A program made the position numbers and the translations under genes. From Bacteroides fragilis (GTDB lineage: Bacteria > Bacteroidota > Bacteroidia > Bacteroidales > Bacteroidaceae), in the NCBI RefSeq assembly GCF_019583405.1, contig NZ_SZUU01000002.1, positions 558,001-622,000 on the forward strand: a stretch of 64,000 bases of DNA. The letters are read 5' to 3'. Shown piece by piece: positions 1 through 64,000 of the stretch (position 1 is the first letter of the stretch; the number at the start of each line of letters is the position of its first letter). The notes beneath the pieces were generated by a model that was not told the origin of the DNA, searched no databases, and saw nothing but the letters and a program-made list of their open reading frames with translations.

Positions 1-388
1 ATTGGCGGTATCAAACGTATCCGAGAGTTTGAGCTCTTTCCAGCACAAGGCATCTTTCGGTAAGTGGCGGATGCGCACAGCTACTTTTTTCTCTCCTTCA
101 GGTAAGGCATAAGGGACAAAATAGTCCACCTTCGCCCTCGACAGGCGCACGTCCATCTCTACCGGAACCGAATCTGACGCAATGCAAACCTGCGCTTCGG
201 GAGTCTGTTCTTCGATGGGCAAAAGTAAATATCGGGTAGGATTTGTAATATGAATTACGGTAAGGCTGTCGCCTTCTTGTTCAAATGTCATTTCAGATTG
301 TGAGCTCTGGCAAGACGAAATTCCGAGTAAAACAGCCAAAGCGCCGATCACTCTTCTACTTACATTCATAAAAGTTGTTTTCATGATA
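1..388 (-). CDS. N-terminus of a DUF4980/GH32-type lipoprotein (partial)
   Basis: The gene starts at 388 on the minus strand and runs off the left edge, so only about 129 residues are visible. They begin MKTTFMNVSRR and carry a lipoprotein signal with lipobox LLGISSC, so the protein is probably an outer-membrane or surface lipoprotein. The following beta-rich stretch (ITNPTRYLLLPIEEQ..., then KVDYFVPYALPEGEKK) resembles the N-terminal DUF4980 module that precedes GH32 fructan hydrolases in Bacteroides. That assignment is from memory of the family, and the catalytic part lies outside the window. A second Met lies five codons in and could be the start. A -7 element of the TATCTTTG type (434-441) lies about 45 bases upstream and points into this gene. 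Confidence 0.6.
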
Positions 389-433
389 ACAGGATGTTTT
401 TTATTAGTAATGCAATAGCTGTGTTTACGATGG

Positions 434-441
434 CAAAGATA
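434..441 (-). promoter_or_regulatory. Bacteroides -7 promoter element for the left-edge lipoprotein
   Basis: The plus strand reads CAAAGATA, i.e. TATCTTTG on the minus strand, a perfect TAnnTTTG -7 box. It is about 46 bases upstream of the start codon at 388. No good -33 TTTG is seen at the usual distance. Confidence 0.5.
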
Positions 442-507
442 GCGGAGTTATCTGCCACCGGCTATTATTTTTGTTTCAAATAGTATAACGATTGATACCA
501 AACCACG

Positions 508-2796
508 TCAGAAACGAATGCTGGCAGCAAATTCCACGGTAAACGGACGAATATAGCTGCCTGCCATCCAATGACCGTTATAGGATGCCGCGTCTTTTTT
601 GTCCACCAGTTCGGCACCGGCAATACTTCCTTTGGCTCCGGTCTGATTGAGGAAATTAACGACTGTGGCACTCAATGCAAGATGTTTGTTCACCGTCCAG
701 TTGACACCACCGAAAGTTTCCCAACGCCCGTTGAAGTAGTAAGCATTTTTAATGTTAGCGTACGTCTTGCTGAAATAGCGGAAGCTGGCCCAGACTCTGA
801 GGTCGTTCGTAATGTTGTAGCTGGGATCGAGTTCGACAAGCACTTTCGGAATCTCCGTCACAATATTTCCCGTGGCATTGATTTCACCTATCGTACCGTC
901 CTTGAAAGTCACACTCGTTTCATATTTCTTGTAAGTCGGGCTTTGGTAGGTAAACAGGAAATGGAAGTTAAAGCCTTTGAACGGTTTGATCACTGCATCC
1001 GTCGTCCAGCCGATGGTCTTGATGTCATAACTCAACGGAGCGGCAAGAATCTCGGTCCGGTCGTTCGGGTTAATCAGATTGAGCGTCGAGTTATTGTTTG
1101 TTTTCGAGATGTAGGAGAACAGAGAAGTCAGGCTAATCCAGTCCGTGTTATAATAGACCCCGGCACGTCCCAGGGGAACGGATATTTTATCGGTATTGGG
1201 CATAGTGGCAGGTGAAAAGTTCGACAAACCGGGACGCTGTGTGTTGTAAGTGAAGTCGGCGGTGAAACCGAACTCCCGGGTCAGTTTATAGGTAGCGGCG
1301 GCAGTGAATGCCATGTTCATCCAGTCGTAATCGAAAGGGCGGGGTGTAATCCTGACTCCTTTATCGGATACGGCGCCCAGATAATAATCTGCGAAACGGC
1401 CTACGGCATTTCCTTCTGCGTCATACACAGCCGCATTCTCTCCTTCCAGATGCTGCCATTCCAGGCGTGTACCATAATATACATTCCATTGGGGAGAAAT
1501 ATCCCAGTCGTGGGTGGCATAAACAGCTAACTTGTTTTCGTGCCCTTTGTAGTATTCCGAAGCATTCTTATTGAAATCGTAGTACACGCCGTCCGTATTC
1601 CCCTCACGTACCAGACGTTCGGGGTACTCTTCTACCGTATGGTCGTACATAGTTGTGTTCGAAGCATAATCCACTTTGTAGTGCCATTCGTTCACACCGA
1701 GCCTCCAGGTCATATTGCGATATTGGCGTGAAAGTTCGGAAGTGGCGAAGAATTCGTCAATCGTCCCCCGGTTAAAGCAAGACATGCGGCTTTGCACATA
1801 CCCTTCATACGGTTTCAACGTACCGTCCGTCCCTTTCAGAAAATAGCCGGCGGAGGCATCCTTCTGTTCCATGGCCATCGGGGTCTGATAGACATACGAA
1901 CCCAAGGCATGATCATACTTCAGGTTAACCTTCCAGTTCAGACTGTTGTCCCAAGTGTAGGTATTGAGCAAAGTCAACTGGTTTCCTTTATTCAGAGTGG
2001 CATCATAAAGATTGGTCTTTTTCAGCTCCCCCGTACGCATATCACGATAAACCATTTCTCCCGTGGCAGGCAGGTAAGAACTTGTTCCGAGGCTGAATCC
2101 CGGTATTTCTTTCACGCTGCCGTCTCCAACATAGATGAAAGGAGCGGAAGTCGTTTCATTACTCGGCCAACGGCTGTTGCTGTAGTGATAGATGGCCGAC
2201 AGCTGTCCGCGCCCTTCGCTATAATTCTTGGTCAAGGCTGCTTTATAGATTTGAGTGCGGTCCTGATTGGAAGTAAAGCGCAGTTTGAAACTGCCCGGGT
2301 CAAAGTTCTGGTAGACACTTCCACTGTAAAACCAGCCTTTCCCCATACCACCGCTGATATTGGCATCGAACTGCTGCTTGCCAAAGTGGTTGGTACTGTA
2401 ATTGACGATTCCACGGAATTTCTCAGTTCCCAACTGAGTAAAAGAGTTTACGGCATAGCCGATGTTTCCGGTAGTAATAGCGGTTTCGGAGATTTTTAAC
2501 AGCCCGACGTGTCCGAGACTGCTGTCTCCACGCCAGTGCGTATTTACGTTATGCGGATTAGAGGTATAGACTACAGGAAGTCCGTTTTCGAGTACGTTTA
2601 CGTCTCCACCAGGCAGGCCGATAGAGATTTCGCGGGGACCATTGGCGCTCGAAGCGTTCAGCATAACGTTGCGATTGCCTTCTTCTTTCGATCCGGAAGG
2701 TGTCCGGGAAGATTCTTTCTTTTCTTGTGCGGTTGTGAAGCCGGCCATCAGGAAGCAAGCCAGCAACCAAACAGCCCTTTTTTTGTTCTTCATCAT
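508..2796 (-). CDS. TonB-dependent outer-membrane receptor
   Basis: A 762-residue protein if started at the double Met (MMKNKKRAVWLL) at 2796. A longer reading from 2859 adds 21 residues that do not look like a signal peptide, so I chose the inner start. A signal peptide (WLLACFLMAGFTTAQ) is followed by a plug-like region containing NGLPVVYTSNPHNVNTHWRGD and then a long series of alternating beta strands ending in an aromatic C-terminus (FTVEFAASIRF), typical of a 22-strand barrel. There is no N-terminal carboxypeptidase-like domain and no SusD partner next to it, so it is a plain TonB receptor rather than a SusC. It probably imports an iron complex, cofactor or glycan; the substrate cannot be read from the sequence. 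It precedes the partial GH32-like gene in the same direction (gap 119 bases), but that gene has its own -7 box. Confidence 0.85.
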   Translation of the reverse strand: MMKNKKRAVWLLACFLMAGFTTAQEKKESSRTPSGSKEEGNRNVMLNASSANGPREISIGLPGGDVNVLENGLPVVYTSNPHNVNTHWRGDSSLGHVGLLKISETAITTGNIGYAVNSFTQLGTEKFRGIVNYSTNHFGKQQFDANISGGMGKGWFYSGSVYQNFDPGSFKLRFTSNQDRTQIYKAALTKNYSEGRGQLSAIYHYSNSRWPSNETTSAPFIYVGDGSVKEIPGFSLGTSSYLPATGEMVYRDMRTGELKKTNLYDATLNKGNQLTLLNTYTWDNSLNWKVNLKYDHALGSYVYQTPMAMEQKDASAGYFLKGTDGTLKPYEGYVQSRMSCFNRGTIDEFFATSELSRQYRNMTWRLGVNEWHYKVDYASNTTMYDHTVEEYPERLVREGNTDGVYYDFNKNASEYYKGHENKLAVYATHDWDISPQWNVYYGTRLEWQHLEGENAAVYDAEGNAVGRFADYYLGAVSDKGVRITPRPFDYDWMNMAFTAAATYKLTREFGFTADFTYNTQRPGLSNFSPATMPNTDKISVPLGRAGVYYNTDWISLTSLFSYISKTNNNSTLNLINPNDRTEILAAPLSYDIKTIGWTTDAVIKPFKGFNFHFLFTYQSPTYKKYETSVTFKDGTIGEINATGNIVTEIPKVLVELDPSYNITNDLRVWASFRYFSKTYANIKNAYYFNGRWETFGGVNWTVNKHLALSATVVNFLNQTGAKGSIAGAELVDKKDAASYNGHWMAGSYIRPFTVEFAASIRF

Positions 2797-2972
2797 GGTA
2801 CTTAAATTTTTTAGTTGATTGAGATTGTTTTGATGTCGCAAAGGAACGCGGAATCCCATTTCTCAACTAAAAGATTTGTTTCAAAGGCTGCTACTTTTGA
2901 TTCACCGGCACATTACATATTAATTATCAATAATTTACAAAAACAAAAAAAGAAGATATCAGATACGCAAAA

Positions 2973-3329
2973 TCACTTTCCTTTTCCTTCCAGCAGATCT
3001 GCGATCTTCTGCTTCAGGTTCAGTTTCAACATTTCATCCTGTCGCAACTCGATCTCTAAAGTGATCTTTGCATTTCCCATTTTAAACGTCTCCTCTTCAT
3101 CAACAGGGAGAGCAACTCCTTTTTTTATGGAAAATAGAACAGCAAAATCATAATCCAGTGCCAATGACAAACTATACAGCGTATCTGTATCAATGCTCTT
3201 TCGTGTCAGCAGATAGTCCACACTCTGTGGCCTCACCCCCAATCTACGGGCAAGTTCGGCTTTTGTCACCTGCCTTTCGGCCATGACCTGTTTTATCACT
3301 TCACCTATGTATACATTACTCTTCTTCAT
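2973..3329 (-). CDS. XRE-family helix-turn-helix regulator, 118 aa
   Basis: A small cytoplasmic DNA-binding protein. Residues about 8-65 form a Cro/C1-type HTH (EVIKQVMAERQVTKAELARRLGVRPQSVDYLL, with the recognition helix around RPQSVDYLL). The C-terminal half is charged and probably helical (KITLEIELRQDEML.. KQKIADLLEGKGK). It is a single-domain regulator with no visible toxin partner. It sits downstream of the surface-protein operon at 3477-5920 but is separated from it by 147 bases containing hairpins, so it is probably transcribed separately. Its target is unknown. Confidence 0.8.
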   Translation of the reverse strand: MKKSNVYIGEVIKQVMAERQVTKAELARRLGVRPQSVDYLLTRKSIDTDTLYSLSLALDYDFAVLFSIKKGVALPVDEEETFKMGNAKITLEIELRQDEMLKLNLKQKIADLLEGKGK

Positions 3330-3403
3330 ATTCTAAATACCATTCAGTCATCCAAAATGCCAATCACGTAAAAATCCCCGACAGCCGTCACGGACACCGG
3401 GGA

Positions 3404-3467
3404 GGTATAAATAAATGGACTTATTTATAAAATCACCCACCCGACCGATAGCCTATCGGCCGGATGG
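3404..3467. terminator. Hairpins downstream of the 3477 beta-barrel gene
   Basis: Two inverted repeats follow the stop codon of the minus-strand gene at 3477: CCGATAGcCTATCGG (about 3453-3467) and ATAAATAA...TTATTTAT (about 3405-3428). The second is AT-only. Together they may end transcription of the surface operon. No clean U-tract is visible, so this is tentative. Confidence 0.35.
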
Positions 3468-3476
3468 AGATAGAGG

Positions 3477-4256
3477 TCAAAACTTAAATCCGATCTTCAA
3501 TGTCGGAGCCGCCAAAACACTGTAGTTATGGCTGTCTGCCGACAGATCGCCAAGACCGGCTTGCGGATTATACGTAGTCTTGTTGTACGTATAAGCAAAC
3601 GGATCGATCTGCGCACCGATGTAAAGGGCAGGAAGAACATAGTAATCGACACCGATAGTCAGGGCGCCACGAAGATTCCAGCTCTCGGCAACCGATTTGC
3701 CCATAGAGGTCTCTTCATCATACTTCATTTCATTTTCGCCGTAAGCAAAACCTACGCGAACACCTGTATACCACATCAGGTTAGGAACACGCTTGATGTT
3801 GAAATAACGATCAACACCTGCCGACACATTATAGGCGAACGACTGGGCACTGGCTACGGCACGGTAATTAGGGATTTCTCCCATCAAATCGTCTGCCGAT
3901 CCACTTCCATTCGATTCTGAACCATCTATCGTGCCGGGAACAGCCGGATAACCGGGGTTATTCGTGAAGCTGACACCGCCACCCAAATTTAGTTTCCACT
4001 GATCTTTGAAGAACCAGCCCCCTTCGAAACCAACCATCAGCTTTTTGTCTGCCCAGTTGGTTGAGAGTGCTCTGACTTCATAGTCAGTCAGCAGCCCCGA
4101 AGGGGCTGTGACATTTGTGTAACTATTGTATCCAACAGTAGCTGCTACCGTAAAGTCACCCTTTTTAGGAGTATTGTCTTTACTACAGTTCTGCGCATTA
4201 GCTGCAAGACACATCATGGGTAGAACGGCCAACACTAAAAGTCTTTTTATTTTCAT
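3477..4256 (-). CDS. Outer-membrane beta-barrel protein, 259 aa
   Basis: A signal peptide (MKIKRLLVLAVLPMMCLAANAQ) is followed by a mature protein rich in alternating polar/aromatic strands, ending in the barrel signature LAAPTLKIGFKF with terminal Phe. The size suggests an 8-10 strand OmpW/OMP_b-brl-like barrel. It is the second gene of a two-gene unit, 47 bases behind the coiled-coil lipoprotein at 4304-5920. From memory this arrangement and size resemble BT1926, the barrel that accompanies the BT1927 S-layer protein of B. thetaiotaomicron. If so it would anchor or export the partner. The barrel is directly supported by sequence; the S-layer link is inference. Confidence 0.75.
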   Translation of the reverse strand: MKIKRLLVLAVLPMMCLAANAQNCSKDNTPKKGDFTVAATVGYNSYTNVTAPSGLLTDYEVRALSTNWADKKLMVGFEGGWFFKDQWKLNLGGGVSFTNNPGYPAVPGTIDGSESNGSGSADDLMGEIPNYRAVASAQSFAYNVSAGVDRYFNIKRVPNLMWYTGVRVGFAYGENEMKYDEETSMGKSVAESWNLRGALTIGVDYYVLPALYIGAQIDPFAYTYNKTTYNPQAGLGDLSADSHNYSVLAAPTLKIGFKF

Positions 4257-4303
4257 ACGATACTTTTTTTGATTTGTTGTTTATTTGCCGTTACTATTGG
4301 CGA

Positions 4304-5920
4304 TTATTCTGCAGAGTCACCTACTAAAGCTTTGATCTGAGCTAAATAATCATTGTAAATAGGTTCATTTACAGCCAAACTATTTTCAAGGTCAGCAATT
4401 TCTTTCTCCTTATTTGCGATAGCCTGTTCCTTCGATACAATTGAAGCAGCATTAGCTATATTTTCATCAGCAGCAGCAATAGCCTGTTTCTGAGCTAAAA
4501 TCAACTGATCGTAATCAGCCAAGCCATCAGCTATACTTTGCAATGTATAGGCCAAAGAATTTTGAACAGAATAATTATGAGAAGCTTTGTTGTATGCAAT
4601 TTGAGTCTCCAACTGTGCTTTAACGGCATTATCCATAGCAGTTATTAAAGTAGCGTATGCTGTAGCATTGTCACCCGAAACACCAGCCAATATATCATTC
4701 CAAGACTTCAAGTTTTCTTCGCTATTCGTTACACCTGTAGTAGCACTCTCAACCGCAGTTTCCAGAGGTTTTACGTAATCCCTTAAATTACCCTCCGCTA
4801 TACGCAGTTCATTTAAAGCAGTATTTTTATCTACTTCGGTTTTAGCGTCATCAAACTTCTTCTGCGCATCAGTTACAGCCTTTGTCAGATTTTTATAAGC
4901 ATCTGCAGCTTTTGCGTCTGTCAAAGCCTTATTAGCATCTGCAAGAGCAGCTTTATTTACACTTAAATTTCTTGTTTGATCAGTGATTTCTTTATTGATA
5001 GCATCTATATTAGCAGTATATTTGTAATAACCGCGAGAATATGCACTTCCAGTAGTAGCATCATCGTTTGTATAATTCACATTTTCTCCTTCAATAAAGT
5101 CTTGTACATAATAATTCGAAGTTAATCTATATATTGTCTGCATATAAAGAGATCCGTTCAAATTCGTATTTGCTTCATTAAAAGCCTGTATTGCATTTTT
5201 ATTAGCAGTATATTTTTCATTCGAAATCTGATTAAGAGCAGTCAATTTAGCATTAGCTTCCTGAGCCGCTTTCTCAGCATCAGCCTTATCTTTAGTACTA
5301 TACTTCTCATATTCTGCAATTAATGCCTGAGCAACAGCCTTATTTTTCTCCTCTTTAGCTATTGTTTCCTGATTGCTCAACTCCACTGTCACTAATTCAG
5401 CTTTCAATCTTGCCAAACCATTTTTTGCATCAATTAAATCCGTTCTATCTTGATTGATAGTTACCAGCAGCCCATTAGCTTTTCCTAACAAAGTTGTAAT
5501 TCTTGTCTTATTGGCCTGATCTACGCCATCCAAAGCAGCAATAAGGGCAGCTTTAGCAGTTTCCAAAGAAGCTTTGGCAGAATTCAATTGTGCTTCAGCA
5601 TTAATTTTAGCAGTTTCAAGTTCCGCTTCCAAAGCAGCCTGAGCTTTCTCCAATAAGATTTTTTGTTGATCTGCTTGAGCCTGCTCCAATTCAGCTTGTG
5701 CTTTTTTATAAGCGGCTTCAGCCTCTTTTATTGCAACTTCAGCCGCAGTAATAGCTTTCTTAGCATCTGCATCCGCATTATTAATGTTCGCTAAAGACTC
5801 TAATTGTTTAGCTTTCGCCATACGGACAGCTTCTACCGATGCCGATTCGTCGTTGTCTACGCAAGCTCCCAGTGACAACGCACCCAGAAGCACTGCAACC
5901 ATCATGAGTTTCTTTTTCAT
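4304..5920 (-). CDS. Alanine-rich coiled-coil surface lipoprotein (BT1927/S-layer-like)
   Basis: A 538-residue lipoprotein: lipobox LGALSLGAC gives Cys20, followed by VDNDES. An acidic stretch right after the Cys resembles the surface-export signals of Bacteroides lipoproteins. Residues about 30-230 are dominated by Ala, Lys, Glu and Gln in heptads (KAITAAEVAIKEAEAAYKK and similar), and a second long coiled coil covers about 310-520. The two are separated by a short aromatic segment (about 245-300, LYMQTIYRLTSNYYVQDF). No enzyme motif is visible. It is followed by a small beta-barrel gene in the same unit. The family resemblance, recalled and not searched, is to the BT1927-type S-layer proteins that are phase-variable in B. 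thetaiotaomicron. The promoter region here shows no convincing invertible repeat pair. Confidence 0.7.
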   Translation of the reverse strand: MKKKLMMVAVLLGALSLGACVDNDESASVEAVRMAKAKQLESLANINNADADAKKAITAAEVAIKEAEAAYKKAQAELEQAQADQQKILLEKAQAALEAELETAKINAEAQLNSAKASLETAKAALIAALDGVDQANKTRITTLLGKANGLLVTINQDRTDLIDAKNGLARLKAELVTVELSNQETIAKEEKNKAVAQALIAEYEKYSTKDKADAEKAAQEANAKLTALNQISNEKYTANKNAIQAFNEANTNLNGSLYMQTIYRLTSNYYVQDFIEGENVNYTNDDATTGSAYSRGYYKYTANIDAINKEITDQTRNLSVNKAALADANKALTDAKAADAYKNLTKAVTDAQKKFDDAKTEVDKNTALNELRIAEGNLRDYVKPLETAVESATTGVTNSEENLKSWNDILAGVSGDNATAYATLITAMDNAVKAQLETQIAYNKASHNYSVQNSLAYTLQSIADGLADYDQLILAQKQAIAAADENIANAASIVSKEQAIANKEKEIADLENSLAVNEPIYNDYLAQIKALVGDSAE

Positions 5921-5998
5921 AATCTCAATTTTTAGTGTTAATAATATAATTAATTCAATATTAGTGTAATACCTTTATTTTTCTCTATTCTATCAAAA

Positions 5999-6022
5999 TT
6001 GGCTATATTTGCCAATTGCCAA
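5999..6022. repeat. Inverted repeat in the 5' leader of the coiled-coil lipoprotein
   Basis: TTGGC-tatattt-GCCAA forms a short stem (5999-6015) and is followed at once by another TTGCCAA (6016-6022). This lies within the probable 150-base untranslated leader of the gene starting at 5920. It could be a protein-binding site or an RNA hairpin; the stem is only 5 bp. Confidence 0.35.
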
Positions 6023-6080
6023 TAGTTAACATACTTTTTAAAGATCCCTTTAATAATTGGGTATATTTAATTGTTCGGAG

Positions 6081-6111
6081 CAAATGTAGATATTATAATT
6101 ATACTAAGCAA
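6081..6111 (-). promoter_or_regulatory. Bacteroides promoter for the S-layer-like operon
   Basis: On the minus strand TACATTTG (6088-6081) is a perfect TAnnTTTG -7 box. A TTG at 6111-6109 lies 20 bases upstream, where the -33 element should be. Transcription would start near 6074, leaving a leader of about 150 bases before the ATG at 5920. Confidence 0.6.
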
Positions 6112-6336
6112 GAGTTAAGAGAAAAAAAATTAGAGTTTTTTGTATAAGTCTGAGTTTTAATGGAATCCAAGTGAAAAAAAAGCCTAAACAGCTTCTCCAT
6201 ACCCATATAATCATAAAACAAGGAAATATCCACGTAATATAGAACTGTGAAAAAGCCCTCAACATAAAAGAAAATAAGGATATAATTATTTCATATATAA
6301 TAATGTATAACATTATATACATATCAAACGAACATC

Positions 6337-6522
6337 TTACAAGCCGCTAATATATAAGATGTTGTCACAAAAAGAATCTGCAATTCCCGGAGATATGGCC
6401 TTAGATTCACTTCCGGGGATAATAAAACAGACACCAACCGAATTGGATAACTCAAGTTTAGAAAGCGGATTTACACCGCTTGAACCGGTATCCTCATACT
6501 TATATTTTTCCTCAATTAACAT
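6337..6522 (-). CDS. Possible small protein, 61 aa, function unknown
   Basis: The minus-strand frame from 6522 reads MLIEEKYKYEDTGSSG... and then a hydrophobic/polar pattern (SVGVCFIIPGSESKAISPG) with two cysteines, ending NILYISGL. The opposite strand is also open over the same stretch (6359-6631), but the minus-strand protein has a more natural composition. An AAAAAGGCG stretch lies about 10 bases before the ATG. A good promoter pointing this way lies at 6817-6847. I do not recognise the family. It may be a real small gene or the remnant of a longer one at the edge of the decayed island. Confidence 0.3.
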   Translation of the reverse strand: MLIEEKYKYEDTGSSGVNPLSKLELSNSVGVCFIIPGSESKAISPGIADSFCDNILYISGL

Positions 6523-6870
6523 TGTTAACGCCTTTTTCAGTTTGTCAGGTTCTTATGCACAAATAATAAGTCTTTTGCATTTAAAGAACTTGTTATTCAC
6601 ATCCAAAGAACAAGCTTTAACTCTGTGTTAAAACAAAGCTTTTGAAGATAGAAATTTTACTTTTTAAAGATATTGATTTTCAGATGGTTTATTCTAAAAT
6701 TCGCTTCTTCACCTCACGGATGGACTCTTCGGACGAAAGCCGGGATACTTACTTCTTTGTCAACTATAAACAACGAGTTTCTAGCATTGTGAAACCAAGT
6801 ATTTTTAAAAGATGCGCAAAGATAACGCAACCATACTAAAAGTCAAATAGTTATAAAACAGATTTTTTAG
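6523..6870. other. Island left border, no firm gene
   Basis: This 348-base stretch has a strong minus-strand promoter (6817-6847) but no intact gene. On the minus strand, between about 6650 and 6795, a frame reads LFIVDKEVSIPAFVRRVHP, then a TGA, then GEEANFRINHLKINIFKK. This looks like protein broken by a stop and may be the remains of a small gene driven by that promoter. Confidence 0.35.
6817..6847 (-). promoter_or_regulatory. Strong consensus Bacteroides promoter at the island border
   Basis: The plus strand has CAAAGATA (6817-6824) and CAAA (6844-6847) with 19 bases between. On the minus strand this is TTTG-N19-TATCTTTG, both boxes perfect. It points left, toward the broken frame at 6650-6795 and the 61-codon frame at 6337-6522, and away from the integrase remnant. 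Confidence 0.6.
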
Positions 6871-7302
6871 CGAAGTCGGACAAGAAAGCAAAGGAAAGCA
6901 TATTTGGAAGGGAGTTACGTTACCAGTTTGTATCCTGTTAAAGCAAAAACGGTCAAAACGCAGGAAACACTTATCAGCTATTGCAACCGATACAACCACC
7001 AACTTGCAGCCAGAATCGGTGTAAACATAACATTGGAAAGTTATAAACGATACGGCGTATTATTCAACCACCTACGCCGTTTTCTACGAACAAAGTACAA
7101 TCTGAGTGACATTTCGTTTCAAGCATTGGATTATTCTTTTGTCGAAGCCTTTGATTTCTACCTACGGGTACAATTGAAATTCAAGCCCAATACCATTGTA
7201 GGTATTTGGGGTAACTCAAAAGGCAGCGAGTTGCTCGCCACACCTTGCCCTTACAGGGAGCAATCGCCCTCCCCCAAGTCGGGCGATTGTAGAAATCAAG
7301 AA
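6871..7302 (+). pseudogene. Tyrosine recombinase (integrase) N-terminal fragment
   Basis: No proper ATG is present: the open frame follows a TAG at 6868 and begins mid-protein. Residues ...SYCNRYNHQLAARIG..., then YGVLFNHLRRFLRTKYNLSD and SFVEAFDFYLRVQLKFKPNT, match the SAM-like core-binding domain of Bacteroides transposon and phage integrases. Similarity stops near KPNTIVG (about 7206). The rest (GNSKGSELLATPCPYREQ...) is unrelated sequence that includes a hairpin. The catalytic Arg/His/Tyr domain is missing. The fragment is non-functional and marks past integration of a mobile element. Another recombinase fragment, C-terminal, lies at 11659-11935 on the other strand. Confidence 0.7.
7261..7289. 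repeat. 9-bp inverted repeat after the integrase fragment
   Basis: CAATCGCCC (7261-7269) and GGGCGATTG (7281-7289) are perfect inverted repeats around a C-rich loop. They sit exactly where integrase similarity has ended, so they may belong to the end of a mobile element or be an old terminator. There is no U-tract. Confidence 0.45.
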
Positions 7303-7356
7303 TAGGATTACTAAATAAATATATAAGAAAACAATGTTACTAATCTGCATTTTCAA

Positions 7357-7364
7357 TATATTTG
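7357..7364 (+). promoter_or_regulatory. -7 promoter element upstream of the sbcD remnant
   Basis: TATATTTG matches TAnnTTTG and lies about 83 bases before the ATG at 7447. No convincing -33 box is seen. Confidence 0.4.
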
Positions 7365-7446
7365 CAGTAGATGGAAATTATGGAAAGAGGAATGGAAAGA
7401 TCTTAAAATAGATGAGATAAAAAAAGAATGGTATAAATAATAATAA

Positions 7447-8208
7447 ATGAAAATAATTCATACTGCAGATTGGCATTTAGGGCAGACGTTTTTTGAATAT
7501 GACCGTAAAGGTGAACATACTCTATTTTTGACGTGGCTTCGAGAGCAAGTGAAAGTTCACGAGGTGAATGTGTTGTTTATTGCCGGAGATTTGTTTGATA
7601 TCCCAAACCTATCGGCTGAATTACAACAGCAGTACTATACTTTTTTCAAAGAGGTGACGGCGAAGAATTTCGCTCTGCAAATCATCATTATTGCCGGAAA
7701 TCATGACTCGGAAGCCCAGCTCGAAGCTATCAATTCGCTTTTGGTATCGATGGATGTTACTGTGTGGGGGATTGTCAAGCGTACCGAAGAGGGTAATATT
7801 GATTTCGACCATTTGATTGTACCGCTCGGTAAAAGAGAGTATTGTTTGGTTGTACCCTATTTGCGACAAGAGGATTATCCCGAATCAGATGCCTATGCAG
7901 AAGGAGTGCAAGTGATGTATAGAGAACTTTTTGATACACTACCTATGCCGGACAAAAGTAAACTTTTCATTGTAATGTGGTATTTGCAGGCTATGTGTTC
8001 GAAGATTTTGGAAAAGAACCGTGCCGAACGCACGATTATCGGAAGGTTAGAGTGTTTTTCGCCTGAAGTATTCGACGAAGAGATTGCATACACGGCACTC
8101 GGACACTTGCACTGTACCCAAAGGGTGTCGAGGCATGAGAATGTCCGATATGCAGGTGCTCCGTTACCGATGTTATTTGCCGAAAAAATAACAAAGAAAG
8201 TGTACTGA
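7447..8208 (+). pseudogene. sbcD: Truncated SbcD-type exonuclease subunit
   Basis: Encodes the calcineurin-like metallophosphoesterase half of the SbcCD (Mre11-Rad50-like) nuclease. Visible motifs are HTADWHLG (5-12), GDLFD (47-51), GNHDS (84-88) and GHLH (219-222). The protein stops at 253 residues, whereas the family is about 400, and the DNA-capping C-terminus is absent. The last residues (PMLFAEKITKKVY) look like a frameshift in an A-rich run: the expected continuation after FAEK is N-Y-K. The motif that normally supplies a metal-binding His (hydrophobic-His-x-x-Ala) reads MWYLQAMC, with Tyr179 in place of His. No sbcC follows; a DUF1016 gene starts 38 bases on. I read it as an inactivated copy brought in with the island. 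Confidence 0.75.
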
Positions 8209-8246
8209 AAAAAATATAATAGATTAGTATTGAAAGAATTCATGAT

Positions 8247-9278
8247 ATGGCAAAAGAAATAATAATAAATGATAGCGAGTACGCTCAAATATTACAGCTG
8301 GCAGTCTCTGAAATTCAGACCGCTCGCACTATCATTGCCCGGCAAGTAAACACTTCCGTCAATTCTGTATATTGGAATATCGGAAAGTTGCTCTTTGATA
8401 GAAATTTAGAGAGTGGATATGGTAGTGGCGTAGTTAAACGATTATCAGTGGATTTGAAAGAACAGTTTCCGGATATGGGATTGTCTCCTCGTAATCTATG
8501 GGATATGAAGCGTTTTTATGAAAGATATAAAACTTGTGATTCAAAACTGCGACAAGCTGTCGCAGTTTTACCTTGGGGACATAATTTATTATTGATAAAC
8601 AAGATAGATGACAATAATGCTGTGAAATTTTATGCAGAAGAGTGCTTGCAGAAAGGTTGGTCGAGAGATATGTTACTCAATGCAATAAAGATGAATACTT
8701 ACGCAGCTCATCAGACACAAATCAAAACGAATAATTTTGATTCGGTCTTACCTGTAGCACAAGCAGACTATGCAAATGAGGTCTTTAAAAGTTCATACAA
8801 CTTGGGGTTTCTTGGGATAACAGAACCGGTTAAAGAGCTGGAATTGGAGAAGCGGCTGGTTGCTAAAATCAGATCGTTTATACTGGAGTTAGGTAAGGGA
8901 TTTTCTTTTATTGGAAACCAATACCGTCTGGAGTATAACAACAAGGAATATGCGGTGGATATGCTATTCTTTCACAGGGGTTTGCGGTCACTTGTTGCCA
9001 TCGAATTGAAGATCGGTGCTTTTAAGGCAGAATATGTAGGCAAAATGAACCTATATCTTTCACTTCTTGATCGTTTAGAGAAAGCTGAAGGAGAGAACCC
9101 ATCAATCGGTATAATCCTTTGTGCCGACAAGGATCATTTAGATGTAGAAATCGCTTTGCAAGATATAAACAAGCCTATCGGGGTAGCTGAATATCAACTA
9201 CTGTTACCTAAAGACGAACTTCAGGCGTTGCTTATCCAAGAGATTAATTCTATGGAAGAAAATAGGGATATTCCGTAA
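8247..9278 (+). CDS. DUF1016 (YhcG-type) PDDEXK nuclease, 343 aa
   Basis: Residues 1-160 form the helical DUF1016 N-terminal domain (SVYWNIGKLLFDR.., LSPRNLWDMKRFYERY.., LPWGHNLLLINK). Residues about 175-335 form the PDDEXK nuclease-fold C-terminal domain, with Asp238 (YAVDMLFF) and Glu253-Leu-Lys255 (AIELKIGAFK) as the metal-binding core. The family occurs widely in mobile islands and next to restriction genes. Its exact substrate is not established. It is intact and starts 38 bases after the broken sbcD. The start at 8247 is preceded by an A-rich stretch. A second, clearly different DUF1016 gene lies at 13136-14278 on the opposite strand, so two paralogues bracket the radical SAM gene. Confidence 0.85.
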   Translation: MAKEIIINDSEYAQILQLAVSEIQTARTIIARQVNTSVNSVYWNIGKLLFDRNLESGYGSGVVKRLSVDLKEQFPDMGLSPRNLWDMKRFYERYKTCDSKLRQAVAVLPWGHNLLLINKIDDNNAVKFYAEECLQKGWSRDMLLNAIKMNTYAAHQTQIKTNNFDSVLPVAQADYANEVFKSSYNLGFLGITEPVKELELEKRLVAKIRSFILELGKGFSFIGNQYRLEYNNKEYAVDMLFFHRGLRSLVAIELKIGAFKAEYVGKMNLYLSLLDRLEKAEGENPSIGIILCADKDHLDVEIALQDINKPIGVAEYQLLLPKDELQALLIQEINSMEENRDIP

Positions 9279-9613
9279 ATGTTCCTCTTTCTTCACAATA
9301 GTCGTAAGCAATCTAATATTTTATTTATCAATAAAATAATCTTAATTAATCCTTTATTTTTCTGAACACAAAGATAGATTCCAAAAATAAAACGGCAACA
9401 CCAAGCCCTACGGATTCTGATAAATTTCTTCCTTTTTCGTTCCTTAAAAGAGTAAATTTATCAAAAGAGCTACTTTATTTATTCTCTCCATATAGTTAAT
9501 GCTTATCAGAGAAAAAAAGGAAAAAATATGTTGGTTACATTAGGGTACTATAGTGTCAATTCTTCTTGCTTTAGGTACTATTTTCTCAGCCAATTCGTTT
9601 TAGTGATAACCTC
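9279..9613. other. Intergenic region between convergent genes
   Basis: This 335-base AT-rich gap separates the plus-strand DUF1016 gene from the end of the minus-strand radical SAM gene. It holds a 9-base inverted repeat GATAAATTT/AAATTTATC (9419-9427 and 9454-9462) and an apparent promoter at 9369-9398 pointing left with no gene in front of it. No coding frame stands out. Confidence 0.5.
9369..9398 (-). promoter_or_regulatory. Orphan Bacteroides promoter facing the DUF1016 gene
   Basis: CAAAGATA (9369-9376) is TATCTTTG on the minus strand, and CAA (9396-9398) gives a TTG 19 bases upstream. Transcription would run antisense to the DUF1016 gene at 8247-9278. It is either a relic of a deleted gene or makes an antisense RNA. 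Confidence 0.45.
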
Positions 9614-11578
9614 CTATTTTTTCGTAGATTGAACATACTGGTTAACTAATGCTATCATTTCATTTTTTACGTCTTTGATAAAAACGGACTCACTCATTGA
9701 TTTCAATTCATCAAGCGTTACCCATTTGACCTCTGTGTGATTTATAGATTTAGGTTCACCACTTTTATACATACATAAAAAGAATACTCCTTGAATTGGT
9801 GATTGTTTATTCGGTGATATATAATAGAATCGATGGATTTTGTTAATAACTTCAACATCAAGCCCCATCTCTATTTTAAAATGCCTTTTTACGCCATCAT
9901 TAAATAATTCACCGGGTCTTAATTGTCCTCCACAACCTTCGTATTTATCAGGAAATAAATCTCTATCTGGACTTCTTCGAGCTATCAATATGGAAATTAT
10001 TTCATTCTCTTGTTTAATACAAAGTCCTGCAACATGCACCTCTACTAAATGTTTATAATCTTCTCTATTTATCAACAATGAAGTGCTATTTTTATCATTA
10101 AAATCAATACAATTTTTATGAAAATCGCCACTACTGTCTATTGAGAAAATATTTTGTCTACTTGGACATATAGTATCTTCGCAGATAGGAATAATCAATT
10201 CAATATTTTTAATAAATGAAACATCTCCAAAATCCCCATTAATTATTTTCTGATATGTTTTTAATAAATCTGTTTTTGAATTATTCCTTGTTCTTATTGG
10301 ATATGAAATAGTAATATCCTCAAATTTTTTATCTCGCCAAAAATCGATGAATTTTTTTGTATTGGAAAGAAAGTAAGAATCTCCAATGACATTAATATTA
10401 AATCGAATATTTAATGATTGACATTTTGATAAAAATTCAACTACCTTGTCAAATGCATTGTTGTTTTTTTCTATGTGTTTAGTTTTACAATAATTATCAT
10501 TCTTATATCCTTCCAAGCTAACAACAAACTTGTCAAACTTACTAAATTGATTTATTTTATCAATTAAAGCAATTTGATTATGATAATAAATCCCATTAGT
10601 GCATATGGAAAATTTCATTACTGGAGATTCGTTTATTTTTTCTACTATATCAAATAAATTACTAATAAGGAAAGGTTCTCCTCCTGATAATACCATTTTT
10701 TCTACTTGATATTTACTTATATTATTGTAAATTTTATCATAATTAACATTTATATTTATGGGATTTGTATCAACCTCTATGTCAATAAAACAATGGCGAC
10801 AATGTGTAGAACAATGATGTGTCATTCTCCAACAGACTGTTTTAATCTTGTCATTAAATCTACATAATCTAATATTTGAAGTTGGATAATTAGTCTTTTT
10901 GTATAGCATAATTAATTTATTGTAAACGTATTTCAAATCTTTATATACGCTTAAATTTTCAAACTCGTCAATATCTTTAAATATTAACTTAGGATTTTTT
11001 TGCAGATTCTTTAATTTGAAAGCATAATACATGGAAATATGATATTTTTCTTTTGATGTTTTATTATCTCCAAATTCTTGTATCATAAAAAAAGGAGGAG
11101 GCGTGATATTATGATTCAAATATTCTCTGAAGAATTTTTTTTCTTCATCTGTCTTCAATAAATCCTTAAGTAAATATTCTCTATTATTTCCAGAATAAGA
11201 TAGGTCAATCAATTCAATATCTATATCTTCCAGCCCTGTTTCTTTTCGTATTGTTTCAATCATTTTTTTAAATGGTGTTTCCAAGGACATATTTAGCATT
11301 GGCTTATTCGTTCTATAATAAGAACCAGGCTGCATATGTAAACCGTTATTGTTTTTTATCAATAACATCTTGTTATTTTCATCAATAATTATTGCAGATA
11401 CAGCAAATACCCCCTTTGGATGTAAAATATGTAGTCTAAAAATAGTATAATACGCCGAACATATAATAAATATAAATATACCTGTTAGTATGTATATACT
11501 ACCACAGTCATTTGCGATAGCGTAAAGGAGATTACCTATGCTAAAGATTACTGGTATCCAATCTAGTATCAATTTCAT
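9614..11578 (-). CDS. Membrane-anchored NUDIX - radical SAM - NUDIX protein
   Basis: A 654-residue protein with an unusual domain order. Residues 5-20 and 28-47 are two hydrophobic helices. Residues about 56-215 look like a divergent NUDIX domain (GVFAVSAIIIDENNKMLLIK, then IETIRKETGLED in place of the usual Nudix box). Residues about 245-440 are a radical SAM core with C256-x3-C260-x2-C263 for the [4Fe-4S] cluster, GGEPF at 299-303 and CTNG at 326-329. C466, C471 and C490 (ICEDTICPSR.., HKNC) resemble a twitch/SPASM-type second cluster site. Residues about 512-645 are a second NUDIX domain with a Nudix-like box at 551-573 (G-x5-E then RHFKIEMGL), in which one of the catalytic glutamates is Ile. 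Base composition is far more AT-rich than the flanking core genes, which points to transfer. It stands alone on its strand inside the decayed island. The reaction is unknown; a nucleotide-derived substrate is plausible from the NUDIX domains. Confidence 0.75.
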   Translation of the reverse strand: MKLILDWIPVIFSIGNLLYAIANDCGSIYILTGIFIFIICSAYYTIFRLHILHPKGVFAVSAIIIDENNKMLLIKNNNGLHMQPGSYYRTNKPMLNMSLETPFKKMIETIRKETGLEDIDIELIDLSYSGNNREYLLKDLLKTDEEKKFFREYLNHNITPPPFFMIQEFGDNKTSKEKYHISMYYAFKLKNLQKNPKLIFKDIDEFENLSVYKDLKYVYNKLIMLYKKTNYPTSNIRLCRFNDKIKTVCWRMTHHCSTHCRHCFIDIEVDTNPININVNYDKIYNNISKYQVEKMVLSGGEPFLISNLFDIVEKINESPVMKFSICTNGIYYHNQIALIDKINQFSKFDKFVVSLEGYKNDNYCKTKHIEKNNNAFDKVVEFLSKCQSLNIRFNINVIGDSYFLSNTKKFIDFWRDKKFEDITISYPIRTRNNSKTDLLKTYQKIINGDFGDVSFIKNIELIIPICEDTICPSRQNIFSIDSSGDFHKNCIDFNDKNSTSLLINREDYKHLVEVHVAGLCIKQENEIISILIARRSPDRDLFPDKYEGCGGQLRPGELFNDGVKRHFKIEMGLDVEVINKIHRFYYISPNKQSPIQGVFFLCMYKSGEPKSINHTEVKWVTLDELKSMSESVFIKDVKNEMIALVNQYVQSTKK

Positions 11579-11616
11579 ATTATATTAATAGATGAGGTTT
11601 AACTTGTTTATATAGA

Positions 11617-11624
11617 CAAAAATA
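11617..11624 (-). promoter_or_regulatory. -7 promoter element for the NUDIX-rSAM-NUDIX gene
   Basis: CAAAAATA on the plus strand is TATTTTTG on the minus strand, matching TAnnTTTG, about 39 bases upstream of the ATG at 11578. A TATATTTG box on the plus strand (11637-11644) points the other way, so the short gap may hold divergent promoters. Confidence 0.45.
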
Positions 11625-11658
11625 TGAATATTTATTTATATTTGCATCTTTTGAAATG

Positions 11659-11935
11659 TTATTGTTTAGCCAAGCTATACTTTTTTTCAATCCGCTCCGC
11701 AAGGTTAGTCATATCCTCATTAATTTTGGTACGGGTTATATCCGCATAGATTTGAGTAGTGGAAATGCTTCGATGTCCTAATGTTTGGCTTATCGTTTCT
11801 ATTGGAACACCCATTGAAAGCCAAGAGTTGCATAGCTATGTCTTGCCTTGTGATAGGTTAGCCGCTTCTCGATATTGGCTGTTTTGGCTATCTTTTTCAA
11901 CTGAATATCAGCATTTTCTATTGTGCACAACCTAA
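11659..11935 (-). pseudogene. Tyrosine recombinase C-terminal fragment with frameshift
   Basis: Read on the minus strand, IENADIQLKKIAKTANIEKR leads into LTYHKARHSYATLG, the H-x-x-R box of tyrosine recombinases. The frame then slips by one base. The new frame reads SMGVPIETISQTLGHRSISTTQ and IYADITRTKINEDM, covering the second His (LGH) and the catalytic Tyr (QIYA), and ends in a TAA at 11659-11661. The N-terminal part is missing: to the right the sequence changes to a different element. The fragment cannot make an active enzyme. It may be the other half of an integrase such as the one at 6871-7302, or come from a separate element. Confidence 0.7.
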
Positions 11936-12815
11936 AGACCTTTCCATCAAGCCCGGCAAAAGCCGTATTCCGGTATTTCTCAATAAGTAGTCCAGATCCG
12001 AAAAGGGGAAGATCCCGAAGTGGAAGGCAAAAAACTGGTGAAGAACAGCGAACTCAACGATGAAAGGCGTATCGCCAAACTTGCCCGCCGGTATAAGTTC
12101 GACGAACACCAGCTTCCGTGGAAAGAACTCGCCGTATTGGGAATTGACAAGCAACTCTTGTTCGACAACCATTGCATGGGTGAGATACTGAAAGGAAGGA
12201 TTACCTCAATGGCTTTCCCCATCAGCAAGGAAGTGAACGGTGAAAAGAAGGATATGGAGGAAGCCTGTTTCCTCTGCATCAAGGGCGAGGATGGCAAGGT
12301 GCAACTGAAAAACCCTAAGCAGGCTCGACAAACCGCAGTATGACCTACCTGCCTATAAGGGAATATTCACGGACGAGGAAAAGCTGTCGCTTAAAGACAC
12401 TGGAACTTTGGGGGCAGTCAAGGAGATGAAGGACACCCATACAGGAACGGTCTGCAACTGTTATGTATCTTTCCATGAACCGAGCAACCGTATCATTACC
12501 ATGCCGGTGGATGCTATCAAGATACCCGATTACATATACAGTAAAAGACTGGATGACAAACAGAAGCAAATCCTTGCGTCAGGAGGCCGGCTTCCCATCA
12601 ACGACATACAACGCAAAAACGACACACTGCTTTCCGGGGTTGCTTTCGTCGATCCGAGAATAATGGACATCGCATTCAAGCAGTCCGGCGAACAGCTGAA
12701 AGTCAACGACACTATCATGGGTGCCAAAATCACGCCTGAACAGAAGAAGATGCTCCAGAACCATGAAATGGTCTTCTTCCAATTCATGAAGCCTTGCAAT
12801 AATGGCATCTATATT
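11936..12815 (+). pseudogene. DUF3945-like conjugative-element protein, frameshifted
   Basis: Three open pieces on the plus strand read as one protein. The first (QPKDLSIKPGKSRIPVFLNK) ends in TAG at 11988. The second (about 11990-12343) contains LARRYKFDEHQLPWKELAVLG and ITSMAFPISKEVNGEKKDM. The third (about 12324-12815) contains YKGIFTDEEKLSLKDTGTLG and SKRLDDKQKQILASGGRLP. These resemble the repeated DUF4099/DUF3945 modules of Bacteroides conjugative and mobilizable elements. At least two frameshifts separate the pieces. The sequence stops abruptly after KMLQNHEMVFFQFM, where the family normally continues. The GC content is higher than in the radical SAM gene beside it, so the island is a mosaic. 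Non-functional. Confidence 0.6.
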
Positions 12816-12840
12816 CATTACATCCATATATGTTATGGTT

Positions 12841-13125
12841 TTAATCCAAGACTTTTTGAGCGACCTTTATTGCTTCTTTTTTCAAATTATCATTGTCCTC
12901 TTCAATAGCGTCAAGTACTTTGTCTGCAAGCCATAGCGTTAAGAGTTCCTTTTCATCAACCTTAAATTGTTTGGCAAGGGTAATTACCTACTCACGTTTT
13001 GCTCTTCTATCGCCACGTTCAATTTTGCTAAACATAGGAGTGTCTATTTCAAGAATAGCCGCTAATTGCCGTTGAAGCAATCCTTGTTCCTCTCTTAATT
13101 CTTTTATTCTCTTTCCCAATAACAT
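12841..13125 (-). pseudogene. XRE-family regulator interrupted by an amber stop
   Basis: From the ATG at 13125 the minus strand reads MLLGKRIKELREEQGLLQRQ, then LAAILEIDTPMFSKIERGDR, RAKRE, and a TAG at codon 46 (12990-12988). The same frame then continues VITLAKQFKVDEKELLTLWL.. KVAQKVLD to a TAA at 12841, 94 codons in all. Residues about 5-60 are a Cro/C1 HTH, so the stop cuts the HTH domain before its last helix. A single CAG-to-TAG change would explain it. It starts 10 bases after the DUF1016 gene ends and was probably co-transcribed with it as its regulator. A truncated 45-residue peptide is unlikely to bind DNA. Confidence 0.7.
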
Positions 13126-13135
13126 ATGTAATGAA

Positions 13136-14278
13136 TTAAAGAAGTTTTTCTAATTCTTCTACAGGAGGGAGCAGTCTCTTTAGACGCTCATCCATATCGG
13201 CAGTAGTCTTATATGTCGCCACACCCATAGGCTTGTCATAGTCTTGGATTACATACTCAACAAATTTCTTATTGGCACTCTTGCAAAGAATGATTCCTAT
13301 AGACGGATTCTCATTAGGCTTGCGTACTTCATCATCCAAAATACGCAGATATGCCGCCAATTGACCTAAATACGAGGTCTTGAACGGACCATCTTTCAAT
13401 TCCACACAAACAAGAGCAGCCAACTCTCTATTGAAGAATAGCAAGTCCGGAAACTCCTCTACACCGAATTTTTCCAAATGATATTGGTTGCCTACAAATG
13501 TAAAATCCTTGCCGAATGTCATAATAAACTCTTTCACATTCTGCACTATGCTTTGTTCGATTACCCGTTCATCTCTATCCTTGTCCCTAACAAACAACTC
13601 TTCGGTGTTGATAAAGTCAAGCAGATATTCATCTTTGAACATCGTGATTGCACGATATGCCTGTAGCTGACCAGGGATTGTTTTCTTGAAATTATTTGTC
13701 AACTCACCTTGATGACTATACAAATCGTCATTTATCATTCGTTCCAAATCCTCTACCTTTGCTTTTGTGTCAGCTGCGAATTGAATGTAGAATTTTCGTT
13801 GCTCTGTATCCTTGACTTTGCTGATGATAACATAATGGTGGGTAAAACCAATGTTCATAAATGCTGCAATCGGGAAATTTGCATCTATCTTAAACTGCAC
13901 TGTAGGCAATTCATTCGTTCCAACGAACGAATTATGCTTTTCGCTTATTAAATTGTTCGTTTCAACGAACGAATTGTCCGAAAGCATCTGCCACTCCTCA
14001 TAGAATGTACGCATCTTTCGTAAGCTTGCTGCGGAAAAGCCTCTTAACCCGGGTAATTCTTTACGAAGTTGTTCGCTGATTGCTTCAATGAATCCCTTGC
14101 CCCAATTCTTATTGCGGGTATTCACAGAGACAAATCGTCCAATGCCGTAGTAAAGTGCTAATTGTTCTTGGTTAATTATAGCCAAGGCTCGTTGTTGGCT
14201 TTGCAAAATCGCACCTTTAATTGCTTGAACAGCATTGGTGAGTTCTGTATATTTCATTGTATTAATAATATTGCTCAT
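13136..14278 (-). CDS. DUF1016 (YhcG-type) PDDEXK nuclease, 380 aa
   Basis: Residues about 1-190 are the DUF1016 helical N-terminal domain (LALYYGIGRFVSVNTRNKNW.., FSAASLRKMRTFYEEW). Residues about 235-370 are the nuclease-fold domain with Asp278 (EEFPDLLFF) and Glu293-Leu-Lys295 (VCVELKDGPF). It is a distinct paralogue of the 343-aa protein at 8247-9278. Between the two halves of the N-terminal domain the peptide NSFVETNN is repeated as NSFVGTNE (102-109 and 116-123). At DNA level these are two palindromic units (13913-13932 and 13955-13970), suggesting small palindromic inserts tolerated in frame. It is followed after 10 bases by the broken XRE gene. An upstream inner Met (MKYTEL, residue 8) is a possible alternative start. 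Confidence 0.85.
   Translation of the reverse strand: MSNIINTMKYTELTNAVQAIKGAILQSQQRALAIINQEQLALYYGIGRFVSVNTRNKNWGKGFIEAISEQLRKELPGLRGFSAASLRKMRTFYEEWQMLSDNSFVETNNLISEKHNSFVGTNELPTVQFKIDANFPIAAFMNIGFTHHYVIISKVKDTEQRKFYIQFAADTKAKVEDLERMINDDLYSHQGELTNNFKKTIPGQLQAYRAITMFKDEYLLDFINTEELFVRDKDRDERVIEQSIVQNVKEFIMTFGKDFTFVGNQYHLEKFGVEEFPDLLFFNRELAALVCVELKDGPFKTSYLGQLAAYLRILDDEVRKPNENPSIGIILCKSANKKFVEYVIQDYDKPMGVATYKTTADMDERLKRLLPPVEELEKLL
13913..13970. repeat. Two palindromic units inside the DUF1016 coding region
   Basis: ATTCGTTC-caac-GAACGAAT (13913-13932) and GTTCGTT-tc-AACGAAC (13955-13970) are related palindromes in direct repetition, about 40 bases apart, encoding the repeated peptide NSFV(E/G)TN. 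Confidence 0.6.
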
Positions 14279-14697
14279 TTTAATATCAAATTATTGTATA
14301 TATCTTGAATAGTCAATATTTGACAACAAATTTAGTAAAAAGATTCTATAAGCAACCTTAGTTGTCCATTATTTTTTCTCCTAACCCAATAAATAGACTA
14401 CTACCTTTTTCTTTCCGTTGGCATAAACTATTCAAAACCTTTAGCCTTATTTTGCTTGCCTCGTATGTTTTTAAGCCTAACCCCATTGATATACAAAATG
14501 ATGCAGAACGATGAAACGTAATGCCACAAAGAAAAATCAGACTCTGTCATCGGGTAATGATTTGAAAACTGTCCGCCTTCATTCCCTTGCTTTATTGCCA
14601 TTGTTCCTATTTCCGAGCTTCTCTGTTTAATGCGTTATGAATCAGTTCTTAACGCATATATTCACTTTTTTGTTCCGAGAGGGGCAGCCGGATGTAA

Positions 14698-14736
14698 TTG
14701 TGCGATAGTGAACTGCCTTTGTGCGTGTCCGCACAA
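14698..14736. promoter_or_regulatory. Probable enhancer (UAS) for a sigma-54 activator
   Basis: TTGTGCG-tgtc-CGCACAA (14719-14736) is a perfect palindrome with 7-base arms. A further half-site TTGTGCG lies at 14698-14704. The palindrome centre is about 90 bases before the expected transcription start of the permease gene, a usual distance for a bacterial enhancer-binding protein. Confidence 0.55.
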
Positions 14737-14790
14737 TAATAAGAGAACGTTCGGGAATATATTGTATTATATAATAGCTACTTAGCTATA

Positions 14791-14806
14791 TGGCATGATT
14801 CTTGCA
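14791..14806 (+). promoter_or_regulatory. Sigma-54 (RpoN) promoter
   Basis: TGGCATGATTCTTGCA matches the -24/-12 consensus TGGCAyr-N4-yTGCA. The invariant GG (14792-14793) and GC (14804-14805) are exactly 10 bases apart. Transcription should start near 14817, 17 bases before the ATG at 14834. No TAnnTTTG box is seen here. Confidence 0.75.
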
Positions 14807-14833
14807 AGCATAAAGAAAAAACAGTAATAGAAC

Positions 14834-17146
14834 ATGATTAAGCATTACTTGAAAGTAGCATTACGCAATTTAATGAACTTTAAAGTTCATAGTCTTATTT
14901 CGGCTATTTGTTTGGCGATAGGCATCACCTGCTTCTGCATGATGAATTATTTTATTGATGCCGTATCCGGTAAGATTGAACTGTCCGATGATAATGAATA
15001 CAGCATCCGGTTGCTCGGAACATCTTCCCAGACAGCCGCCGATATCTATTTGTTTAAGGAGGATTTTGATTATCTGAAAGAGTTGCCGATAGCGGGCATA
15101 GATACCCTTGTGGCTTCTTCCTCTTATAGCAATGGAAAAGAAATTACGGCCATCGACAAAAAACAACGGGAACTGCCGTTTTTGATGTCGTTCAAAAATG
15201 TATCATCTAATTATTTCACCTATAATTCGTTCAAATTGAAGTATGGCAATCAAGAGATAACAGCTCCCAATGAGGTGATCGTCTCCGAATCGTTTGCCCG
15301 GAAAGCATTTGGACAAGAAGATCCGATAGGTCAGGTCATCCGTCAGGAGACAGAGGCTAACGACTCGTCTGATCTTGTGGTGTATAAAATTGTCAATGTT
15401 GCTTTGACAGAAGAAAAGGATCATCGTGGAAAAACAATCGATTGTTATTTTCCCCTGTCCGCAAAGTCCCGTACTCCACTCTGCATCAGATCACGTCTCA
15501 CCGGACAAACCACGACGGAAAGCCTGAATAAACAGTTAAAGAACCTGACCTGGAAGCATGGAGAACAGGATATCTATTTATATGCTTTCCTGGAGTCGGA
15601 ACAGAATGACAGTGTCCAAAGAACGATAAGTATTCTGCTCGCCCGGTTTATAGCTTCGCTGATTTTATTGTCGGGGTTGATCAATTTTCTGAAGTTCATT
15701 ATCCAGATGTTCTATAACCGGCAACGAGAACTGGTGCTTCGCAAATGTATCGGTTCGGACATCAAAGGATTGTTTGCCTTGCTTTTCGCCGAAATCTTCT
15801 GGATGCTATCTGTCGCTTTCCTTCTATCCTTGGCCGTGACGGAAGTCACCCTCTCTTTGGCATATATGTACATCCGTCCGGAAGACATGATCTCATTCTC
15901 CTTGGTAGATCTGTATGGTTCACAATTAGGCTTGTATCTCGTTTTGTTATTGATCTGCATGCTCGCCATTCTTTACCCTATCTATCGGTTACGCCGGTTG
16001 AATGTCCTCCATTCGGTCGTGCAGAGACAGAAGCGGCATGTGTTCCGCTATTTCATGATTGCTTTGCAATTGGCGATCTCCATCCTTTTCACAGGCGGTG
16101 TATTTGGCATAACACTTTTGTTCGATGAAATGTTTGAAGGAATGTACCATCCTTTGAGTACGGAAGAAGAGAACCGGGTGATTTCAATATCGGTCAATAC
16201 CATACGCATGCAAAAAAACATGGATGCCATTCTTTCGGATATCCAGTCCTTACCCGAGATAACCGATCGGACATCCGCTTTCAATACCTTCGATGCCGAT
16301 GTTTATACCTACATGACCTACATGAAAAACGGAAAGCCAAGAGGAAATGTGCTGATGAACGAAGCAGAGCCCCATTATTTTGAGTTCTTCAAGATCCCGT
16401 TCTCCGGAAAATTGGTGGATAAGGATGCTCAAGGCTTTGTTTATATAAGCGAACGGTTTAAAGAACAATTGCAGAAGGATAGTATAGAAAGTAGTGTCAC
16501 GTTGGATGGTAAAGAATACCGGATTGCCGGGACTTACCGTGCACTGAACAAGGAAAATGCTCAGAACAGTTCAGTCGGTTCTGTCTTTTTAGTTAACCCG
16601 CAAGCCTACACCTATTACTTTAAAACCCTCCATTCGGATATTACTCCGGTCGCCCTGGAAAAAATAACGGAGATCTGCCGGCGTTATGTACCTGAGACAT
16701 TGCCTCTTGATATTCGTAATATGGGTGATTCCAAACAGTCCGTTATGGGAACTGTAGCACTCTTGCAGACAGCATCCCTGTTGTTGGCAATAGTCAGTAT
16801 CCTCTTGTTGATATTAAGTATTTATTCCGGAATCTCCATGGATGTGATAAATCGGCAAAAGGAAGTAGCCATCCGAAAAATAAACGGAGCTACCCCGAAA
16901 GTGATTGCCCTGTTATTCGGCAAAATCTATCTGATTATTTACCTTTCTGTCTTCGTCATTATCTATCCGTTAGTACGATTGGTGTTGATAGGGATCGCGC
17001 AAAAAAGTAGTTTGAAAAGCATATATAGTTGGAATTGGGGAATCTTATTGTTCTTCACGATGGCCCTTTTGATCTTCTTGGTTACGGCATACAAGATTTA
17101 TAAAGTAATGCACCTGAATCCGGCAAGTGTTTTGAAAAAGGAATAA
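14834..17146 (+). CDS. FtsX/MacB-type ABC transporter permease, 770 aa
   Basis: An inner-membrane protein with the double-FtsX layout: an N-terminal helix (residues about 18-40, VHSLISAICLAIGITCFCMM), a large periplasmic MacB_PCD domain (about 45-240), three helices with an FtsX domain (about 268-385), a further helix and a second periplasmic domain (about 410-630), and a C-terminal FtsX domain with three helices (about 645-765). It resembles the permeases that work with a MacB/LolD-type ATPase in export or mechanotransmission. No ATPase gene, membrane-fusion protein or sensor/regulator lies beside it, so the partners must be elsewhere. The sigma-54 promoter just upstream implies control by a bEBP-type response regulator. 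Similar permeases in Bacteroides often sit in clusters with such two-component systems, whereas this one is solitary. Confidence 0.85.
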   Translation: MIKHYLKVALRNLMNFKVHSLISAICLAIGITCFCMMNYFIDAVSGKIELSDDNEYSIRLLGTSSQTAADIYLFKEDFDYLKELPIAGIDTLVASSSYSNGKEITAIDKKQRELPFLMSFKNVSSNYFTYNSFKLKYGNQEITAPNEVIVSESFARKAFGQEDPIGQVIRQETEANDSSDLVVYKIVNVALTEEKDHRGKTIDCYFPLSAKSRTPLCIRSRLTGQTTTESLNKQLKNLTWKHGEQDIYLYAFLESEQNDSVQRTISILLARFIASLILLSGLINFLKFIIQMFYNRQRELVLRKCIGSDIKGLFALLFAEIFWMLSVAFLLSLAVTEVTLSLAYMYIRPEDMISFSLVDLYGSQLGLYLVLLLICMLAILYPIYRLRRLNVLHSVVQRQKRHVFRYFMIALQLAISILFTGGVFGITLLFDEMFEGMYHPLSTEEENRVISISVNTIRMQKNMDAILSDIQSLPEITDRTSAFNTFDADVYTYMTYMKNGKPRGNVLMNEAEPHYFEFFKIPFSGKLVDKDAQGFVYISERFKEQLQKDSIESSVTLDGKEYRIAGTYRALNKENAQNSSVGSVFLVNPQAYTYYFKTLHSDITPVALEKITEICRRYVPETLPLDIRNMGDSKQSVMGTVALLQTASLLLAIVSILLLILSIYSGISMDVINRQKEVAIRKINGATPKVIALLFGKIYLIIYLSVFVIIYPLVRLVLIGIAQKSSLKSIYSWNWGILLFFTMALLIFLVTAYKIYKVMHLNPASVLKKE

Positions 17147-17177
17147 AAACGACCTCTATTGGGCCCGCCTGTTATGA

Positions 17178-17232
17178 GGGTGTGTCCAACTGAAGTACCC
17201 CCCAAAAGCTTTGTGTCTGACTTTTGGGGGCA
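17178..17232. terminator. CCCCCAAAAG/CTTTTGGGGG hairpin between convergent genes
   Basis: Perfect 10-base arms at 17199-17208 and 17221-17230 enclose a 12-base loop. The surroundings (TGTGTCCAAC.. and TTTGTGTCTGACTTTTGGGGG) look like the terminal inverted repeats of Bacteroides insertion sequences. The element may be an IS scar or a small non-autonomous relic that now works as a terminator for the permease (+) and the nitroreductase (-). Confidence 0.5.
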
Positions 17233-17235
17233 ATA

Positions 17236-17964
17236 TTAAACTCTATGATAAACTTCATTAAAGGGTACTCTGCCCCGTTCACCCCAGATTCCTTTATTTC
17301 CATCTCGTATTCCGCAGCCGATCACCATGTTCACTTCGGCACCATGAGGCAATTTCAGCAGTTTCTTCATTTGTTTACTGTCAAAGCCTTCCAAGGGGCA
17401 GGTGTCGTATCCTTCGTTTGCCATAGCAATCATAAACGTCTGAGCGGCAAGCGCACAAGATTTATGGACGACGACACGCATATCACCCTCGGAAACTTCA
17501 CGCACAATGGGGCGGAAAAGGCCGATGGCTTTGGCCAGCAGGACTCTTAAAAAGCCCAGCAGACCAAGGAACCGGACATAAAGAAACGGCATTAACTTTC
17601 CGTAATAGAGTTCTCTGTCCTTGATACGTTTTTCCTGACGCTCCCGGGGACTGTTTCGTCTGACGTTCCCTCTTTCAAAATCGAGTACAAACCTGGCCCT
17701 GCTCCGATATAAATCCTGACGCGTCACAAAAACAACGATCTCCGACGCTGTTGAAGTTGCGGTCTGGTCAAGGCAAGCCTTGGATATCCTGGCCAGCAAC
17801 TCCGGTTGCGTGACCTGATAAAACTCCCACAATTGCATATTCGAACTGTTAGGAGCCAGCGTTGCCAGTTCCAGACAATGTTTCACTTTCTCAGGGTCCA
17901 ACGGCTTCGCTTTATCAAACACCCGTACGGAACGACGATAATTTAAGACTTCCTCTAAATTCAT
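17236..17964 (-). CDS. Nitroreductase-family flavoprotein, 242 aa
   Basis: The N-terminal RRSVRVFDKAKPLDPEKVKH and ATLAPNSSNMQLWEF match the FMN-binding start of the nitroreductase fold. The C-terminal part (AAQTFMIAMANEGYDTCPLEGF and VNMVIGCGIRDGNKGIWGER) fits the second half. A central insertion of about 60 residues (about 100-160, RQEKRIKDRELYYGKLMPFL...) is hydrophobic in places and not usual for the small NfsB/NfnB type. Cytoplasmic NAD(P)H-dependent FMN oxidoreductase with unknown natural substrate. It lies 27 bases after the PfpI-like gene and is probably co-transcribed with it. Confidence 0.85.
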   Translation of the reverse strand: MNLEEVLNYRRSVRVFDKAKPLDPEKVKHCLELATLAPNSSNMQLWEFYQVTQPELLARISKACLDQTATSTASEIVVFVTRQDLYRSRARFVLDFERGNVRRNSPRERQEKRIKDRELYYGKLMPFLYVRFLGLLGFLRVLLAKAIGLFRPIVREVSEGDMRVVVHKSCALAAQTFMIAMANEGYDTCPLEGFDSKQMKKLLKLPHGAEVNMVIGCGIRDGNKGIWGERGRVPFNEVYHRV

Positions 17965-17991
17965 GTTCTATTATAATAAAAATTACCTTTC

Positions 17992-18681
17992 TCAACCCAA
18001 CTGTCGCATGACGACTTCCGCCATTTCTTTTGAACTGAACGGGTTTTGCCCCGTTATCAGATTATGGTCCACCACTACTTTTGAGGTCATCGGAATCAAT
18101 GCTTTTTCGTAATCGGCTCCTCTCTTTTTCAACTCTGCTTCAAGATCAAAAGGTACCTCCTTCTTTCTCCCGGCAACACTTTCCTCAAACCAGGAAAATC
18201 CTGTGAGCCTTTTATCTTTTATAAGATACTCTCCGTTGGACAATTTGACATTCAAAAGCCCACTTACACCATGGCAGATCGCGGCTACTATTTTAGTATG
18301 CTCATAATGCTCCTTAATAATCGTCTGCAAAGTGGTATTATTAGGAAAATCATACATCGTACCATGTCCGCCCGCCAGATAGATACAATCAAACAGCTCT
18401 CCGGCAACCTCGTCCAAACTCTTCGCATGTCGCAACTCATTCCTAAACTCAGGATCATCCCAATACTCTTTCGAAAGTTTGTCTAAAACCATCGGCTTTA
18501 AACTTTCCGGATCAACAGGGACGTTGCCACCTTTGGGGCTTGCTATGATTATTTCATATCCCTTTTCTTCCGCACAATGATAGATGTGAGTCAACTCACT
18601 GAGCCACAATCCTGTTTCCAGATTTCCATCAGCATACATATCCGTTCCCGTTACAACAGCCAGCATTTTCAAAGTATCCAT
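17992..18681 (-). CDS. DJ-1/PfpI-family protein (Hsp31-like)
   Basis: Starting at 18681 (MDTLKMLAVVTG) gives 229 residues; the longer reading from 18717 adds 12 unlikely residues. The fold shows the nucleophile elbow AAICHGVSGL with Cys136-His137, and an early Glu22 (LETGLWLSEL) that usually hydrogen-bonds to the Cys. The lid sequence YLAGGHGTMYDFP is typical of the Hsp31/YajL-type class I glutamine-amidotransferase-like group. Likely roles are glyoxalase/deglycase activity or stress protection in the cytoplasm. The nitroreductase gene follows after 27 bases, so the pair may serve redox or electrophile stress. Confidence 0.85.
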   Translation of the reverse strand: MDTLKMLAVVTGTDMYADGNLETGLWLSELTHIYHCAEEKGYEIIIASPKGGNVPVDPESLKPMVLDKLSKEYWDDPEFRNELRHAKSLDEVAGELFDCIYLAGGHGTMYDFPNNTTLQTIIKEHYEHTKIVAAICHGVSGLLNVKLSNGEYLIKDKRLTGFSWFEESVAGRKKEVPFDLEAELKKRGADYEKALIPMTSKVVVDHNLITGQNPFSSKEMAEVVMRQLG

Positions 18682-18817
18682 ATATATTCTTTTTATAGTG
18701 ACGTTATATAGGAACATGGCTGTAACCTACTTGTTACTTTACCAATCAGACTTTTAACTTTATTTTCAACCACTTCTGACCCGGCTTCTTAAAACATCCA
18801 CATTCTTTGCCGGGATA

Positions 18818-19657
18818 TCAGCCAACTTCAAACTTCTGCTTCGCACATTCGTATCCTTCTTCATACAGATCGGTCAGTTTATGGATGTCACGTTCAATGC
18901 GATCGACAACAACCGGTTTCCGGGGCCGGATAACAGTTATATTTCCCTCTTCTTCCATACGCTCAACCATCTCCAACTGTTCGTTGTATACAGCACAACG
19001 CCTGCTCAACGCTTCACGTATCTTCGGATATTTACGATAAACAAAAGAGGGAACGCGGATGTCTTTATTCTCTTTCCGATAACCGCGGTTCCGGGTAAGG
19101 ACAACCACATTGTTCCGATATCCATCGTCTATGGCACGTTGCAAAGGAATAGAGTCGACAATACCTCCGTCCAGCATGGGAATACCGTCTACATAAGCTA
19201 TGGGGCAAACGAAAGGAAGGCTGCTGGAAGCACGGACAATGTCGATCACACGGTTTTTATCCTCTTTCTCCTCAAAATAATTGGCTTCTCCAGTCAGGCA
19301 ATTGGTAGTCACCATCACATAACGCCCGGGAGAATTGAAGTATGCCTGATAATCGTATGGAAGTATATGCTCGGGAAACTCCGTAAAAAGGAGATCGAAG
19401 TCCAGAATATTCCGTTTCTTAAGCAGATGTTTCAGCCCGATATAATGATATTTCTCTAACAGGTCGATATTACTGTACTTGGCACGCCCACGCTGTCGGG
19501 ACATATACGAAAGGCCGTTACAAGCCCCCGCAGACACCCCGATCGTATAAGGAAAACGAATATCATGGTCCATCAGATAATCCAGTACCCCACAGGTAAA
19601 CACTCCGCGCATACCTCCGCCTTCAAGCACCAGACCGGTTTGATTATCAATTGTCAT
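18818..19657 (-). CDS. Patatin-like phospholipase, 279 aa
   Basis: All patatin landmarks are visible: the oxyanion loop EGGGMRGVF (12-20), the nucleophile motif GVSAG with Ser42, and the DGG motif with Asp163 completing the Ser-Asp dyad. The length and lack of a signal peptide fit the bacterial RssA/YjjU-type cytoplasmic or membrane-associated esterases. It lies 37 bases after the antiporter gene on the same strand and is probably in one transcript with it. Lipid hydrolysis is supported by family; the substrate is unknown. Confidence 0.85.
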   Translation of the reverse strand: MTIDNQTGLVLEGGGMRGVFTCGVLDYLMDHDIRFPYTIGVSAGACNGLSYMSRQRGRAKYSNIDLLEKYHYIGLKHLLKKRNILDFDLLFTEFPEHILPYDYQAYFNSPGRYVMVTTNCLTGEANYFEEKEDKNRVIDIVRASSSLPFVCPIAYVDGIPMLDGGIVDSIPLQRAIDDGYRNNVVVLTRNRGYRKENKDIRVPSFVYRKYPKIREALSRRCAVYNEQLEMVERMEEEGNITVIRPRKPVVVDRIERDIHKLTDLYEEGYECAKQKFEVG

Positions 19658-19694
19658 CTTTCAGAATAATTAATCGTTAGAAATTAGTAGTACC

Positions 19695-21884
19695 TTAGTT
19701 TTTCTTAGGCCGCCGGATGACTAACAAGGAAGGAAAATCACGGAACACTTCTTCCTCTTCGGACAACTTCGTATAGGACAGGTGGCTCATCACAAGCAAG
19801 CCGTCCTTTGCTACCGAAGCCAGATCGACGGCGCTACTAAAGGATTGCGTTTGTATCCGGGAGGAATATTTGGCCAATATCGGATCTGTAGACTGCCGGA
19901 AAGCCTCATCATCCGTGTCGAAGAGGAAGAGATGTACCTGTACGCCCCCCTCCAGCATACTCTCAAGATAAGTAAGCAGAAAAGCATCGATCACCCCACC
20001 CAACACAAAAGAAACGGGGACGTTTCCGCTATAACCACGGTTGACAAAAACGGCTACCGGACATTTCACCTGTTCCATCACATCATCTATCTTATCACGA
20101 AACAGAGAGAGCCATAACACTCCACTGCCTCCGGCAGCATCCGGTCTGTATTTACTACCGGCTCCCAGCAAAAACATGTCAGGACGCTCTTTTCGTGCCA
20201 ACCGGATCATATCCTGCACCAATTTATCGGTCACCCGGTAACGGTTTTCAACACTAAGTCCCAACTCGGAAGCTTTTTCGTCCACCAGCGAGAAACTATC
20301 ACGGGCATATTGCTCTGCATTCAATGGGTTTAAGTCCGTCCCCACCGTAAAATGGGCAGCGACCACATGGGCAGCTTTCATCTTTTTTCCAAATAATAAG
20401 AAAAAGACGGAAAGCAGGCTGCGTCCCGACTCCGGTAGTCCAAAACAAAAGACCAACTTCAGCTTAGCCGATAAACGTTCTTCGCGACGGGCAAAAATCT
20501 GTTCAACAAAATGCAGCAACGGGGTGGTCATGAAGGTAGTCACCAGAGCCATAATGACTAGGATTACAAAAATAGAAGGTGGAAGCACTCCCATTTCGTA
20601 TCCGATGTTTAATGCAACCAACTCCATCAATCCTCGTGTATTCATCAGCGTACCGATAGTAAAACTGTCTTTCCACGACTCTCCCACCAAACGGGCGGCA
20701 ACGGCGCAACCACCCAGTTTTCCTGCCACAGCAACCGTAATCAACAACAGACAGACTCCCCAAAGCGCCGGACTATTAATCAATCCGATCTCCGTACGCA
20801 ACCCGGTAAAGGCAAAGAAAAGCGGAAGGAAAAAGACAAGAGCAATGTCTTCCACTTTTTCCATCATCACCTTACGGAATCCCAGGCTGGGAGGCATCAC
20901 GACTCCTGCCATGAAGGCTCCGAACAAGGCATGAATACCGATAATCTCGGTAAGTGTAGAGGAAATAATCAAAATCAGCAGAATCAGAGCCACAAATGTT
21001 TTATTAATCACCTCCTGATTGGCATACACCTCTCCTACTTTCTTGAGAAACGGCCGTACCACCATAAACATGATTATGATATAAAGGGCAGTCAGCCCGA
21101 TGGCATAAAGAGCGCTGGCAAATGTTCCGGCCTTGGCAATGGCTATGACTACAGCCAGCAAACACCAGGCTGTGACATCATCATTGGCAGCCGAAGCGAT
21201 GGCCAAAGTACCCAAAGGAGTTTTCGTCATATTCCGTTCCTGAATGATGCGCGCCAGTACCGGGAAAGCGGTAATACTCATAGAGATACCGATGAAAAGG
21301 GCAAACGGCAGGAAACTTGTCTGGGCAGCGGCATATTCTTCATAAATCCAGTAAGATGCAACGATGCCGAGGAAGAACGGAACCAATATACCTGCATGGC
21401 TGATGACCAATGTTTCGTTGATCTTGTTTTTAAGTACACTGAAATCGAGTTCCATGCCGATCACAAACATGAAAAGTACCAGACCGACCTGGCTCAATAA
21501 TTCAAGATTCGTAAGGGACTCCGGAGGAAACAGGGCCTGGAATACATCCGGAAAGAAATAGCCCAACACGGAAGGTCCCAACACAATTCCCGCCACAATC
21601 TCACCAATCACCCCCGGCTGCCCGATATGTTTAAACAGAAAACCAAAAAGCCTCACCATCAACAAGACAGCGATTATCTGTATCAACAATATACTTAACG
21701 GATGATGCAGGTTGTCGGTGACAAACTGACAAAACATAGCGAAAGGAGTCTCCTCCGCAACAGCTGATGATGCTACCACATGGTGTGAAAAACGGTCACC
21801 TTCCTCGATAGCCATGTAAATAAGTGCCCCGAAAAGGAGCAACATGATCACATAAATAAGATAATTTTTTTTGGCTCTCTGCAT
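19695..21884 (-). CDS. CPA2-type cation:proton antiporter with C-terminal UspA-like domain
   Basis: A 729-residue inner-membrane protein. A first helix (about 10-26) and a second at about 57-80 precede the Na+/H+ exchanger domain (about 70-460) of roughly 12-13 helices, with landmarks such as GEIVAGIVLGPSVLGYFFP, LFMFVIGMELD and ASAANDDVTAWCLLA (the ND pair expected at the ion site), then NTRGLMELVALNIGYE. Residues about 480-729 form a cytoplasmic universal-stress-protein-like region (VFCFGLPESG.., CPVAVFVNRGY). It probably moves K+ or Na+ against protons. A TATCTTTG -7 box lies about 33 bases upstream. The patatin gene follows after 37 bases. Confidence 0.88.
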   Translation of the reverse strand: MQRAKKNYLIYVIMLLLFGALIYMAIEEGDRFSHHVVASSAVAEETPFAMFCQFVTDNLHHPLSILLIQIIAVLLMVRLFGFLFKHIGQPGVIGEIVAGIVLGPSVLGYFFPDVFQALFPPESLTNLELLSQVGLVLFMFVIGMELDFSVLKNKINETLVISHAGILVPFFLGIVASYWIYEEYAAAQTSFLPFALFIGISMSITAFPVLARIIQERNMTKTPLGTLAIASAANDDVTAWCLLAVVIAIAKAGTFASALYAIGLTALYIIIMFMVVRPFLKKVGEVYANQEVINKTFVALILLILIISSTLTEIIGIHALFGAFMAGVVMPPSLGFRKVMMEKVEDIALVFFLPLFFAFTGLRTEIGLINSPALWGVCLLLITVAVAGKLGGCAVAARLVGESWKDSFTIGTLMNTRGLMELVALNIGYEMGVLPPSIFVILVIMALVTTFMTTPLLHFVEQIFARREERLSAKLKLVFCFGLPESGRSLLSVFFLLFGKKMKAAHVVAAHFTVGTDLNPLNAEQYARDSFSLVDEKASELGLSVENRYRVTDKLVQDMIRLARKERPDMFLLGAGSKYRPDAAGGSGVLWLSLFRDKIDDVMEQVKCPVAVFVNRGYSGNVPVSFVLGGVIDAFLLTYLESMLEGGVQVHLFLFDTDDEAFRQSTDPILAKYSSRIQTQSFSSAVDLASVAKDGLLVMSHLSYTKLSEEEEVFRDFPSLLVIRRPKKN

Positions 21885-21916
21885 ACAAGCATATTTTTGT
21901 GTGAAGTGTGTCTATG

Positions 21917-21924
21917 CAAAGATA
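21917..21924 (-). promoter_or_regulatory. -7 promoter element for the antiporter operon
   Basis: CAAAGATA, i.e. TATCTTTG on the minus strand, 33 bases upstream of the ATG at 21884. The -33 region is AT-rich without a clear TTTG. Confidence 0.5.
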
Positions 21925-22178
21925 AAACAAACCAAAAGAAAAAATAGTTTTAGAGCAGGTTTAAATATTGATTCATATAAAAAGGCACTGAAAAGAATAT
22001 ATGGACACTCTGTTTACTTTCCTTATTTCCGCTTCAAAGTTCCTGTTTGTCATCAGGAAAACGAAGATACAGAGGAATAAGAAAGAATAAAAGAGAAAGA
22101 TAACCAACAGGAAAACAAGATTATAACAACACAAAAAATTGATTTAAAACCAAAGGATTGCTGATTTAAGAGGTAAAC

Positions 22179-22223
22179 CCCGTTAGTTTAAGCCCCAGAG
22201 AACTTTGGCTTTAAGCTAACGGG
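22179..22223 (-). terminator. Hairpin after the Kelch-DUF4907 operon
   Basis: Arms CCCGTTAG-TTTAAGCC and GGCTTTAAGCTAACGGG pair over about 16 bases with one bulge around a short loop. The minus-strand continuation has only a short T-run, so efficiency is uncertain. Confidence 0.45.
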
Positions 22224-22259
22224 AACATAGTTTCGAATGTATCCTAAAACACCTATTCA

Positions 22260-22592
22260 CTAATCGCCGGTAATTCCCTGCCCCTTCAGGTCGGCAGCCG
22301 ATATTGTAAAATCGTTTCCCTGCCTGATCCGTTCCAATACCAGGTTGCCTACTTTCCGGGCATCTTCTTCCAAAGCAAACCCTTTCCGCCCCGGAAGGGA
22401 AGGTATGTATGGCTGGCAGGTCACTATCCGGTCGCCACAAAGAATCTGATAGCCATATCCGTTCCCATTTTCTGTTTCAATTACTTTGAGACGATACGTA
22501 CAAGCTTCATGCCGATCATAGAAAAAGAGGACTGAGACAGCGCAGGCAACGCATATCATACAAAGCAGCTTCTTATTCCTCTTCATATTCAT
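22260..22592 (-). CDS. DUF4907-family small exported protein, 110 aa
   Basis: An N-terminal hydrophobic segment (about 8-25, LLCMICVACAVSVLFFY) suggests a signal anchor. The rest (YRLKVIETENGNGYGYQILC, then QPYIPSLPGRKGFALEEDAR and LVLERIRQGNDFTI) matches my recollection of the DUF4907 family, found next to Kelch and DUF4270 genes in Bacteroidetes. It overlaps the end of the Kelch gene by 20 bases, so the two are translationally coupled. Two Met codons (22592 and 22586) could start it. No enzyme motif is seen. Confidence 0.65.
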   Translation of the reverse strand: MNMKRNKKLLCMICVACAVSVLFFYDRHEACTYRLKVIETENGNGYGYQILCGDRIVTCQPYIPSLPGRKGFALEEDARKVGNLVLERIRQGNDFTISAADLKGQGITGD

Positions 22593-23625
22593 AAGGTTTC
22601 AGTTCCCAGGTATCGTCAAAGTAAGAACTCGAACCACTGCCACCTGTCGCAATAATACCCCGGGTCCCGGTAGAGAAGCAAACAGCATGGATACGGGTAC
22701 TTCCTTCAAACGCCGTCAGGTCGTCTCCTTCCCAAAGATCGGTTGCCGGATCATAAATCCAATAGTTCGAATAATAGCTGTTTCCGGCAGTGGAGCCCAA
22801 AGTCAGATAGGCCTTTCCATCGATCACAAAACTGACTCCATAGGAACGGACAATAGAAGTATAATCGTCATCATAATCATCATCGCTGGTATTGGCGATG
22901 TCTCTCAGTTGCGTCCAGGGTGTAGCAGCGGAAGGGTCGAAGCACCAGAAGTCCGATACATCGGAATTATTGTTCTGCCCTCCGCAGACATAAGCTTTCC
23001 CGTCGATGACAAATGCCGTACCTCCCTGACGCTTTTGTCCTCCGAAACCGTTCACGATAGTCCATTGTGAACCGGCTGCGGCAGTAGGGTCGAAACGATA
23101 AAAGTCCTTCAGGTAATTATCGTTGTAACCGGTTCCCACATAACCATAATTATCAATGCCGAAGCCAAGGGCATAATAGCGGGCTCCTCCCTTGAAGTCG
23201 TCCATCTGCCTCCAACTATTCGTTTCCGGATTATACTCCCACGTATCGGACAGGCATTTCTGATCGGGATTGTATCCGGTAGTGACATACCCTTTGCTAC
23301 CTACCGAGAAGCCGATGGCAGCATTGCGGACCGTACCGGGCATATCGGCACGCTGAGTCCACCAGTCATTGTCGATATCATATTCCCAAGTATCGGCGAG
23401 CCGGGTCGTTTTTCCGTTATAGCCTCCGCAGATGTACCCTTTATTGCCAATGGTGAAACCGGCAGCATCGGTCCGTGCTACCCCGTCAAAGTCCGAACGC
23501 CGGTACCATACTCCGGCCGTATAGGAAGCATCTTCCGTACAGGCACACAAACAAAAGAGTATGGCACAAAGCACCAATGCTCCGGACGCGGACTTACTCG
23601 CTACAGTTTTTTCTATTCCAGTCAT
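22573..23625 (-). CDS. Kelch-repeat lipoprotein, 350 aa
   Basis: A lipobox (LFCLCAC) makes it a lipoprotein. About six Kelch blades follow, each with the GG/GxxG turn and a W-x-Y/F-D/N-P strand: GYICGGYNGKTTRLADTWEY, GYVTTGYNPDQKCLSDTWEY, GYVGTGYNDNYLKDFYRFDP, AYVCGGQNNNSDVSDFWCFD, AYLTLGSTAGNSYYSNYWIY and IIATGGSG..FDDTWEL. This predicts a six-bladed propeller. It resembles NanM in shape but has no evidence of mutarotase activity. An acidic tail (EYEEE) ends it. It is first in a minus-strand unit with DUF4907 and is divergent from the DUF4270/OmpP1-like pair, a set that tends to travel together in this phylum. Confidence 0.85.
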   Translation of the reverse strand: MTGIEKTVASKSASGALVLCAILFCLCACTEDASYTAGVWYRRSDFDGVARTDAAGFTIGNKGYICGGYNGKTTRLADTWEYDIDNDWWTQRADMPGTVRNAAIGFSVGSKGYVTTGYNPDQKCLSDTWEYNPETNSWRQMDDFKGGARYYALGFGIDNYGYVGTGYNDNYLKDFYRFDPTAAAGSQWTIVNGFGGQKRQGGTAFVIDGKAYVCGGQNNNSDVSDFWCFDPSAATPWTQLRDIANTSDDDYDDDYTSIVRSYGVSFVIDGKAYLTLGSTAGNSYYSNYWIYDPATDLWEGDDLTAFEGSTRIHAVCFSTGTRGIIATGGSGSSSYFDDTWELKPYEYEEE

Positions 23626-23662
23626 TCTTTTATTCTGTTTTTTAATCGTTAATTACTGACCG

Positions 23663-23670
23663 CAAATGTA
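23663..23670 (-). promoter_or_regulatory. -7 promoter element for the Kelch operon
   Basis: CAAATGTA, i.e. TACATTTG on the minus strand (TAnnTTTG), 38 bases upstream of the ATG at 23625. Confidence 0.5.
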
Positions 23671-23698
23671 GACGACATCAGTAAGGGTGAAAAAAAGG

Positions 23699-23795
23699 AT
23701 CGACTAACAGGCACATTCTCTCTACCAACCAAAATGCAGTCGATAAATCATTCCGGTTAGTCGATAGTTTTTTAACAGGGAAGAGAAATCGACTT
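23699..23795. promoter_or_regulatory. Cluster of TCGACT half-sites between divergent operons
   Basis: ATCGACTAAC (23699-23708) and GTTAGTCGAT (23756-23765) are perfect inverted repeats. Further copies of the core occur as AGTCGATA at 23739-23746 and ATCGACTT at about 23788-23795. Four copies in under 100 bases, centred between two divergently transcribed units, suggest an operator shared by both. Confidence 0.45.
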
Positions 23796-23820
23796 CTTTT
23801 GCGGCAAAATTATCCGATTA

Positions 23821-25146
23821 ATGAAACAGAAAACCCTATCATTTTTATTCATCACTCTTTTAATATCCCTCCTTGCCTCTTGCCGGGACGAACTGTCGAC
23901 AGTAGGAGGCAAATGGGTGGAAAGTTCCCTGCGGACGGTGCAGACCGATACTTGCACGGTCCGCATCAGCACTATCCTTAGTGATTCTCTTGCCACATCG
24001 GGCGACACAGTCTGCCAGATAGGAACCATTGACGATCCCGTCTGGGGCAAAATAAAGACCGCTTTCTATGCAGAATATGACGTACCGGGAGTTTCATTCA
24101 GCGAAGATGCCGATTATGGTTTCGATTCCATTACCATCCGGTTCTACTCTTCGGGCAACTATCTGGGAGATACTCTGAATCCGCAACGCATCTCACTGCA
24201 CAGCCTCTCAGAAAATCTGTCGCTGGACGAAGGATACTTGTATAGTAAATCGACAGTGGCGTACCATGCCACTCCCTTAGCTTCGTTCACCTTCACTCCC
24301 ACTCCGGGCGAAACCACCCGGGAACACGAAATCCGCCTCCCCGACGAATGGGGACTCGAGTGGTTCGAACGTTTCCAAAACGGATCACGCGAGATGGAGT
24401 CACAGGAATACTTCCGCGACTATTTCAAAGGCATTGCATTCATTCCCGAAGAGGGAGGAAGTTGTATCAACGGTTTCATGGTGAATGATTCAAGCCTGTG
24501 CATCACACTTTATTATCACCAGACGAAAACAGACGCAACGGAACTGTCCGCCAGTTTCCCGGCCAACAGCGACCTGAGGTTCAACCAAGTCAGTTGTGAC
24601 CGTAGCCGGACAGCCCTCTCCTCCTTACAAAGCGGAATCAATAACGGGCTTCCTTCGGAAAAGTCCAACCACCAGGCCTACCTGCAAGGACTGACGGGAA
24701 TGTATCTCAACATCGACTTCCCATTCCTCAATGACTTGCGCGCCGAAGGCAGACTGGTAACTATCGAAAGTGCGCTCCTCCGCCTTTATCCGGTAAAAGA
24801 GACGTATGGCGAACGGTATCCTCTCCCCGAATCGCTGACACTATATACAGCCGACGAAAACAATGTAACGGAAGATGTCGTGACGGATATTTCAGGCAGT
24901 TCGGTACAAACCGGAAGCCTGGTAACGGACGAAATGATGGGAGAAGAGACCTATTACTCTTTCGATATTACCTCTTTCCTGCAAAGCAATCTGGGGACGG
25001 TGGGATACAACCGGAAAATCCTTCAGCTGATGCTTCCGGACAATTTGTTTTTCACCACCCTGAGTGGAGTCGTATTCGGAGATGCCGGCCATCCGGACAG
25101 TAGCCCCGTGAAACTAACCATACTTTATAAAACATATAACCCATGA
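23821..25146 (+). CDS. DUF4270-family lipoprotein, 441 aa
   Basis: A lipobox (LLISLLASC) is followed by RDELSTVGGKWVESSLRTVQTD and a beta-rich protein with RLTI/LRLYPV-like strands (ALLRLYPVKETYGERYPLPE, SFDITSFLQSNLG, GDAGHPDSSPVKLTILYKTY). This is the DUF4270 pattern, a Bacteroidetes outer-membrane or surface lipoprotein family of unknown biochemistry. Its stop overlaps the start of the next gene by four bases (ATGA), so the pair is translationally coupled. It is divergent from the Kelch/DUF4907 unit. Confidence 0.8.
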   Translation: MKQKTLSFLFITLLISLLASCRDELSTVGGKWVESSLRTVQTDTCTVRISTILSDSLATSGDTVCQIGTIDDPVWGKIKTAFYAEYDVPGVSFSEDADYGFDSITIRFYSSGNYLGDTLNPQRISLHSLSENLSLDEGYLYSKSTVAYHATPLASFTFTPTPGETTREHEIRLPDEWGLEWFERFQNGSREMESQEYFRDYFKGIAFIPEEGGSCINGFMVNDSSLCITLYYHQTKTDATELSASFPANSDLRFNQVSCDRSRTALSSLQSGINNGLPSEKSNHQAYLQGLTGMYLNIDFPFLNDLRAEGRLVTIESALLRLYPVKETYGERYPLPESLTLYTADENNVTEDVVTDISGSSVQTGSLVTDEMMGEETYYSFDITSFLQSNLGTVGYNRKILQLMLPDNLFFTTLSGVVFGDAGHPDSSPVKLTILYKTYNP

Positions 25147-26348
25147 AAAGACAGCTGATTCTACTGCTTACGCTTTGTCACTCTACCTTATTAATATATA
25201 GTCAGAACACAACCAACTCCCCTACATCCATGTTCGGCCTGGGCGAACTTTCGACCGGAGAAGGCGGACAGTACGCCGGACTGGGCGGAGCGGGAATCGC
25301 CCTGCAAAGCTATAACTTCCTGAATACTGCCAATCCTGCCTCACTTACCGCCATCGAAGGACAACGTTTCCTGATAGATGCCGGACTGATGGGAGCATAC
25401 AAAATCTACACCCAAACCGGAACAAACAATCATTCGGTAGTGGGAAACCTGAATAACCTCAGCATCGGTTGCCGTCTCACTCCCCATTGGTACGGGGCTG
25501 TATTTATGGCACCGGTCAGCAGTATGGGATACGCTATCACACTGGATCAGGACATCACGGGAAGCGGAAATTCCACCGTATCATCACTTTTTGAAGGAGA
25601 AGGGGGGCTATCTAAAATGGGTATCAGTACCGCCTACCGCCTTTTCAAAGGTTTCTCTGTCGGTGCCAATCTTTCGTACGTGACCGGAACCACCAAACAA
25701 ACAGAGACTCAGGGAAATCTCAGTGTGGAAGAGAGTTCTTACAAGCATGCTTTTTATGTCGATTTCGGCGTGCAATACAAGTTTTCCCTAAATAGGGACA
25801 AGTCCATTGTAGCAGGGCTTGTATACGGGTACTCACAAGATCTGGCACAAGACAACAACCTGTCGGTGAGCAGTTCGTCGGGCAGCGAGTCGATTGATGA
25901 AAGCCAACGTTATGTGCGCCAATGCCTCCCGCAGTTTATCGGGGCGGGATTATCATACAATAGCCTCCACTGGATGCTGACAACCGAATACAAATATACG
26001 GATTGGAGCCGCATGAAGTCTTCAAAAAGCAACGTCCGCTTCGAAAACCAACACCGGTTATCGGCAGGTATGGCCTACACAGCAGGCAATATCTACCGCA
26101 ATCCGGTGAAACTGTTACTCGGAGCGGGCATCAACAATTCATATATGGTCATCCAGAAGAAGAAAGCAACGAACTATTACATCAGTGCGGGAAGCAACTT
26201 CACTCTCTATAACGGAAATGTCCTCTCGTTAGGAGTGAAATGCAGTGATCAACTCCATCTGCCCAACGGTATGCAACGGGAACAAGGGCTGGCACTCTTC
26301 TTCAACTTTACCTTCTCGGAACGGACATACCGGGCGAAAATACAATAG
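25143..26348 (+). CDS. FadL/OmpP1-like outer-membrane protein, 401 aa
   Basis: A signal peptide (LLLTLCHSTLLIYSQ) is followed by an N-terminal segment with SMFGLGELSTGEGGQYAGLG and ANPASLTAI, the N-P-A feature seen at the start of FadL/OmpP1-type and PorV-like barrels. Alternating strands run to the C-terminus (LALFFNFTFSERTYRAKIQ). It probably forms a 14-strand barrel that passes hydrophobic compounds or serves as a platform for the co-encoded DUF4270 lipoprotein. The start overlaps that gene by four bases. Confidence 0.75.
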   Translation: MKRQLILLLTLCHSTLLIYSQNTTNSPTSMFGLGELSTGEGGQYAGLGGAGIALQSYNFLNTANPASLTAIEGQRFLIDAGLMGAYKIYTQTGTNNHSVVGNLNNLSIGCRLTPHWYGAVFMAPVSSMGYAITLDQDITGSGNSTVSSLFEGEGGLSKMGISTAYRLFKGFSVGANLSYVTGTTKQTETQGNLSVEESSYKHAFYVDFGVQYKFSLNRDKSIVAGLVYGYSQDLAQDNNLSVSSSSGSESIDESQRYVRQCLPQFIGAGLSYNSLHWMLTTEYKYTDWSRMKSSKSNVRFENQHRLSAGMAYTAGNIYRNPVKLLLGAGINNSYMVIQKKKATNYYISAGSNFTLYNGNVLSLGVKCSDQLHLPNGMQREQGLALFFNFTFSERTYRAKIQ

Positions 26349-26349
26349 A

Positions 26350-26808
26350 CTAATCACGGAACACTTCTTCCTGCTTCAAAACGTAAGCATCGGCCAAAGC
26401 ACCGGTAGCAGGTTGTTTCTCATTGTTCAGCATCACCACGCTGCCCTCCTGCACCTTAAAGTAAGAGACTTCGCCTCCTTTTTCAGTAAGTGTCAGCAGA
26501 TTGTCTTTTACCGTGAATGTGCCGGTTTCATCAAACTCGGCATCTTTGCGATCAATGTAAAGCCAGTGGTATGTATAAGTGCGGTCCTTTTTCAGGGTCA
26601 GAGTCAGTTCTATGCCCGGACAATCGGCAGCCGGAATCGTACCTTTGTAAACTCCATAGTAATCGAGAGAGGTTTCGGCAGTGTGCATATCTACCACTTG
26701 TGTAGTATCGTTGTCCGCCGCAGACACATCGGCTTTCTTCGCATTTGTACAACCTACAGCAGTTAAAGTGATGAATGCTGCTGCCATCCAATAAAGATTC
26801 TTTTTCAT
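26350..26808 (-). CDS. NlpE-like lipoprotein, 152 aa
   Basis: Lipobox TAVGC (Cys20) and a small beta-barrel domain with YYGVYKGTIPAADCPGIELTL, TYHWLYIDRKDAEFDETGTF and SVVMLNNEKQ. This is the N-terminal NlpE fold. In E. coli NlpE the signature is LPCADCxGI with a CxxC; here the first Cys is Ala (IPAADCPGI), so the proposed metal/redox pair is absent. It is probably an envelope-stress or adhesion-sensing lipoprotein of the outer membrane. It converges with the OmpP1-like gene, only one base apart, and has a TATCTTTG box 41 bases upstream. Confidence 0.8.
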   Translation of the reverse strand: MKKNLYWMAAAFITLTAVGCTNAKKADVSAADNDTTQVVDMHTAETSLDYYGVYKGTIPAADCPGIELTLTLKKDRTYTYHWLYIDRKDAEFDETGTFTVKDNLLTLTEKGGEVSYFKVQEGSVVMLNNEKQPATGALADAYVLKQEEVFRD

Positions 26809-26848
26809 CGGTTTAAGTTTTTATAAATGAAACATTAAAATATGATAG

Positions 26849-26856
26849 CAAAGATA
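26849..26856 (-). promoter_or_regulatory. -7 promoter element for the NlpE-like gene
   Basis: CAAAGATA, i.e. TATCTTTG on the minus strand, 41 bases before the ATG at 26808. Confidence 0.55.
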
Positions 26857-26888
26857 GGCGTTCATTTCCATATTTAAGGATATTCAGC

Positions 26889-26896
26889 TATCTTTG
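26889..26896 (+). promoter_or_regulatory. -7 promoter element for the C1 peptidase
   Basis: TATCTTTG 32 bases before the ATG at 26928. It is arranged divergently with the NlpE-like promoter; the two -7 boxes are 33 bases apart. Confidence 0.6.
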
Positions 26897-26927
26897 TCGC
26901 ATAAATATTAATAAAAACGACATAATA

Positions 26928-28112
26928 ATGAAAAAGACAATCCTCCTGGCCGCTTTAGGCTTGATCAGTCTGAGCGCATTGGGCAAAGACAAACCAAAAG
27001 AAGAAGGCTTCGTTTTCACGACAGTGAAAGAAAACCCGATTACATCTATCAAAAACCAGAATCGTTCAAGCACTTGCTGGAGCTTCTCGAGCCTCGGCTT
27101 CCTCGAATCGGAACTGCTCCGTACGGGAAAAGGCGAATACGATCTTTCTGAAATGTTCGTTGTACACCACACAATGGTTGACCGCGCCGTTAACTATGTC
27201 CGCTATCATGGCGACAGCTCCTTCTCTCCGGGAGGAAGCTTCTATGACATCATGTTCTGTATGAAGAACTACGGACTTGTTCCGCAAGAAGCCATGCCGG
27301 GTATCATGTATGGTGACTCACTGCCCGTTCACAACGAACTGGATGCAACAGCGGAAGGTTATGTAAACGCCATTGCCAAAGGCAAACTGAAGAAACTGAC
27401 TCCGGTATGGAAAAAGGGTCTTTGCGCCATCTATGACACTTACCTCGGACAATGTCCGGAGAACTTCACTTACAAAGGTAAAGAATATACTCCGATGACT
27501 TTTGCACAGTCTCTGGGTTTGAATCCGGACGACTATGTATCTCTGACTTCATACACACACCACCCCTTCTATTCACAGTTTGCCATCGAAATTCAGGACA
27601 ACTGGCGCAACGGATTGTCATACAACCTGCCGCTTGACGAATTCATGGCTGTAATGGACAATGCTGTAAAGAACGGATACACGTTCGCATGGGGTAGTGA
27701 CGTCAGCGAAGAAGGATTTACCCGTGACGGTATCGCCGTAATGCCGGACGCAGCCAAGGGTGCTGAACTGACAGGTTCGGATATGGCCCGCTGGACCGGA
27801 ATGACCGCCGCCGACAAACGCAAAGAACTGACTTCAAAGCCACTGCCGGAAATTAAAGTTACTCAGGAAATGCGCCAGACGGCTTTCGATAACTGGGAAA
27901 CAACCGATGACCACGGAATGATTATCTACGGCATCGCCAAAGATCAGAACGGAAAAGAATACTTTATGGTGAAAAACTCTTGGGGCACTAATAACAAGTA
28001 CAAAGGTACCTGGTATGCTTCTAAAGCTTTCGTTGCTTACAAGACTATGAATATTCTGGTTCACAAAGATGCGCTTCCTAAAGATATCGCAAAGAAACTG
28101 GGAATCAAGTAA
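26928..28112 (+). CDS. Exported C1-family (bleomycin-hydrolase-type) aminopeptidase, 394 aa
   Basis: A signal peptide (ILLAALGLISLSALG) precedes a papain-fold peptidase. Gln44 and Cys50 (NQNRSSTCWSFSS) form the oxyanion hole and nucleophile, His329 (DDHGMIIYG) is the general base and Asn350 (VKNSWGT) completes the triad. The length and insert pattern fit the PepC/bleomycin hydrolase group, here with an export signal, so it acts in the periplasm or on the outer membrane. Related exported C1 peptidases are common in gut Bacteroides and degrade peptides. It is monocistronic, ending in a long hairpin at 28123-28197. Confidence 0.88.
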   Translation: MKKTILLAALGLISLSALGKDKPKEEGFVFTTVKENPITSIKNQNRSSTCWSFSSLGFLESELLRTGKGEYDLSEMFVVHHTMVDRAVNYVRYHGDSSFSPGGSFYDIMFCMKNYGLVPQEAMPGIMYGDSLPVHNELDATAEGYVNAIAKGKLKKLTPVWKKGLCAIYDTYLGQCPENFTYKGKEYTPMTFAQSLGLNPDDYVSLTSYTHHPFYSQFAIEIQDNWRNGLSYNLPLDEFMAVMDNAVKNGYTFAWGSDVSEEGFTRDGIAVMPDAAKGAELTGSDMARWTGMTAADKRKELTSKPLPEIKVTQEMRQTAFDNWETTDDHGMIIYGIAKDQNGKEYFMVKNSWGTNNKYKGTWYASKAFVAYKTMNILVHKDALPKDIAKKLGIK

Positions 28113-28122
28113 AAAATTACAA

Positions 28123-28197
28123 GTTACAGGGCCACGGGCTGTAGTCTGCAAGATGTAATCCACTTGTAGATTACAGCCCGTTCTTATGGCCTGTAAC
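28123..28197. terminator. Long two-part hairpin between convergent genes
   Basis: An outer stem (GTTACAGGGCC against GGCCTGTAAC) encloses an inner stem (GGGCTGTAGTCTGCAAG against CTTGTAGATTACAGCCC) with two mismatches. It lies between the stops of the C1 peptidase (+) and the LytTR regulator (-) and probably works in both directions. Confidence 0.6.
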
Positions 28198-28203
28198 CCG
28201 ACC

Positions 28204-28941
28204 TTAACTGCTGATACAAATCTTGTTGATATATTCTGTAAACCTCTCCTTATAATTATCGCCGACAGGTATGTATATATTCTTATTAAAAATGATGCGC
28301 AACCGTGAGACCTCCGTTATTTTCCGGAGATTGACGATATAGGAGCGATGTACCCTCATAAACATTTCTTGCGGCAGACGTTCTTCCAGTCTTCTCATAC
28401 TCAGCAGAGTGACTACCGGCTTATCCGCCATATTCGTGTAAATGCGCACATACTCACTCATGCCTTCGATATAACAAATATCCGCCACATTGATACGGAT
28501 AATCCTGGATTCGGACTTCACAAACAACGAACCGTCCCGTTCCAGCAAATCCGATTCCGCCCCTCCCCCGTAATCCTGCAAATGATACTCAAACTGCCTG
28601 CGTGCCTTGTCCGCCGCCTTCAGGAGATCCTGAAACTCGAACGGCTTCAACAGATAGTCCACCGCATCCACTTTAAAACCTTCAACAGCATATTCCGGAT
28701 AGGCGGTGGTAAAGACAATCAGAGGTTTCACTACCAATGAACGCACCAGATCGAGTCCGTTCAGGTCCGGCATATGAATATCGACAAACATCAAGTCGAC
28801 TTCTTCTTCAGAAAGCACCTGCATGGCACCAAAAGCATCCTCGCAGGAAGCAATTAGTTGCAGGAAAGGGACACGTGAAATATAACCTACCAATTGTTCA
28901 AGCGCCAACGGCTCGTCATCAATAGCAATGCATTTTATCAT
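28204..28941 (-). CDS. LytTR-family response regulator, 245 aa
   Basis: An N-terminal receiver domain with acidic pocket DDE (8-10), phospho-acceptor Asp54 (FVDIHMPDLNG), the switch Thr in FTTAYPEYA and Lys in LLKPFEF. A C-terminal LytTR DNA-binding domain covers about 140-240 (SRIIRINVADICYIEGMSEY.., MRVHRSYIVNLRKI). This is the BtsR/YpdB architecture. The start overlaps the end of the kinase gene by four bases, so the pair is one operon. It probably controls a membrane or outer-membrane target; none is marked here by a recognisable LytTR direct repeat. Confidence 0.92.
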   Translation of the reverse strand: MIKCIAIDDEPLALEQLVGYISRVPFLQLIASCEDAFGAMQVLSEEEVDLMFVDIHMPDLNGLDLVRSLVVKPLIVFTTAYPEYAVEGFKVDAVDYLLKPFEFQDLLKAADKARRQFEYHLQDYGGGAESDLLERDGSLFVKSESRIIRINVADICYIEGMSEYVRIYTNMADKPVVTLLSMRRLEERLPQEMFMRVHRSYIVNLRKITEVSRLRIIFNKNIYIPVGDNYKERFTEYINKICISS

Positions 28942-30059
28942 AACAAAGGAATGATTAATAAAACGTTAAAACTACCCTCGCGCTCGTTAATAGACAGGGT
29001 ATAGTCCTGCCCGAACAAAAGCCTCAACCGCTTACGGACATTTTCCAATCCGATGCCATGATTCTGTTCACCGGATTTTCCCCAATTGCTGTTGGAACAG
29101 CGAAACGCAAGTTTCCCATCTTCTATAGTCATGGCAACCCGTATGAACGACTCTTTCTGATAACTCACTCCATGCTTAAACGCATTCTCTACAAAAGAGA
29201 TAAAGAGTAAAGGCGGTATCTGCACTTTTGGTATTTCGCCGGGCATGTCGCACATGATGCAAACCTTATCGGTATAACGAAGCTTCATCAAGGTAATATA
29301 GTTATCGAGAAACTGTATCTCACGCGAAAGCAAAATCGTTTTATTACTTGCTTCGTAAAGCACATAACGCATCAGTTTAGAGAGTTCGACAATGGTCTTC
29401 TTGGCTTTCCCGGCATCCATATCGACCAGTGCATGAATGTTGTTGAGCGTATTCATAAAAAAATGCGGATTGATCTGATACTTCAGATATTGCAATTCCG
29501 ATTGCAGATGCTGGTGTTCCAACTCTTTCAGTGCCTCTTCATCCCGCATGGACTTGAATAGAAGCTTGATAGCCACATTAAAACCCACTACCAGTAAAGC
29601 CAGTGAGAAACGTCCAAAAAGATAGCCCGGCAAAGGATAAGGCCCCTGCCGGAGCGGATCCATCACTCGCTTAGGCATGGGTGGTTGAGACGAATGTTCT
29701 TCATAAATATAACCGGGAGGAACGGGCATCGGGTTGTTGAACTGCCTGTGCCTCGGTCGGCTGAAGGAGGGATATAAGAAAAAAAGCAGAATAATGACTC
29801 CTATCAATGAAAATGCATAGTACCAATATTGCTTCCGAAGCAACAATCGGGGGGCGAGTAAATAGTTGTTCACTACAAAAAGCAGAAAAAAGGGTAACGT
29901 CAACAGCCATGCCACCCGTATGGTCTGCCAGCTGAAAGTATGTATCGAACTGATGGATGAAAACAGATAGTCGCCCACCAACGGTACGAAGATGACAGTC
30001 AGCCAGATGACGAGATAAACCACCTGCTCCAGTAATTGCTGCTTATTAATCTGTTTCAT
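28938..30059 (-). CDS. LytS/YpdA-type sensor histidine kinase, 373 aa
   Basis: Started at the Met of MKQINKQQLLEQ (30059); the longer frame from 30092 adds a non-signal-like leader. Four predicted membrane helices lie at about 12-30, 45-65, 78-96 and 148-168, with a proline-rich outside loop (about 100-145, PMPVPPGY..). The His_kinase domain has the phospho-acceptor in YQINPHFFMNTLNNIH (His199), and a HATPase domain ends the protein (NWGKSGEQNHGIGLENVRKRL). No known ligand domain is present, so the signal is probably sensed in the membrane. Coupled to the LytTR regulator by a 4-base overlap. Confidence 0.9.
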   Translation of the reverse strand: MKQINKQQLLEQVVYLVIWLTVIFVPLVGDYLFSSISSIHTFSWQTIRVAWLLTLPFFLLFVVNNYLLAPRLLLRKQYWYYAFSLIGVIILLFFLYPSFSRPRHRQFNNPMPVPPGYIYEEHSSQPPMPKRVMDPLRQGPYPLPGYLFGRFSLALLVVGFNVAIKLLFKSMRDEEALKELEHQHLQSELQYLKYQINPHFFMNTLNNIHALVDMDAGKAKKTIVELSKLMRYVLYEASNKTILLSREIQFLDNYITLMKLRYTDKVCIMCDMPGEIPKVQIPPLLFISFVENAFKHGVSYQKESFIRVAMTIEDGKLAFRCSNSNWGKSGEQNHGIGLENVRKRLRLLFGQDYTLSINEREGSFNVLLIIPLL

Positions 30060-30256
30060 TATGATAAAGTCTTTCTGAAGATTAGGCCACAAAAATATCC
30101 CCTTTTATCCATACCCGACAAAAGAACTCGACAAAGAGGGACGTTTTGACGATAAAGCATGGTAAATCATGAACTTCCCTTTTCTCCGCCGGTGCATTTA
30201 TTCGTTACCCTGAAAAGATCGATGCCCCTCAGCCACGAATTTTGCCAGTAATTGCC

Positions 30257-30264
30257 TATCTTTG
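30257..30264 (+). promoter_or_regulatory. -7 promoter element for the 30293 outer-membrane gene
   Basis: TATCTTTG followed by CAGCCCG, 29 bases before the ATG at 30293. Confidence 0.5.
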
Positions 30265-30292
30265 CAGCCCGAAAAAATAATCCGCCATTTTA

Positions 30293-30973
30293 ATGAAGAA
30301 ATTCGCCATACTTGCAGCTTTCATCCTTTGCCCCTTTGCCATACAGGCACAAGAAGTATTTATCAATGCCGACCTGGTAAGCAGTTACATCTGGCGTGGA
30401 ATGAAGAATGGAAATGCTTCCGTACAGCCTACTCTCGGTGTAGAGTGGAAAGGATGGACCCTATCGGCATGGGGATCGACAGAATTCAGAAACGAGAATA
30501 ATGAAATAGACCTTACGCTGGAGTATGAATATAAAAACCTCCAACTGTGCCTTAATAACTACTTTTACCAAAGTGAAGACGAACCATTCAACTATTTCCA
30601 CTATACTCCCCACACCACAGGTCACACCTTCGAAGCAGGAGCTGTCTATACCATTAGTGAAAGCTTCCCGTTATCGTTGGCCTGGTATACCACCTTTGCC
30701 GGAAACGATTACCGGGAAAATGAAAGACGTGCCTGGTCCAGTTATTGCGAACTCAGCTATCCATTCACTGTAAAGGGAGTAGGCTTGGCTGTCGAAGCCG
30801 GGTTCACTCCATGGGAAGGTGAATACGCTGATAAATTTAATGTAGTTAATGTCGGACTTTCGGCTACCAAAACATTGAATATTTCATCCGGATTCACTCC
30901 ATCTGTTTTTGGTAAACTGATAGCTAATCCATACGAAAACCAACTCTATTTTGTTTTCGGAATAAGTTTGTAA
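30293..30973 (+). CDS. Outer-membrane beta-barrel protein, 226 aa (TorF-like)
   Basis: A signal peptide (MKKFAILAAFILCPFAIQAQ) leads to a barrel that opens with EVFINADLVSSYIWRGMKNG, the SSYIWRG motif seen in TorF-type and related exported barrel proteins. Strands alternate to the terminal aromatic YFVFGISL. About 206 mature residues would give a 10-12 strand barrel. Function unknown. A degenerate second copy of its C-terminal coding sequence lies 50 bases downstream (about 31022-31062). Confidence 0.75.
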   Translation: MKKFAILAAFILCPFAIQAQEVFINADLVSSYIWRGMKNGNASVQPTLGVEWKGWTLSAWGSTEFRNENNEIDLTLEYEYKNLQLCLNNYFYQSEDEPFNYFHYTPHTTGHTFEAGAVYTISESFPLSLAWYTTFAGNDYRENERRAWSSYCELSYPFTVKGVGLAVEAGFTPWEGEYADKFNVVNVGLSATKTLNISSGFTPSVFGKLIANPYENQLYFVFGISL

Positions 30974-31021
30974 TGGAATATTCAAGCTGAATTAATGTCA
31001 TAATTTTGGGGCATTCAATCA

Positions 31022-31062
31022 CAAAAATATTGAATATTTCATCGGGATTTACACCTTTTTTC
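31022..31062 (+). repeat. Degenerate repeat of the C-terminal coding end of the 30293 gene
   Basis: Translated, this reads TKILNISSGFTPFFS-stop, matching TKTLNISSGFTPSVFGK near the end of the 30293 protein (coding bases about 30869-30911). At DNA level TATTGAATATTTCATC and flanking bases are shared. It is probably the remains of a tandem paralogue. Confidence 0.6.
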
Positions 31063-31175
31063 TCGTAACCGACAGATCGTTATAACACACAGATCCCTAT
31101 TCTGATCACTCTCTATCCCAACACATACAGAGCTATCATACAATAAATTAACCAAAGTAAAAAAGGGAAATACAG

Positions 31176-31623
31176 ATTATTCCTAACAGAACTATAACCC
31201 AATTAATCGGTTTTAAAGAAAAACATTTTATAATGTATTAAAAAAGAACAGAATATTTTTTATTTTTTAGATTAACAATGATGCAAATATAGCGATTATT
31301 TTAAAAATAAATAATAATCACAAAAGTTTTTTTCATTCTAACCCAACATTCTTTATTCTTCTACACTCTTTCCGGAAACAAATCAAGAGAAATATACTTC
31401 GGTATGTATCAGGGTAGACAGAGAGGATTGCAAAAAGCCTCCATTTTGTCACAAAACACTAAATACCAAACAAGATAATCAACCATTCAGTAGAACAACA
31501 GGATACATCCATCTTTTATTTCCTGTATATAAAGCCATATACAATAAAAAACAGCTGTACTAAGTTGCGTATACCCAATGATAATAAGCATATTACAATA
31601 AACTAAGTTCTGTTAGAACTAAT
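31176..31623. promoter_or_regulatory. Putative invertible promoter segment upstream of susC (OFF)
   Basis: The left arm ATTATTCCTAACAGAACT (31176-31193) and right arm AGTTCTGTTAGAACTAAT (31606-31623) are inverted copies with 16 of 18 positions matching, including 11 perfect (CTAACAGAACT). The enclosed 412 bases hold a good -7 box only in the leftward direction. Inversion would place it about 200 bases before the susC ATG, reading into the gene. SusC/SusD operons in B. fragilis are known to be switched by tyrosine-recombinase inversion of such segments. No recombinase gene is in the window. Confidence 0.6.
31284..31291 (-). promoter_or_regulatory. Left-facing -7 element inside the invertible segment
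   Basis: CAAATATA, i.e. TATATTTG on the minus strand (TAnnTTTG). The -33 area is a T-rich run. In this orientation transcription goes away from susC, toward the 3' end of the 30293 gene. Confidence 0.5.
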
Positions 31624-31718
31624 CCTGTTTTAAAGAAAAATGAAAGGCAGATGAATGAAAAAGTGCAATATAAAAAAACCGAACAAAACCTTTATTATTA
31701 ATCTAAAACAAAATTGTT

Positions 31719-34700
31719 ATGTTAAAAATCACTAGACAAGTTACTCTGCTCTTGCTCGCCGGTGCACTAAGCTTCCCAGCTTATTCATATGCAACGCAAG
31801 CCACAGAAGCATTGGTTCCTGAAGTTACTCAAGAGAAAGTAACAGGAACGGTTGAAGATGCGATGGGCCCGGTTATTGGTGCCAGTGTCATGGTAAAAGG
31901 CACGACTAACGGCGTCATCACAGACTTAGAAGGTAAATTCTCGTTGGATGGCGTGAAAAAAGGAGATATTATTGTAATATCTTACATCGGATATGTTACA
32001 CAAGAAATTCCTTATACCGGAAAGCCCCTTCAAGTGAAGCTTGCTGAAGATAGTAAGGCATTGGAAGAGGTAGTAGTAGTTGGTTATGCCACCGTGAAAA
32101 AAGCCAACCTGACCGGAGCCGTATCGGCTGTAGACAGTAAAGTGCTTGAAGATCGCCCGATTGTCAATCTTGGACAGGGGTTGCAAGGCGCCATCCCTAA
32201 CTTAAACATAACCACCAGTGGTCGTCCGGGCGAAGGTTCAAGTTTCAATATCCGTGGAACCACCGCCATGAGTGGAAGTTCACCTCTGGTATTGGTCGAT
32301 GGTGTGGAAATGGATCCGAACCTCATTAACCCGCAAGACGTGCAAAGTGTTTCCGTACTAAAGGATGCCGCATCCGCATCTATCTATGGTGCACGTGCAG
32401 CCTATGGTGTTGTGCTGATTACCACCAAAGGAGGCCGCAAAGACCAGCCGACACAAGTATCATTCGATGCTTCGGTTTCTTTCAACGGACCTACTACCCG
32501 CCCCACCTATATGAACTCCATGCAATATGCTACTTGGATGAACACCGCACAGCAAAACACAGTGGGACGAGACTATTTCGATGCAGAATGGATGCAGCAC
32601 ATTGAAGCTTACTATAAAGATCCGGCAAACAACTCTCCGGTATTTATCCACTCAGATCCGAGTATCAGTAAAAACGGCACCAAATACACGTATGCCGGCA
32701 ATACCAACTGGATGAAAGAATTGTATAAGAAGAATTATCCTGTCCAGAAATACAATGTCAATATCAGTGGCGGCGGTAAGAAGGCTACCTATTATACTTC
32801 TTTAGGATATACCGACCAAGGATCTCTGATTCGTTTCGGTAACGAACAGTTCAAGAAGTTCAACGTGATGAACAACATCAACTATGACATAAACGAATGG
32901 TTGCACCTCTCCATGAAAACAAGCTTCAACCGCACCAAGCTGAGAGGATTGAATCAGGACAACGTGCATGGCGATAATTTTATGGGAGGTGATACGCGTC
33001 CTATCATGCCGGTGAAACACCCGGATGGGAACTGGGCCGGACAAGGCGACTTTACCAACTTTCCTGCCATCCTTGAAGACGGTGGTAGCCGGCAAACCAA
33101 CAAGAATGACCTTTGGAACACGATCACGATGAAGCTGACTCCTATTAAAGGTATGAGCATCAACATGGACTATACGTTCAATTACTATAGTGAGAATAAT
33201 AAAGTACACATGAAGTCATTCGACGAATATGGAGCCAACGGACAATTCCTGCAAACTTTTGCATGGACCAATCCGAACTCTGTATCCCAGTCACAAGCCA
33301 ACGATACCTACAATGCTTTCAACTTCTTTGGCGATTATGAAAAGACATTGGGCAAACATTACCTGAAGGGAATGATCGGTTACAATCAGGAAAGCAAGCA
33401 CACCACCGGATTCAATGCCGGACGCGAACAACTGATCTCAAATGACCTGGGCTCATTGAGCTATGCCACAGGCGACCGTTGGGTAGGCAGCTATGACAAC
33501 TCCTGGGCTACCCGAAGCGGCTTCTTCCGCATCAACTACGGATATGACGATCGTTATTTACTTGAAGTAAACGGCCGTTACGACCTCTCTTCCAAATTCC
33601 CCAAACACGACCGTGCCGTGTTCAATCCTTCTTTTTCGGCAGCCTGGAGGCTATCCAATGAAAGCTGGTTCAAGAACTGGACAAACAGTTTCTTTGATGA
33701 ATTGAAAATCAGAGGTTCTTATGGTAGTTTAGGCAATCAGGCACTCGACAATGGATGGTATGCTTATCTCTCTAATTACAGTACCGGACAGACCAGCTGG
33801 ATCATGGGTAGCAACCAGCCGCAATATGTGGTTCCCGGCGGGCTCGTCAGCTCGTCCATCACGTGGGAAACCGTTACACAATGGGATTTGGGACTTGATT
33901 TTAACCTCCTGAACAGCCGGTTGAAAGGAGCTTTCGACTATTATCAAAGACGTACATCGGATATTCTTGCCGCAGGTAAAATCCTGCCGGGTATCCTGGG
34001 TGCCAACGAACCTCAGGAAAATGCAGCCGAATCATTGACGAAAGGTTGGGAATTTGAGATCAGCTGGAACGACCAGTTAGCAAGCGGGTTCCACTACACA
34101 GTCGGATTCAATCTATCCGACTATCAATCGGAGGTTACCAAGTTCGATAATAAGTCAAAAGAACTGGGCAACTGGTATGTAGGTCAGAAACAAGGAGAAA
34201 TCTGGGGTTACGAAACCTATGGCTTATTCCAATCCGAACAGGAAATAGCCGGAGCTGCCAATCAGGATAAAGTATCGGGAGGTATCAAACTGATGCCAGG
34301 TGATATCCGTTTTGTAGACCGCAACAACGATGGCGTTATTGACTGGGGTCACAACACCGTTGATGATCCGGGCGATATGAAAATTATCGGTAACAGCACT
34401 CCGCGTTATCATTATGGTATCAATCTGGGAGCCGATTGGAAAGGTTTCGACTTGGGTATCTTCTTCCAAGGTGTGGGAAAACGAGACCTCTATCTGCCGG
34501 GCACTTCATTCCGCAGCCATTACGGAAGCGAATGGCAGGTACCTTCAGCCTACAACAACGATTACTGGACTGAAGAGAACACCGGAGCCTACTTCCCACG
34601 CGCTCGTTTCAATGGTGGTTCGGCCATCAATCAAGCTCAGACACGCTATCTGGTTGATGCCTCTTACTGTCGTCTGAAATCGCTCAGCATTGGTTATACA

Positions 34701-34874
34701 TTACCTAAAGTGCTGACTCAAAAAGCTTCTATCGAAAAGATACGTATCTATTTCACCGGTGAAAACCTTTTCACCATTTCGGATACCCCCGACGGACTCG
34801 ATCCGGAATTGGATAACCCATACAAATATCCGATGCAAAGATCATTATCTGTTGGTTTAAATCTCACATTCTAA
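31719..34874 (+). CDS. SusC/RagA-family TonB-linked outer-membrane transporter, 1051 aa
   Basis: A signal peptide (about 1-25) is followed by the CarboxypepD_reg-like domain (about 38-112, VTGTVEDAMGPVIGASVMVKG), the TonB box EEVVVVGY (116-123), the plug (about 125-255, LQGAIPNLNITTSGRPGEGS.., LVLVDGVEMDPNLI, SIYGARAAYGVVLITTKGG) and a 22-strand barrel to the C-terminal SLSVGLNLTF. It imports oligosaccharides across the outer membrane, energised by TonB, with the SusD lipoprotein encoded 13 bases downstream as lid. A GH29 fucosidase and, further on, a GH2 galactosidase suggest a fucosylated glycan ligand. The upstream DNA looks phase-variable. No HTCS or SusR regulator or anti-sigma pair is adjacent, consistent with switching by inversion instead. 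Confidence 0.95.
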   Translation: MLKITRQVTLLLLAGALSFPAYSYATQATEALVPEVTQEKVTGTVEDAMGPVIGASVMVKGTTNGVITDLEGKFSLDGVKKGDIIVISYIGYVTQEIPYTGKPLQVKLAEDSKALEEVVVVGYATVKKANLTGAVSAVDSKVLEDRPIVNLGQGLQGAIPNLNITTSGRPGEGSSFNIRGTTAMSGSSPLVLVDGVEMDPNLINPQDVQSVSVLKDAASASIYGARAAYGVVLITTKGGRKDQPTQVSFDASVSFNGPTTRPTYMNSMQYATWMNTAQQNTVGRDYFDAEWMQHIEAYYKDPANNSPVFIHSDPSISKNGTKYTYAGNTNWMKELYKKNYPVQKYNVNISGGGKKATYYTSLGYTDQGSLIRFGNEQFKKFNVMNNINYDINEWLHLSMKTSFNRTKLRGLNQDNVHGDNFMGGDTRPIMPVKHPDGNWAGQGDFTNFPAILEDGGSRQTNKNDLWNTITMKLTPIKGMSINMDYTFNYYSENNKVHMKSFDEYGANGQFLQTFAWTNPNSVSQSQANDTYNAFNFFGDYEKTLGKHYLKGMIGYNQESKHTTGFNAGREQLISNDLGSLSYATGDRWVGSYDNSWATRSGFFRINYGYDDRYLLEVNGRYDLSSKFPKHDRAVFNPSFSAAWRLSNESWFKNWTNSFFDELKIRGSYGSLGNQALDNGWYAYLSNYSTGQTSWIMGSNQPQYVVPGGLVSSSITWETVTQWDLGLDFNLLNSRLKGAFDYYQRRTSDILAAGKILPGILGANEPQENAAESLTKGWEFEISWNDQLASGFHYTVGFNLSDYQSEVTKFDNKSKELGNWYVGQKQGEIWGYETYGLFQSEQEIAGAANQDKVSGGIKLMPGDIRFVDRNNDGVIDWGHNTVDDPGDMKIIGNSTPRYHYGINLGADWKGFDLGIFFQGVGKRDLYLPGTSFRSHYGSEWQVPSAYNNDYWTEENTGAYFPRARFNGGSAINQAQTRYLVDASYCRLKSLSIGYTLPKVLTQKASIEKIRIYFTGENLFTISDTPDGLDPELDNPYKYPMQRSLSVGLNLTF

Positions 34875-34887
34875 TACAAAGCATCTT

Positions 34888-36579
34888 ATGAAAATCAAAT
34901 ATTTATTCTATATCGGAGTGGCAACACTCGCCCTATCGGGTTGTAACGACGGTTTCCTGGAAAGAGCCCCGGAAGCAATCAATGACAAAACCTTCTGGAA
35001 TACCACAGGAGATTTGGAAACATATGCCAATCAATTCTATAGTTACCTCCCCGGAGGTGTAACCTCAATAGCAGACGGAGAAAGCGACAATCAGGTGCCT
35101 AACAGCATCCCCCAGTTCTTCTGGAATCAGTTGAGCACCCCCGCAGAGGCAGCAAGCTGGTGTAACTGGAGTAAAGGCGGATGGCAACCGATCCGGCTGG
35201 TAAACTACTTCCTGACCCACTATCAGACTGTAAGCGGTAAGGAGTCGGAAATCAACCAGTATGTAGCAGAAGTCCGTTTCTTCAAAGCGATGCAATATGC
35301 CGGATTGATGAGAACGTTCGGCGATATCCCCTGGCTGGATAAAGATCTGGGCACGGGTGATACGGATATTCTTTACGGACCGAAACTGAAACGGTATGAA
35401 GTGATGGATAAAATCATTGAAGAATTTGATTTTGCCATCCAATGGTTACCCGAGAAACCGGCTACCGGACGCATCGGAAAAGATGTAGCACGCCAGTTGA
35501 AAGCCAGGACTTGTCTGCACGAAGGTACATATTATAAATATCACACCGAATTGGGATGGGCAGACAAAGCAGACCGCTTGCTGAAAATGGCAGCCGACGA
35601 AACAGATGCAATCATGGCAACCGGCAAATACGAGATCTACAACACCGGACATCCGGAAAAAGACTATTACGACGTATTTGTAATGGAAAACAAAACAAAC
35701 CTGAAAGAGGCTATCCTGCCGGTGATCTATCTGGATGGCAAAAGAAAACACGGCATGAGCCGTACGTTGTCCGAAGCCAATACCGGCTTTTCAAAAGACT
35801 TTGTAGAAAGTTATCTGTGTCTCAACGGTAAACCCATTACAGGAAACGAGCAATATAAAGGGGATGACAATATGAAAAATGAAACTACCGACCGCGACCC
35901 ACGCCTGAAGCAGACCATTCTGACCTGGGACTTCCCTACACGGGTGACTGTGGCCACCAACGACAGTACGTACGTTGAGAAGGAAGAAGATTTCATTTCG
36001 CAATACTGCCTGACCGGATATAAGTCCATCAAATACCTTATTCCAACAGATAAAGCCTTTGAAGCAAATAACAATACTTATGACGGCATCGCCTATCGTT
36101 ATGCAGAAACCTTGTTGATCAACGCAGAGGCTAAAGCCGAACTGGGCACGATTACACAAGCGGACTTGAACAAGACCATCAATGTATTGCGCGACCGTGC
36201 AGGTATGCCTCACCTGACTATGGAAGTAGGTTTCACTGATCCGAACTGGCCCGCCTGGGGATACAGCCTTAGCCCGCTATTACAGGAAATCCGCCGCGAA
36301 CGCCGCATTGAGTTGGCTGGTGAAGGATTCCGCTGGGACGACCTGGCCCGTTGGAAAGCCGGAAAGATATGTGATAATGTGAAGACATATGTCGGAAAAC
36401 GTGAACCTTATAAGGAAGGCAAGTACGCAGTCGTATATCCTGCCTATACCAATGCCGACTACTCTTATGAAGCAGGCAAGAGCCGTACCTGGAATGACAG
36501 GCTTTACCTGAGACCGATACCGACCGGGGAACTTCAGAGAAACGAGAACCTTCTCCCGCAAAATCCGGGATGGGAATAA
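34888..36579 (+). CDS. SusD/RagB-family glycan-binding lipoprotein, 563 aa
   Basis: Lipobox LALSGC (Cys19), followed by NDGFLERAPEAINDKTFWNT, the SusD_like N-terminal segment. The TPR-like helices (about 110-330) include EVRFFKAMQYAGLMRTFGDIPW and ARQLKARTCLHEGTYYKYH. The RagB C-terminal part has YRYAETLLINAEAKAELG and IRRERRIELAGEGFRWDDLARW. Surface lipoprotein that caps the SusC barrel and binds the incoming glycan. It is 13 bases behind susC and ends in a strong terminator. Confidence 0.95.
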   Translation: MKIKYLFYIGVATLALSGCNDGFLERAPEAINDKTFWNTTGDLETYANQFYSYLPGGVTSIADGESDNQVPNSIPQFFWNQLSTPAEAASWCNWSKGGWQPIRLVNYFLTHYQTVSGKESEINQYVAEVRFFKAMQYAGLMRTFGDIPWLDKDLGTGDTDILYGPKLKRYEVMDKIIEEFDFAIQWLPEKPATGRIGKDVARQLKARTCLHEGTYYKYHTELGWADKADRLLKMAADETDAIMATGKYEIYNTGHPEKDYYDVFVMENKTNLKEAILPVIYLDGKRKHGMSRTLSEANTGFSKDFVESYLCLNGKPITGNEQYKGDDNMKNETTDRDPRLKQTILTWDFPTRVTVATNDSTYVEKEEDFISQYCLTGYKSIKYLIPTDKAFEANNNTYDGIAYRYAETLLINAEAKAELGTITQADLNKTINVLRDRAGMPHLTMEVGFTDPNWPAWGYSLSPLLQEIRRERRIELAGEGFRWDDLARWKAGKICDNVKTYVGKREPYKEGKYAVVYPAYTNADYSYEAGKSRTWNDRLYLRPIPTGELQRNENLLPQNPGWE

Positions 36580-36594
36580 TTGCTTTTTAGTTAG

Positions 36595-36623
36595 TCCCCG
36601 GAACGAGTTTCCGGGGATTTTTT
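36595..36623 (+). terminator. Rho-independent terminator after susD
   Basis: TCCCCGGAA (36595-36603) and TTCCGGGGA (36609-36617) form a GC-rich stem with a 5-base loop, followed by a run of seven T. The T-run merges with the next promoter. Confidence 0.85.
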
Positions 36624-36631
36624 TATCTTTG
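36624..36631 (+). promoter_or_regulatory. -7 promoter element for the fucosidase gene
   Basis: TATCTTTG directly after the T-tract of the susD terminator, 24 bases before the ATG at 36656. It gives the fucosidase its own promoter even when the susCD promoter is off. Confidence 0.6.
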
Positions 36632-36655
36632 CACCATTAACCCTTTTAACATATC

Positions 36656-38536
36656 ATGAAAATAAACAAACTACTGTATGCCGGAGCTGCCCTAACCCTA
36701 CTTGGCGCTTGCGCTCCTGCAGTGAAAGCTCCCGAAGCTATCTTACCTGTTCCCGAAGAAAAACAAGTGGAATGGCAGAAAATGGAAACGTATGCTTTCG
36801 TTCACTTCGGCCTGAACACTTTCAACGACCGTGAATGGGGATACGGAGATTCGGACCCGAAAACGTTCAACCCATCCAAACTGGACTGCGAACAATGGGT
36901 GAAAACCTTTGTAGAATCGGGTATGAAAGGAGTAATTCTTACCGCCAAACACCATGATGGCTTTTGCTTGTGGCCTACCGAACTGACGGAATATTGCATC
37001 CGTAACACTCCTTACAAGGACGGTAAAGGAGATATTGTAGGTGAACTGGCAGCCGCCTGTAAGAAATACGACATTAAATTCGCCGTTTATCTCTCTCCCT
37101 GGGACAGACACCAGGCTAACTACGGTACACCGGAATATGTAGATTATTTCCATAAACAACTGACTGAGTTGATGACCAATTATGGCGAAGTATTCGAGGT
37201 TTGGTTTGACGGTGCCAACGGCGGTGACGGATGGTATGGTGGAGCCAAAGACAGCCGTACCATTGACCGCAAGACTTACTACAACTATCCACGTATCTAT
37301 GAAATACTGGATAAACTCCAACCACAGGCCATTGTTTTCTCTGACGGAGGTCCCGGTTGCCGCTGGGTAGGTAACGAGAACGGATTTGCCGGAGCTACCA
37401 ACTGGTCGTTCCTGCGTGCGGGTGAAGTGTACCCGGGCTATCCGAAATATCGCGAACTGCAATACGGACACGCTGACGGTAACCAATGGGTACCGGCAGA
37501 ATGTGATGTCTCTATCCGCCCGGGGTGGTTCTATCATCCGGAAGAAGACAACCGAGTAAAAACCGTAGACCAATTAACGGACCTTTATTACCGGAGTGTG
37601 GGACACAACGCGACCCTCTTGCTTAACTTCCCGGTTGACCGCGACGGGCTGATCCATCCGATCGACTCGGCCAACGCAGTAAACTTCCACAAGAATGTAC
37701 AGAAACAATTGGCACACAACCTGCTCGCAGGTATCCAACCGAAAGTATCGGATGAACGTGGAGGAAAATTCTCAGCCAAAGCCGCAACAGATGAAAGTTG
37801 GGATACTTACTGGGCTACCAACGACGGTGTGACTGCCGCAGAGATTGAGTTCGACTTCCCAAAAACGGAGAAGGTCAACCGTATGATGATCCAGGAATAT
37901 ATTCCGTTGGGACAACGTGTCAAATCATTCGTAGTGGAATATGACAAAGATGGAAAATGGCTGCCGGTGAAACTGAATGAAGAGACTACGACCGTGGGCT
38001 ACAAACGCTTGTTGCGCTTTGAAACCGTTTCTACCGATAAACTCCGCATACGTTTCACGGATGCACGTGCCTGCCTTTGCATCAACAACATAGAAGCCTA
38101 TTATGCAGGTGAAACAGCCGACACATTCACCGTAGAGGCCAAAGAACTAAAAAGTTATCCGTTTACACTCGTAGGAGTATCCGAAGAGGAGACTAAGAAA
38201 TGTATGGATAAAGACAAGAGCACCACTGCTTTTGTTGAGGGGGACGCACTGGTGATCGATCTGGGAGAAGAACGTACAATTACCTCTTTCCATTATCTGC
38301 CGGATCAAAGCGAATATAACAAAGGATTAATTTCCTCTTATGAACTATCTGTAGGTACCGAAGCAAATGCAGTAAACCAGATAGTAGCTAAAGGGGAATT
38401 TTCAAACATCAAAAACAATCCGATTCTACAGTCTGTCTACTTCACTCCAGTGAAAGCACGATACCTTTCTCTGAAACCTACCAAAATGGTAACAGAAGGA
38501 GATACGATGGGATTTGCAGAAATAGGAATCCAATAA
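36656..38536 (+). CDS. GH29 alpha-L-fucosidase lipoprotein with C-terminal discoidin-like domains
   Basis: A 626-residue lipoprotein (LLGAC, Cys19). Residues about 35-370 are the GH29 (beta/alpha)-barrel: AFVHFGLNTFNDREWGYGD, TAKHHDGFCLWPT (His99-His100) and EVWFDGANGG with Asp185 as the predicted nucleophile. The sequence type is closer to the GH29-B group, which acts on branched alpha-1,3/1,4-fucosides such as Lewis structures, but this is judged by eye. The C-terminal half (about 375-626) has two F5/8-type C (CBM32-like) regions (NDGVTAAEIEFDFPKTEKVN.., SYPFTLVGVSEEETKKCMDK.., and a final KARYLSLKP). It removes terminal fucose in the periplasm or at the surface. It follows susCD but has its own promoter. 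Confidence 0.88.
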   Translation: MKINKLLYAGAALTLLGACAPAVKAPEAILPVPEEKQVEWQKMETYAFVHFGLNTFNDREWGYGDSDPKTFNPSKLDCEQWVKTFVESGMKGVILTAKHHDGFCLWPTELTEYCIRNTPYKDGKGDIVGELAAACKKYDIKFAVYLSPWDRHQANYGTPEYVDYFHKQLTELMTNYGEVFEVWFDGANGGDGWYGGAKDSRTIDRKTYYNYPRIYEILDKLQPQAIVFSDGGPGCRWVGNENGFAGATNWSFLRAGEVYPGYPKYRELQYGHADGNQWVPAECDVSIRPGWFYHPEEDNRVKTVDQLTDLYYRSVGHNATLLLNFPVDRDGLIHPIDSANAVNFHKNVQKQLAHNLLAGIQPKVSDERGGKFSAKAATDESWDTYWATNDGVTAAEIEFDFPKTEKVNRMMIQEYIPLGQRVKSFVVEYDKDGKWLPVKLNEETTTVGYKRLLRFETVSTDKLRIRFTDARACLCINNIEAYYAGETADTFTVEAKELKSYPFTLVGVSEEETKKCMDKDKSTTAFVEGDALVIDLGEERTITSFHYLPDQSEYNKGLISSYELSVGTEANAVNQIVAKGEFSNIKNNPILQSVYFTPVKARYLSLKPTKMVTEGDTMGFAEIGIQ

Positions 38537-38549
38537 CAACAGTATTCCG

Positions 38550-38591
38550 GAGGTATGCCAAAAGTAATTATAAATCTGAGGCATACCTCCA
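38550..38591 (+). terminator. Hairpin after the fucosidase gene
   Basis: GGAGGTATGCC (38550-38560) and GGCATACCTCC (38581-38591) are perfect 11-base arms with a 20-base AT-rich loop. The following T-content is moderate. Confidence 0.6.
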
Positions 38592-38670
38592 ATATTCAAC
38601 CCTTTCTCCTTTTTTATATATTCCTTATAAGAAGAATAATGCTAAAGGATAACATAGTTTAACTATCAGG

Positions 38671-38702
38671 TTTGATTTAAGTTACGAATATTACGTAGTT
38701 TT
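38671..38702 (+). promoter_or_regulatory. Possible promoter for the beta-propeller lipoprotein
   Basis: TTTG (38671-38674), then 20 bases, then TAGTTTTA (38695-38702), which differs from TAnnTTTG only at the last base. The start codon is at 38729. Confidence 0.4.
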
Positions 38703-38728
38703 ATGCCATTTACTAAAAAGCATAGACT

Positions 38729-39940
38729 ATGAGAACGAACACAACCCTTTTCAGCTTACTCCTTTCCTCCGGTTTACTCTTCTTGGGATGTACCAATAAA
38801 CCCTCTTCGTCACAAGAAGCAATCTCCGAAACAACATTTCCCGTCACTCTCCCTTTTGAAACCGGAATCGGGACGGAACAAACAGTTACCTTGAGCCAGA
38901 TAGCCCGGGAAGTGAAAATCATCCCTTTGGAAACCACCGACCAATGTTTACTGCCGGCCATCATAAAAAACAGCATTACACTCTGCGGACATAACTTATA
39001 CATCCCTACGCAAAAACAGGTCTTTCAGTTCACGGACGAAGGTAAATTTGTCCGAACAGTTGCCCGGATGGGACAAGGCCCCGGAGAATATACCGGTATT
39101 CGTTTTATATCAACAGACGATGTTTCCAAACAAGTATTCCTGATGGACCATGGAAAACTACTGGCATATTCCGGCAACGGAGAGTTCATGAATGAATGTA
39201 AGTTTCCATTTGCCTGGCAATTTTCGGCACTGAACGACAGCACTTTTGCGTCCTACATTTACAACAATACGGGAAACAAGCTTTTCAGATTATTAATAAT
39301 CGACTCTAAAGGCGATACACTGACTTCATTTCCCCAATACGACCGTTTCACCATCCCCAGCGGGCTAAACCTCTATTTATGGGGAAAATGCGACAAATAT
39401 TTATACCGGTTCCAGAATCAGGTTTGCATGAAAGAATACTATAATGACACAGTATTTACCGTCCGTCCGGATACACTCCTGCCCCGCTATATCCTACAAC
39501 TTGGAAAATATAAATTGCCCAAAGAGAAACGCTTCGAAGTTCTCGACGGCAACTGGAACGTTTATGAAACAACGGCTTCCAACTATCTCCGTCCGGATAT
39601 ATTGGAAACGCCCGGATACCTGTTCATCCCTTATACTTCATGGGACATAACGGACAAGTCGGAAGCTCCCCGCCTGGCTATGTACGACAAACAGAAAGGA
39701 CAGCTATTCGGTGTAAAAGACGGAATGATACAGAACGATATGTATGGCAAAGTCCCTTTCTACCCGGCAATGCGTGTGGCAGATGATGTTTTATTGTATT
39801 ATTGGGAAGCAAGTGACATACTGGAGTTGGCAGAAGAAGATCCGGAACTGAAAAACATCCCCGAATTAAAAGATTTGAAAGCCGACGATAACCCGGTATT
39901 CATGATCGTAAGAACCAAACAAGTTGCTCAGAATCTTTAA
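38729..39940 (+). CDS. 6-bladed beta-propeller lipoprotein, 403 aa
   Basis: Lipobox LLFLGC (about residue 21), followed by the Bacteroides '6-bladed beta-propeller' pattern: VKIIPLETTDQCLL near the start, then IPTQKQVFQFTDEGKFVRTV and ARMGQGPGEYTGI with the typical R-x-G-x-G-P-G-E-Y turn. Further strands (LLAYSGNGEFMNEC and APRLAMYDKQKGQLF) complete the propeller. The family is frequent beside polysaccharide-utilisation genes. Its role is not known; binding or sensing at the envelope is plausible. Monocistronic between the fucosidase and the etf operon. Confidence 0.8.
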   Translation: MRTNTTLFSLLLSSGLLFLGCTNKPSSSQEAISETTFPVTLPFETGIGTEQTVTLSQIAREVKIIPLETTDQCLLPAIIKNSITLCGHNLYIPTQKQVFQFTDEGKFVRTVARMGQGPGEYTGIRFISTDDVSKQVFLMDHGKLLAYSGNGEFMNECKFPFAWQFSALNDSTFASYIYNNTGNKLFRLLIIDSKGDTLTSFPQYDRFTIPSGLNLYLWGKCDKYLYRFQNQVCMKEYYNDTVFTVRPDTLLPRYILQLGKYKLPKEKRFEVLDGNWNVYETTASNYLRPDILETPGYLFIPYTSWDITDKSEAPRLAMYDKQKGQLFGVKDGMIQNDMYGKVPFYPAMRVADDVLLYYWEASDILELAEEDPELKNIPELKDLKADDNPVFMIVRTKQVAQNL

Positions 39941-39966
39941 ACTTGTGCATTTTTCAGACGGATTTC

Positions 39967-39996
39967 TTGTCAGAACCAAGCGTTTGCTTAAATTTG
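39967..39996 (+). promoter_or_regulatory. Promoter of the etf-acyl-CoA dehydrogenase operon
   Basis: TTG (39967-39969), 19 bases, TAAATTTG (39989-39996). This matches the Bacteroides -33/-7 arrangement. Expected start near 40003, with a leader of about 88 bases before the ATG at 40091. Confidence 0.6.
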
Positions 39997-40090
39997 CAGG
40001 CTGATAGTTAACCGGATAGTGAATAGCAAGAACCTTACTACTGACTACTGGCTGCTAACTTGTAGAAATACTAATACTAAAATTAATAAC

Positions 40091-40963
40091 ATGAGTTTGA
40101 AAATTGTTGTATTGGCAAAACAAGTTCCCGACACACGCAACGTTGGGAAAGATGCCATGAAAGCCGACGGAACCATTAACCGTGCGGCACTCCCTGCCAT
40201 CTTCAACCCCGAAGACCTGAACGCTCTTGAACAGGCTCTCCGACTGAAAGATGCCCACCCAGGCTCTACCGTTACCATCCTGACCATGGGACCGGGACGT
40301 GCAGCCGACATTATTCGTGAAGGACTTTTCCGTGGTGCCGACAATGGTTATCTGCTGACAGACCGTGCTTTTGCCGGTGCTGATACGCTGGCTACTTCGT
40401 ACGCTCTGGCAACAGCCATCAAAAAAATAGGTGAATATGACATCATCATCGGTGGTCGTCAGGCTATTGATGGAGATACGGCACAGGTAGGACCGCAGGT
40501 TGCAGAGAAGTTGGGACTGACTCAGATTACGTATGCCGAAGAGATCCTCAAAGTAGGTGACGGAAGCATCACCGTAAAACGCCACATCGACGGTGGTGTG
40601 GAAACCGTAGAAGGTCCGTTGCCTATCGTTATCACTGTCAACGGAAGTGCAGCTCCCTGCCGCCCGCGCAATGCAAAGCTGGTTCAGAAGTACAAACATG
40701 CCAAAACCGTTACCGAGAAGCAACAGGGCAACCTGGACTATACCGACCTGTACGACACCCGCGACTACCTGAACTTGGTGGAATGGAGTGTAGCAGACGT
40801 AAACGGTGATCTGAAACAATGCGGCCTCAGCGGTTCGCCGACAAAGGTAAAAGCCATCCAGAACATCGTGTTCCAGGCGAAAGAGAGTAAAACCATCAGC
40901 GGCAGCGACCGTGAAGTGGAAGAACTGATTGTTGAACTGTTGGAGAACCACACTATTGGATAA
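40091..40963 (+). CDS. etfB: Electron transfer flavoprotein, beta subunit
   Basis: Begins at MSLKIVVLAKQVPDT (40091), the standard start of EtfB; a longer frame from 40019 adds 24 residues lying in the leader. Landmarks are NRAALPAIFNPEDLNALEQA, TILTMGPGRAADIIREGLF, DIIIGGRQAIDGDTAQVGPQ and the C-terminal AMP-binding part. The partner alpha subunit follows after 15 bases and an acyl-CoA dehydrogenase after that. Together they carry electrons between an acyl-CoA dehydrogenase and another redox partner. In anaerobes this type can take part in flavin-based bifurcation, but nothing here proves it. Confidence 0.95.
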   Translation: MSLKIVVLAKQVPDTRNVGKDAMKADGTINRAALPAIFNPEDLNALEQALRLKDAHPGSTVTILTMGPGRAADIIREGLFRGADNGYLLTDRAFAGADTLATSYALATAIKKIGEYDIIIGGRQAIDGDTAQVGPQVAEKLGLTQITYAEEILKVGDGSITVKRHIDGGVETVEGPLPIVITVNGSAAPCRPRNAKLVQKYKHAKTVTEKQQGNLDYTDLYDTRDYLNLVEWSVADVNGDLKQCGLSGSPTKVKAIQNIVFQAKESKTISGSDREVEELIVELLENHTIG

Positions 40964-40978
40964 GAGGAGAGAAAAGAT

Positions 40979-41998
40979 ATGAATAACTTATTTGTATATT
41001 GCGAAATAGAAGACGGCATCGTCGCAGACGTAAGCCTCGAACTTCTGACAAAAGGACGCTCGTTGGCCAATCAGTTGAACTGCCAGCTTGAAGCAGTCGT
41101 TGCCGGAACCGGTCTCAAAGATATTGAAAAACAGATTCTCCCGTACGGAGTAGACAAACTCCATGTATTCGATGGTGAAGGACTCTATCCTTATACTTCA
41201 CTTCCTCACACTTCAATCCTCGTGAATCTGTTCAAAGAAGAACAGCCGCAAATTTGCCTGATGGGTGCGACAGTGATCGGTCGTGACCTCGGCCCGCGTG
41301 TATCGTCAGCCCTGACCAGCGGATTGACAGCCGACTGTACCTCACTGGAAATCGGTGATCACGAGGATAAGAAAGAAGGTAAGGTTTACAAAAACCTGCT
41401 TTACCAGATTCGTCCGGCATTCGGAGGTAACATCGTTGCTACCATCGTCAATCCCGAACACCGCCCCCAAATGGCAACCGTTCGTGAAGGTGTGATGAAA
41501 AAAGCCATTCTGTCAGCCGACTACAAAGGTGAAATCATCAAGCATGATGTGAAGAAATACGTAGCCGACACCGATTACGTAGTAAAAGTCATCGAACGCC
41601 ACGTAGAAAAAGCCAAGAACAACCTGAAAGGTTCTCCGATCATCATCGCCGGCGGTTACGGTGTAGGTTCGAAAGAAAATTTCAACTTGCTGTTCGATCT
41701 CGCAAAGGTGTTAAACGCAGAAGTAGGCGCCAGCCGTGCCGCTGTAGACGCAGGCTTCGTTGACCACGACCGTCAGATCGGCCAGACCGGTGTTACAGTA
41801 CGTCCGAAACTCTATATTGCCTGCGGTATCTCCGGACAAATTCAGCACATTGCCGGTATGCAGGAAAGCGGTATCATCATCTCCATCAACAATGATCCGT
41901 CAGCTCCGATCAATACGATTGCAGACTATGTGATCAACGGAACAATCGAAGAAGTTGTACCGAAGATGATTAAGTATTATAAACAAAACAGTAAGTAA
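40979..41998 (+). CDS. etfA: Electron transfer flavoprotein, alpha subunit
   Basis: A 339-residue protein. The N-terminal domain (MNNLFVYCEIEDGIVADVSL) is followed by the conserved C-terminal FAD-binding domain (about 215-335): IIIAGGYGVGSKENF, GASRAAVDAGF, IGQTGVTVRPKLYIACGISG and HIAGMQESGIIISINNDPSAPI. It is located between etfB (15 bases upstream) and the dehydrogenase gene (start 4 bases after its stop), a tight operon. Cytoplasmic; forms the EtfAB heterodimer. Confidence 0.95.
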   Translation: MNNLFVYCEIEDGIVADVSLELLTKGRSLANQLNCQLEAVVAGTGLKDIEKQILPYGVDKLHVFDGEGLYPYTSLPHTSILVNLFKEEQPQICLMGATVIGRDLGPRVSSALTSGLTADCTSLEIGDHEDKKEGKVYKNLLYQIRPAFGGNIVATIVNPEHRPQMATVREGVMKKAILSADYKGEIIKHDVKKYVADTDYVVKVIERHVEKAKNNLKGSPIIIAGGYGVGSKENFNLLFDLAKVLNAEVGASRAAVDAGFVDHDRQIGQTGVTVRPKLYIACGISGQIQHIAGMQESGIIISINNDPSAPINTIADYVINGTIEEVVPKMIKYYKQNSK

Positions 41999-42001
41999 GA
42001 A

Positions 42002-43705
42002 ATGGCTAACTTTTATTTAGATACTCCGGAACTCAAGCATCACTTGAACCATCCGTTGATGAAGAGAATTGTTGAGCTGAAAGAGCGCAACTATGCTGAT
42101 AAAGATAAATTCGACTATGCTCCGGTAGACTTCGAAGATGCAATGGACAGCTACGACAAAGTATTGGAAATTGTAGGGGAAATCTGTGGTGACATCATCG
42201 CTCCCAATGCAGAAGGTGTCGATCACGAAGGTCCGGTTTGTGCCGACAACCGCGTAACTTATGCCAGCGGAACTGCCCAGAACCTGGATGCCTGCCGTAA
42301 AGCCGGGCTGATGGGTATGGCTATGCCCCGCCGCTTTGGAGGTCTGAACTTCCCAATCACTCCATACATCATGGCTGCCGATATCGTGAGCCGCAGTGAT
42401 GCAGGTTTCGAGAACCTCTGGGGACTGCAGGACTGTGCCGAAACCATCTACGAGTTTGCCAACGAAGAACAGAAGCAGCGCTACATCACCCGTGTATGCC
42501 AGGGCGAAACCATGTCAATGGACCTGACCGAACCGGATGCAGGTTCCGACCTGCAATCTGTCATGCTGAAAGCCACTTACAGTGAAAAAGACCAATGCTG
42601 GTATCTGAACGGCGTGAAACGCTTTATCACAAACGGTGATGCCGATATTCATCTCGTATTGGCACGTTCGGAAGAAGGAACACACGACGGACGCGGTCTG
42701 TCTATGTTCATCTACGACAAGCGCAATGGCGGAGTTAACGTACGCCGCATCGAGAACAAAATGGGTATCAAAGGCTCCCCTACTTGCGAGCTGGTATATA
42801 AAAATGCCAAAGCCGAACTTTGCGGTGACCGTAAACTGGGTCTTATCAAATACGTAATGGCGTTGATGAACGGTGCCCGCCTGGGTATTGCCGCACAATC
42901 GGTAGGTTTGTCACAAGCAGCTTACAATGAAGCTCTGGCTTATGCCAAAGACCGTAAACAGTTTGGCAAAGCAATCATCGAATTCCCTGCCGTAGCCGAG
43001 ATACTTTCTTTGATGAAGGCTAAACTGGATGCTTCCCGTTCACTGCTGTACGAGACAGCTCGTTTTGTAGACATTTACAAAGCATTGGACGACATCGCCA
43101 AAGAGCGCAAGCTGACTCCGGAAGAACGTGCCGAGCAAAAAACATTCGCCAAACTGGCTGATGCCTTTACTCCGCTGGGCAAGGGCATGGGCAGTGAATT
43201 TGCCAACCAGAACGCTTACGATTGCATTCAGATTCACGGTGGTTCGGGCTTTATGAAAGATTACGCCTGCGAACGCATCTATCGTGACTCACGCATCACT
43301 TCCATTTACGAAGGTACCACCCAGTTGCAGATTGTGGCTGCTATCCGTTACGTAACGACCGGTGCTTATCTGGCACGTATCCAAGAATACGAGAACATGC
43401 CTGTAGCTCCAGAACTGGAAGGTTTGCAGAATCGCCTGAAAAGCATGGCAAGCAAATATGCAGCCTGCGTGACTCAAATCACAGAAGCAAAAGACCAGGA
43501 ACTGCTCGACTTCTGCGCACGCCGTCTGGTAGAAATGGCTGCTCACATCATCATGGGTCATCTGATGGTTCAGGATGCTTCGAAGAGTGATCTGTTCTCC
43601 GAATCGGCTCAGGTATACGTACGTTATGCTGAGGCCGAAGTAGAAAAACATATCAACTTCATTCGCAAATTCGATAAAGACGATCTGGCTTACTACAGAA
43701 AGTAA
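42002..43705 (+). CDS. Acyl-CoA dehydrogenase with C-terminal extension, 567 aa
   Basis: N-terminal, middle and C-terminal ACAD domains are recognisable: TEPDAGSDLQSVMLKA (FAD/substrate loop), GVKRFITNGDADIHLVLARS, NKMGIKGSPTCELVYKNAKA and the C-terminal RDSRITSIYEGTTQLQIV with the Glu that usually serves as catalytic base. At 567 residues it is about 190 longer than the usual 380: the N-terminus has an extra helical region and the C-terminus (about 460-567) carries an added helical domain as in the AcdA/DUF-containing long ACADs. It forms an operon with etfBA. The likely reaction is oxidation of a short-chain acyl-CoA or, run backwards, reduction of an enoyl-CoA; the substrate is not evident. 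Confidence 0.92.
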   Translation: MANFYLDTPELKHHLNHPLMKRIVELKERNYADKDKFDYAPVDFEDAMDSYDKVLEIVGEICGDIIAPNAEGVDHEGPVCADNRVTYASGTAQNLDACRKAGLMGMAMPRRFGGLNFPITPYIMAADIVSRSDAGFENLWGLQDCAETIYEFANEEQKQRYITRVCQGETMSMDLTEPDAGSDLQSVMLKATYSEKDQCWYLNGVKRFITNGDADIHLVLARSEEGTHDGRGLSMFIYDKRNGGVNVRRIENKMGIKGSPTCELVYKNAKAELCGDRKLGLIKYVMALMNGARLGIAAQSVGLSQAAYNEALAYAKDRKQFGKAIIEFPAVAEILSLMKAKLDASRSLLYETARFVDIYKALDDIAKERKLTPEERAEQKTFAKLADAFTPLGKGMGSEFANQNAYDCIQIHGGSGFMKDYACERIYRDSRITSIYEGTTQLQIVAAIRYVTTGAYLARIQEYENMPVAPELEGLQNRLKSMASKYAACVTQITEAKDQELLDFCARRLVEMAAHIIMGHLMVQDASKSDLFSESAQVYVRYAEAEVEKHINFIRKFDKDDLAYYRK

Positions 43706-43723
43706 AGAGTTTATTTCAAGACT

Positions 43724-43762
43724 AAAAAAGGGATTCGGATAGCCGGATCCCTTTTCTTTTTG
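43724..43762 (+). terminator. Rho-independent terminator after the etf operon
   Basis: AAAAAGGGATTCGG and CCGGATCCCTTTT pair around a short loop (43724-43755), followed by CTTTTTG. Confidence 0.8.
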
Positions 43763-43917
43763 TATTACGGAAGAGCCGCAAGGCTTTTTATCCTCCGAAA
43801 ATACCCAATTAATGTCAAATGATTTGGCTATGTGGCTGGTTTTTACGAATATTGCAACAAAATTAGAGAGATACCGGATTACGGATCAATATAACACGAA
43901 AAAACTTCAGTAAATAA

Positions 43918-47964
<4,047 letters not shown>

Positions 47965-47984
47965 GAGTACGGCCAAGCATAAAA

Positions 47985-48045
47985 AAACAGAGCCTTTATC
48001 AAGGCGGAACAGACACTCTGTCCACCCTTGATAAAGGCTCTGTTT
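47985..48045. terminator. 20-bp perfect hairpin between convergent genes
   Basis: The arms (47985-48004 and 48026-48045) are perfect over 20 bases (AAACAGAGCC.. against ..GGCTCTGTTT). The loop itself contains a smaller hairpin (GGAACAGA/TCTGTCC). A-runs on the left and T on the right make it a bidirectional terminator for the galactosidase (+) and cbpM (-). Confidence 0.8.
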
Positions 48046-48110
48046 ATATCATACAAAGGCTCTGATAGAAACCGGAGAGGCCTCTTTATCCAACGCATGA
48101 AATAAACCTT

Positions 48111-48422
48111 TTACCAGTCCTCCATTACACCTTCCCTCTTAAAGACGATAAGCTGATTCCGGAGAGTACTGATTTCACGCCTCATCAGTTCCATCCTTTC
48201 CAGCAAATGATGAATGGCATCGATACCCTCCATATTGATGGACAGGTCGTAATACATACGGCTGTATCGTTCCACATCGGGAAGTTGCGACGCAAGCAGA
48301 TAGTGCTCGCCGCCCTCGGTGCGTACCTCAATCAAGCCACCCTCTTCTAACAGGTCGATAAATGAAGGCTCAATATGACATTTGTGACAGTATTCACTGA
48401 CTATTATTAATTCGGTCTGCAT
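48111..48422 (-). CDS. cbpM: CbpM-like chaperone modulator, 103 aa
   Basis: A small MerR-like winged-helix protein: CHKCHIEPSFIDLLEEGGLI, then LPDVERYSRMYYDLSINMEGIDAIHHLLERM and a C-terminal coiled coil. This is the CbpM pattern, an inhibitor that binds the J-domain of CbpA. It starts 15 bases after the cbpA stop and so is in the same operon. Its N-terminus has a CHKC pair, which is unusual but may be incidental. Confidence 0.85.
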   Translation of the reverse strand: MQTELIIVSEYCHKCHIEPSFIDLLEEGGLIEVRTEGGEHYLLASQLPDVERYSRMYYDLSINMEGIDAIHHLLERMELMRREISTLRNQLIVFKREGVMEDW

Positions 48423-48437
48423 AGCGCTCTTTCATTA

Positions 48438-49379
48438 TTAGTTCATACTCTGTTGTAACTCTCTGAACAGTTCTTTCTGTCTATCTGTCAGACTCGTAGG
48501 TATCTTGACTGAATAAGTGACAATCAAATCGCCAAACTGTCCTTCTTTCTTATATATGGGGAAACCTTTACCCTTCAGGCGTACCTTCGTACCATTCTGG
48601 GTTTCGGGCTTTATCTTCAGTTTCACTTTACCTTCCAGCGTATCAACCACCTTTTCACCACCCAGTACGGCAGTATAGAGATCGACTTCCACATCCACGT
48701 ACAGATCGTCTCCGAGACGCTTGAATACAGAATCTTCGGCTATCCGGAAAGTAATATACAGATCGCCTGCCGGACCACCGTTAATACCTTCACCACCGTA
48801 TCCTTTCAGTTTAATCACCTGTCCGTCGGCTACACCGGCCGGTATTGTGATACGAACCTGCTTTCCATTCACATTCAACACCTGCTTATGGGTCTGTGCC
48901 GCATCGCGAAGAGACAGGTGTAGTTCCGCATTAAAATCTTGTCCGCGGAAACCTGATCCGCCTCGTCCGCCTCCGCCCCTATGCCCGAACATAGACTCGA
49001 AGAAATCCGAGAATCCTCCGGCATCACCACCCGAGAATCCTTCTCCATCGGACGAGTACCAATAGGAACCACCGTCTCCGCCAAAACCGGAGAAGCCGCC
49101 TCCACCCGCACCGGCATGCTGGCGGGCCTTCTTTTGCGCTTCGAATTCGTCCGCATGTTTCCAATGTTCGCCGTATTCGTCGTACTTTTTCCTTTTTTCC
49201 GGATCGCTCAATACTTCGTTGGCTTCATTAATCTCCTGAAACTTATCCTTAGCGCTTGGGTCATTCGGATTCAGGTCCGGGTGATATTTACGGGCCAATT
49301 TGCGGAAAGCCTTTTTAATATCATCCTGAGAAGCATTCTTGTCAACTCCGAGAATCTTGTAATAATCTATATAAGCCAT
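48438..49379 (-). CDS. cbpA: CbpA-type DnaJ co-chaperone, 313 aa
   Basis: An N-terminal J-domain (4-70) with the HPD motif in [11 protein letters not shown] Gly/Phe/Ser-rich linker follows (about 90-145, [20 protein letters not shown]...). The two C-terminal substrate-binding beta domains (about 150-305) lack the zinc-finger cysteines, so it is a class B (CbpA/DjlA-like) J-protein. It stimulates Hsp70 (DnaK) ATPase activity. The cbpM gene lies 15 bases downstream. Confidence 0.93.
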
Positions 49380-49452
49380 GTTTTTTATATATTTAAACCT
49401 CTATATTAAGTGTATACAAACAACACGCCAACCGGAGTTTTAGGTTCAATTT

Positions 49453-51090
49453 TTAGCACAAATTAATAGGAATATCGAGTGGTACGTCCTCTTGAACAGG
49501 AAGACGGAACCAGAAGCAGGCACCCTCTTCTACTGCCGTATCGACCCCGATCGTTCCTCCCAGGCGCTCTATGATCACCCGGCAGATGGCGAGTCCCAGC
49601 CCCGTGCCCTTAACGAAGGAGTTCAGTTTGACAAAACGTTCAAAGACTTTTTCAGCTTTATCGGCGGGAATGCCGATGCCTGTATCTTTCACGAAGAAAT
49701 AAAGTTCATTCCTCTGTCCGTTCAACCGGTATCCCAACGTAATGGAACCTTCGGCAGTAAACTTCATTGCGTTATTCATCAGATTGATGATGACCTGCGA
49801 CAAACGCAAACGATCCGTATTGATCACACAGCAGGGCTCCTTTTCAGTAAACAGAATCTGTACCTCTGGATGTTGGTTCTTCTGCTGCATTTGCAGGCAG
49901 ATGTCTTCCATCAGTTCGTTGATATCCGTCAAGGCATATGAAAAATCCATCGTTCCGGCTTCTATCTTCGACAGGTCGAGAATGTCATCAATAAGCTGCA
50001 ACAAAAGTTCGTTATTCGAAGTGACAATCCGGATGTACTCCTCTTTCTCTTCGGCATCATCTGTCTGGCAGATCAGGTCGGAGAAACCGATGATGGCATT
50101 GAGCGGCGTACGTATTTCATGGCTCATATTGGCAAGAAAGGCCGATTTCAACCGATTGGATTCTTCGGCTTTCTCCTTAGCCTCCTGAAGCATACGGTCT
50201 ACTTTCAGTTTCTCGGTGATATCTTCAAAGCGCAGCAATCCACCGATGATTTCACCTCCCGTATCACTATAAACGGGAGTAGCGGTAATTTCAAAGTCTA
50301 CATGATCCACATGGGTAATATGCCTCACCATTTTGCCGGTACTGATGGCCTCCTGAAAAGCACATCTTTTACACGGTTTGTCTCCTCGCCCCGTTGTCCG
50401 GTAGCAAGTAGTACCGGGAATATAATGACGTCCGACAACCAGATTCTTTATATTACTGGTCTCTTCCCATTGCACCTTATAATTCCGGTCGATATAAATC
50501 AGGCCGAAATCGATACTTCTTAAAGCCAGTTTCTGTTTACGAACGGCTCCCTCCAGTTGCTCTTTGGCAGCCAAAAGCTCCCTTTCGTACATCTTAAGCT
50601 GAGTGATCTCCCAACGGGCCACCAGTAACCATTTGCCCAGTTTGCCCGAAGATATGATTGATTTCACCACAAGGGTATCATGCACTTTTCCATCGGCAGT
50701 CACATACCTCTCTTCCGCTTTATAGGGTTTTCCGGCCTTGACAAGATCTTCATCTATTTTACGATACTGCTTACCCCGTTCTTCACCAAAAATATCGGCA
50801 TCGGAAAAGCCGACGGCATCTTTGCGGCTGATGCCCGACTGCAACTCGGCCTCCTTATTCCAGTACGTGTACTTGAATTGTTCCTGAATATCCTTCACCA
50901 TAATAGGAAACGGAAGATTATCTAATATCTCAAACAGGAAGCGACGATAGTCATCGTCTGCCGAAGCCGATTTACGAAGCCGGAAGTTCTGAAAGAGCAG
51001 GAAGCAAACGGTCAGAAACAAAAATACGGATAACACATAAAGCCATAGATTATCGGTTACCCCCATTACCAATAGTAGTTTGGTTGCCAT
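49453..51090 (-). CDS. Orphan PAS-domain sensor histidine kinase, 545 aa
   Basis: One membrane helix (about 13-32) is followed by a PAS domain (about 48-165, [20 protein letters not shown].., [12 protein letters not shown]). A second PAS-like domain (about 185-300) contains the cysteine cluster C-x10-C-x2-C in [17 protein letters not shown]. The HisKA domain has its phospho-acceptor in [20 protein letters not shown], and HATPase_c has the N, G1 (DTGIGIP) and G2 (GTGLGLAI) boxes. No receiver domain or response regulator is adjacent, so the partner is elsewhere. The cysteines could bind a metal, Fe-S cluster or sense redox; that is inference. Monocistronic. Confidence 0.9.
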
Positions 51091-51231
51091 AATTGCATAT
51101 TATGATGAATTGACGGTAAATATAGAAATTATTCTCCGACTTTCACCACAATATGAAACAAAAGCACCTGTAGGGAACAAAGTTTCAAGATACTACACTT
51201 ATATCCCCGAGTCTATAGTTTAAATACGTTT

Positions 51232-52932
51232 TCAGCGAATATTCATCTTCCTGAACATCTCAAAGTCCTCCTTACGCAATCCGATATCGTCGTAAGCCCG
51301 CGGCTCGTTGTGGTCGTTCAGGTAAAAGCGGGGGAACTCCGTATAGGACGGGCTTGCCACGGACAGCGAGTCGTTCACATAAGCAGTAGTCACCCCGGCC
51401 AGATCGAGTACCGAATGGAACACGACCCGGTTCGAAGCGACAGACTTTTGACGGTTTTGCTGTAAAGCAGCGATATGCTCCAGATATTTCTCCCGGTATG
51501 TATCCGAAGTCCAGACAATAAACGGCACGTGCAACTGATAATACGAAGGTACAGGCGACGCATGCAGAAAGAGGTGACGGTCATCGTCAAAAATATCTTC
51601 TCCATGGTCCGAAGTATAGAGCATGGCCGAACCGGCATCCTGTTGCTGCAACAAGCCGATCAACCTTGCCAGGAAATCGTCGGTATAGCGAATGGAGTTG
51701 TCATAGGCATTAATCAGATTGTCCCGATACTTAAATTCGGCATCCGCTGGACTGTCGGGCCGGAAAAACGCAGCCCCGGCAGGATAGCGCTCACGGTAGT
51801 TAAAGTGCGAACCATAGGTATGCAACACAATGAATTGTTTGCGGTTCCCTTTGGCAAGTTCCTCTTTCACCAATGCCAGCAGGTTGTCATCCGAAAGGTT
51901 CTGACCGGCGGTCAGCGAATCTTCTTTGATGAAATCGCAATGATCGGCCTCTTTTCCGAAGAAGTCTATAAAAGAATTATTGTAACGCTGATTGGAGAAA
52001 AAAGCCGTCTTGAAACCTGCCTCCCTGAAAGCCGTAATAATTCCTTTCTGATGGTAGATAGAGTCGAAATTTTCTGCCGAAACGGCGGACATCAGCATCG
52101 GAACGCTCTTATGGGTTGTGTTCGACTGGGTCAGCACATTCGTGAAAGCCGTAAGATTGGGTATTTCCGACAATTTGGGGTTCGTCTCGCGGTCATAACC
52201 GTACAACGACCAGTTGAGAGCACGGGATGTCTCCCCCACAACCAGCACGTATATCTCGCGGTCCTCCGCCGGATGGGTGGCAGTAGCATGGAAAGTAAAA
52301 TCCTTCGAAGTCTCTGCATAGTCGAGGGTCTGTGCGTTGCGCTCTACGGCAAGCACTACGTTGTAGCACACATTGACCGGATATAAATCGGTGGTCATCT
52401 CATATTTCTTATCCAGCAGGTAGGCAGCTCCCAACGAAAGAAAGCCAATGGCAAGTACTCCCCACGCACGTTTCCGTTGCCTACGGATAAAATCGCCAGA
52501 GAGCCTGCGTTTACGAACAATGGAAATCATACCCAATATCAGGGCGGGTATATACAGTATCACGATCGTAACGAGGACCGGCAGCAGATTGTCGAGCAAC
52601 TCCATAGCTTCGGAAGAATTGGTCGTAGCCAGATTGAGGAACATATCCACCGCTATGATGGACTGCCCGAACAGATAGAGCAACACGATCTGAAAGGCCC
52701 CGAAAAATACAAAAAGAAACAATATCCAGAGCATCTTTCCGCAATTCCTGGACAGGGTCATAATCAGATAATAACAACCCAGAGGTAACAGGACGTTGGC
52801 AACCTTAGCCACAAGCGGTAAAGGTTCCGTGAAACACAGTACTATGTTGGGCACAATCAGCACAAACAAAAACAGGTAGAACAAGTTCTCCTGATTATCG
52901 AACCATTTCTTTATCTTATTAAAAAGCTTCAT
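51232..52932 (-). CDS. Phosphoethanolamine transferase (EptA/MCR-like), 566 aa
   Basis: Start chosen at MKLFNKIKKWF (52932), inside the end of the upstream barrel gene. Five N-terminal helices span about residues 17-36, 44-60, 68-92, 115-140 and 157-173. The periplasmic sulfatase-fold domain follows, with the nucleophile Thr235 in VVGETSRALNWSLYGYDR, a conserved LTQSNTTHKSVP segment, and the metal site SDHGED. This is the alkaline-phosphatase-superfamily layout of enzymes that move phosphoethanolamine from lipid to lipid A or glycans. Such a change lowers surface charge and affects polymyxin sensitivity. It overlaps the upstream gene by 14 bases, so the two are coupled. Confidence 0.88.
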   Translation of the reverse strand: MKLFNKIKKWFDNQENLFYLFLFVLIVPNIVLCFTEPLPLVAKVANVLLPLGCYYLIMTLSRNCGKMLWILFLFVFFGAFQIVLLYLFGQSIIAVDMFLNLATTNSSEAMELLDNLLPVLVTIVILYIPALILGMISIVRKRRLSGDFIRRQRKRAWGVLAIGFLSLGAAYLLDKKYEMTTDLYPVNVCYNVVLAVERNAQTLDYAETSKDFTFHATATHPAEDREIYVLVVGETSRALNWSLYGYDRETNPKLSEIPNLTAFTNVLTQSNTTHKSVPMLMSAVSAENFDSIYHQKGIITAFREAGFKTAFFSNQRYNNSFIDFFGKEADHCDFIKEDSLTAGQNLSDDNLLALVKEELAKGNRKQFIVLHTYGSHFNYRERYPAGAAFFRPDSPADAEFKYRDNLINAYDNSIRYTDDFLARLIGLLQQQDAGSAMLYTSDHGEDIFDDDRHLFLHASPVPSYYQLHVPFIVWTSDTYREKYLEHIAALQQNRQKSVASNRVVFHSVLDLAGVTTAYVNDSLSVASPSYTEFPRFYLNDHNEPRAYDDIGLRKEDFEMFRKMNIR

Positions 52933-54145
52933 TGATATTAAATATAAATCCGGTCTGGCCTTTTCCAAACCCTAAATCCAATCGTACATTCACTCTCTTC
53001 TTGAACTCCCACCGGTAGCCGAATCCATAATTGGGAAGTATATGTTTCACCTCGAACGAAGAAAAGTCGGGAAAAATATTTCCGGCTCCCACCCAGACAG
53101 CTACTCCGTTACGTTTCCATATATGCTGCCGGAGTTCAACCTGCATATCCACCACATTCTTGTCACGGAATCTGCCATCATAATACCCGCGCATGGAATA
53201 CGAACTGCCCAATGTTGCCATCAATCCCCAGGGCGGATTGCCGTAAGTCAGCAGCGTATGAAATTGTCCGGCAAGTATTCCACCTTTCCACACCTTACGA
53301 TAGTAGCTTGTGGTCAGCTCCGTACTGCTGAATGCGTAGTCATTCCCCAGAAACGCAGGACTGAAACGCTGGTCTATGCGCAGATAATACCCCTTATAGG
53401 CATTCGTGAGGAAGTCCCGCGAATCGTACACAAGGGAAAGCCCTGCACTGACGTTGGTCGTACGGGTGTCCATCCCCTGCCAGAGTTCGGGTTTCTCAAA
53501 GTTGCGTCCGTCGATATAATCGAAACTTGCCATAGGTCCCAGATAGAAGTTTTTTGCCAAACGGAACATAAAGTCAACTTTCACCTGTGCCTGGAAGCGC
53601 TTGTAACTGCTTTCATTTTCGTCATTCACCGCATTCCGGTATCCTATTCCCCAATACAAACTGGGAAAAGAATAAAAATAAAGGTTATAATTCAGCCTGT
53701 ATTTATCTTTCGGAAAAATATGATTGCCCCGAACGCCCAGCAGATAGAATCCGACAGTGGACACATCGCCATACAATGATACGGTGGAAAGCGGCAGAAG
53801 TGTATCGGCACGGTCGGTACGGTATAATCCAGCAGCCACCAGTCCCAGCCCAAGCTTGGTATCACTGGAATAATGCGGACCACCGATTACACTGAAATCA
53901 AACTTCTTACTTTTCTTCTCTTTATTGGCATCGTTGAAGTAATCAAGGAATTTCTTGATAAAACTACGCTTCACTGCAACAGAGTCGGAGTGGGCAGCGA
54001 CAGCAGTAGAAGCGGAATCCTCTGCAACAGGAATATACGTAATCGGTGAGAGACTATCGTTACAATTCTCCCCCTGTGCCAAAGATACAGTCCACAGTGC
54101 GGAAAAGCATCCAAGTAATAGCCAGTTTTTGTGTTTAGGTTTCAT
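52919..54145 (-). CDS. BamA/TamA-like outer-membrane surface antigen, 408 aa
   Basis: Starts at MKPKHKNWLLLGCFS (54145) with a signal peptide (LLLGCFSALWTVSLAQ). A short linker with an acidic/basic stretch (SFIKKFLDYFNDANKEKKSKK) follows. Residues about 90-408 form a Bac_surface_Ag (Omp85) barrel: FSVIGGPHYSSDTKLGLGLV, SLVYDSRDFLTNAYKGYYLR, MRGYYDGRFRDKNVVDMQVE (the conserved (V/I)RG(Y/F) type lid-lock motif appears as MRGY) and the terminal GFIFNINEAF. There are no POTRA domains, so it is a short Omp85-type pore, as in the patatin/FplA-like or ShlB-lacking group. Coupled to the phosphoethanolamine transferase gene. Confidence 0.82.
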   Translation of the reverse strand: MKPKHKNWLLLGCFSALWTVSLAQGENCNDSLSPITYIPVAEDSASTAVAAHSDSVAVKRSFIKKFLDYFNDANKEKKSKKFDFSVIGGPHYSSDTKLGLGLVAAGLYRTDRADTLLPLSTVSLYGDVSTVGFYLLGVRGNHIFPKDKYRLNYNLYFYSFPSLYWGIGYRNAVNDENESSYKRFQAQVKVDFMFRLAKNFYLGPMASFDYIDGRNFEKPELWQGMDTRTTNVSAGLSLVYDSRDFLTNAYKGYYLRIDQRFSPAFLGNDYAFSSTELTTSYYRKVWKGGILAGQFHTLLTYGNPPWGLMATLGSSYSMRGYYDGRFRDKNVVDMQVELRQHIWKRNGVAVWVGAGNIFPDFSSFEVKHILPNYGFGYRWEFKKRVNVRLDLGFGKGQTGFIFNINEAF

Positions 54146-54429
54146 ATATTGTTCCCTCTTAAGAAAACTCAATCTACAAAAGTAGTTTTATCATTCCTTG
54201 TTACAATCATATTACATTCTCTTTTATCATTTATTGCCTCCATTTAACACTTAATAAACGAAAAAAGTTCAGAATGTGCCATATAAAGCAATATTAAATT
54301 CTAAAAACTTGTAAACAACACATAATATCAGCTAATAAAACAACTCTATTATTCTTTAAGTAAATTAAATCCGCTTTATTTGCATTGTACAACTTAACAC
54401 ATTCCCCAACCTTAAACAATGCTTCCATT

Positions 54430-56940
54430 ATGAAACGGAATTACTGGCTATCGGCCATTGTTTTCTTACTTTCCATCCTGCACGCCCAGGCAGATGAATG
54501 GATACGGATTAACCAACTGGGCTACCTCCCACAATCTAAAAAGGTAGCTGTATTTATGAGTGAAACCCCGACTGAAGTGAGCAACTATTCACTGGTCAAT
54601 GTATTTACCGGAAAAACGGTACACACTTTCACATCTCCCCGGAAGACAGGCCCGATCGGACAAATGAAATCAACCTACCGGCTGGACTTCAGTACCTTTG
54701 ATACACCCGGAACCTACTATCTGAAAGCCGGAAAAGCAGTATCGCCCCACTTCCCCATCAACCACCGGGTATATGACGGGACAGGCGACTTCCTGCTGAA
54801 TTACATGCGCCAGCAGCGATGCGGTTACAATCCCTTCCTGAAAGACAGTTGCCATGTACATGACGGCTTTATCGTGTATCATCCTACAAAGACCGGACAG
54901 CACATCGATGTCCGGGGAGGATGGCATGACGCGACCGACTATCTGCAATATACCACAACCTCGGCCAATGCCATTTATCAGATGATGTTTGCCTATCTGC
55001 AAAACCCGGAAGCTTTCGGCGATGCTTACGACGCTACCGGACACCCCGGAGCTAACGGCATCCCGGACATTGTAGACGAAATAAAATGGGGGCTCGACTG
55101 GTTGAACCGGATGAACCCTGCCCAAGGAGAGCTTTACAACCAGATTGCCGATGACCGGGATCATGCAGGGATGCGCCTGCCCAATAAAGATTCGGTAGAC
55201 TACGGCTACGGACGAGGGCAAGGGCGTCCGGTTTACTTTTGCAGTGGCGAGCCACAAGTTCGCGGTAAATTCAGAAATGCAACCACCGGAGTGGCCAGTA
55301 CCGCAGGCAAATTCGCCTCTTGCTTTGCACTGGGGGCAAAGGTACTGAAAGATTTCTATCCGGACTTCGCCCAAGAAATAGCCTCTAAAGCAGACAATGC
55401 CTATCAAGAGGGTATAAAGAAACCCGGTCCCTGCCAGACGGCCTCGGTAAAGTCGCCCTATATTTATGAAGAAGACAATTGGGTGGACGATATGGAACTC
55501 GGAGCCATGGAACTGTTCAAAGCTACCGGCAACCCCAAATATCTGGAACAAGCAGTAGAATACGGAAGGCGTGAGCCGGTGACACCGTGGATGGGTGCCG
55601 ACAGTGCCCGCCACTATCAATGGTATCCGTTCATGAACATGGGACACTACTGGATAGCCAAAGCTTCGGGCAACGAGCGCCTGCGCAACGAATTTATCCG
55701 GAACCTGCGAACCGGCATACAGCGAACATACGAAAAAGCCACAAGCAGTCCTTTCCTGCACGGCATACCTTATATCTGGTGTTCGAACAATCTGACCACC
55801 GCCATGCTTACGCAATGCCGGCTCTACCGTGAGCTGACAGGCGACACGACTTATGAAGAGATGGAAGCCGCCCTGCGCGACTGGCTCCTTGGGTGTAACC
55901 CATGGGGAACCAGCATGATCGTAGAGCTACCTTTATCCGGAGATTATCCGATACAGCCTCACTCTTCATTGCTGAACGCAGGAATAGGCAACACTACCGG
56001 CGGACTGGTGGACGGCCCGGTATACCGTACCATCTTCGAAAGTCTCCGGGGAGTAAATATGGAGGGTATTCCGGGAATACCCGGACAGGATTACAAACGT
56101 TTCCAACCCGATCTAATGGTCTATCACGATGCACTCCATGATTATTCGACCAACGAACCGACCATGGACGGAACCGCTTGCCTGACCTACTACTTATCTT
56201 CTTTACAGAAAGACGGCATGAAACAAGCGAACGCAGCAGCAGACAAGAACATCTACAGCAACGGCGGTATTGTACGTACCGACCCGTCTAAAAAACAAAT
56301 CACACTCGTATTCACCGCCGCCGATAGGGCAGACGGAGCGGATGCCATCATCAATACCCTGAAAAAGCAAGATATCAAAGGAGCATTCTTCTTCACCGGA
56401 GAATTTTACGAACTCTATCCAGACGTAGTGCAACGCCTGCTGAAAGAGGGACACTACGTCGGCAGTCACAGCTACGGACATTTGCTATACAGTCCGTGGG
56501 GAAACCGTGATTCGCTGCTGGTGACGCGCGAAGAGTTTGAAAAGGATCTGCTGAAAAGCTACGAAGTGATGCGAAAGGCCGGTATTGAATTTAAAGACGC
56601 ACCGCTCTACATCCCACCTTACGAATATTACAACCGGCAGATTGCAGCGTGGGCGAAGAGTATGGGTATTCAAGTGGTTAACTTCACACCTGGGACAGGC
56701 AGCAATGCCGACTATACCACACCGGACATGAAAAACTACCGAAGCAGCCGGAACATTTATGATAGAATCCTCTCGGTAGAAGCCAGCGAAGGACTGAACG
56801 GACACTTGATGCTGATCCATTTCGGAACAGACGATCGCCGGATTGATAAGTTCTACCACGGCTACCTTGAACGGTTGATTAAAGTCCTGAAGAAAAAAGG
56901 ATATAAATTTGTCCCGTTGCGGGAGGCTGTCGGGATATAG
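54430..56940 (+). CDS. GH9 glycoside hydrolase fused to a CE4 polysaccharide deacetylase domain, 836 aa
   Basis: Starts at MKRNYWLSAIVFLLS (54430); the longer frame from 54385 lacks signal character. After the signal peptide comes the Ig-like CelD_N domain (about 22-112, EWIRINQLGYLPQSKKVAVF). The GH9 (alpha/alpha)6 barrel follows (about 115-590) with Asp167 and Asp170 (GGWHDATDY) and the acid Glu576 (STNEPTMDGTA). Residues about 612-836 are a NodB/CE4 deacetylase fold: LVFTAADRADGADAIINTLK, then HSYGH (680-684) for the metal. The usual TFDDG reads T629-A-A-D632-R, so the aspartate that acts as base in standard CE4 enzymes is Ala. The fusion suggests action on amino-sugar polymers, such as deacetylated chitooligosaccharides, rather than cellulose. 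Confidence 0.85.
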   Translation: MKRNYWLSAIVFLLSILHAQADEWIRINQLGYLPQSKKVAVFMSETPTEVSNYSLVNVFTGKTVHTFTSPRKTGPIGQMKSTYRLDFSTFDTPGTYYLKAGKAVSPHFPINHRVYDGTGDFLLNYMRQQRCGYNPFLKDSCHVHDGFIVYHPTKTGQHIDVRGGWHDATDYLQYTTTSANAIYQMMFAYLQNPEAFGDAYDATGHPGANGIPDIVDEIKWGLDWLNRMNPAQGELYNQIADDRDHAGMRLPNKDSVDYGYGRGQGRPVYFCSGEPQVRGKFRNATTGVASTAGKFASCFALGAKVLKDFYPDFAQEIASKADNAYQEGIKKPGPCQTASVKSPYIYEEDNWVDDMELGAMELFKATGNPKYLEQAVEYGRREPVTPWMGADSARHYQWYPFMNMGHYWIAKASGNERLRNEFIRNLRTGIQRTYEKATSSPFLHGIPYIWCSNNLTTAMLTQCRLYRELTGDTTYEEMEAALRDWLLGCNPWGTSMIVELPLSGDYPIQPHSSLLNAGIGNTTGGLVDGPVYRTIFESLRGVNMEGIPGIPGQDYKRFQPDLMVYHDALHDYSTNEPTMDGTACLTYYLSSLQKDGMKQANAAADKNIYSNGGIVRTDPSKKQITLVFTAADRADGADAIINTLKKQDIKGAFFFTGEFYELYPDVVQRLLKEGHYVGSHSYGHLLYSPWGNRDSLLVTREEFEKDLLKSYEVMRKAGIEFKDAPLYIPPYEYYNRQIAAWAKSMGIQVVNFTPGTGSNADYTTPDMKNYRSSRNIYDRILSVEASEGLNGHLMLIHFGTDDRRIDKFYHGYLERLIKVLKKKGYKFVPLREAVGI

Positions 56941-57084
56941 AGACAGCTCTTACTTAATGTAGAATAAGATAAAGGTTAGTTAAGAAGGTTATCATAATAG
57001 GTATTTAAGGTACACAACCGCTCCGATTGTTTTCAGTAAATACCCCACCTCCACCCCCAAGGAGGATGTGGTTTGTATAACCTG

Positions 57085-57116
57085 AGGTCCGCCCCTGCGA
57101 AGGTCCGGACCTTTAT
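57085..57116 (+). terminator. Hairpin with T-rich tail after the GH9-CE4 gene
   Basis: AGGTCCG (57085-57091) and CGGACCT (57106-57112) flank a 14-base loop, followed by TTATTATG. Confidence 0.55.
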
Positions 57117-57189
57117 TATGCTTTCTTGCCAAGATAGTCCTCACTCCTTCGGAACATCAGTACAACAAGTTACCCATCCAGTATCATAA

Positions 57190-57250
57190 GAGTTGTACAA
57201 CTCAAGCACTACCAGTTATACAACTCGTCATGCACCAGTTGTACCACTGG
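57190..57250. promoter_or_regulatory. Three palindromes spaced 23 bases apart
   Basis: GAGTTGTACAACTC (57190-57203, perfect), AGTTATACAACT (57214-57225, one mismatch) and CCAGTTGTACCACTGG (57235-57250, one mismatched pair) share the core AGTTGTACAACT. Their centres are 23 bases apart, about two helical turns. They lie about 120-180 bases upstream of the thioredoxin-fold gene. Confidence 0.5.
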
Positions 57251-57334
57251 CATTCTCTGCCTTCCCAAACACAAGAATCCATCTTCCAGACAAAAATAAA
57301 GTAACGTCCCGTAAGGTTTCTCCCGACAAATCTT

Positions 57335-57342
57335 TATCTTTA
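57335..57342 (+). promoter_or_regulatory. -7-like promoter element for the 57368 gene
   Basis: TATCTTTA differs from TATCTTTG in the last base and lies 26 bases before the ATG at 57368. Confidence 0.4.
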
Positions 57343-57367
57343 CAGTCTCAACTTTAATGATACGGAT

Positions 57368-59581
57368 ATGAAAAACAAACTACTACTCTTGCTGCTACTT
57401 TTGGGAAGCAGCTACATCACAGCGCAGACAGTAATTGAAAATCCCCCTTTCGAAACACGTCAGGGAAGTATACACACCATCTCGAAAATAGAACTCTCGC
57501 CAACAGAAACCCGACTGACGATACGAACTGTGTTCCGTCCGCAATGGTGGACCAGCCTGGACAGCCTGACTTACATTTACGTTCCCGAAAGCAAAAAGCA
57601 ACTTTATCCCCTGCGCATAGAGGGACGTAAATTCGGCGAACAGGTGACGACTCCCGCCTCCGGCATCATAGAGCACGATTGCGTCATCACCTATCCTCCC
57701 TTGCCCGAAGGCACTACCCGGATAGACTGGATAGACGATAACCTCAACTCGGAGACCAATACTTACGGCATCTTGCTGGTGAAGCCTCAGGAAACCAAAG
57801 AACAGGCCTCCTTCCGCAAGATACGTGGCAACTGGCAGCAGGCAGATGCCGGAAACGGATGGGACATCGGGATTTATGATTCGCTGGCGATTATGGACAA
57901 CCGTTTCTGGAAATATGATCTTTGCCGGCAACAGGGGAAAAAAATCAAACTGAACTTAAAGGACGAAACAGGCGAGCAGTGCCTGCTCGAAATAACACAG
58001 GAAAAAGACGGCAACCTACGTATCGGAAAGAACGGGGAGAAACCCAATAAGTATATCCGTGCCGGATGTCCCCAAAGAAATTATGCGGCAACCACAGCCC
58101 CCACGACCCCACAAACAGACTTCTTCCGGAAAGACACGGTTCACATACGCGGATTCCTGGATGGATACAGCCCCAAACTGGGATTCACTACCGTACTGAT
58201 TTATACGGACAATCACATAACTCACGAAAGCACTCCCGCCGTAGTCACCATCCATCCGGACGGACGCTTTGAGTCGGACTTCGTCGTCAATTATCCCGGA
58301 GTGCACCACCTCTCTATAGGTAGCAACTGGATGACATTCTATGTCAAGCCGGGCGAGACCCTGATGCTTTACGTCAACTGGGAAGCCCATCTGGACTATC
58401 TCCGCCAAAGGAGACTGAAACCTATGCTGACAGAAACTCTGTACATGGGGCCTTCAAGCAGCATAAATCAGGAACTGATGCCTTGCAAAACGCTGTTCTC
58501 AAAAGATTATCAAATCATACTGAATGCGTGCAAAACACTGACACCCTCTGAATTCAAGGCACAACAAGAACCGATGTATCAATTGTGGATGCATCGGATC
58601 GACTCGCTGGAGCAGTCGAAAACACTACAGCCCGAAGCGATGCAAATGCTGAAGAACGATGTGATGATCAATTACGGTGCCTGGCTCTTGGAATTTACCC
58701 TGATGAGAGACATAGATGCCAGTAAAGATACGACTAACGCGATATTGAAAATAAAGGAAAGCCCGGACTATTATGACTTCCTGAAAGCAATGCCGTTGAA
58801 TGATGTCCGCAGCATCGGTTGCAACGGCTTCTCTACCTTTATCAACCGCATTGAATTTATGAACCCCTTCCGACCGGCAAGCTGGCAAATAAGGAATGAC
58901 TCAGACGACAGGGTGAAGATATATGCAGAAAGCTGGCGAAAGCAAAAGAAGATATTGCAGGATACGACGGGAATGCCTTTCCCGGTAGTCGGCGAACTCA
59001 TTCTGACGCGCTCCTACCCGTTCCTGGCCCAAACTCTCAAGAGCGAAAAGAAGGCTTTTGCTCTGCTGGACACACTGAAGAGTTATCTGCACGACCCATT
59101 CCTGTCAGCGGAGGCCGAACGCATATACCGCCAGATTTATCCCGCACAGGGGAAAAAGCCGCAAGAGCTTCCGGCAGGAAAAGGTACGGACATCATCCGT
59201 AAACTGACAGCACCTTATCTGGGGAAATTTGTGATTATCGACTTCTGGGCAACGTCTTGTGGCCCTTGTCGCGCCAGCATCGAGAAGCATGCGGATTTGA
59301 GAAAAGAATACCGCAACAGTCCCGACATCAAGTTCATTTTTGTTACCAGCAACCAGGACTCACCGGAAAAAGCTTATGAAAGCTATGTGGAGAAGCACCT
59401 GAAAGAGGAAACCATCTTCCGCCTTCCACAAAGCGACTATAACTATCTGAGGGAATTATTCCGTTTCAATGGCATTCCCCGTTACGTGTTGCTGGACCGT
59501 GACGGCAAACTGCTGGACGGAGACTTCCCGATGTATAATATTGAACTGTTCCTGAAAGAATCTAAAATAAGGAAGGAGTGA
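57368..59581 (+). CDS. Exported TlpA-like thioredoxin-fold protein with long N-terminal region, 737 aa
   Basis: A signal peptide (LLLLLLLLGSSYITAQ) is followed by about 570 residues of mixed structure: a beta-rich domain (about 18-150), an extended linker, a beta domain with VHIRGFLDGYSPKLGFTTVL (about 260-330) and a helical region with LMRDIDASKDTTNAILK. The C-terminal TlpA/ResA-like thioredoxin domain (about 605-735) has FVIIDFWATSCGPCRASIEK with the CGPC redox pair and a cis-Pro in FNGIPRYVLLD. It acts in the periplasm as a thiol reductase or oxidase. Proteins with this layout are common in Bacteroides; the large N-terminal part has no assigned role. Confidence 0.8.
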   Translation: MKNKLLLLLLLLGSSYITAQTVIENPPFETRQGSIHTISKIELSPTETRLTIRTVFRPQWWTSLDSLTYIYVPESKKQLYPLRIEGRKFGEQVTTPASGIIEHDCVITYPPLPEGTTRIDWIDDNLNSETNTYGILLVKPQETKEQASFRKIRGNWQQADAGNGWDIGIYDSLAIMDNRFWKYDLCRQQGKKIKLNLKDETGEQCLLEITQEKDGNLRIGKNGEKPNKYIRAGCPQRNYAATTAPTTPQTDFFRKDTVHIRGFLDGYSPKLGFTTVLIYTDNHITHESTPAVVTIHPDGRFESDFVVNYPGVHHLSIGSNWMTFYVKPGETLMLYVNWEAHLDYLRQRRLKPMLTETLYMGPSSSINQELMPCKTLFSKDYQIILNACKTLTPSEFKAQQEPMYQLWMHRIDSLEQSKTLQPEAMQMLKNDVMINYGAWLLEFTLMRDIDASKDTTNAILKIKESPDYYDFLKAMPLNDVRSIGCNGFSTFINRIEFMNPFRPASWQIRNDSDDRVKIYAESWRKQKKILQDTTGMPFPVVGELILTRSYPFLAQTLKSEKKAFALLDTLKSYLHDPFLSAEAERIYRQIYPAQGKKPQELPAGKGTDIIRKLTAPYLGKFVIIDFWATSCGPCRASIEKHADLRKEYRNSPDIKFIFVTSNQDSPEKAYESYVEKHLKEETIFRLPQSDYNYLRELFRFNGIPRYVLLDRDGKLLDGDFPMYNIELFLKESKIRKE

Positions 59582-59589
59582 AAAAGATT

Positions 59590-59676
59590 GTTCACCACAG
59601 AGTAACACAGAGTCCCACAGAGAGAAAATAATAGAAATTAAAACTCTGTGAGACTCTGTGTTACTCTGTGGTGAAC
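59590..59676. repeat. 33-bp near-perfect inverted repeat (CCACAGAGTAACACAGAG type)
   Basis: Arms at 59590-59622 and 59644-59676 match at 32 of 33 positions around a 21-base AT loop. It starts 8 bases after the stop of the thioredoxin-fold gene and lies before the convergent threonine aldolase gene, so it may act as a terminator. A related palindrome is at 60772-60874. Confidence 0.75.
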
Positions 59677-59699
59677 ATCTGCCTCTATTGGGCACAAAA

Positions 59700-60713
59700 T
59701 TATTTTTGCAGTATACGGATAAACGTATCGATATCTTCTTCCGTTGTATCAAACGAAGTGACCAGGCGTATTTCGTCAGCCTCTTCATTCCAGAAATAGA
59801 AGAAATAAGATTGCAGCATGCGGTCTATTTCGGCACGGGGCATGGTCAGGAACAGCTGGTTGCTTTCCACCTTCTGAGTGAAACGTACACCGGGGACCTG
59901 CCTCAGGGCATCAGCAAGACGCTTTGCCATCGCATTAGCATGGGTTGCGTTTTTCAGCCATAGTCCGTCTGTCAGATAAGCGGTGAACTGGCAAGAAAGA
60001 TAACGCATCTTGGATGCTAACTGAGCCGATTGCTTACGCACGAAGCGCGCCTCTGGTTTCAGTGAGTCATCGAATACGATCACGCACTCTCCCATCATCA
60101 GCCCATTCTTGGTTCCACCGAAACTGAGCACATCGATACCGCAATCTACAGTCAGCGCCCGCAATGAAAGCCCCAGCGAAGCACAAGCGTTGGCTATGCG
60201 CGCACCGTCCATGTGCACCCGCATACCGTATTGATGGGCAAGCGAAGTAATGGCTTTCAATTCGTCGGGTGTATAGACGGTACCCAGTTCCGTACATTCC
60301 GAAAGATAAATAGCTCCCGGCTGAGAGTGGTGCTGGTCGGCAAAGCCATGCAGATAGGGTGTGATCAGTTCCGGAGTCAGCTTCCCGTCGGGAGTGGCGA
60401 TAGGGCGGATCTGACAACCGGTCATCTTCACCGGAGACCCGCATTCATCCACATAAATGTGCGCAGTTTCGGCACAAAGGATAGAGTTGTAAGGGCGAGT
60501 CATCAATTGCAGGGCAATGACATTGCTGCCTGTCCCATTGAAAACAAACAGTGACTCACAATCGGCTACAAACGTTTCTTTAATTTTCCGGACAGCTTCT
60601 TCTGTCCACAAATCATCGCCATAGCCCAAGGCATGATCCCGGTTAGCCCGTGTCAAGGCTTCCATAATGGCAGGATGCACACCCGAATTATTATCAGAGG
60701 CAAAACTTCTCAT
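59700..60713 (-). CDS. Low-specificity threonine aldolase, 337 aa
   Basis: A PLP-dependent fold-type I enzyme: SDNNSGVHPAIMEALTRANR at the N-terminus, GYGDDLWTEEAVRKIKETF, the cofactor stacking and carboxylate residues (NGTGSNVIALQLM, VHMDGARIAN with Asp169) and the Schiff-base Lys202 in SFGGTKNGLMMGE. It cleaves L-threonine or L-allo-threonine to glycine and acetaldehyde in the cytoplasm. The protein starts at MRSFASDNNSG, close to the family's normal start. Monocistronic, bracketed by the two palindromic repeats. Confidence 0.9.
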   Translation of the reverse strand: MRSFASDNNSGVHPAIMEALTRANRDHALGYGDDLWTEEAVRKIKETFVADCESLFVFNGTGSNVIALQLMTRPYNSILCAETAHIYVDECGSPVKMTGCQIRPIATPDGKLTPELITPYLHGFADQHHSQPGAIYLSECTELGTVYTPDELKAITSLAHQYGMRVHMDGARIANACASLGLSLRALTVDCGIDVLSFGGTKNGLMMGECVIVFDDSLKPEARFVRKQSAQLASKMRYLSCQFTAYLTDGLWLKNATHANAMAKRLADALRQVPGVRFTQKVESNQLFLTMPRAEIDRMLQSYFFYFWNEEADEIRLVTSFDTTEEDIDTFIRILQK

Positions 60714-60771
60714 AGTGTGTTAAAGATAAATTATTCTGCAAAGGAAGAAAATTATTCGCAGAAAAAGAAAG

Positions 60772-60874
60772 GATTTCACCACAGATTACACAGATTTCCA
60801 CAGCACCTTTACTATTAAATATCAACGGAATAAATCATTAATCTGTAGAAATCGGTGTAATCTGTGGTGAAATC
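60772..60874. repeat. 32-bp inverted repeat (CCACAGATTACACAGATT type)
   Basis: Arms at 60772-60803 and 60843-60874 match at 30 of 32 positions around a 39-base AT-rich loop. It is related to the repeat at 59590-59676 (shared TTCACCACAGA..ACACAGA). It ends 8 bases before the stop of the small membrane protein gene (60883), so may terminate the sigma-factor operon. Confidence 0.75.
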
Positions 60875-60882
60875 AAACTCCC

Positions 60883-61257
60883 TCAGGAATGAAACTTCTT
60901 CTTGCGAAGCCAATAGTCCAATCCAAGCAATAACAGGACTAACGTTGCAATATAGCTATAAAAGACCAACAAGAGAGAATCAACATGGGAGAAATCCATA
61001 CCGGACAAGCAGTCCTTAACATTGAATTCCAATTTGAGAACAAGCGTATATACTCCTACTCCCAACAACAGCAATATACCGGCAACCATGCCACACAGCA
61101 TCGCCCGCTCCTTCCGCTTCTGTTGTTTCTCCGCTTCCAGACGGATCTGCTCCATCATCCGATAATTAAAATTAGACGGCAATCTGCCGGACTGCCTCTT
61201 TCGGAGGGCCTGTTTCAATGCATTTTCCGTAGGTTTCTTCTCTGTTTCCATCATCAC
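60883..61257 (-). CDS. Small membrane protein, probable sigma-factor partner, 124 aa
   Basis: A charged N-terminal cytoplasmic part (about 1-50, ALKQALRKRQSGRLPSNFNY..RLEAEKQQKRKER) is followed by two membrane helices (about 53-72 and 94-115) and a basic tail (RKKKFHS). It overlaps the end of the ECF sigma gene by four bases, the standard place of an anti-sigma factor. It has no clear zinc-binding anti-sigma (ZAS) motif, so the role as anti-sigma is inferred from position and topology only. Confidence 0.7.
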   Translation of the reverse strand: MMMETEKKPTENALKQALRKRQSGRLPSNFNYRMMEQIRLEAEKQQKRKERAMLCGMVAGILLLLGVGVYTLVLKLEFNVKDCLSGMDFSHVDSLLLVFYSYIATLVLLLLGLDYWLRKKKFHS

Positions 61258-61805
61258 TCCTTTCCGTTCATCAATACATAAATTTTTTTACGGGTACGGT
61301 GCAGTTTCACTTTCACATTTCCCGGTGAGAGTTTCAGCACCTCCCCTATTTCTTCTATCGACTTCTCTTCATAATAGAAAAGTGTAATCAAGACTTTTTC
61401 TTCGACACTCAACAAGTCGATGGCCTGAACCAGCCTCGTTGTCCGTTCTTCGTCATCGGTAGGGCAAAGTATTTCGTCGGCTTTTTCATCGGGTACATTA
61501 TTTATAGTACCTTCCTCAATATAAAGAAACTCCTGTTTCTTTTTGCGGGTAGCGGATACAGCTGCATTATAAGCAATCCGATAAAGCCAGGTAGAAAAGC
61601 GGCACTCTCCCTTATAGCTCTCAAGACAACGGAAGGCTTTCAGAAAAACATCCTGCACCAACTCTTCCGCATCTTCGGAACAACCGACAATCTGCACAAT
61701 CAGCACATAAAGCGGACGGCTGTAACGGTCGATAAATACAGAAAAAGATTCTGTGTCTCCGTTCAGTATCCGTGCTATGTATTGTGTTTCTTCGTTCTGT
61801 ACCAT
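61254..61805 (-). CDS. ECF-type RNA polymerase sigma factor, 183 aa
   Basis: Region 2 is at about 10-80 (FSVFIDRYSRPLYVLIVQIV.., AEELVQDVFLKAFRCLESYK, STWLYRIAYNAAVSATRKKK) and region 4 at about 120-178 (AIDLLSVEEKVLITLFYYEE, IEEIGEVLKLSPGNVKVKLH). There is no region 3, as expected for the ECF group. It directs RNA polymerase to a small regulon, possibly including its own operon. It is coupled to the small membrane protein by a 4-base overlap and divergent from the DUF6249 gene 131 bases away. Confidence 0.92.
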   Translation of the reverse strand: MVQNEETQYIARILNGDTESFSVFIDRYSRPLYVLIVQIVGCSEDAEELVQDVFLKAFRCLESYKGECRFSTWLYRIAYNAAVSATRKKKQEFLYIEEGTINNVPDEKADEILCPTDDEERTTRLVQAIDLLSVEEKVLITLFYYEEKSIEEIGEVLKLSPGNVKVKLHRTRKKIYVLMNGKE

Positions 61806-61936
61806 GATATTCGGTTAGACGCAGGCGGATTAGAAAGGTTACAAGCAAAAAAATATTTTTTTCTTTGTAACCTTTCCGTAGTCTGTTGCGTCAAACAGTG
61901 CAAAGAACGGAATTATTCACTTAAAAACATACGATC

Positions 61937-62365
61937 ATGATGGATTTCATTACAGTCCCCTTAGTTGTGGGCATCATTACCTTAGGTATTTACAAATTGT
62001 TTGAACTTTTTGCATGCAGACGCGAACGTATCACTCTTATCGAAAAGTTAGGAGAAAAGATGTCAGAAGGCAATCTCGAACTGACTGGGAAGATTGGTTT
62101 GCCCGACTATAATCGTTCTCAACCATCATTCGGTGCTTTGAAAGGCGGCTGTCTGTTGCTGGGAGTAGGACTGGGACTATTAATCGGTTTTATCCTCAGT
62201 TATGTAAGCTTCTCTCTGTATGACTTTGACAGATTCGACAAAGGATATCCCCGCGAAATGATAGGAGTTATCTACGGATCATGCACACTTCTCTTCGGAG
62301 GAGCTGGATTAGTGACTTCTTTTTTGATAGAACGGAATTTCTGCAATAAAAAGAAAGAGGAATAA
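61937..62365 (+). CDS. DUF6249-like membrane protein, 142 aa
   Basis: An N-terminal helix (about 4-24, FITVPLVVGIITLGIYKLFE), a cytoplasmic segment (about 27-70, RRERITLIEKLGEKMSEG) and two C-terminal helices (about 72-95 and 107-130). From memory this is the DUF6249 pattern, often next to ECF sigma genes in Bacteroides. It is divergent from the sigma factor, so is a candidate member of its regulon. The Met pair at the start (MMDFIT) leaves the exact start uncertain by one codon. Confidence 0.7.
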   Translation: MMDFITVPLVVGIITLGIYKLFELFACRRERITLIEKLGEKMSEGNLELTGKIGLPDYNRSQPSFGALKGGCLLLGVGLGLLIGFILSYVSFSLYDFDRFDKGYPREMIGVIYGSCTLLFGGAGLVTSFLIERNFCNKKKEE

Positions 62366-62370
62366 AAAAT

Positions 62371-62416
62371 AATCTCCGGAATGCAATACCACTGGACTGT
62401 TCCGGGGATTTTTTTC
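62371..62416 (+). terminator. Terminator after the DUF6249 gene
   Basis: AATCTCCGGAA (62371-62381) and TTCCGGGGATT (62400-62410) form a stem with one G-T pair, followed by a run of T. Confidence 0.75.
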
Positions 62417-62430
62417 ACAATAAGCAGCAT

Positions 62431-62649
62431 CTATCCAATATAAACATTTACACAGAGGTAAACATAAAGTTCTTCCTCTTCTTGTTCAAACTCAATCTTA
62501 TCTTCTCTGGCTAACCAGCCCAGAGCTGCCCCCAATTCCTTATCCTTTAACCCGGATTTCCTTTTCAGGTTGCCATAACTCCATTTGTCATTGTTGCTCA
62601 ACAATTGCCAAACTTTTCCGGCATTCAAGCCGATTTCATTCTTATCCAT
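62431..62649 (-). CDS. Small winged-helix protein, 72 aa
   Basis: From MDKNEIGLNAGKVWQLLSNN (62649) the protein shows the short winged-helix pattern of Bacteroidetes wHTH_10-type proteins: NNDKWSYGNLKRKSGLKDKELGAALGWLAREDKIEFE and a C-terminal strand. A 3-residue longer start at 62658 is possible. Proteins of this type are small DNA-binding or nucleoid-associated factors of unknown regulon. It stands alone, convergent to the DUF6249 gene. Confidence 0.75.
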   Translation of the reverse strand: MDKNEIGLNAGKVWQLLSNNDKWSYGNLKRKSGLKDKELGAALGWLAREDKIEFEQEEEELYVYLCVNVYIG

Positions 62650-62880
62650 TTGATACAAAAGTTTAAAGGTTAAAACACATAAAGCTACTATTTACGCGGT
62701 GTAAGTTAACAAAATTATGTAAGCATTGTTACTACAAAAACACTAAAAACATACTACATACGATATTTTTAACATAAAATCTATCTTATATACCAATCTA
62801 CCAAGGTTATTAGCATACGTTAAATATACAACTTTTTGATATAATCACCTGTTATTGCATCATTGAATAACCTAAACTGA

Positions 62881-64000
62881 ATGATAGATATGGGAAAGAA
62901 GGTAGCAGAACAGCTTGTCGACACTCTGATTGAGGCAGGTGTCAGAAGAATTTATGCAGTAACAGGCGACAGTCTGAACGAAGTGAATGAAGCCGTCAGG
63001 CAAAACGAAGCAATGAAGTGGATACATGTACGTCATGAAGAGACCGGTGCGTATGCCGCAGGTGCGGAAGCACAACTGACCGGACTGCCGGGATGTTGTG
63101 CAGGAAGCAGCGGACCGGGACATGTCCATTTAATCAATGGGCTTTACGATGCTCACCGTTCGGGAGCTCCTGTGATAGCCATTGCCTCAACTATTCCAAC
63201 CGGAGAATTCGGAACTGAATATTTTCAGGAAACCAATACGATCAAACTATTCAATGACTGTAGTTTCTATAACGAAGTAGCTACTACTCCCCAACAGTTT
63301 CCCCGCATGCTGCAATCGGCCTTGCAAACAGCCACTACCCGAAAAGGAGTAGCCGTAATCGGGCTTCCCGGTGACTTGGCAAAGAAACCGGCAGCCCAAG
63401 TAGAGTCCTCTGAACAGATTTATCCGTTAGCTTCGTCTGTATGTCCGGCCGAAGAAGACCTGATCCGGCTGGCCGGCATGCTGAATCACTACGGACGCAT
63501 CACCCTGTTTTGTGGTATAGGCTGTAAAGGAGCACATGAGGAAATCATCCAGATGTCCGAGATTCTAAATGCTCCTGTCGCGTATACTTTTAAAGGAAAA
63601 ATGGAAGTACAATATGACAATCCCTATGAAGTAGGTATGACCGGACTACTGGGTATGCCTTCCGGCTATTACAGCATGCACGAAGCAGAAGTGCTTGTCA
63701 TGCTCGGAACCGATTTCCCCTATTCCGCCTTTTTACCCGATGATATAAAAATTGTCCAGGTGGATATTAAACCCGAAAGACTGGGACGACGTGCCAAAGT
63801 GGATCTGGGGCTTTGTGGAGATATACGCTCTACTCTTCGTGCCTTATTGCCCATGCTACAACAGAAAAAGGATGACTCTTTTTTACGTAAACAGCTGAAA
63901 CGTTACGAAGGAGTAAAGAAAGATCTGGCTGCCTATACGGAAGATAAAGGCAAAATGGATCAGATTCATCCGGAATATGTGATGTCCGAAATCAATAAGA
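62881..64000 (+). CDS. poxB: Pyruvate oxidase-like thiamine-diphosphate enzyme (partial, runs off right edge)
   Basis: About 373 residues are visible. The TPP pyrimidine-binding domain (about 5-175) has RRIYAVTGDSLNEVNEAV, IHVRHEETGAYAAGAEAQLT with the catalytic Glu, and SSGPGHVHLINGLYDAHRSG. The central domain (about 190-325) includes LFCGIGCKGAHEEI, MLGTDFPYSAFLPDDIKIVQ and VDIKPERLGRRAKVDLG, typical of PoxB/acetolactate-synthase-like enzymes. The pyrophosphate-binding domain lies outside the window. PoxB-type enzymes decarboxylate pyruvate to acetate and CO2 with a quinone or other acceptor at the membrane. The start at 62881 (ATG ATA GAT ATG) could also be the second ATG at 62890. Confidence 0.85.
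   Translation, partial: MIDMGKKVAEQLVDTLIEAGVRRIYAVTGDSLNEVNEAVRQNEAMKWIHVRHEETGAYAAGAEAQLTGLPGCCAGSSGPGHVHLINGLYDAHRSGAPVIAIASTIPTGEFGTEYFQETNTIKLFNDCSFYNEVATTPQQFPRMLQSALQTATTRKGVAVIGLPGDLAKKPAAQVESSEQIYPLASSVCPAEEDLIRLAGMLNHYGRITLFCGIGCKGAHEEIIQMSEILNAPVAYTFKGKMEVQYDNPYEVGMTGLLGMPSGYYSMHEAEVLVMLGTDFPYSAFLPDDIKIVQVDIKPERLGRRAKVDLGLCGDIRSTLRALLPMLQQKKDDSFLRKQLKRYEGVKKDLAAYTEDKGKMDQIHPEYVMSEINK

Follow-up and report, generated by a model that had tools for sequence, protein, structure and literature searches.

A single gene in the stretch of Bacteroides DNA analysed here (64,000 nucleotides, hereafter the window) encodes a 654-residue protein in which a predicted membrane hairpin, a radical-SAM core and a degenerate C-terminal NUDIX domain are combined, and this last domain belongs to a small family whose seven other members found carry a class III nucleotide cyclase in front of it. 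The link with the cyclase-NUDIX proteins and the degeneracy of the box shared with them are new here, the first-pass annotation of the window having had no means to see the family; new as well is the position of the gene between a conserved sequence of about 240 nt and an integrase remnant. Our preferred reading, held tentatively, is that an integrative element carries the gene as accessory cargo and that the encoded protein is a membrane-tethered, nucleotide-gated radical-SAM enzyme, the likeliest role of which would be phage defence or stress signalling.

The gene is a single intact open reading frame without internal stop (Table 1), and a stop-free frame of 654 codons would arise by chance with a probability of about 1e-28 at its own composition. 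It is AT-rich, as first annotated, with a GC content of 27.0% vs 44.3% over the 64-kb window, and only 3 of 621 window stretches of equal length are as low, some of them overlapping the gene itself. The consensus of the Bacteroidota -7 promoter element is TAnnTTTG, and a promoter-like element of this form precedes the start codon.

Table 1. Features of the gene and of its immediate surroundings (window positions; residues refer to the encoded protein)
Feature	Positions	Strand	Basis or description
Whole gene, 654 aa	9614..11578	-	Two-helix membrane hairpin, NUDIX-like region, radical SAM, twitch-like Cys region, degenerate NUDIX
Promoter-like element TATTTTTG	11617..11624	-	Fits TAnnTTTG; 38 nt upstream of the ATG
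Two predicted membrane helices, residues 2-49	11432..11575	-	Hydropathy; AlphaFold model helices 2-22 and 29-51
NUDIX-like region (unproven), residues 55-232	10883..11416	-	Box-like E100-x9-I110-x2-E113-x-G115-L116
Radical SAM core, residues 252-396	10391..10825	-	Pfam PF04055; CSTHCRHC 256-263, SGGEP 298-302
C-x4-C-x18-C, residues 466-490	10109..10183	-	Cys 466/471/490; possible auxiliary Fe-S (twitch/SPASM-like) site
Degenerate NUDIX of the cyclase-NUDIX family, residues 513-654	9617..10042	-	Profile, model, structure match, alignment
Conserved sequence, slot edge	9296..9544		70-86% identical over 148-246 nt at at least 9 other places
Tyrosine integrase remnant, other slot edge	11665..12026	-	Corresponds to residues 296-412 of the integrase of L051, in a broken frame; tblastn 81-82% identity, two frames

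The C-terminal NUDIX domain is recognised by Pfam over residues 520-625 (E 3.6e-9, 37.2 bits vs a cut-off of 21.1) and modelled confidently by AlphaFold (pLDDT 70-96 in ten-residue blocks, about 90 over the core). Its model superposes on MutT2 (5zrp; Z 16.2, rmsd 2.4, 128 aligned residues; Foldseek E 2.2e-8), and the fold also matches other nucleotide-binding NUDIX enzymes and the ADP-ribose sensor NrtR (PDB 3gz8); among the 50 structure matches listed, none extends N-terminal of residue 455, a listing that bears on the C-terminal part and not on the fold of the regions before it. The box reads G551-QLRPG-E557-LFNDGVK-R565-H566-F-K-I569-E570-M-G-L. Compared with the classical NUDIX box, Gx5Ex7REUxEExGU, it retains E557, E570, G572 and L573 and has lost two acidic positions, with His566 standing in place of the 'RE' Glu and Ile569 in place of the first 'EE' Glu, and the domain thus departs from the box of NUDIX hydrolases. 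The first-pass annotation had rightly noted the conserved first Glu and had counted one substituted catalytic position where there are two. A PADLOC match to PDC-S07 (E 2.8e-15, 54.2 bits) was dropped as a sign of defence, MutT scoring nearly as high (47.7 bits).

The search of plasmids with the whole protein revealed, in Methylobacterium aquaticum, a match to residues 504-648 (47%, E 2e-28; 47-48% identity for the NUDIX domain across two plasmid searches) within an open reading frame that starts with a class III cyclase domain (Pfam Guanylate_cyc, E 8.4e-7); a PycC match on the same protein was set aside as weak (E 0.0018). Both NUDIX domains, that of the window and that of Methylobacterium, retrieved 12 loci from the genome-contig collection: six cyclase-NUDIX proteins (one each from Desulfuromonadales, Methanosarcinales, ANME-2 and Cloacimonadota and two labelled delta-proteobacteria), five short proteins that consist of a stand-alone NUDIX domain and have 'RQ' in the box, and one remote sequence. 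The window domain shares 41-60% identity with the six genome-contig members by tblastn, and 39-56% with all seven cyclase-NUDIX proteins over the aligned domain. The family found thus amounts to eight proteins from bacteria and archaea, seven being cyclase-NUDIX proteins (L022 and L024-L029) and the eighth the window protein, which gives no class III cyclase match in Pfam at E<=1 and belongs to the family by its degenerate NUDIX domain, not by a cyclase domain.

All eight NUDIX domains share the same change of the box, with a His for the 'RE' Glu, the first 'EE' Glu lost and the second kept, and the equivalents of E557, H515, C520, C549, C602 and H614 are invariant among them. The structure alignment comprised seven of the eight members, including that of the window and leaving out L022. 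In a tree rooted with the stand-alone NUDIX sequences (L030-L034 as outgroup, L035 being left out at 28% identity), the window sequence groups with the seven cyclase-NUDIX rows apart from the five stand-alone ones (support 100/99); this is the one well-supported inner branch of ten, L030 and L034 are long, and the tree gives the window sequence no supported position within the cyclase group. The cyclase domain was identified by Pfam in the Methylobacterium protein and by alignment in all seven, where D19, K57, D61, N137 and R141 (L024 numbering) are invariant. We take D19 and D61 to be the metal-binding aspartates, K57 the base-selecting lysine and N137-R141 the Asn-Arg pair, and the seven cyclases, which keep these active-site residues, are predicted to be catalytic.

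The distribution of the family is patchy. Among 395 genomes of the class of the window genome it was found only as the query's own gene (E<=1e-12), among 244 relatives of the Desulfuromonadales genome only in that genome itself, and among 149 genomes of the class of the ANME-2 genome likewise only in that genome (both at E<=1e-20). This spread, together with an identity of 39-56% across the Bacteroides window, archaea and deltaproteobacteria, suggests horizontal transfer. In one genome (G828), the cyclase-NUDIX gene is accompanied by two weaker NUDIX-profile matches in frames of 230 codons (E 6.9e-15). The linker RE...EVHVAG is common to the window protein and the cyclase-NUDIX proteins, and since it is kept, the radical-SAM protein is most simply explained as the outcome of a swap in which the cyclase was replaced, although the swap may also have run in the opposite direction.

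These characteristics make the C-terminal domain probably a non-hydrolytic, ligand-sensing module, which would act as a receiver rather than as a hydrolase. The domain could instead still be an enzyme, rewired so that His566 and Glu570 serve as metal ligand or base, and would then cleave what the radical-SAM core makes or uses, the whole being a two-step nucleotide converter rather than a sensor. The invariance of E557, E570 and the His in all eight proteins gives the site a constrained rather than decayed appearance, and a passage of PMC4974056 describes the catalytic base as variable among NUDIX enzymes; on the other side, two canonical acidic positions are replaced in all eight, and the box-substituted NUDT9H domain of the membrane protein TRPM2 is reported in the same source to bind its ligand without hydrolysing it. 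We consider such a converter unlikely.

The radical-SAM core proposed in the first annotation, with its C-x3-C-x2-C cluster motif at Cys 256/260/263, is confirmed by Pfam Radical_SAM (E 1.1e-12, 48.9 bits vs a cut-off of 29.5). Among the best 25 of 46 NCBIfam matches, the highest scores are those of MoaA (52.3 bits), NirJ (50.2), NirJ2 (49.5) and viperin (49.1, NF038283), and StsB and WgkB are also present. All remain far under the respective cut-offs of 325.25, 515.45, 500 and 180 bits, and the two further MoaA models score 48.8 vs 231 and 44.5 vs 284.05; the core is consequently assigned to none of these families, and the viperins invoked at first as a comparison are not supported by profile. 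In PADLOC, the core alone has pVip as its best radical-SAM match (58.2 bits, E 2e-16). A search of 247 phylum genomes found the core matched in 15 of them at E<=1e-6, its own included, the best non-self match being a MoaA (Pfam Mob_synth_C) at only 25% identity. Scores that spread in this way, from peptide maturases to MoaA, NirJ and viperin, do not fix the substrate class of the core, which is a point against the nucleotide-gated reading. Further downstream, the three cysteines described at first as twitch/SPASM-like are present and could hold an auxiliary Fe-S cluster, but the resemblance does not extend to a SPASM match in Pfam, and their region has low pLDDT in the AlphaFold model.

These matches raise the possibility of a peptide or cofactor maturase, that is, a radical-SAM/twitch enzyme for which the NUDIX domain would be a substrate-docking or structural module. 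Besides NirJ, StsB and WgkB, the core weakly matches PqqE (E 0.094), Cys 466/471/490 look SPASM/twitch-like, and the other matches in the phylum resemble SPASM-type open reading frames on reading by eye. Against this stand the fusion of the same NUDIX family to nucleotide cyclases, which points to nucleotides, and the neighbourhood, where no precursor-peptide or cofactor gene was noticed among the listed open reading frames of at least 60 aa. A maturase is a doubtful alternative to the nucleotide-gated enzyme that we favour.

The N-terminal end begins with two hydrophobic stretches (mean hydropathy above 1.6 in 19-residue windows, the first starting at 3-4 and the second between 20 and 34), and hydropathy and model helices agree in predicting the two membrane helices of the first-pass annotation. 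Basic residues follow the second helix, and the remainder of the protein is therefore probably cytoplasmic. The divergent NUDIX-like domain proposed to follow them did not fare as well. Two paired strands (AIIIDENNKMLLIKNN) and a stretch resembling the box, E100...E113-T-G-L, can be read by eye, but Pfam and PADLOC profiles give no match to residues 1-231 at E<=10, and NCBIfam yields for residues 1-232 a single match at E<=0.1, to TIGR02391 over residues 102-151 (E 0.0083; 16.2 bits vs a cut-off of 39.45), which is not a NUDIX model. A home-made NUDIX HMM scores 1.8 bits, a value equalled or exceeded by 24 of 2000 shuffled sequences (best shuffle 6.6), the box-like pattern at residue 100, which was chosen after viewing the sequence, occurs in 46 of 20000 shuffles, and hhalign gives a NUDIX profile a probability of 0.1%. 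AlphaFold models the region poorly (mean pLDDT 45.5 when modelled alone, mostly below 50 overall). Of the two NUDIX folds expected from structure prediction, the C-terminal one is thus obtained with confidence and the N-terminal one is not, a NUDIX fold at this end being plausible but unproven. The region has a weak match to phrog_23409 (E 0.22) and none in plasmids at E<=1; in 395 genomes of the phylum it matches its own gene and one other (L037, E 9.5e-4), the latter rejected as a relative for its resemblance, by eye, to a PAS-type histidine kinase.

No full-length relative of the protein was found in the collections searched. The unusual domain order and the island setting noted at first hold up in outline. 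Its own genome contains one weak, NUDIX-only match (E 0.08). Out of 100 related genomes, its own included, 28 match at E<=0.001, and the matches listed, the gene itself aside, cover single domains. Pattern scans, which reach close relatives and may miss distant genes, gave 18 stretches in the genome-contig collection and confirmed none as full-length, and confirmed none in any scan of the viral-contig collection. Phages do not match the whole protein, and the six plasmid records that do all cover less than 80% of it. With the C-terminal domain alone, six of the seven plasmid records are ordinary weak NUDIX matches (E 1e-5 or worse), and phages give six weak matches (E 8e-4 to 9e-3). No PADLOC model covers the protein as a whole. 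The full-text literature, a scope that leaves outside most subscription papers and all preprints, returned neither a NUDIX and radical-SAM combination, nor NUDIX with cyclase in defence, nor a name for such fusions, and neither a name nor a description for the cyclase-NUDIX proteins, a paper on NudC being the one item retrieved. The novelty of the fusion is provisionally retained.

The genomic surroundings suggest that the gene lies in a slot where an integrative element carries its accessory genes. In the window, a conserved sequence lies 3' of the gene at a distance of some 70-80 nt, and the integrase remnant lies on the other side of the gene. The conserved sequence recurs at no fewer than nine other places (all nine were read), at least five from 40 genomes of the genus and four from 301 genomes of the family (own genome included in both), one of the latter four (L051) lying in the same genome as the window. 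At four of the nine (L051, L046, L047 and L052), DUF5712 and GNAT-like genes stand on one side and tandem co-oriented tyrosine integrases on the other. DUF5712 was named from Pfam on the L051 copy, an earlier identification of this protein as a relaxase having been withdrawn because it was based on reading by eye; the GNAT-like gene was named from Acetyltransf_1 on the L052 copy, the shorter frame of L051 giving no match; and the DUF5712 and integrase frames of L047 are broken. The same order of conserved sequence, cargo and integrase in L051 and L047 indicates that the gene of the window occupies the slot.

The cargo differs from copy to copy. L051 holds a 395-aa gene matching PD-T7-5 over part of the protein (residues 33-145, E 1e-12), with no Pfam match, and L047 holds AAA_31 and RelA_SpoT genes, the former weakly matching the candidate PDC-M28B and the latter without PADLOC match. 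In L046 and L052 the slot is empty between the conserved sequence and the integrases, that is, in two of the four places where both sides of the element are recognisable. At L048, the conserved sequence lies 30 nt from the end of a gene matching RT_UG24 (DRT; E 5e-284), the first part of which is in another frame, and no integrase of the same kind was found. L053 has a distant integrase (27-28%) beyond HTH and IrrE-like peptidase (Peptidase_M78) genes. L049, L050 and L054 show no integrase of the same kind on the cargo side, where L050 carries a PDC-S05 gene; a GmrSD in L050 was dropped as cargo because it sits across the conserved sequence from that side. No defence gene was recognised in L049 and L054, the two open reading frames scanned with PADLOC giving no match. 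The slot thus holds defence or toxin-type genes in only part of its copies, which limits the case for defence; the argument is one of guilt by association and draws on few examples.

Across the conserved sequence from the gene, neither a DUF5712 nor a GNAT-like gene is present in the window; a DUF1016/YhcG nuclease gene (PADLOC candidate PDC-S02) stands there instead. The decay of the neighbours announced in the first annotation holds for the broken integrase and for the DUF4099, DUF3945 and SbcD-like open reading frames, which look cut short by eye, but not for the two flanking DUF1016/YhcG nuclease genes, which look complete. That the gene would be a chance chimera or a decaying passenger, an intact and functionless orphan in a dead element, is the least probable explanation, for although a single copy was found, in a decayed element and with no relative from which selection could be read, the radical-SAM core and the NUDIX domain both retain their motif residues, 654 codons are free of stops at 27% GC, and a promoter-like element lies upstream.

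In the membrane-tethered, nucleotide-gated enzyme that we tentatively favour, the degenerate NUDIX domain would bind a ligand of nucleotide type without hydrolysing it and, once bound, would switch the enzyme placed in front of it, a cyclase in the seven relatives and a radical-SAM core here. This core, which scores closest to MoaA, NirJ and viperin, would alter a nucleotide or a related small molecule, and either its product or a conformational change would act at the membrane hairpin, which may be an anchor or an effector. The purpose would be defence. The earlier suggestion of phage defence or synthesis of a modified nucleotide accordingly holds in outline, its defence part being drawn from the context of the slot (the PD-T7-5-like gene, AAA_31 with RelA/SpoT, and RT_UG24 by the conserved sequence). 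Against the favoured reading, the open reading frames around the cyclase-NUDIX relatives, read by eye, reveal neither a neighbour that recurs nor an evident defence island.

A bolder proposal, to which we give little weight, is a new family of single-gene nucleotide-signalling, possibly immune, proteins that would couple a receiver, the degenerate NUDIX domain, to exchangeable nucleotide-modifying enzymes, in most members a class III cyclase and here a radical-SAM enzyme; in this last version a single polypeptide would sense, make a modified nucleotide and act as membrane effector. If our reading is true, the degenerate NUDIX domain is a reusable receiver of nucleotide signals, mounted on cyclases in archaea and bacteria and on a radical-SAM enzyme here, and radical-SAM chemistry would be added to the known ways of making nucleotides for immunity or stress by enzymes that a ligand controls directly. 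Taken alone, the cyclase-NUDIX proteins form a small testable family, with a predicted catalytic cyclase and a predicted dead NUDIX domain.

Among known systems, MoaA (GTP 3',8-cyclase) ends in a C-terminal Gly-Gly and has its own cysteine spacing. It shares the radical-SAM core and is the best match in NCBIfam and in the phylum, whereas the window protein has no Mob_synth_C match, a C-x4-C-x18-C motif and no C-terminal Gly-Gly. The prokaryotic viperins (SAND, pVip) are close by their CxxxCxxC core, a motif that viperin-type nucleotide dehydratases carry according to a section of PMC9642334, and as the best radical-SAM match in PADLOC; the window protein differs by its extra cysteine triad, its fusions to NUDIX and to a membrane hairpin, and a score under the cut-off. 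CBASS Cap16, described in part of PMC10419184 as a membrane effector with a NUDIX domain whose toxicity survives NUDIX mutation, resembles the window protein by its N-terminal membrane helices, which are predicted in the latter and precede a region that is possibly NUDIX-like. The window protein adds a radical-SAM core and a second NUDIX domain, no CD-NTase was found among the seven neighbouring open reading frames scanned, and the N-terminal NUDIX being unproven, so is any link with Cap16. TRPM2 NUDT9H and NrtR resemble it by a NUDIX fold on a larger regulated protein, with a substituted box in TRPM2, and differ by their partner domains. The cyclase-NUDIX proteins share the most, namely the C-terminal domain with its degenerate box, the linker, the patchy spread and the lack of recurring neighbours. 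They differ by the class III cyclase in place of a radical-SAM core and, as far as noticed by eye, by open reading frames that begin at or near the cyclase with no N-terminal two-helix hairpin. A parallel for such a replacement is found in bacterial conflict systems, in which cyclases are presented, in a part of PMC7159879, as exchangeable signal-making domains.

The radical-SAM gene is flanked on each side by one DUF1016/YhcG PDDEXK nuclease gene (Table). The gene for the SbcD-like metallophosphoesterase, which is probably truncated, has a fragment of an integrase on one side and a DUF1016 gene on the other. As read by eye, the 538-aa protein appears to have a lipoprotein-like start followed by a long Ala/Lys/Glu-rich, coiled-coil-like stretch, and it gave no Pfam match at E<=0.001.

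Part of the conserved sequence at the slot edge (window 9347-9536) is retained over about 150-200 nt at 70-80% in four other loci (L048, L049, L050 and L054), which lack an integrase of the slot type on the cargo side. This sequence may represent an element end, a regulatory RNA or a terminator. L050 also displays clustered GmrSD, PDC-S05, PNKP-ligase and PNKP-type kinase/phosphatase genes (2101-9746). L051 is a sister integrative element of that of the window; residues 33-145 of its 395-aa cargo protein match PD-T7-5, and a Pfam scan of this protein returned no match.

The cyclase-NUDIX proteins of seven loci, hosted by bacteria and archaea, combine intact cyclase residues with a common degenerate NUDIX. 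Related to this NUDIX domain are the stand-alone NUDIX proteins of L030-L034, which contain CGGG, display an RQ box and are found in Aenigmatarchaeota, Moranbacteria, Paceibacterota, Alphaproteobacteria and Terriglobia. In one genome carrying a cyclase-NUDIX gene (G828), the NUDIX family profile also matches, more weakly (E 6.9e-15), at two further places, both in 230-codon frames. The cyclase-NUDIX proteins constitute a small family that merits investigation independently of the radical-SAM gene.

Table. Location of the features discussed
Feature	Position	Strand	Remark
538-aa protein	window 4304-5920	-	
SbcD-like metallophosphoesterase, 253 aa	window 7447-8208	+	
DUF1016/YhcG PDDEXK nuclease	window 8247-9278	+	appears complete; PADLOC candidate PDC-S02
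DUF1016/YhcG PDDEXK nuclease	window 13136-14278	-	appears complete; PADLOC candidate PDC-S02
Cargo gene, 395 aa	L051 7025-8212 (same genome as window, C3 about 306 kb)		PD-T7-5 match
Cyclase-NUDIX protein	L022 9392-10462		
Cyclase-NUDIX protein	L024 2717-3763		
Cyclase-NUDIX protein	L025 143-1228		
Cyclase-NUDIX protein	L026 9407-10423		
Cyclase-NUDIX protein	L027 3501-4559		
Cyclase-NUDIX protein	L028 ~9404-10432		
Cyclase-NUDIX protein	L029 3315-4436		
Weaker NUDIX-profile match	G828 C49:14214-14567		
Weaker NUDIX-profile match	G828 C351:2566-2919
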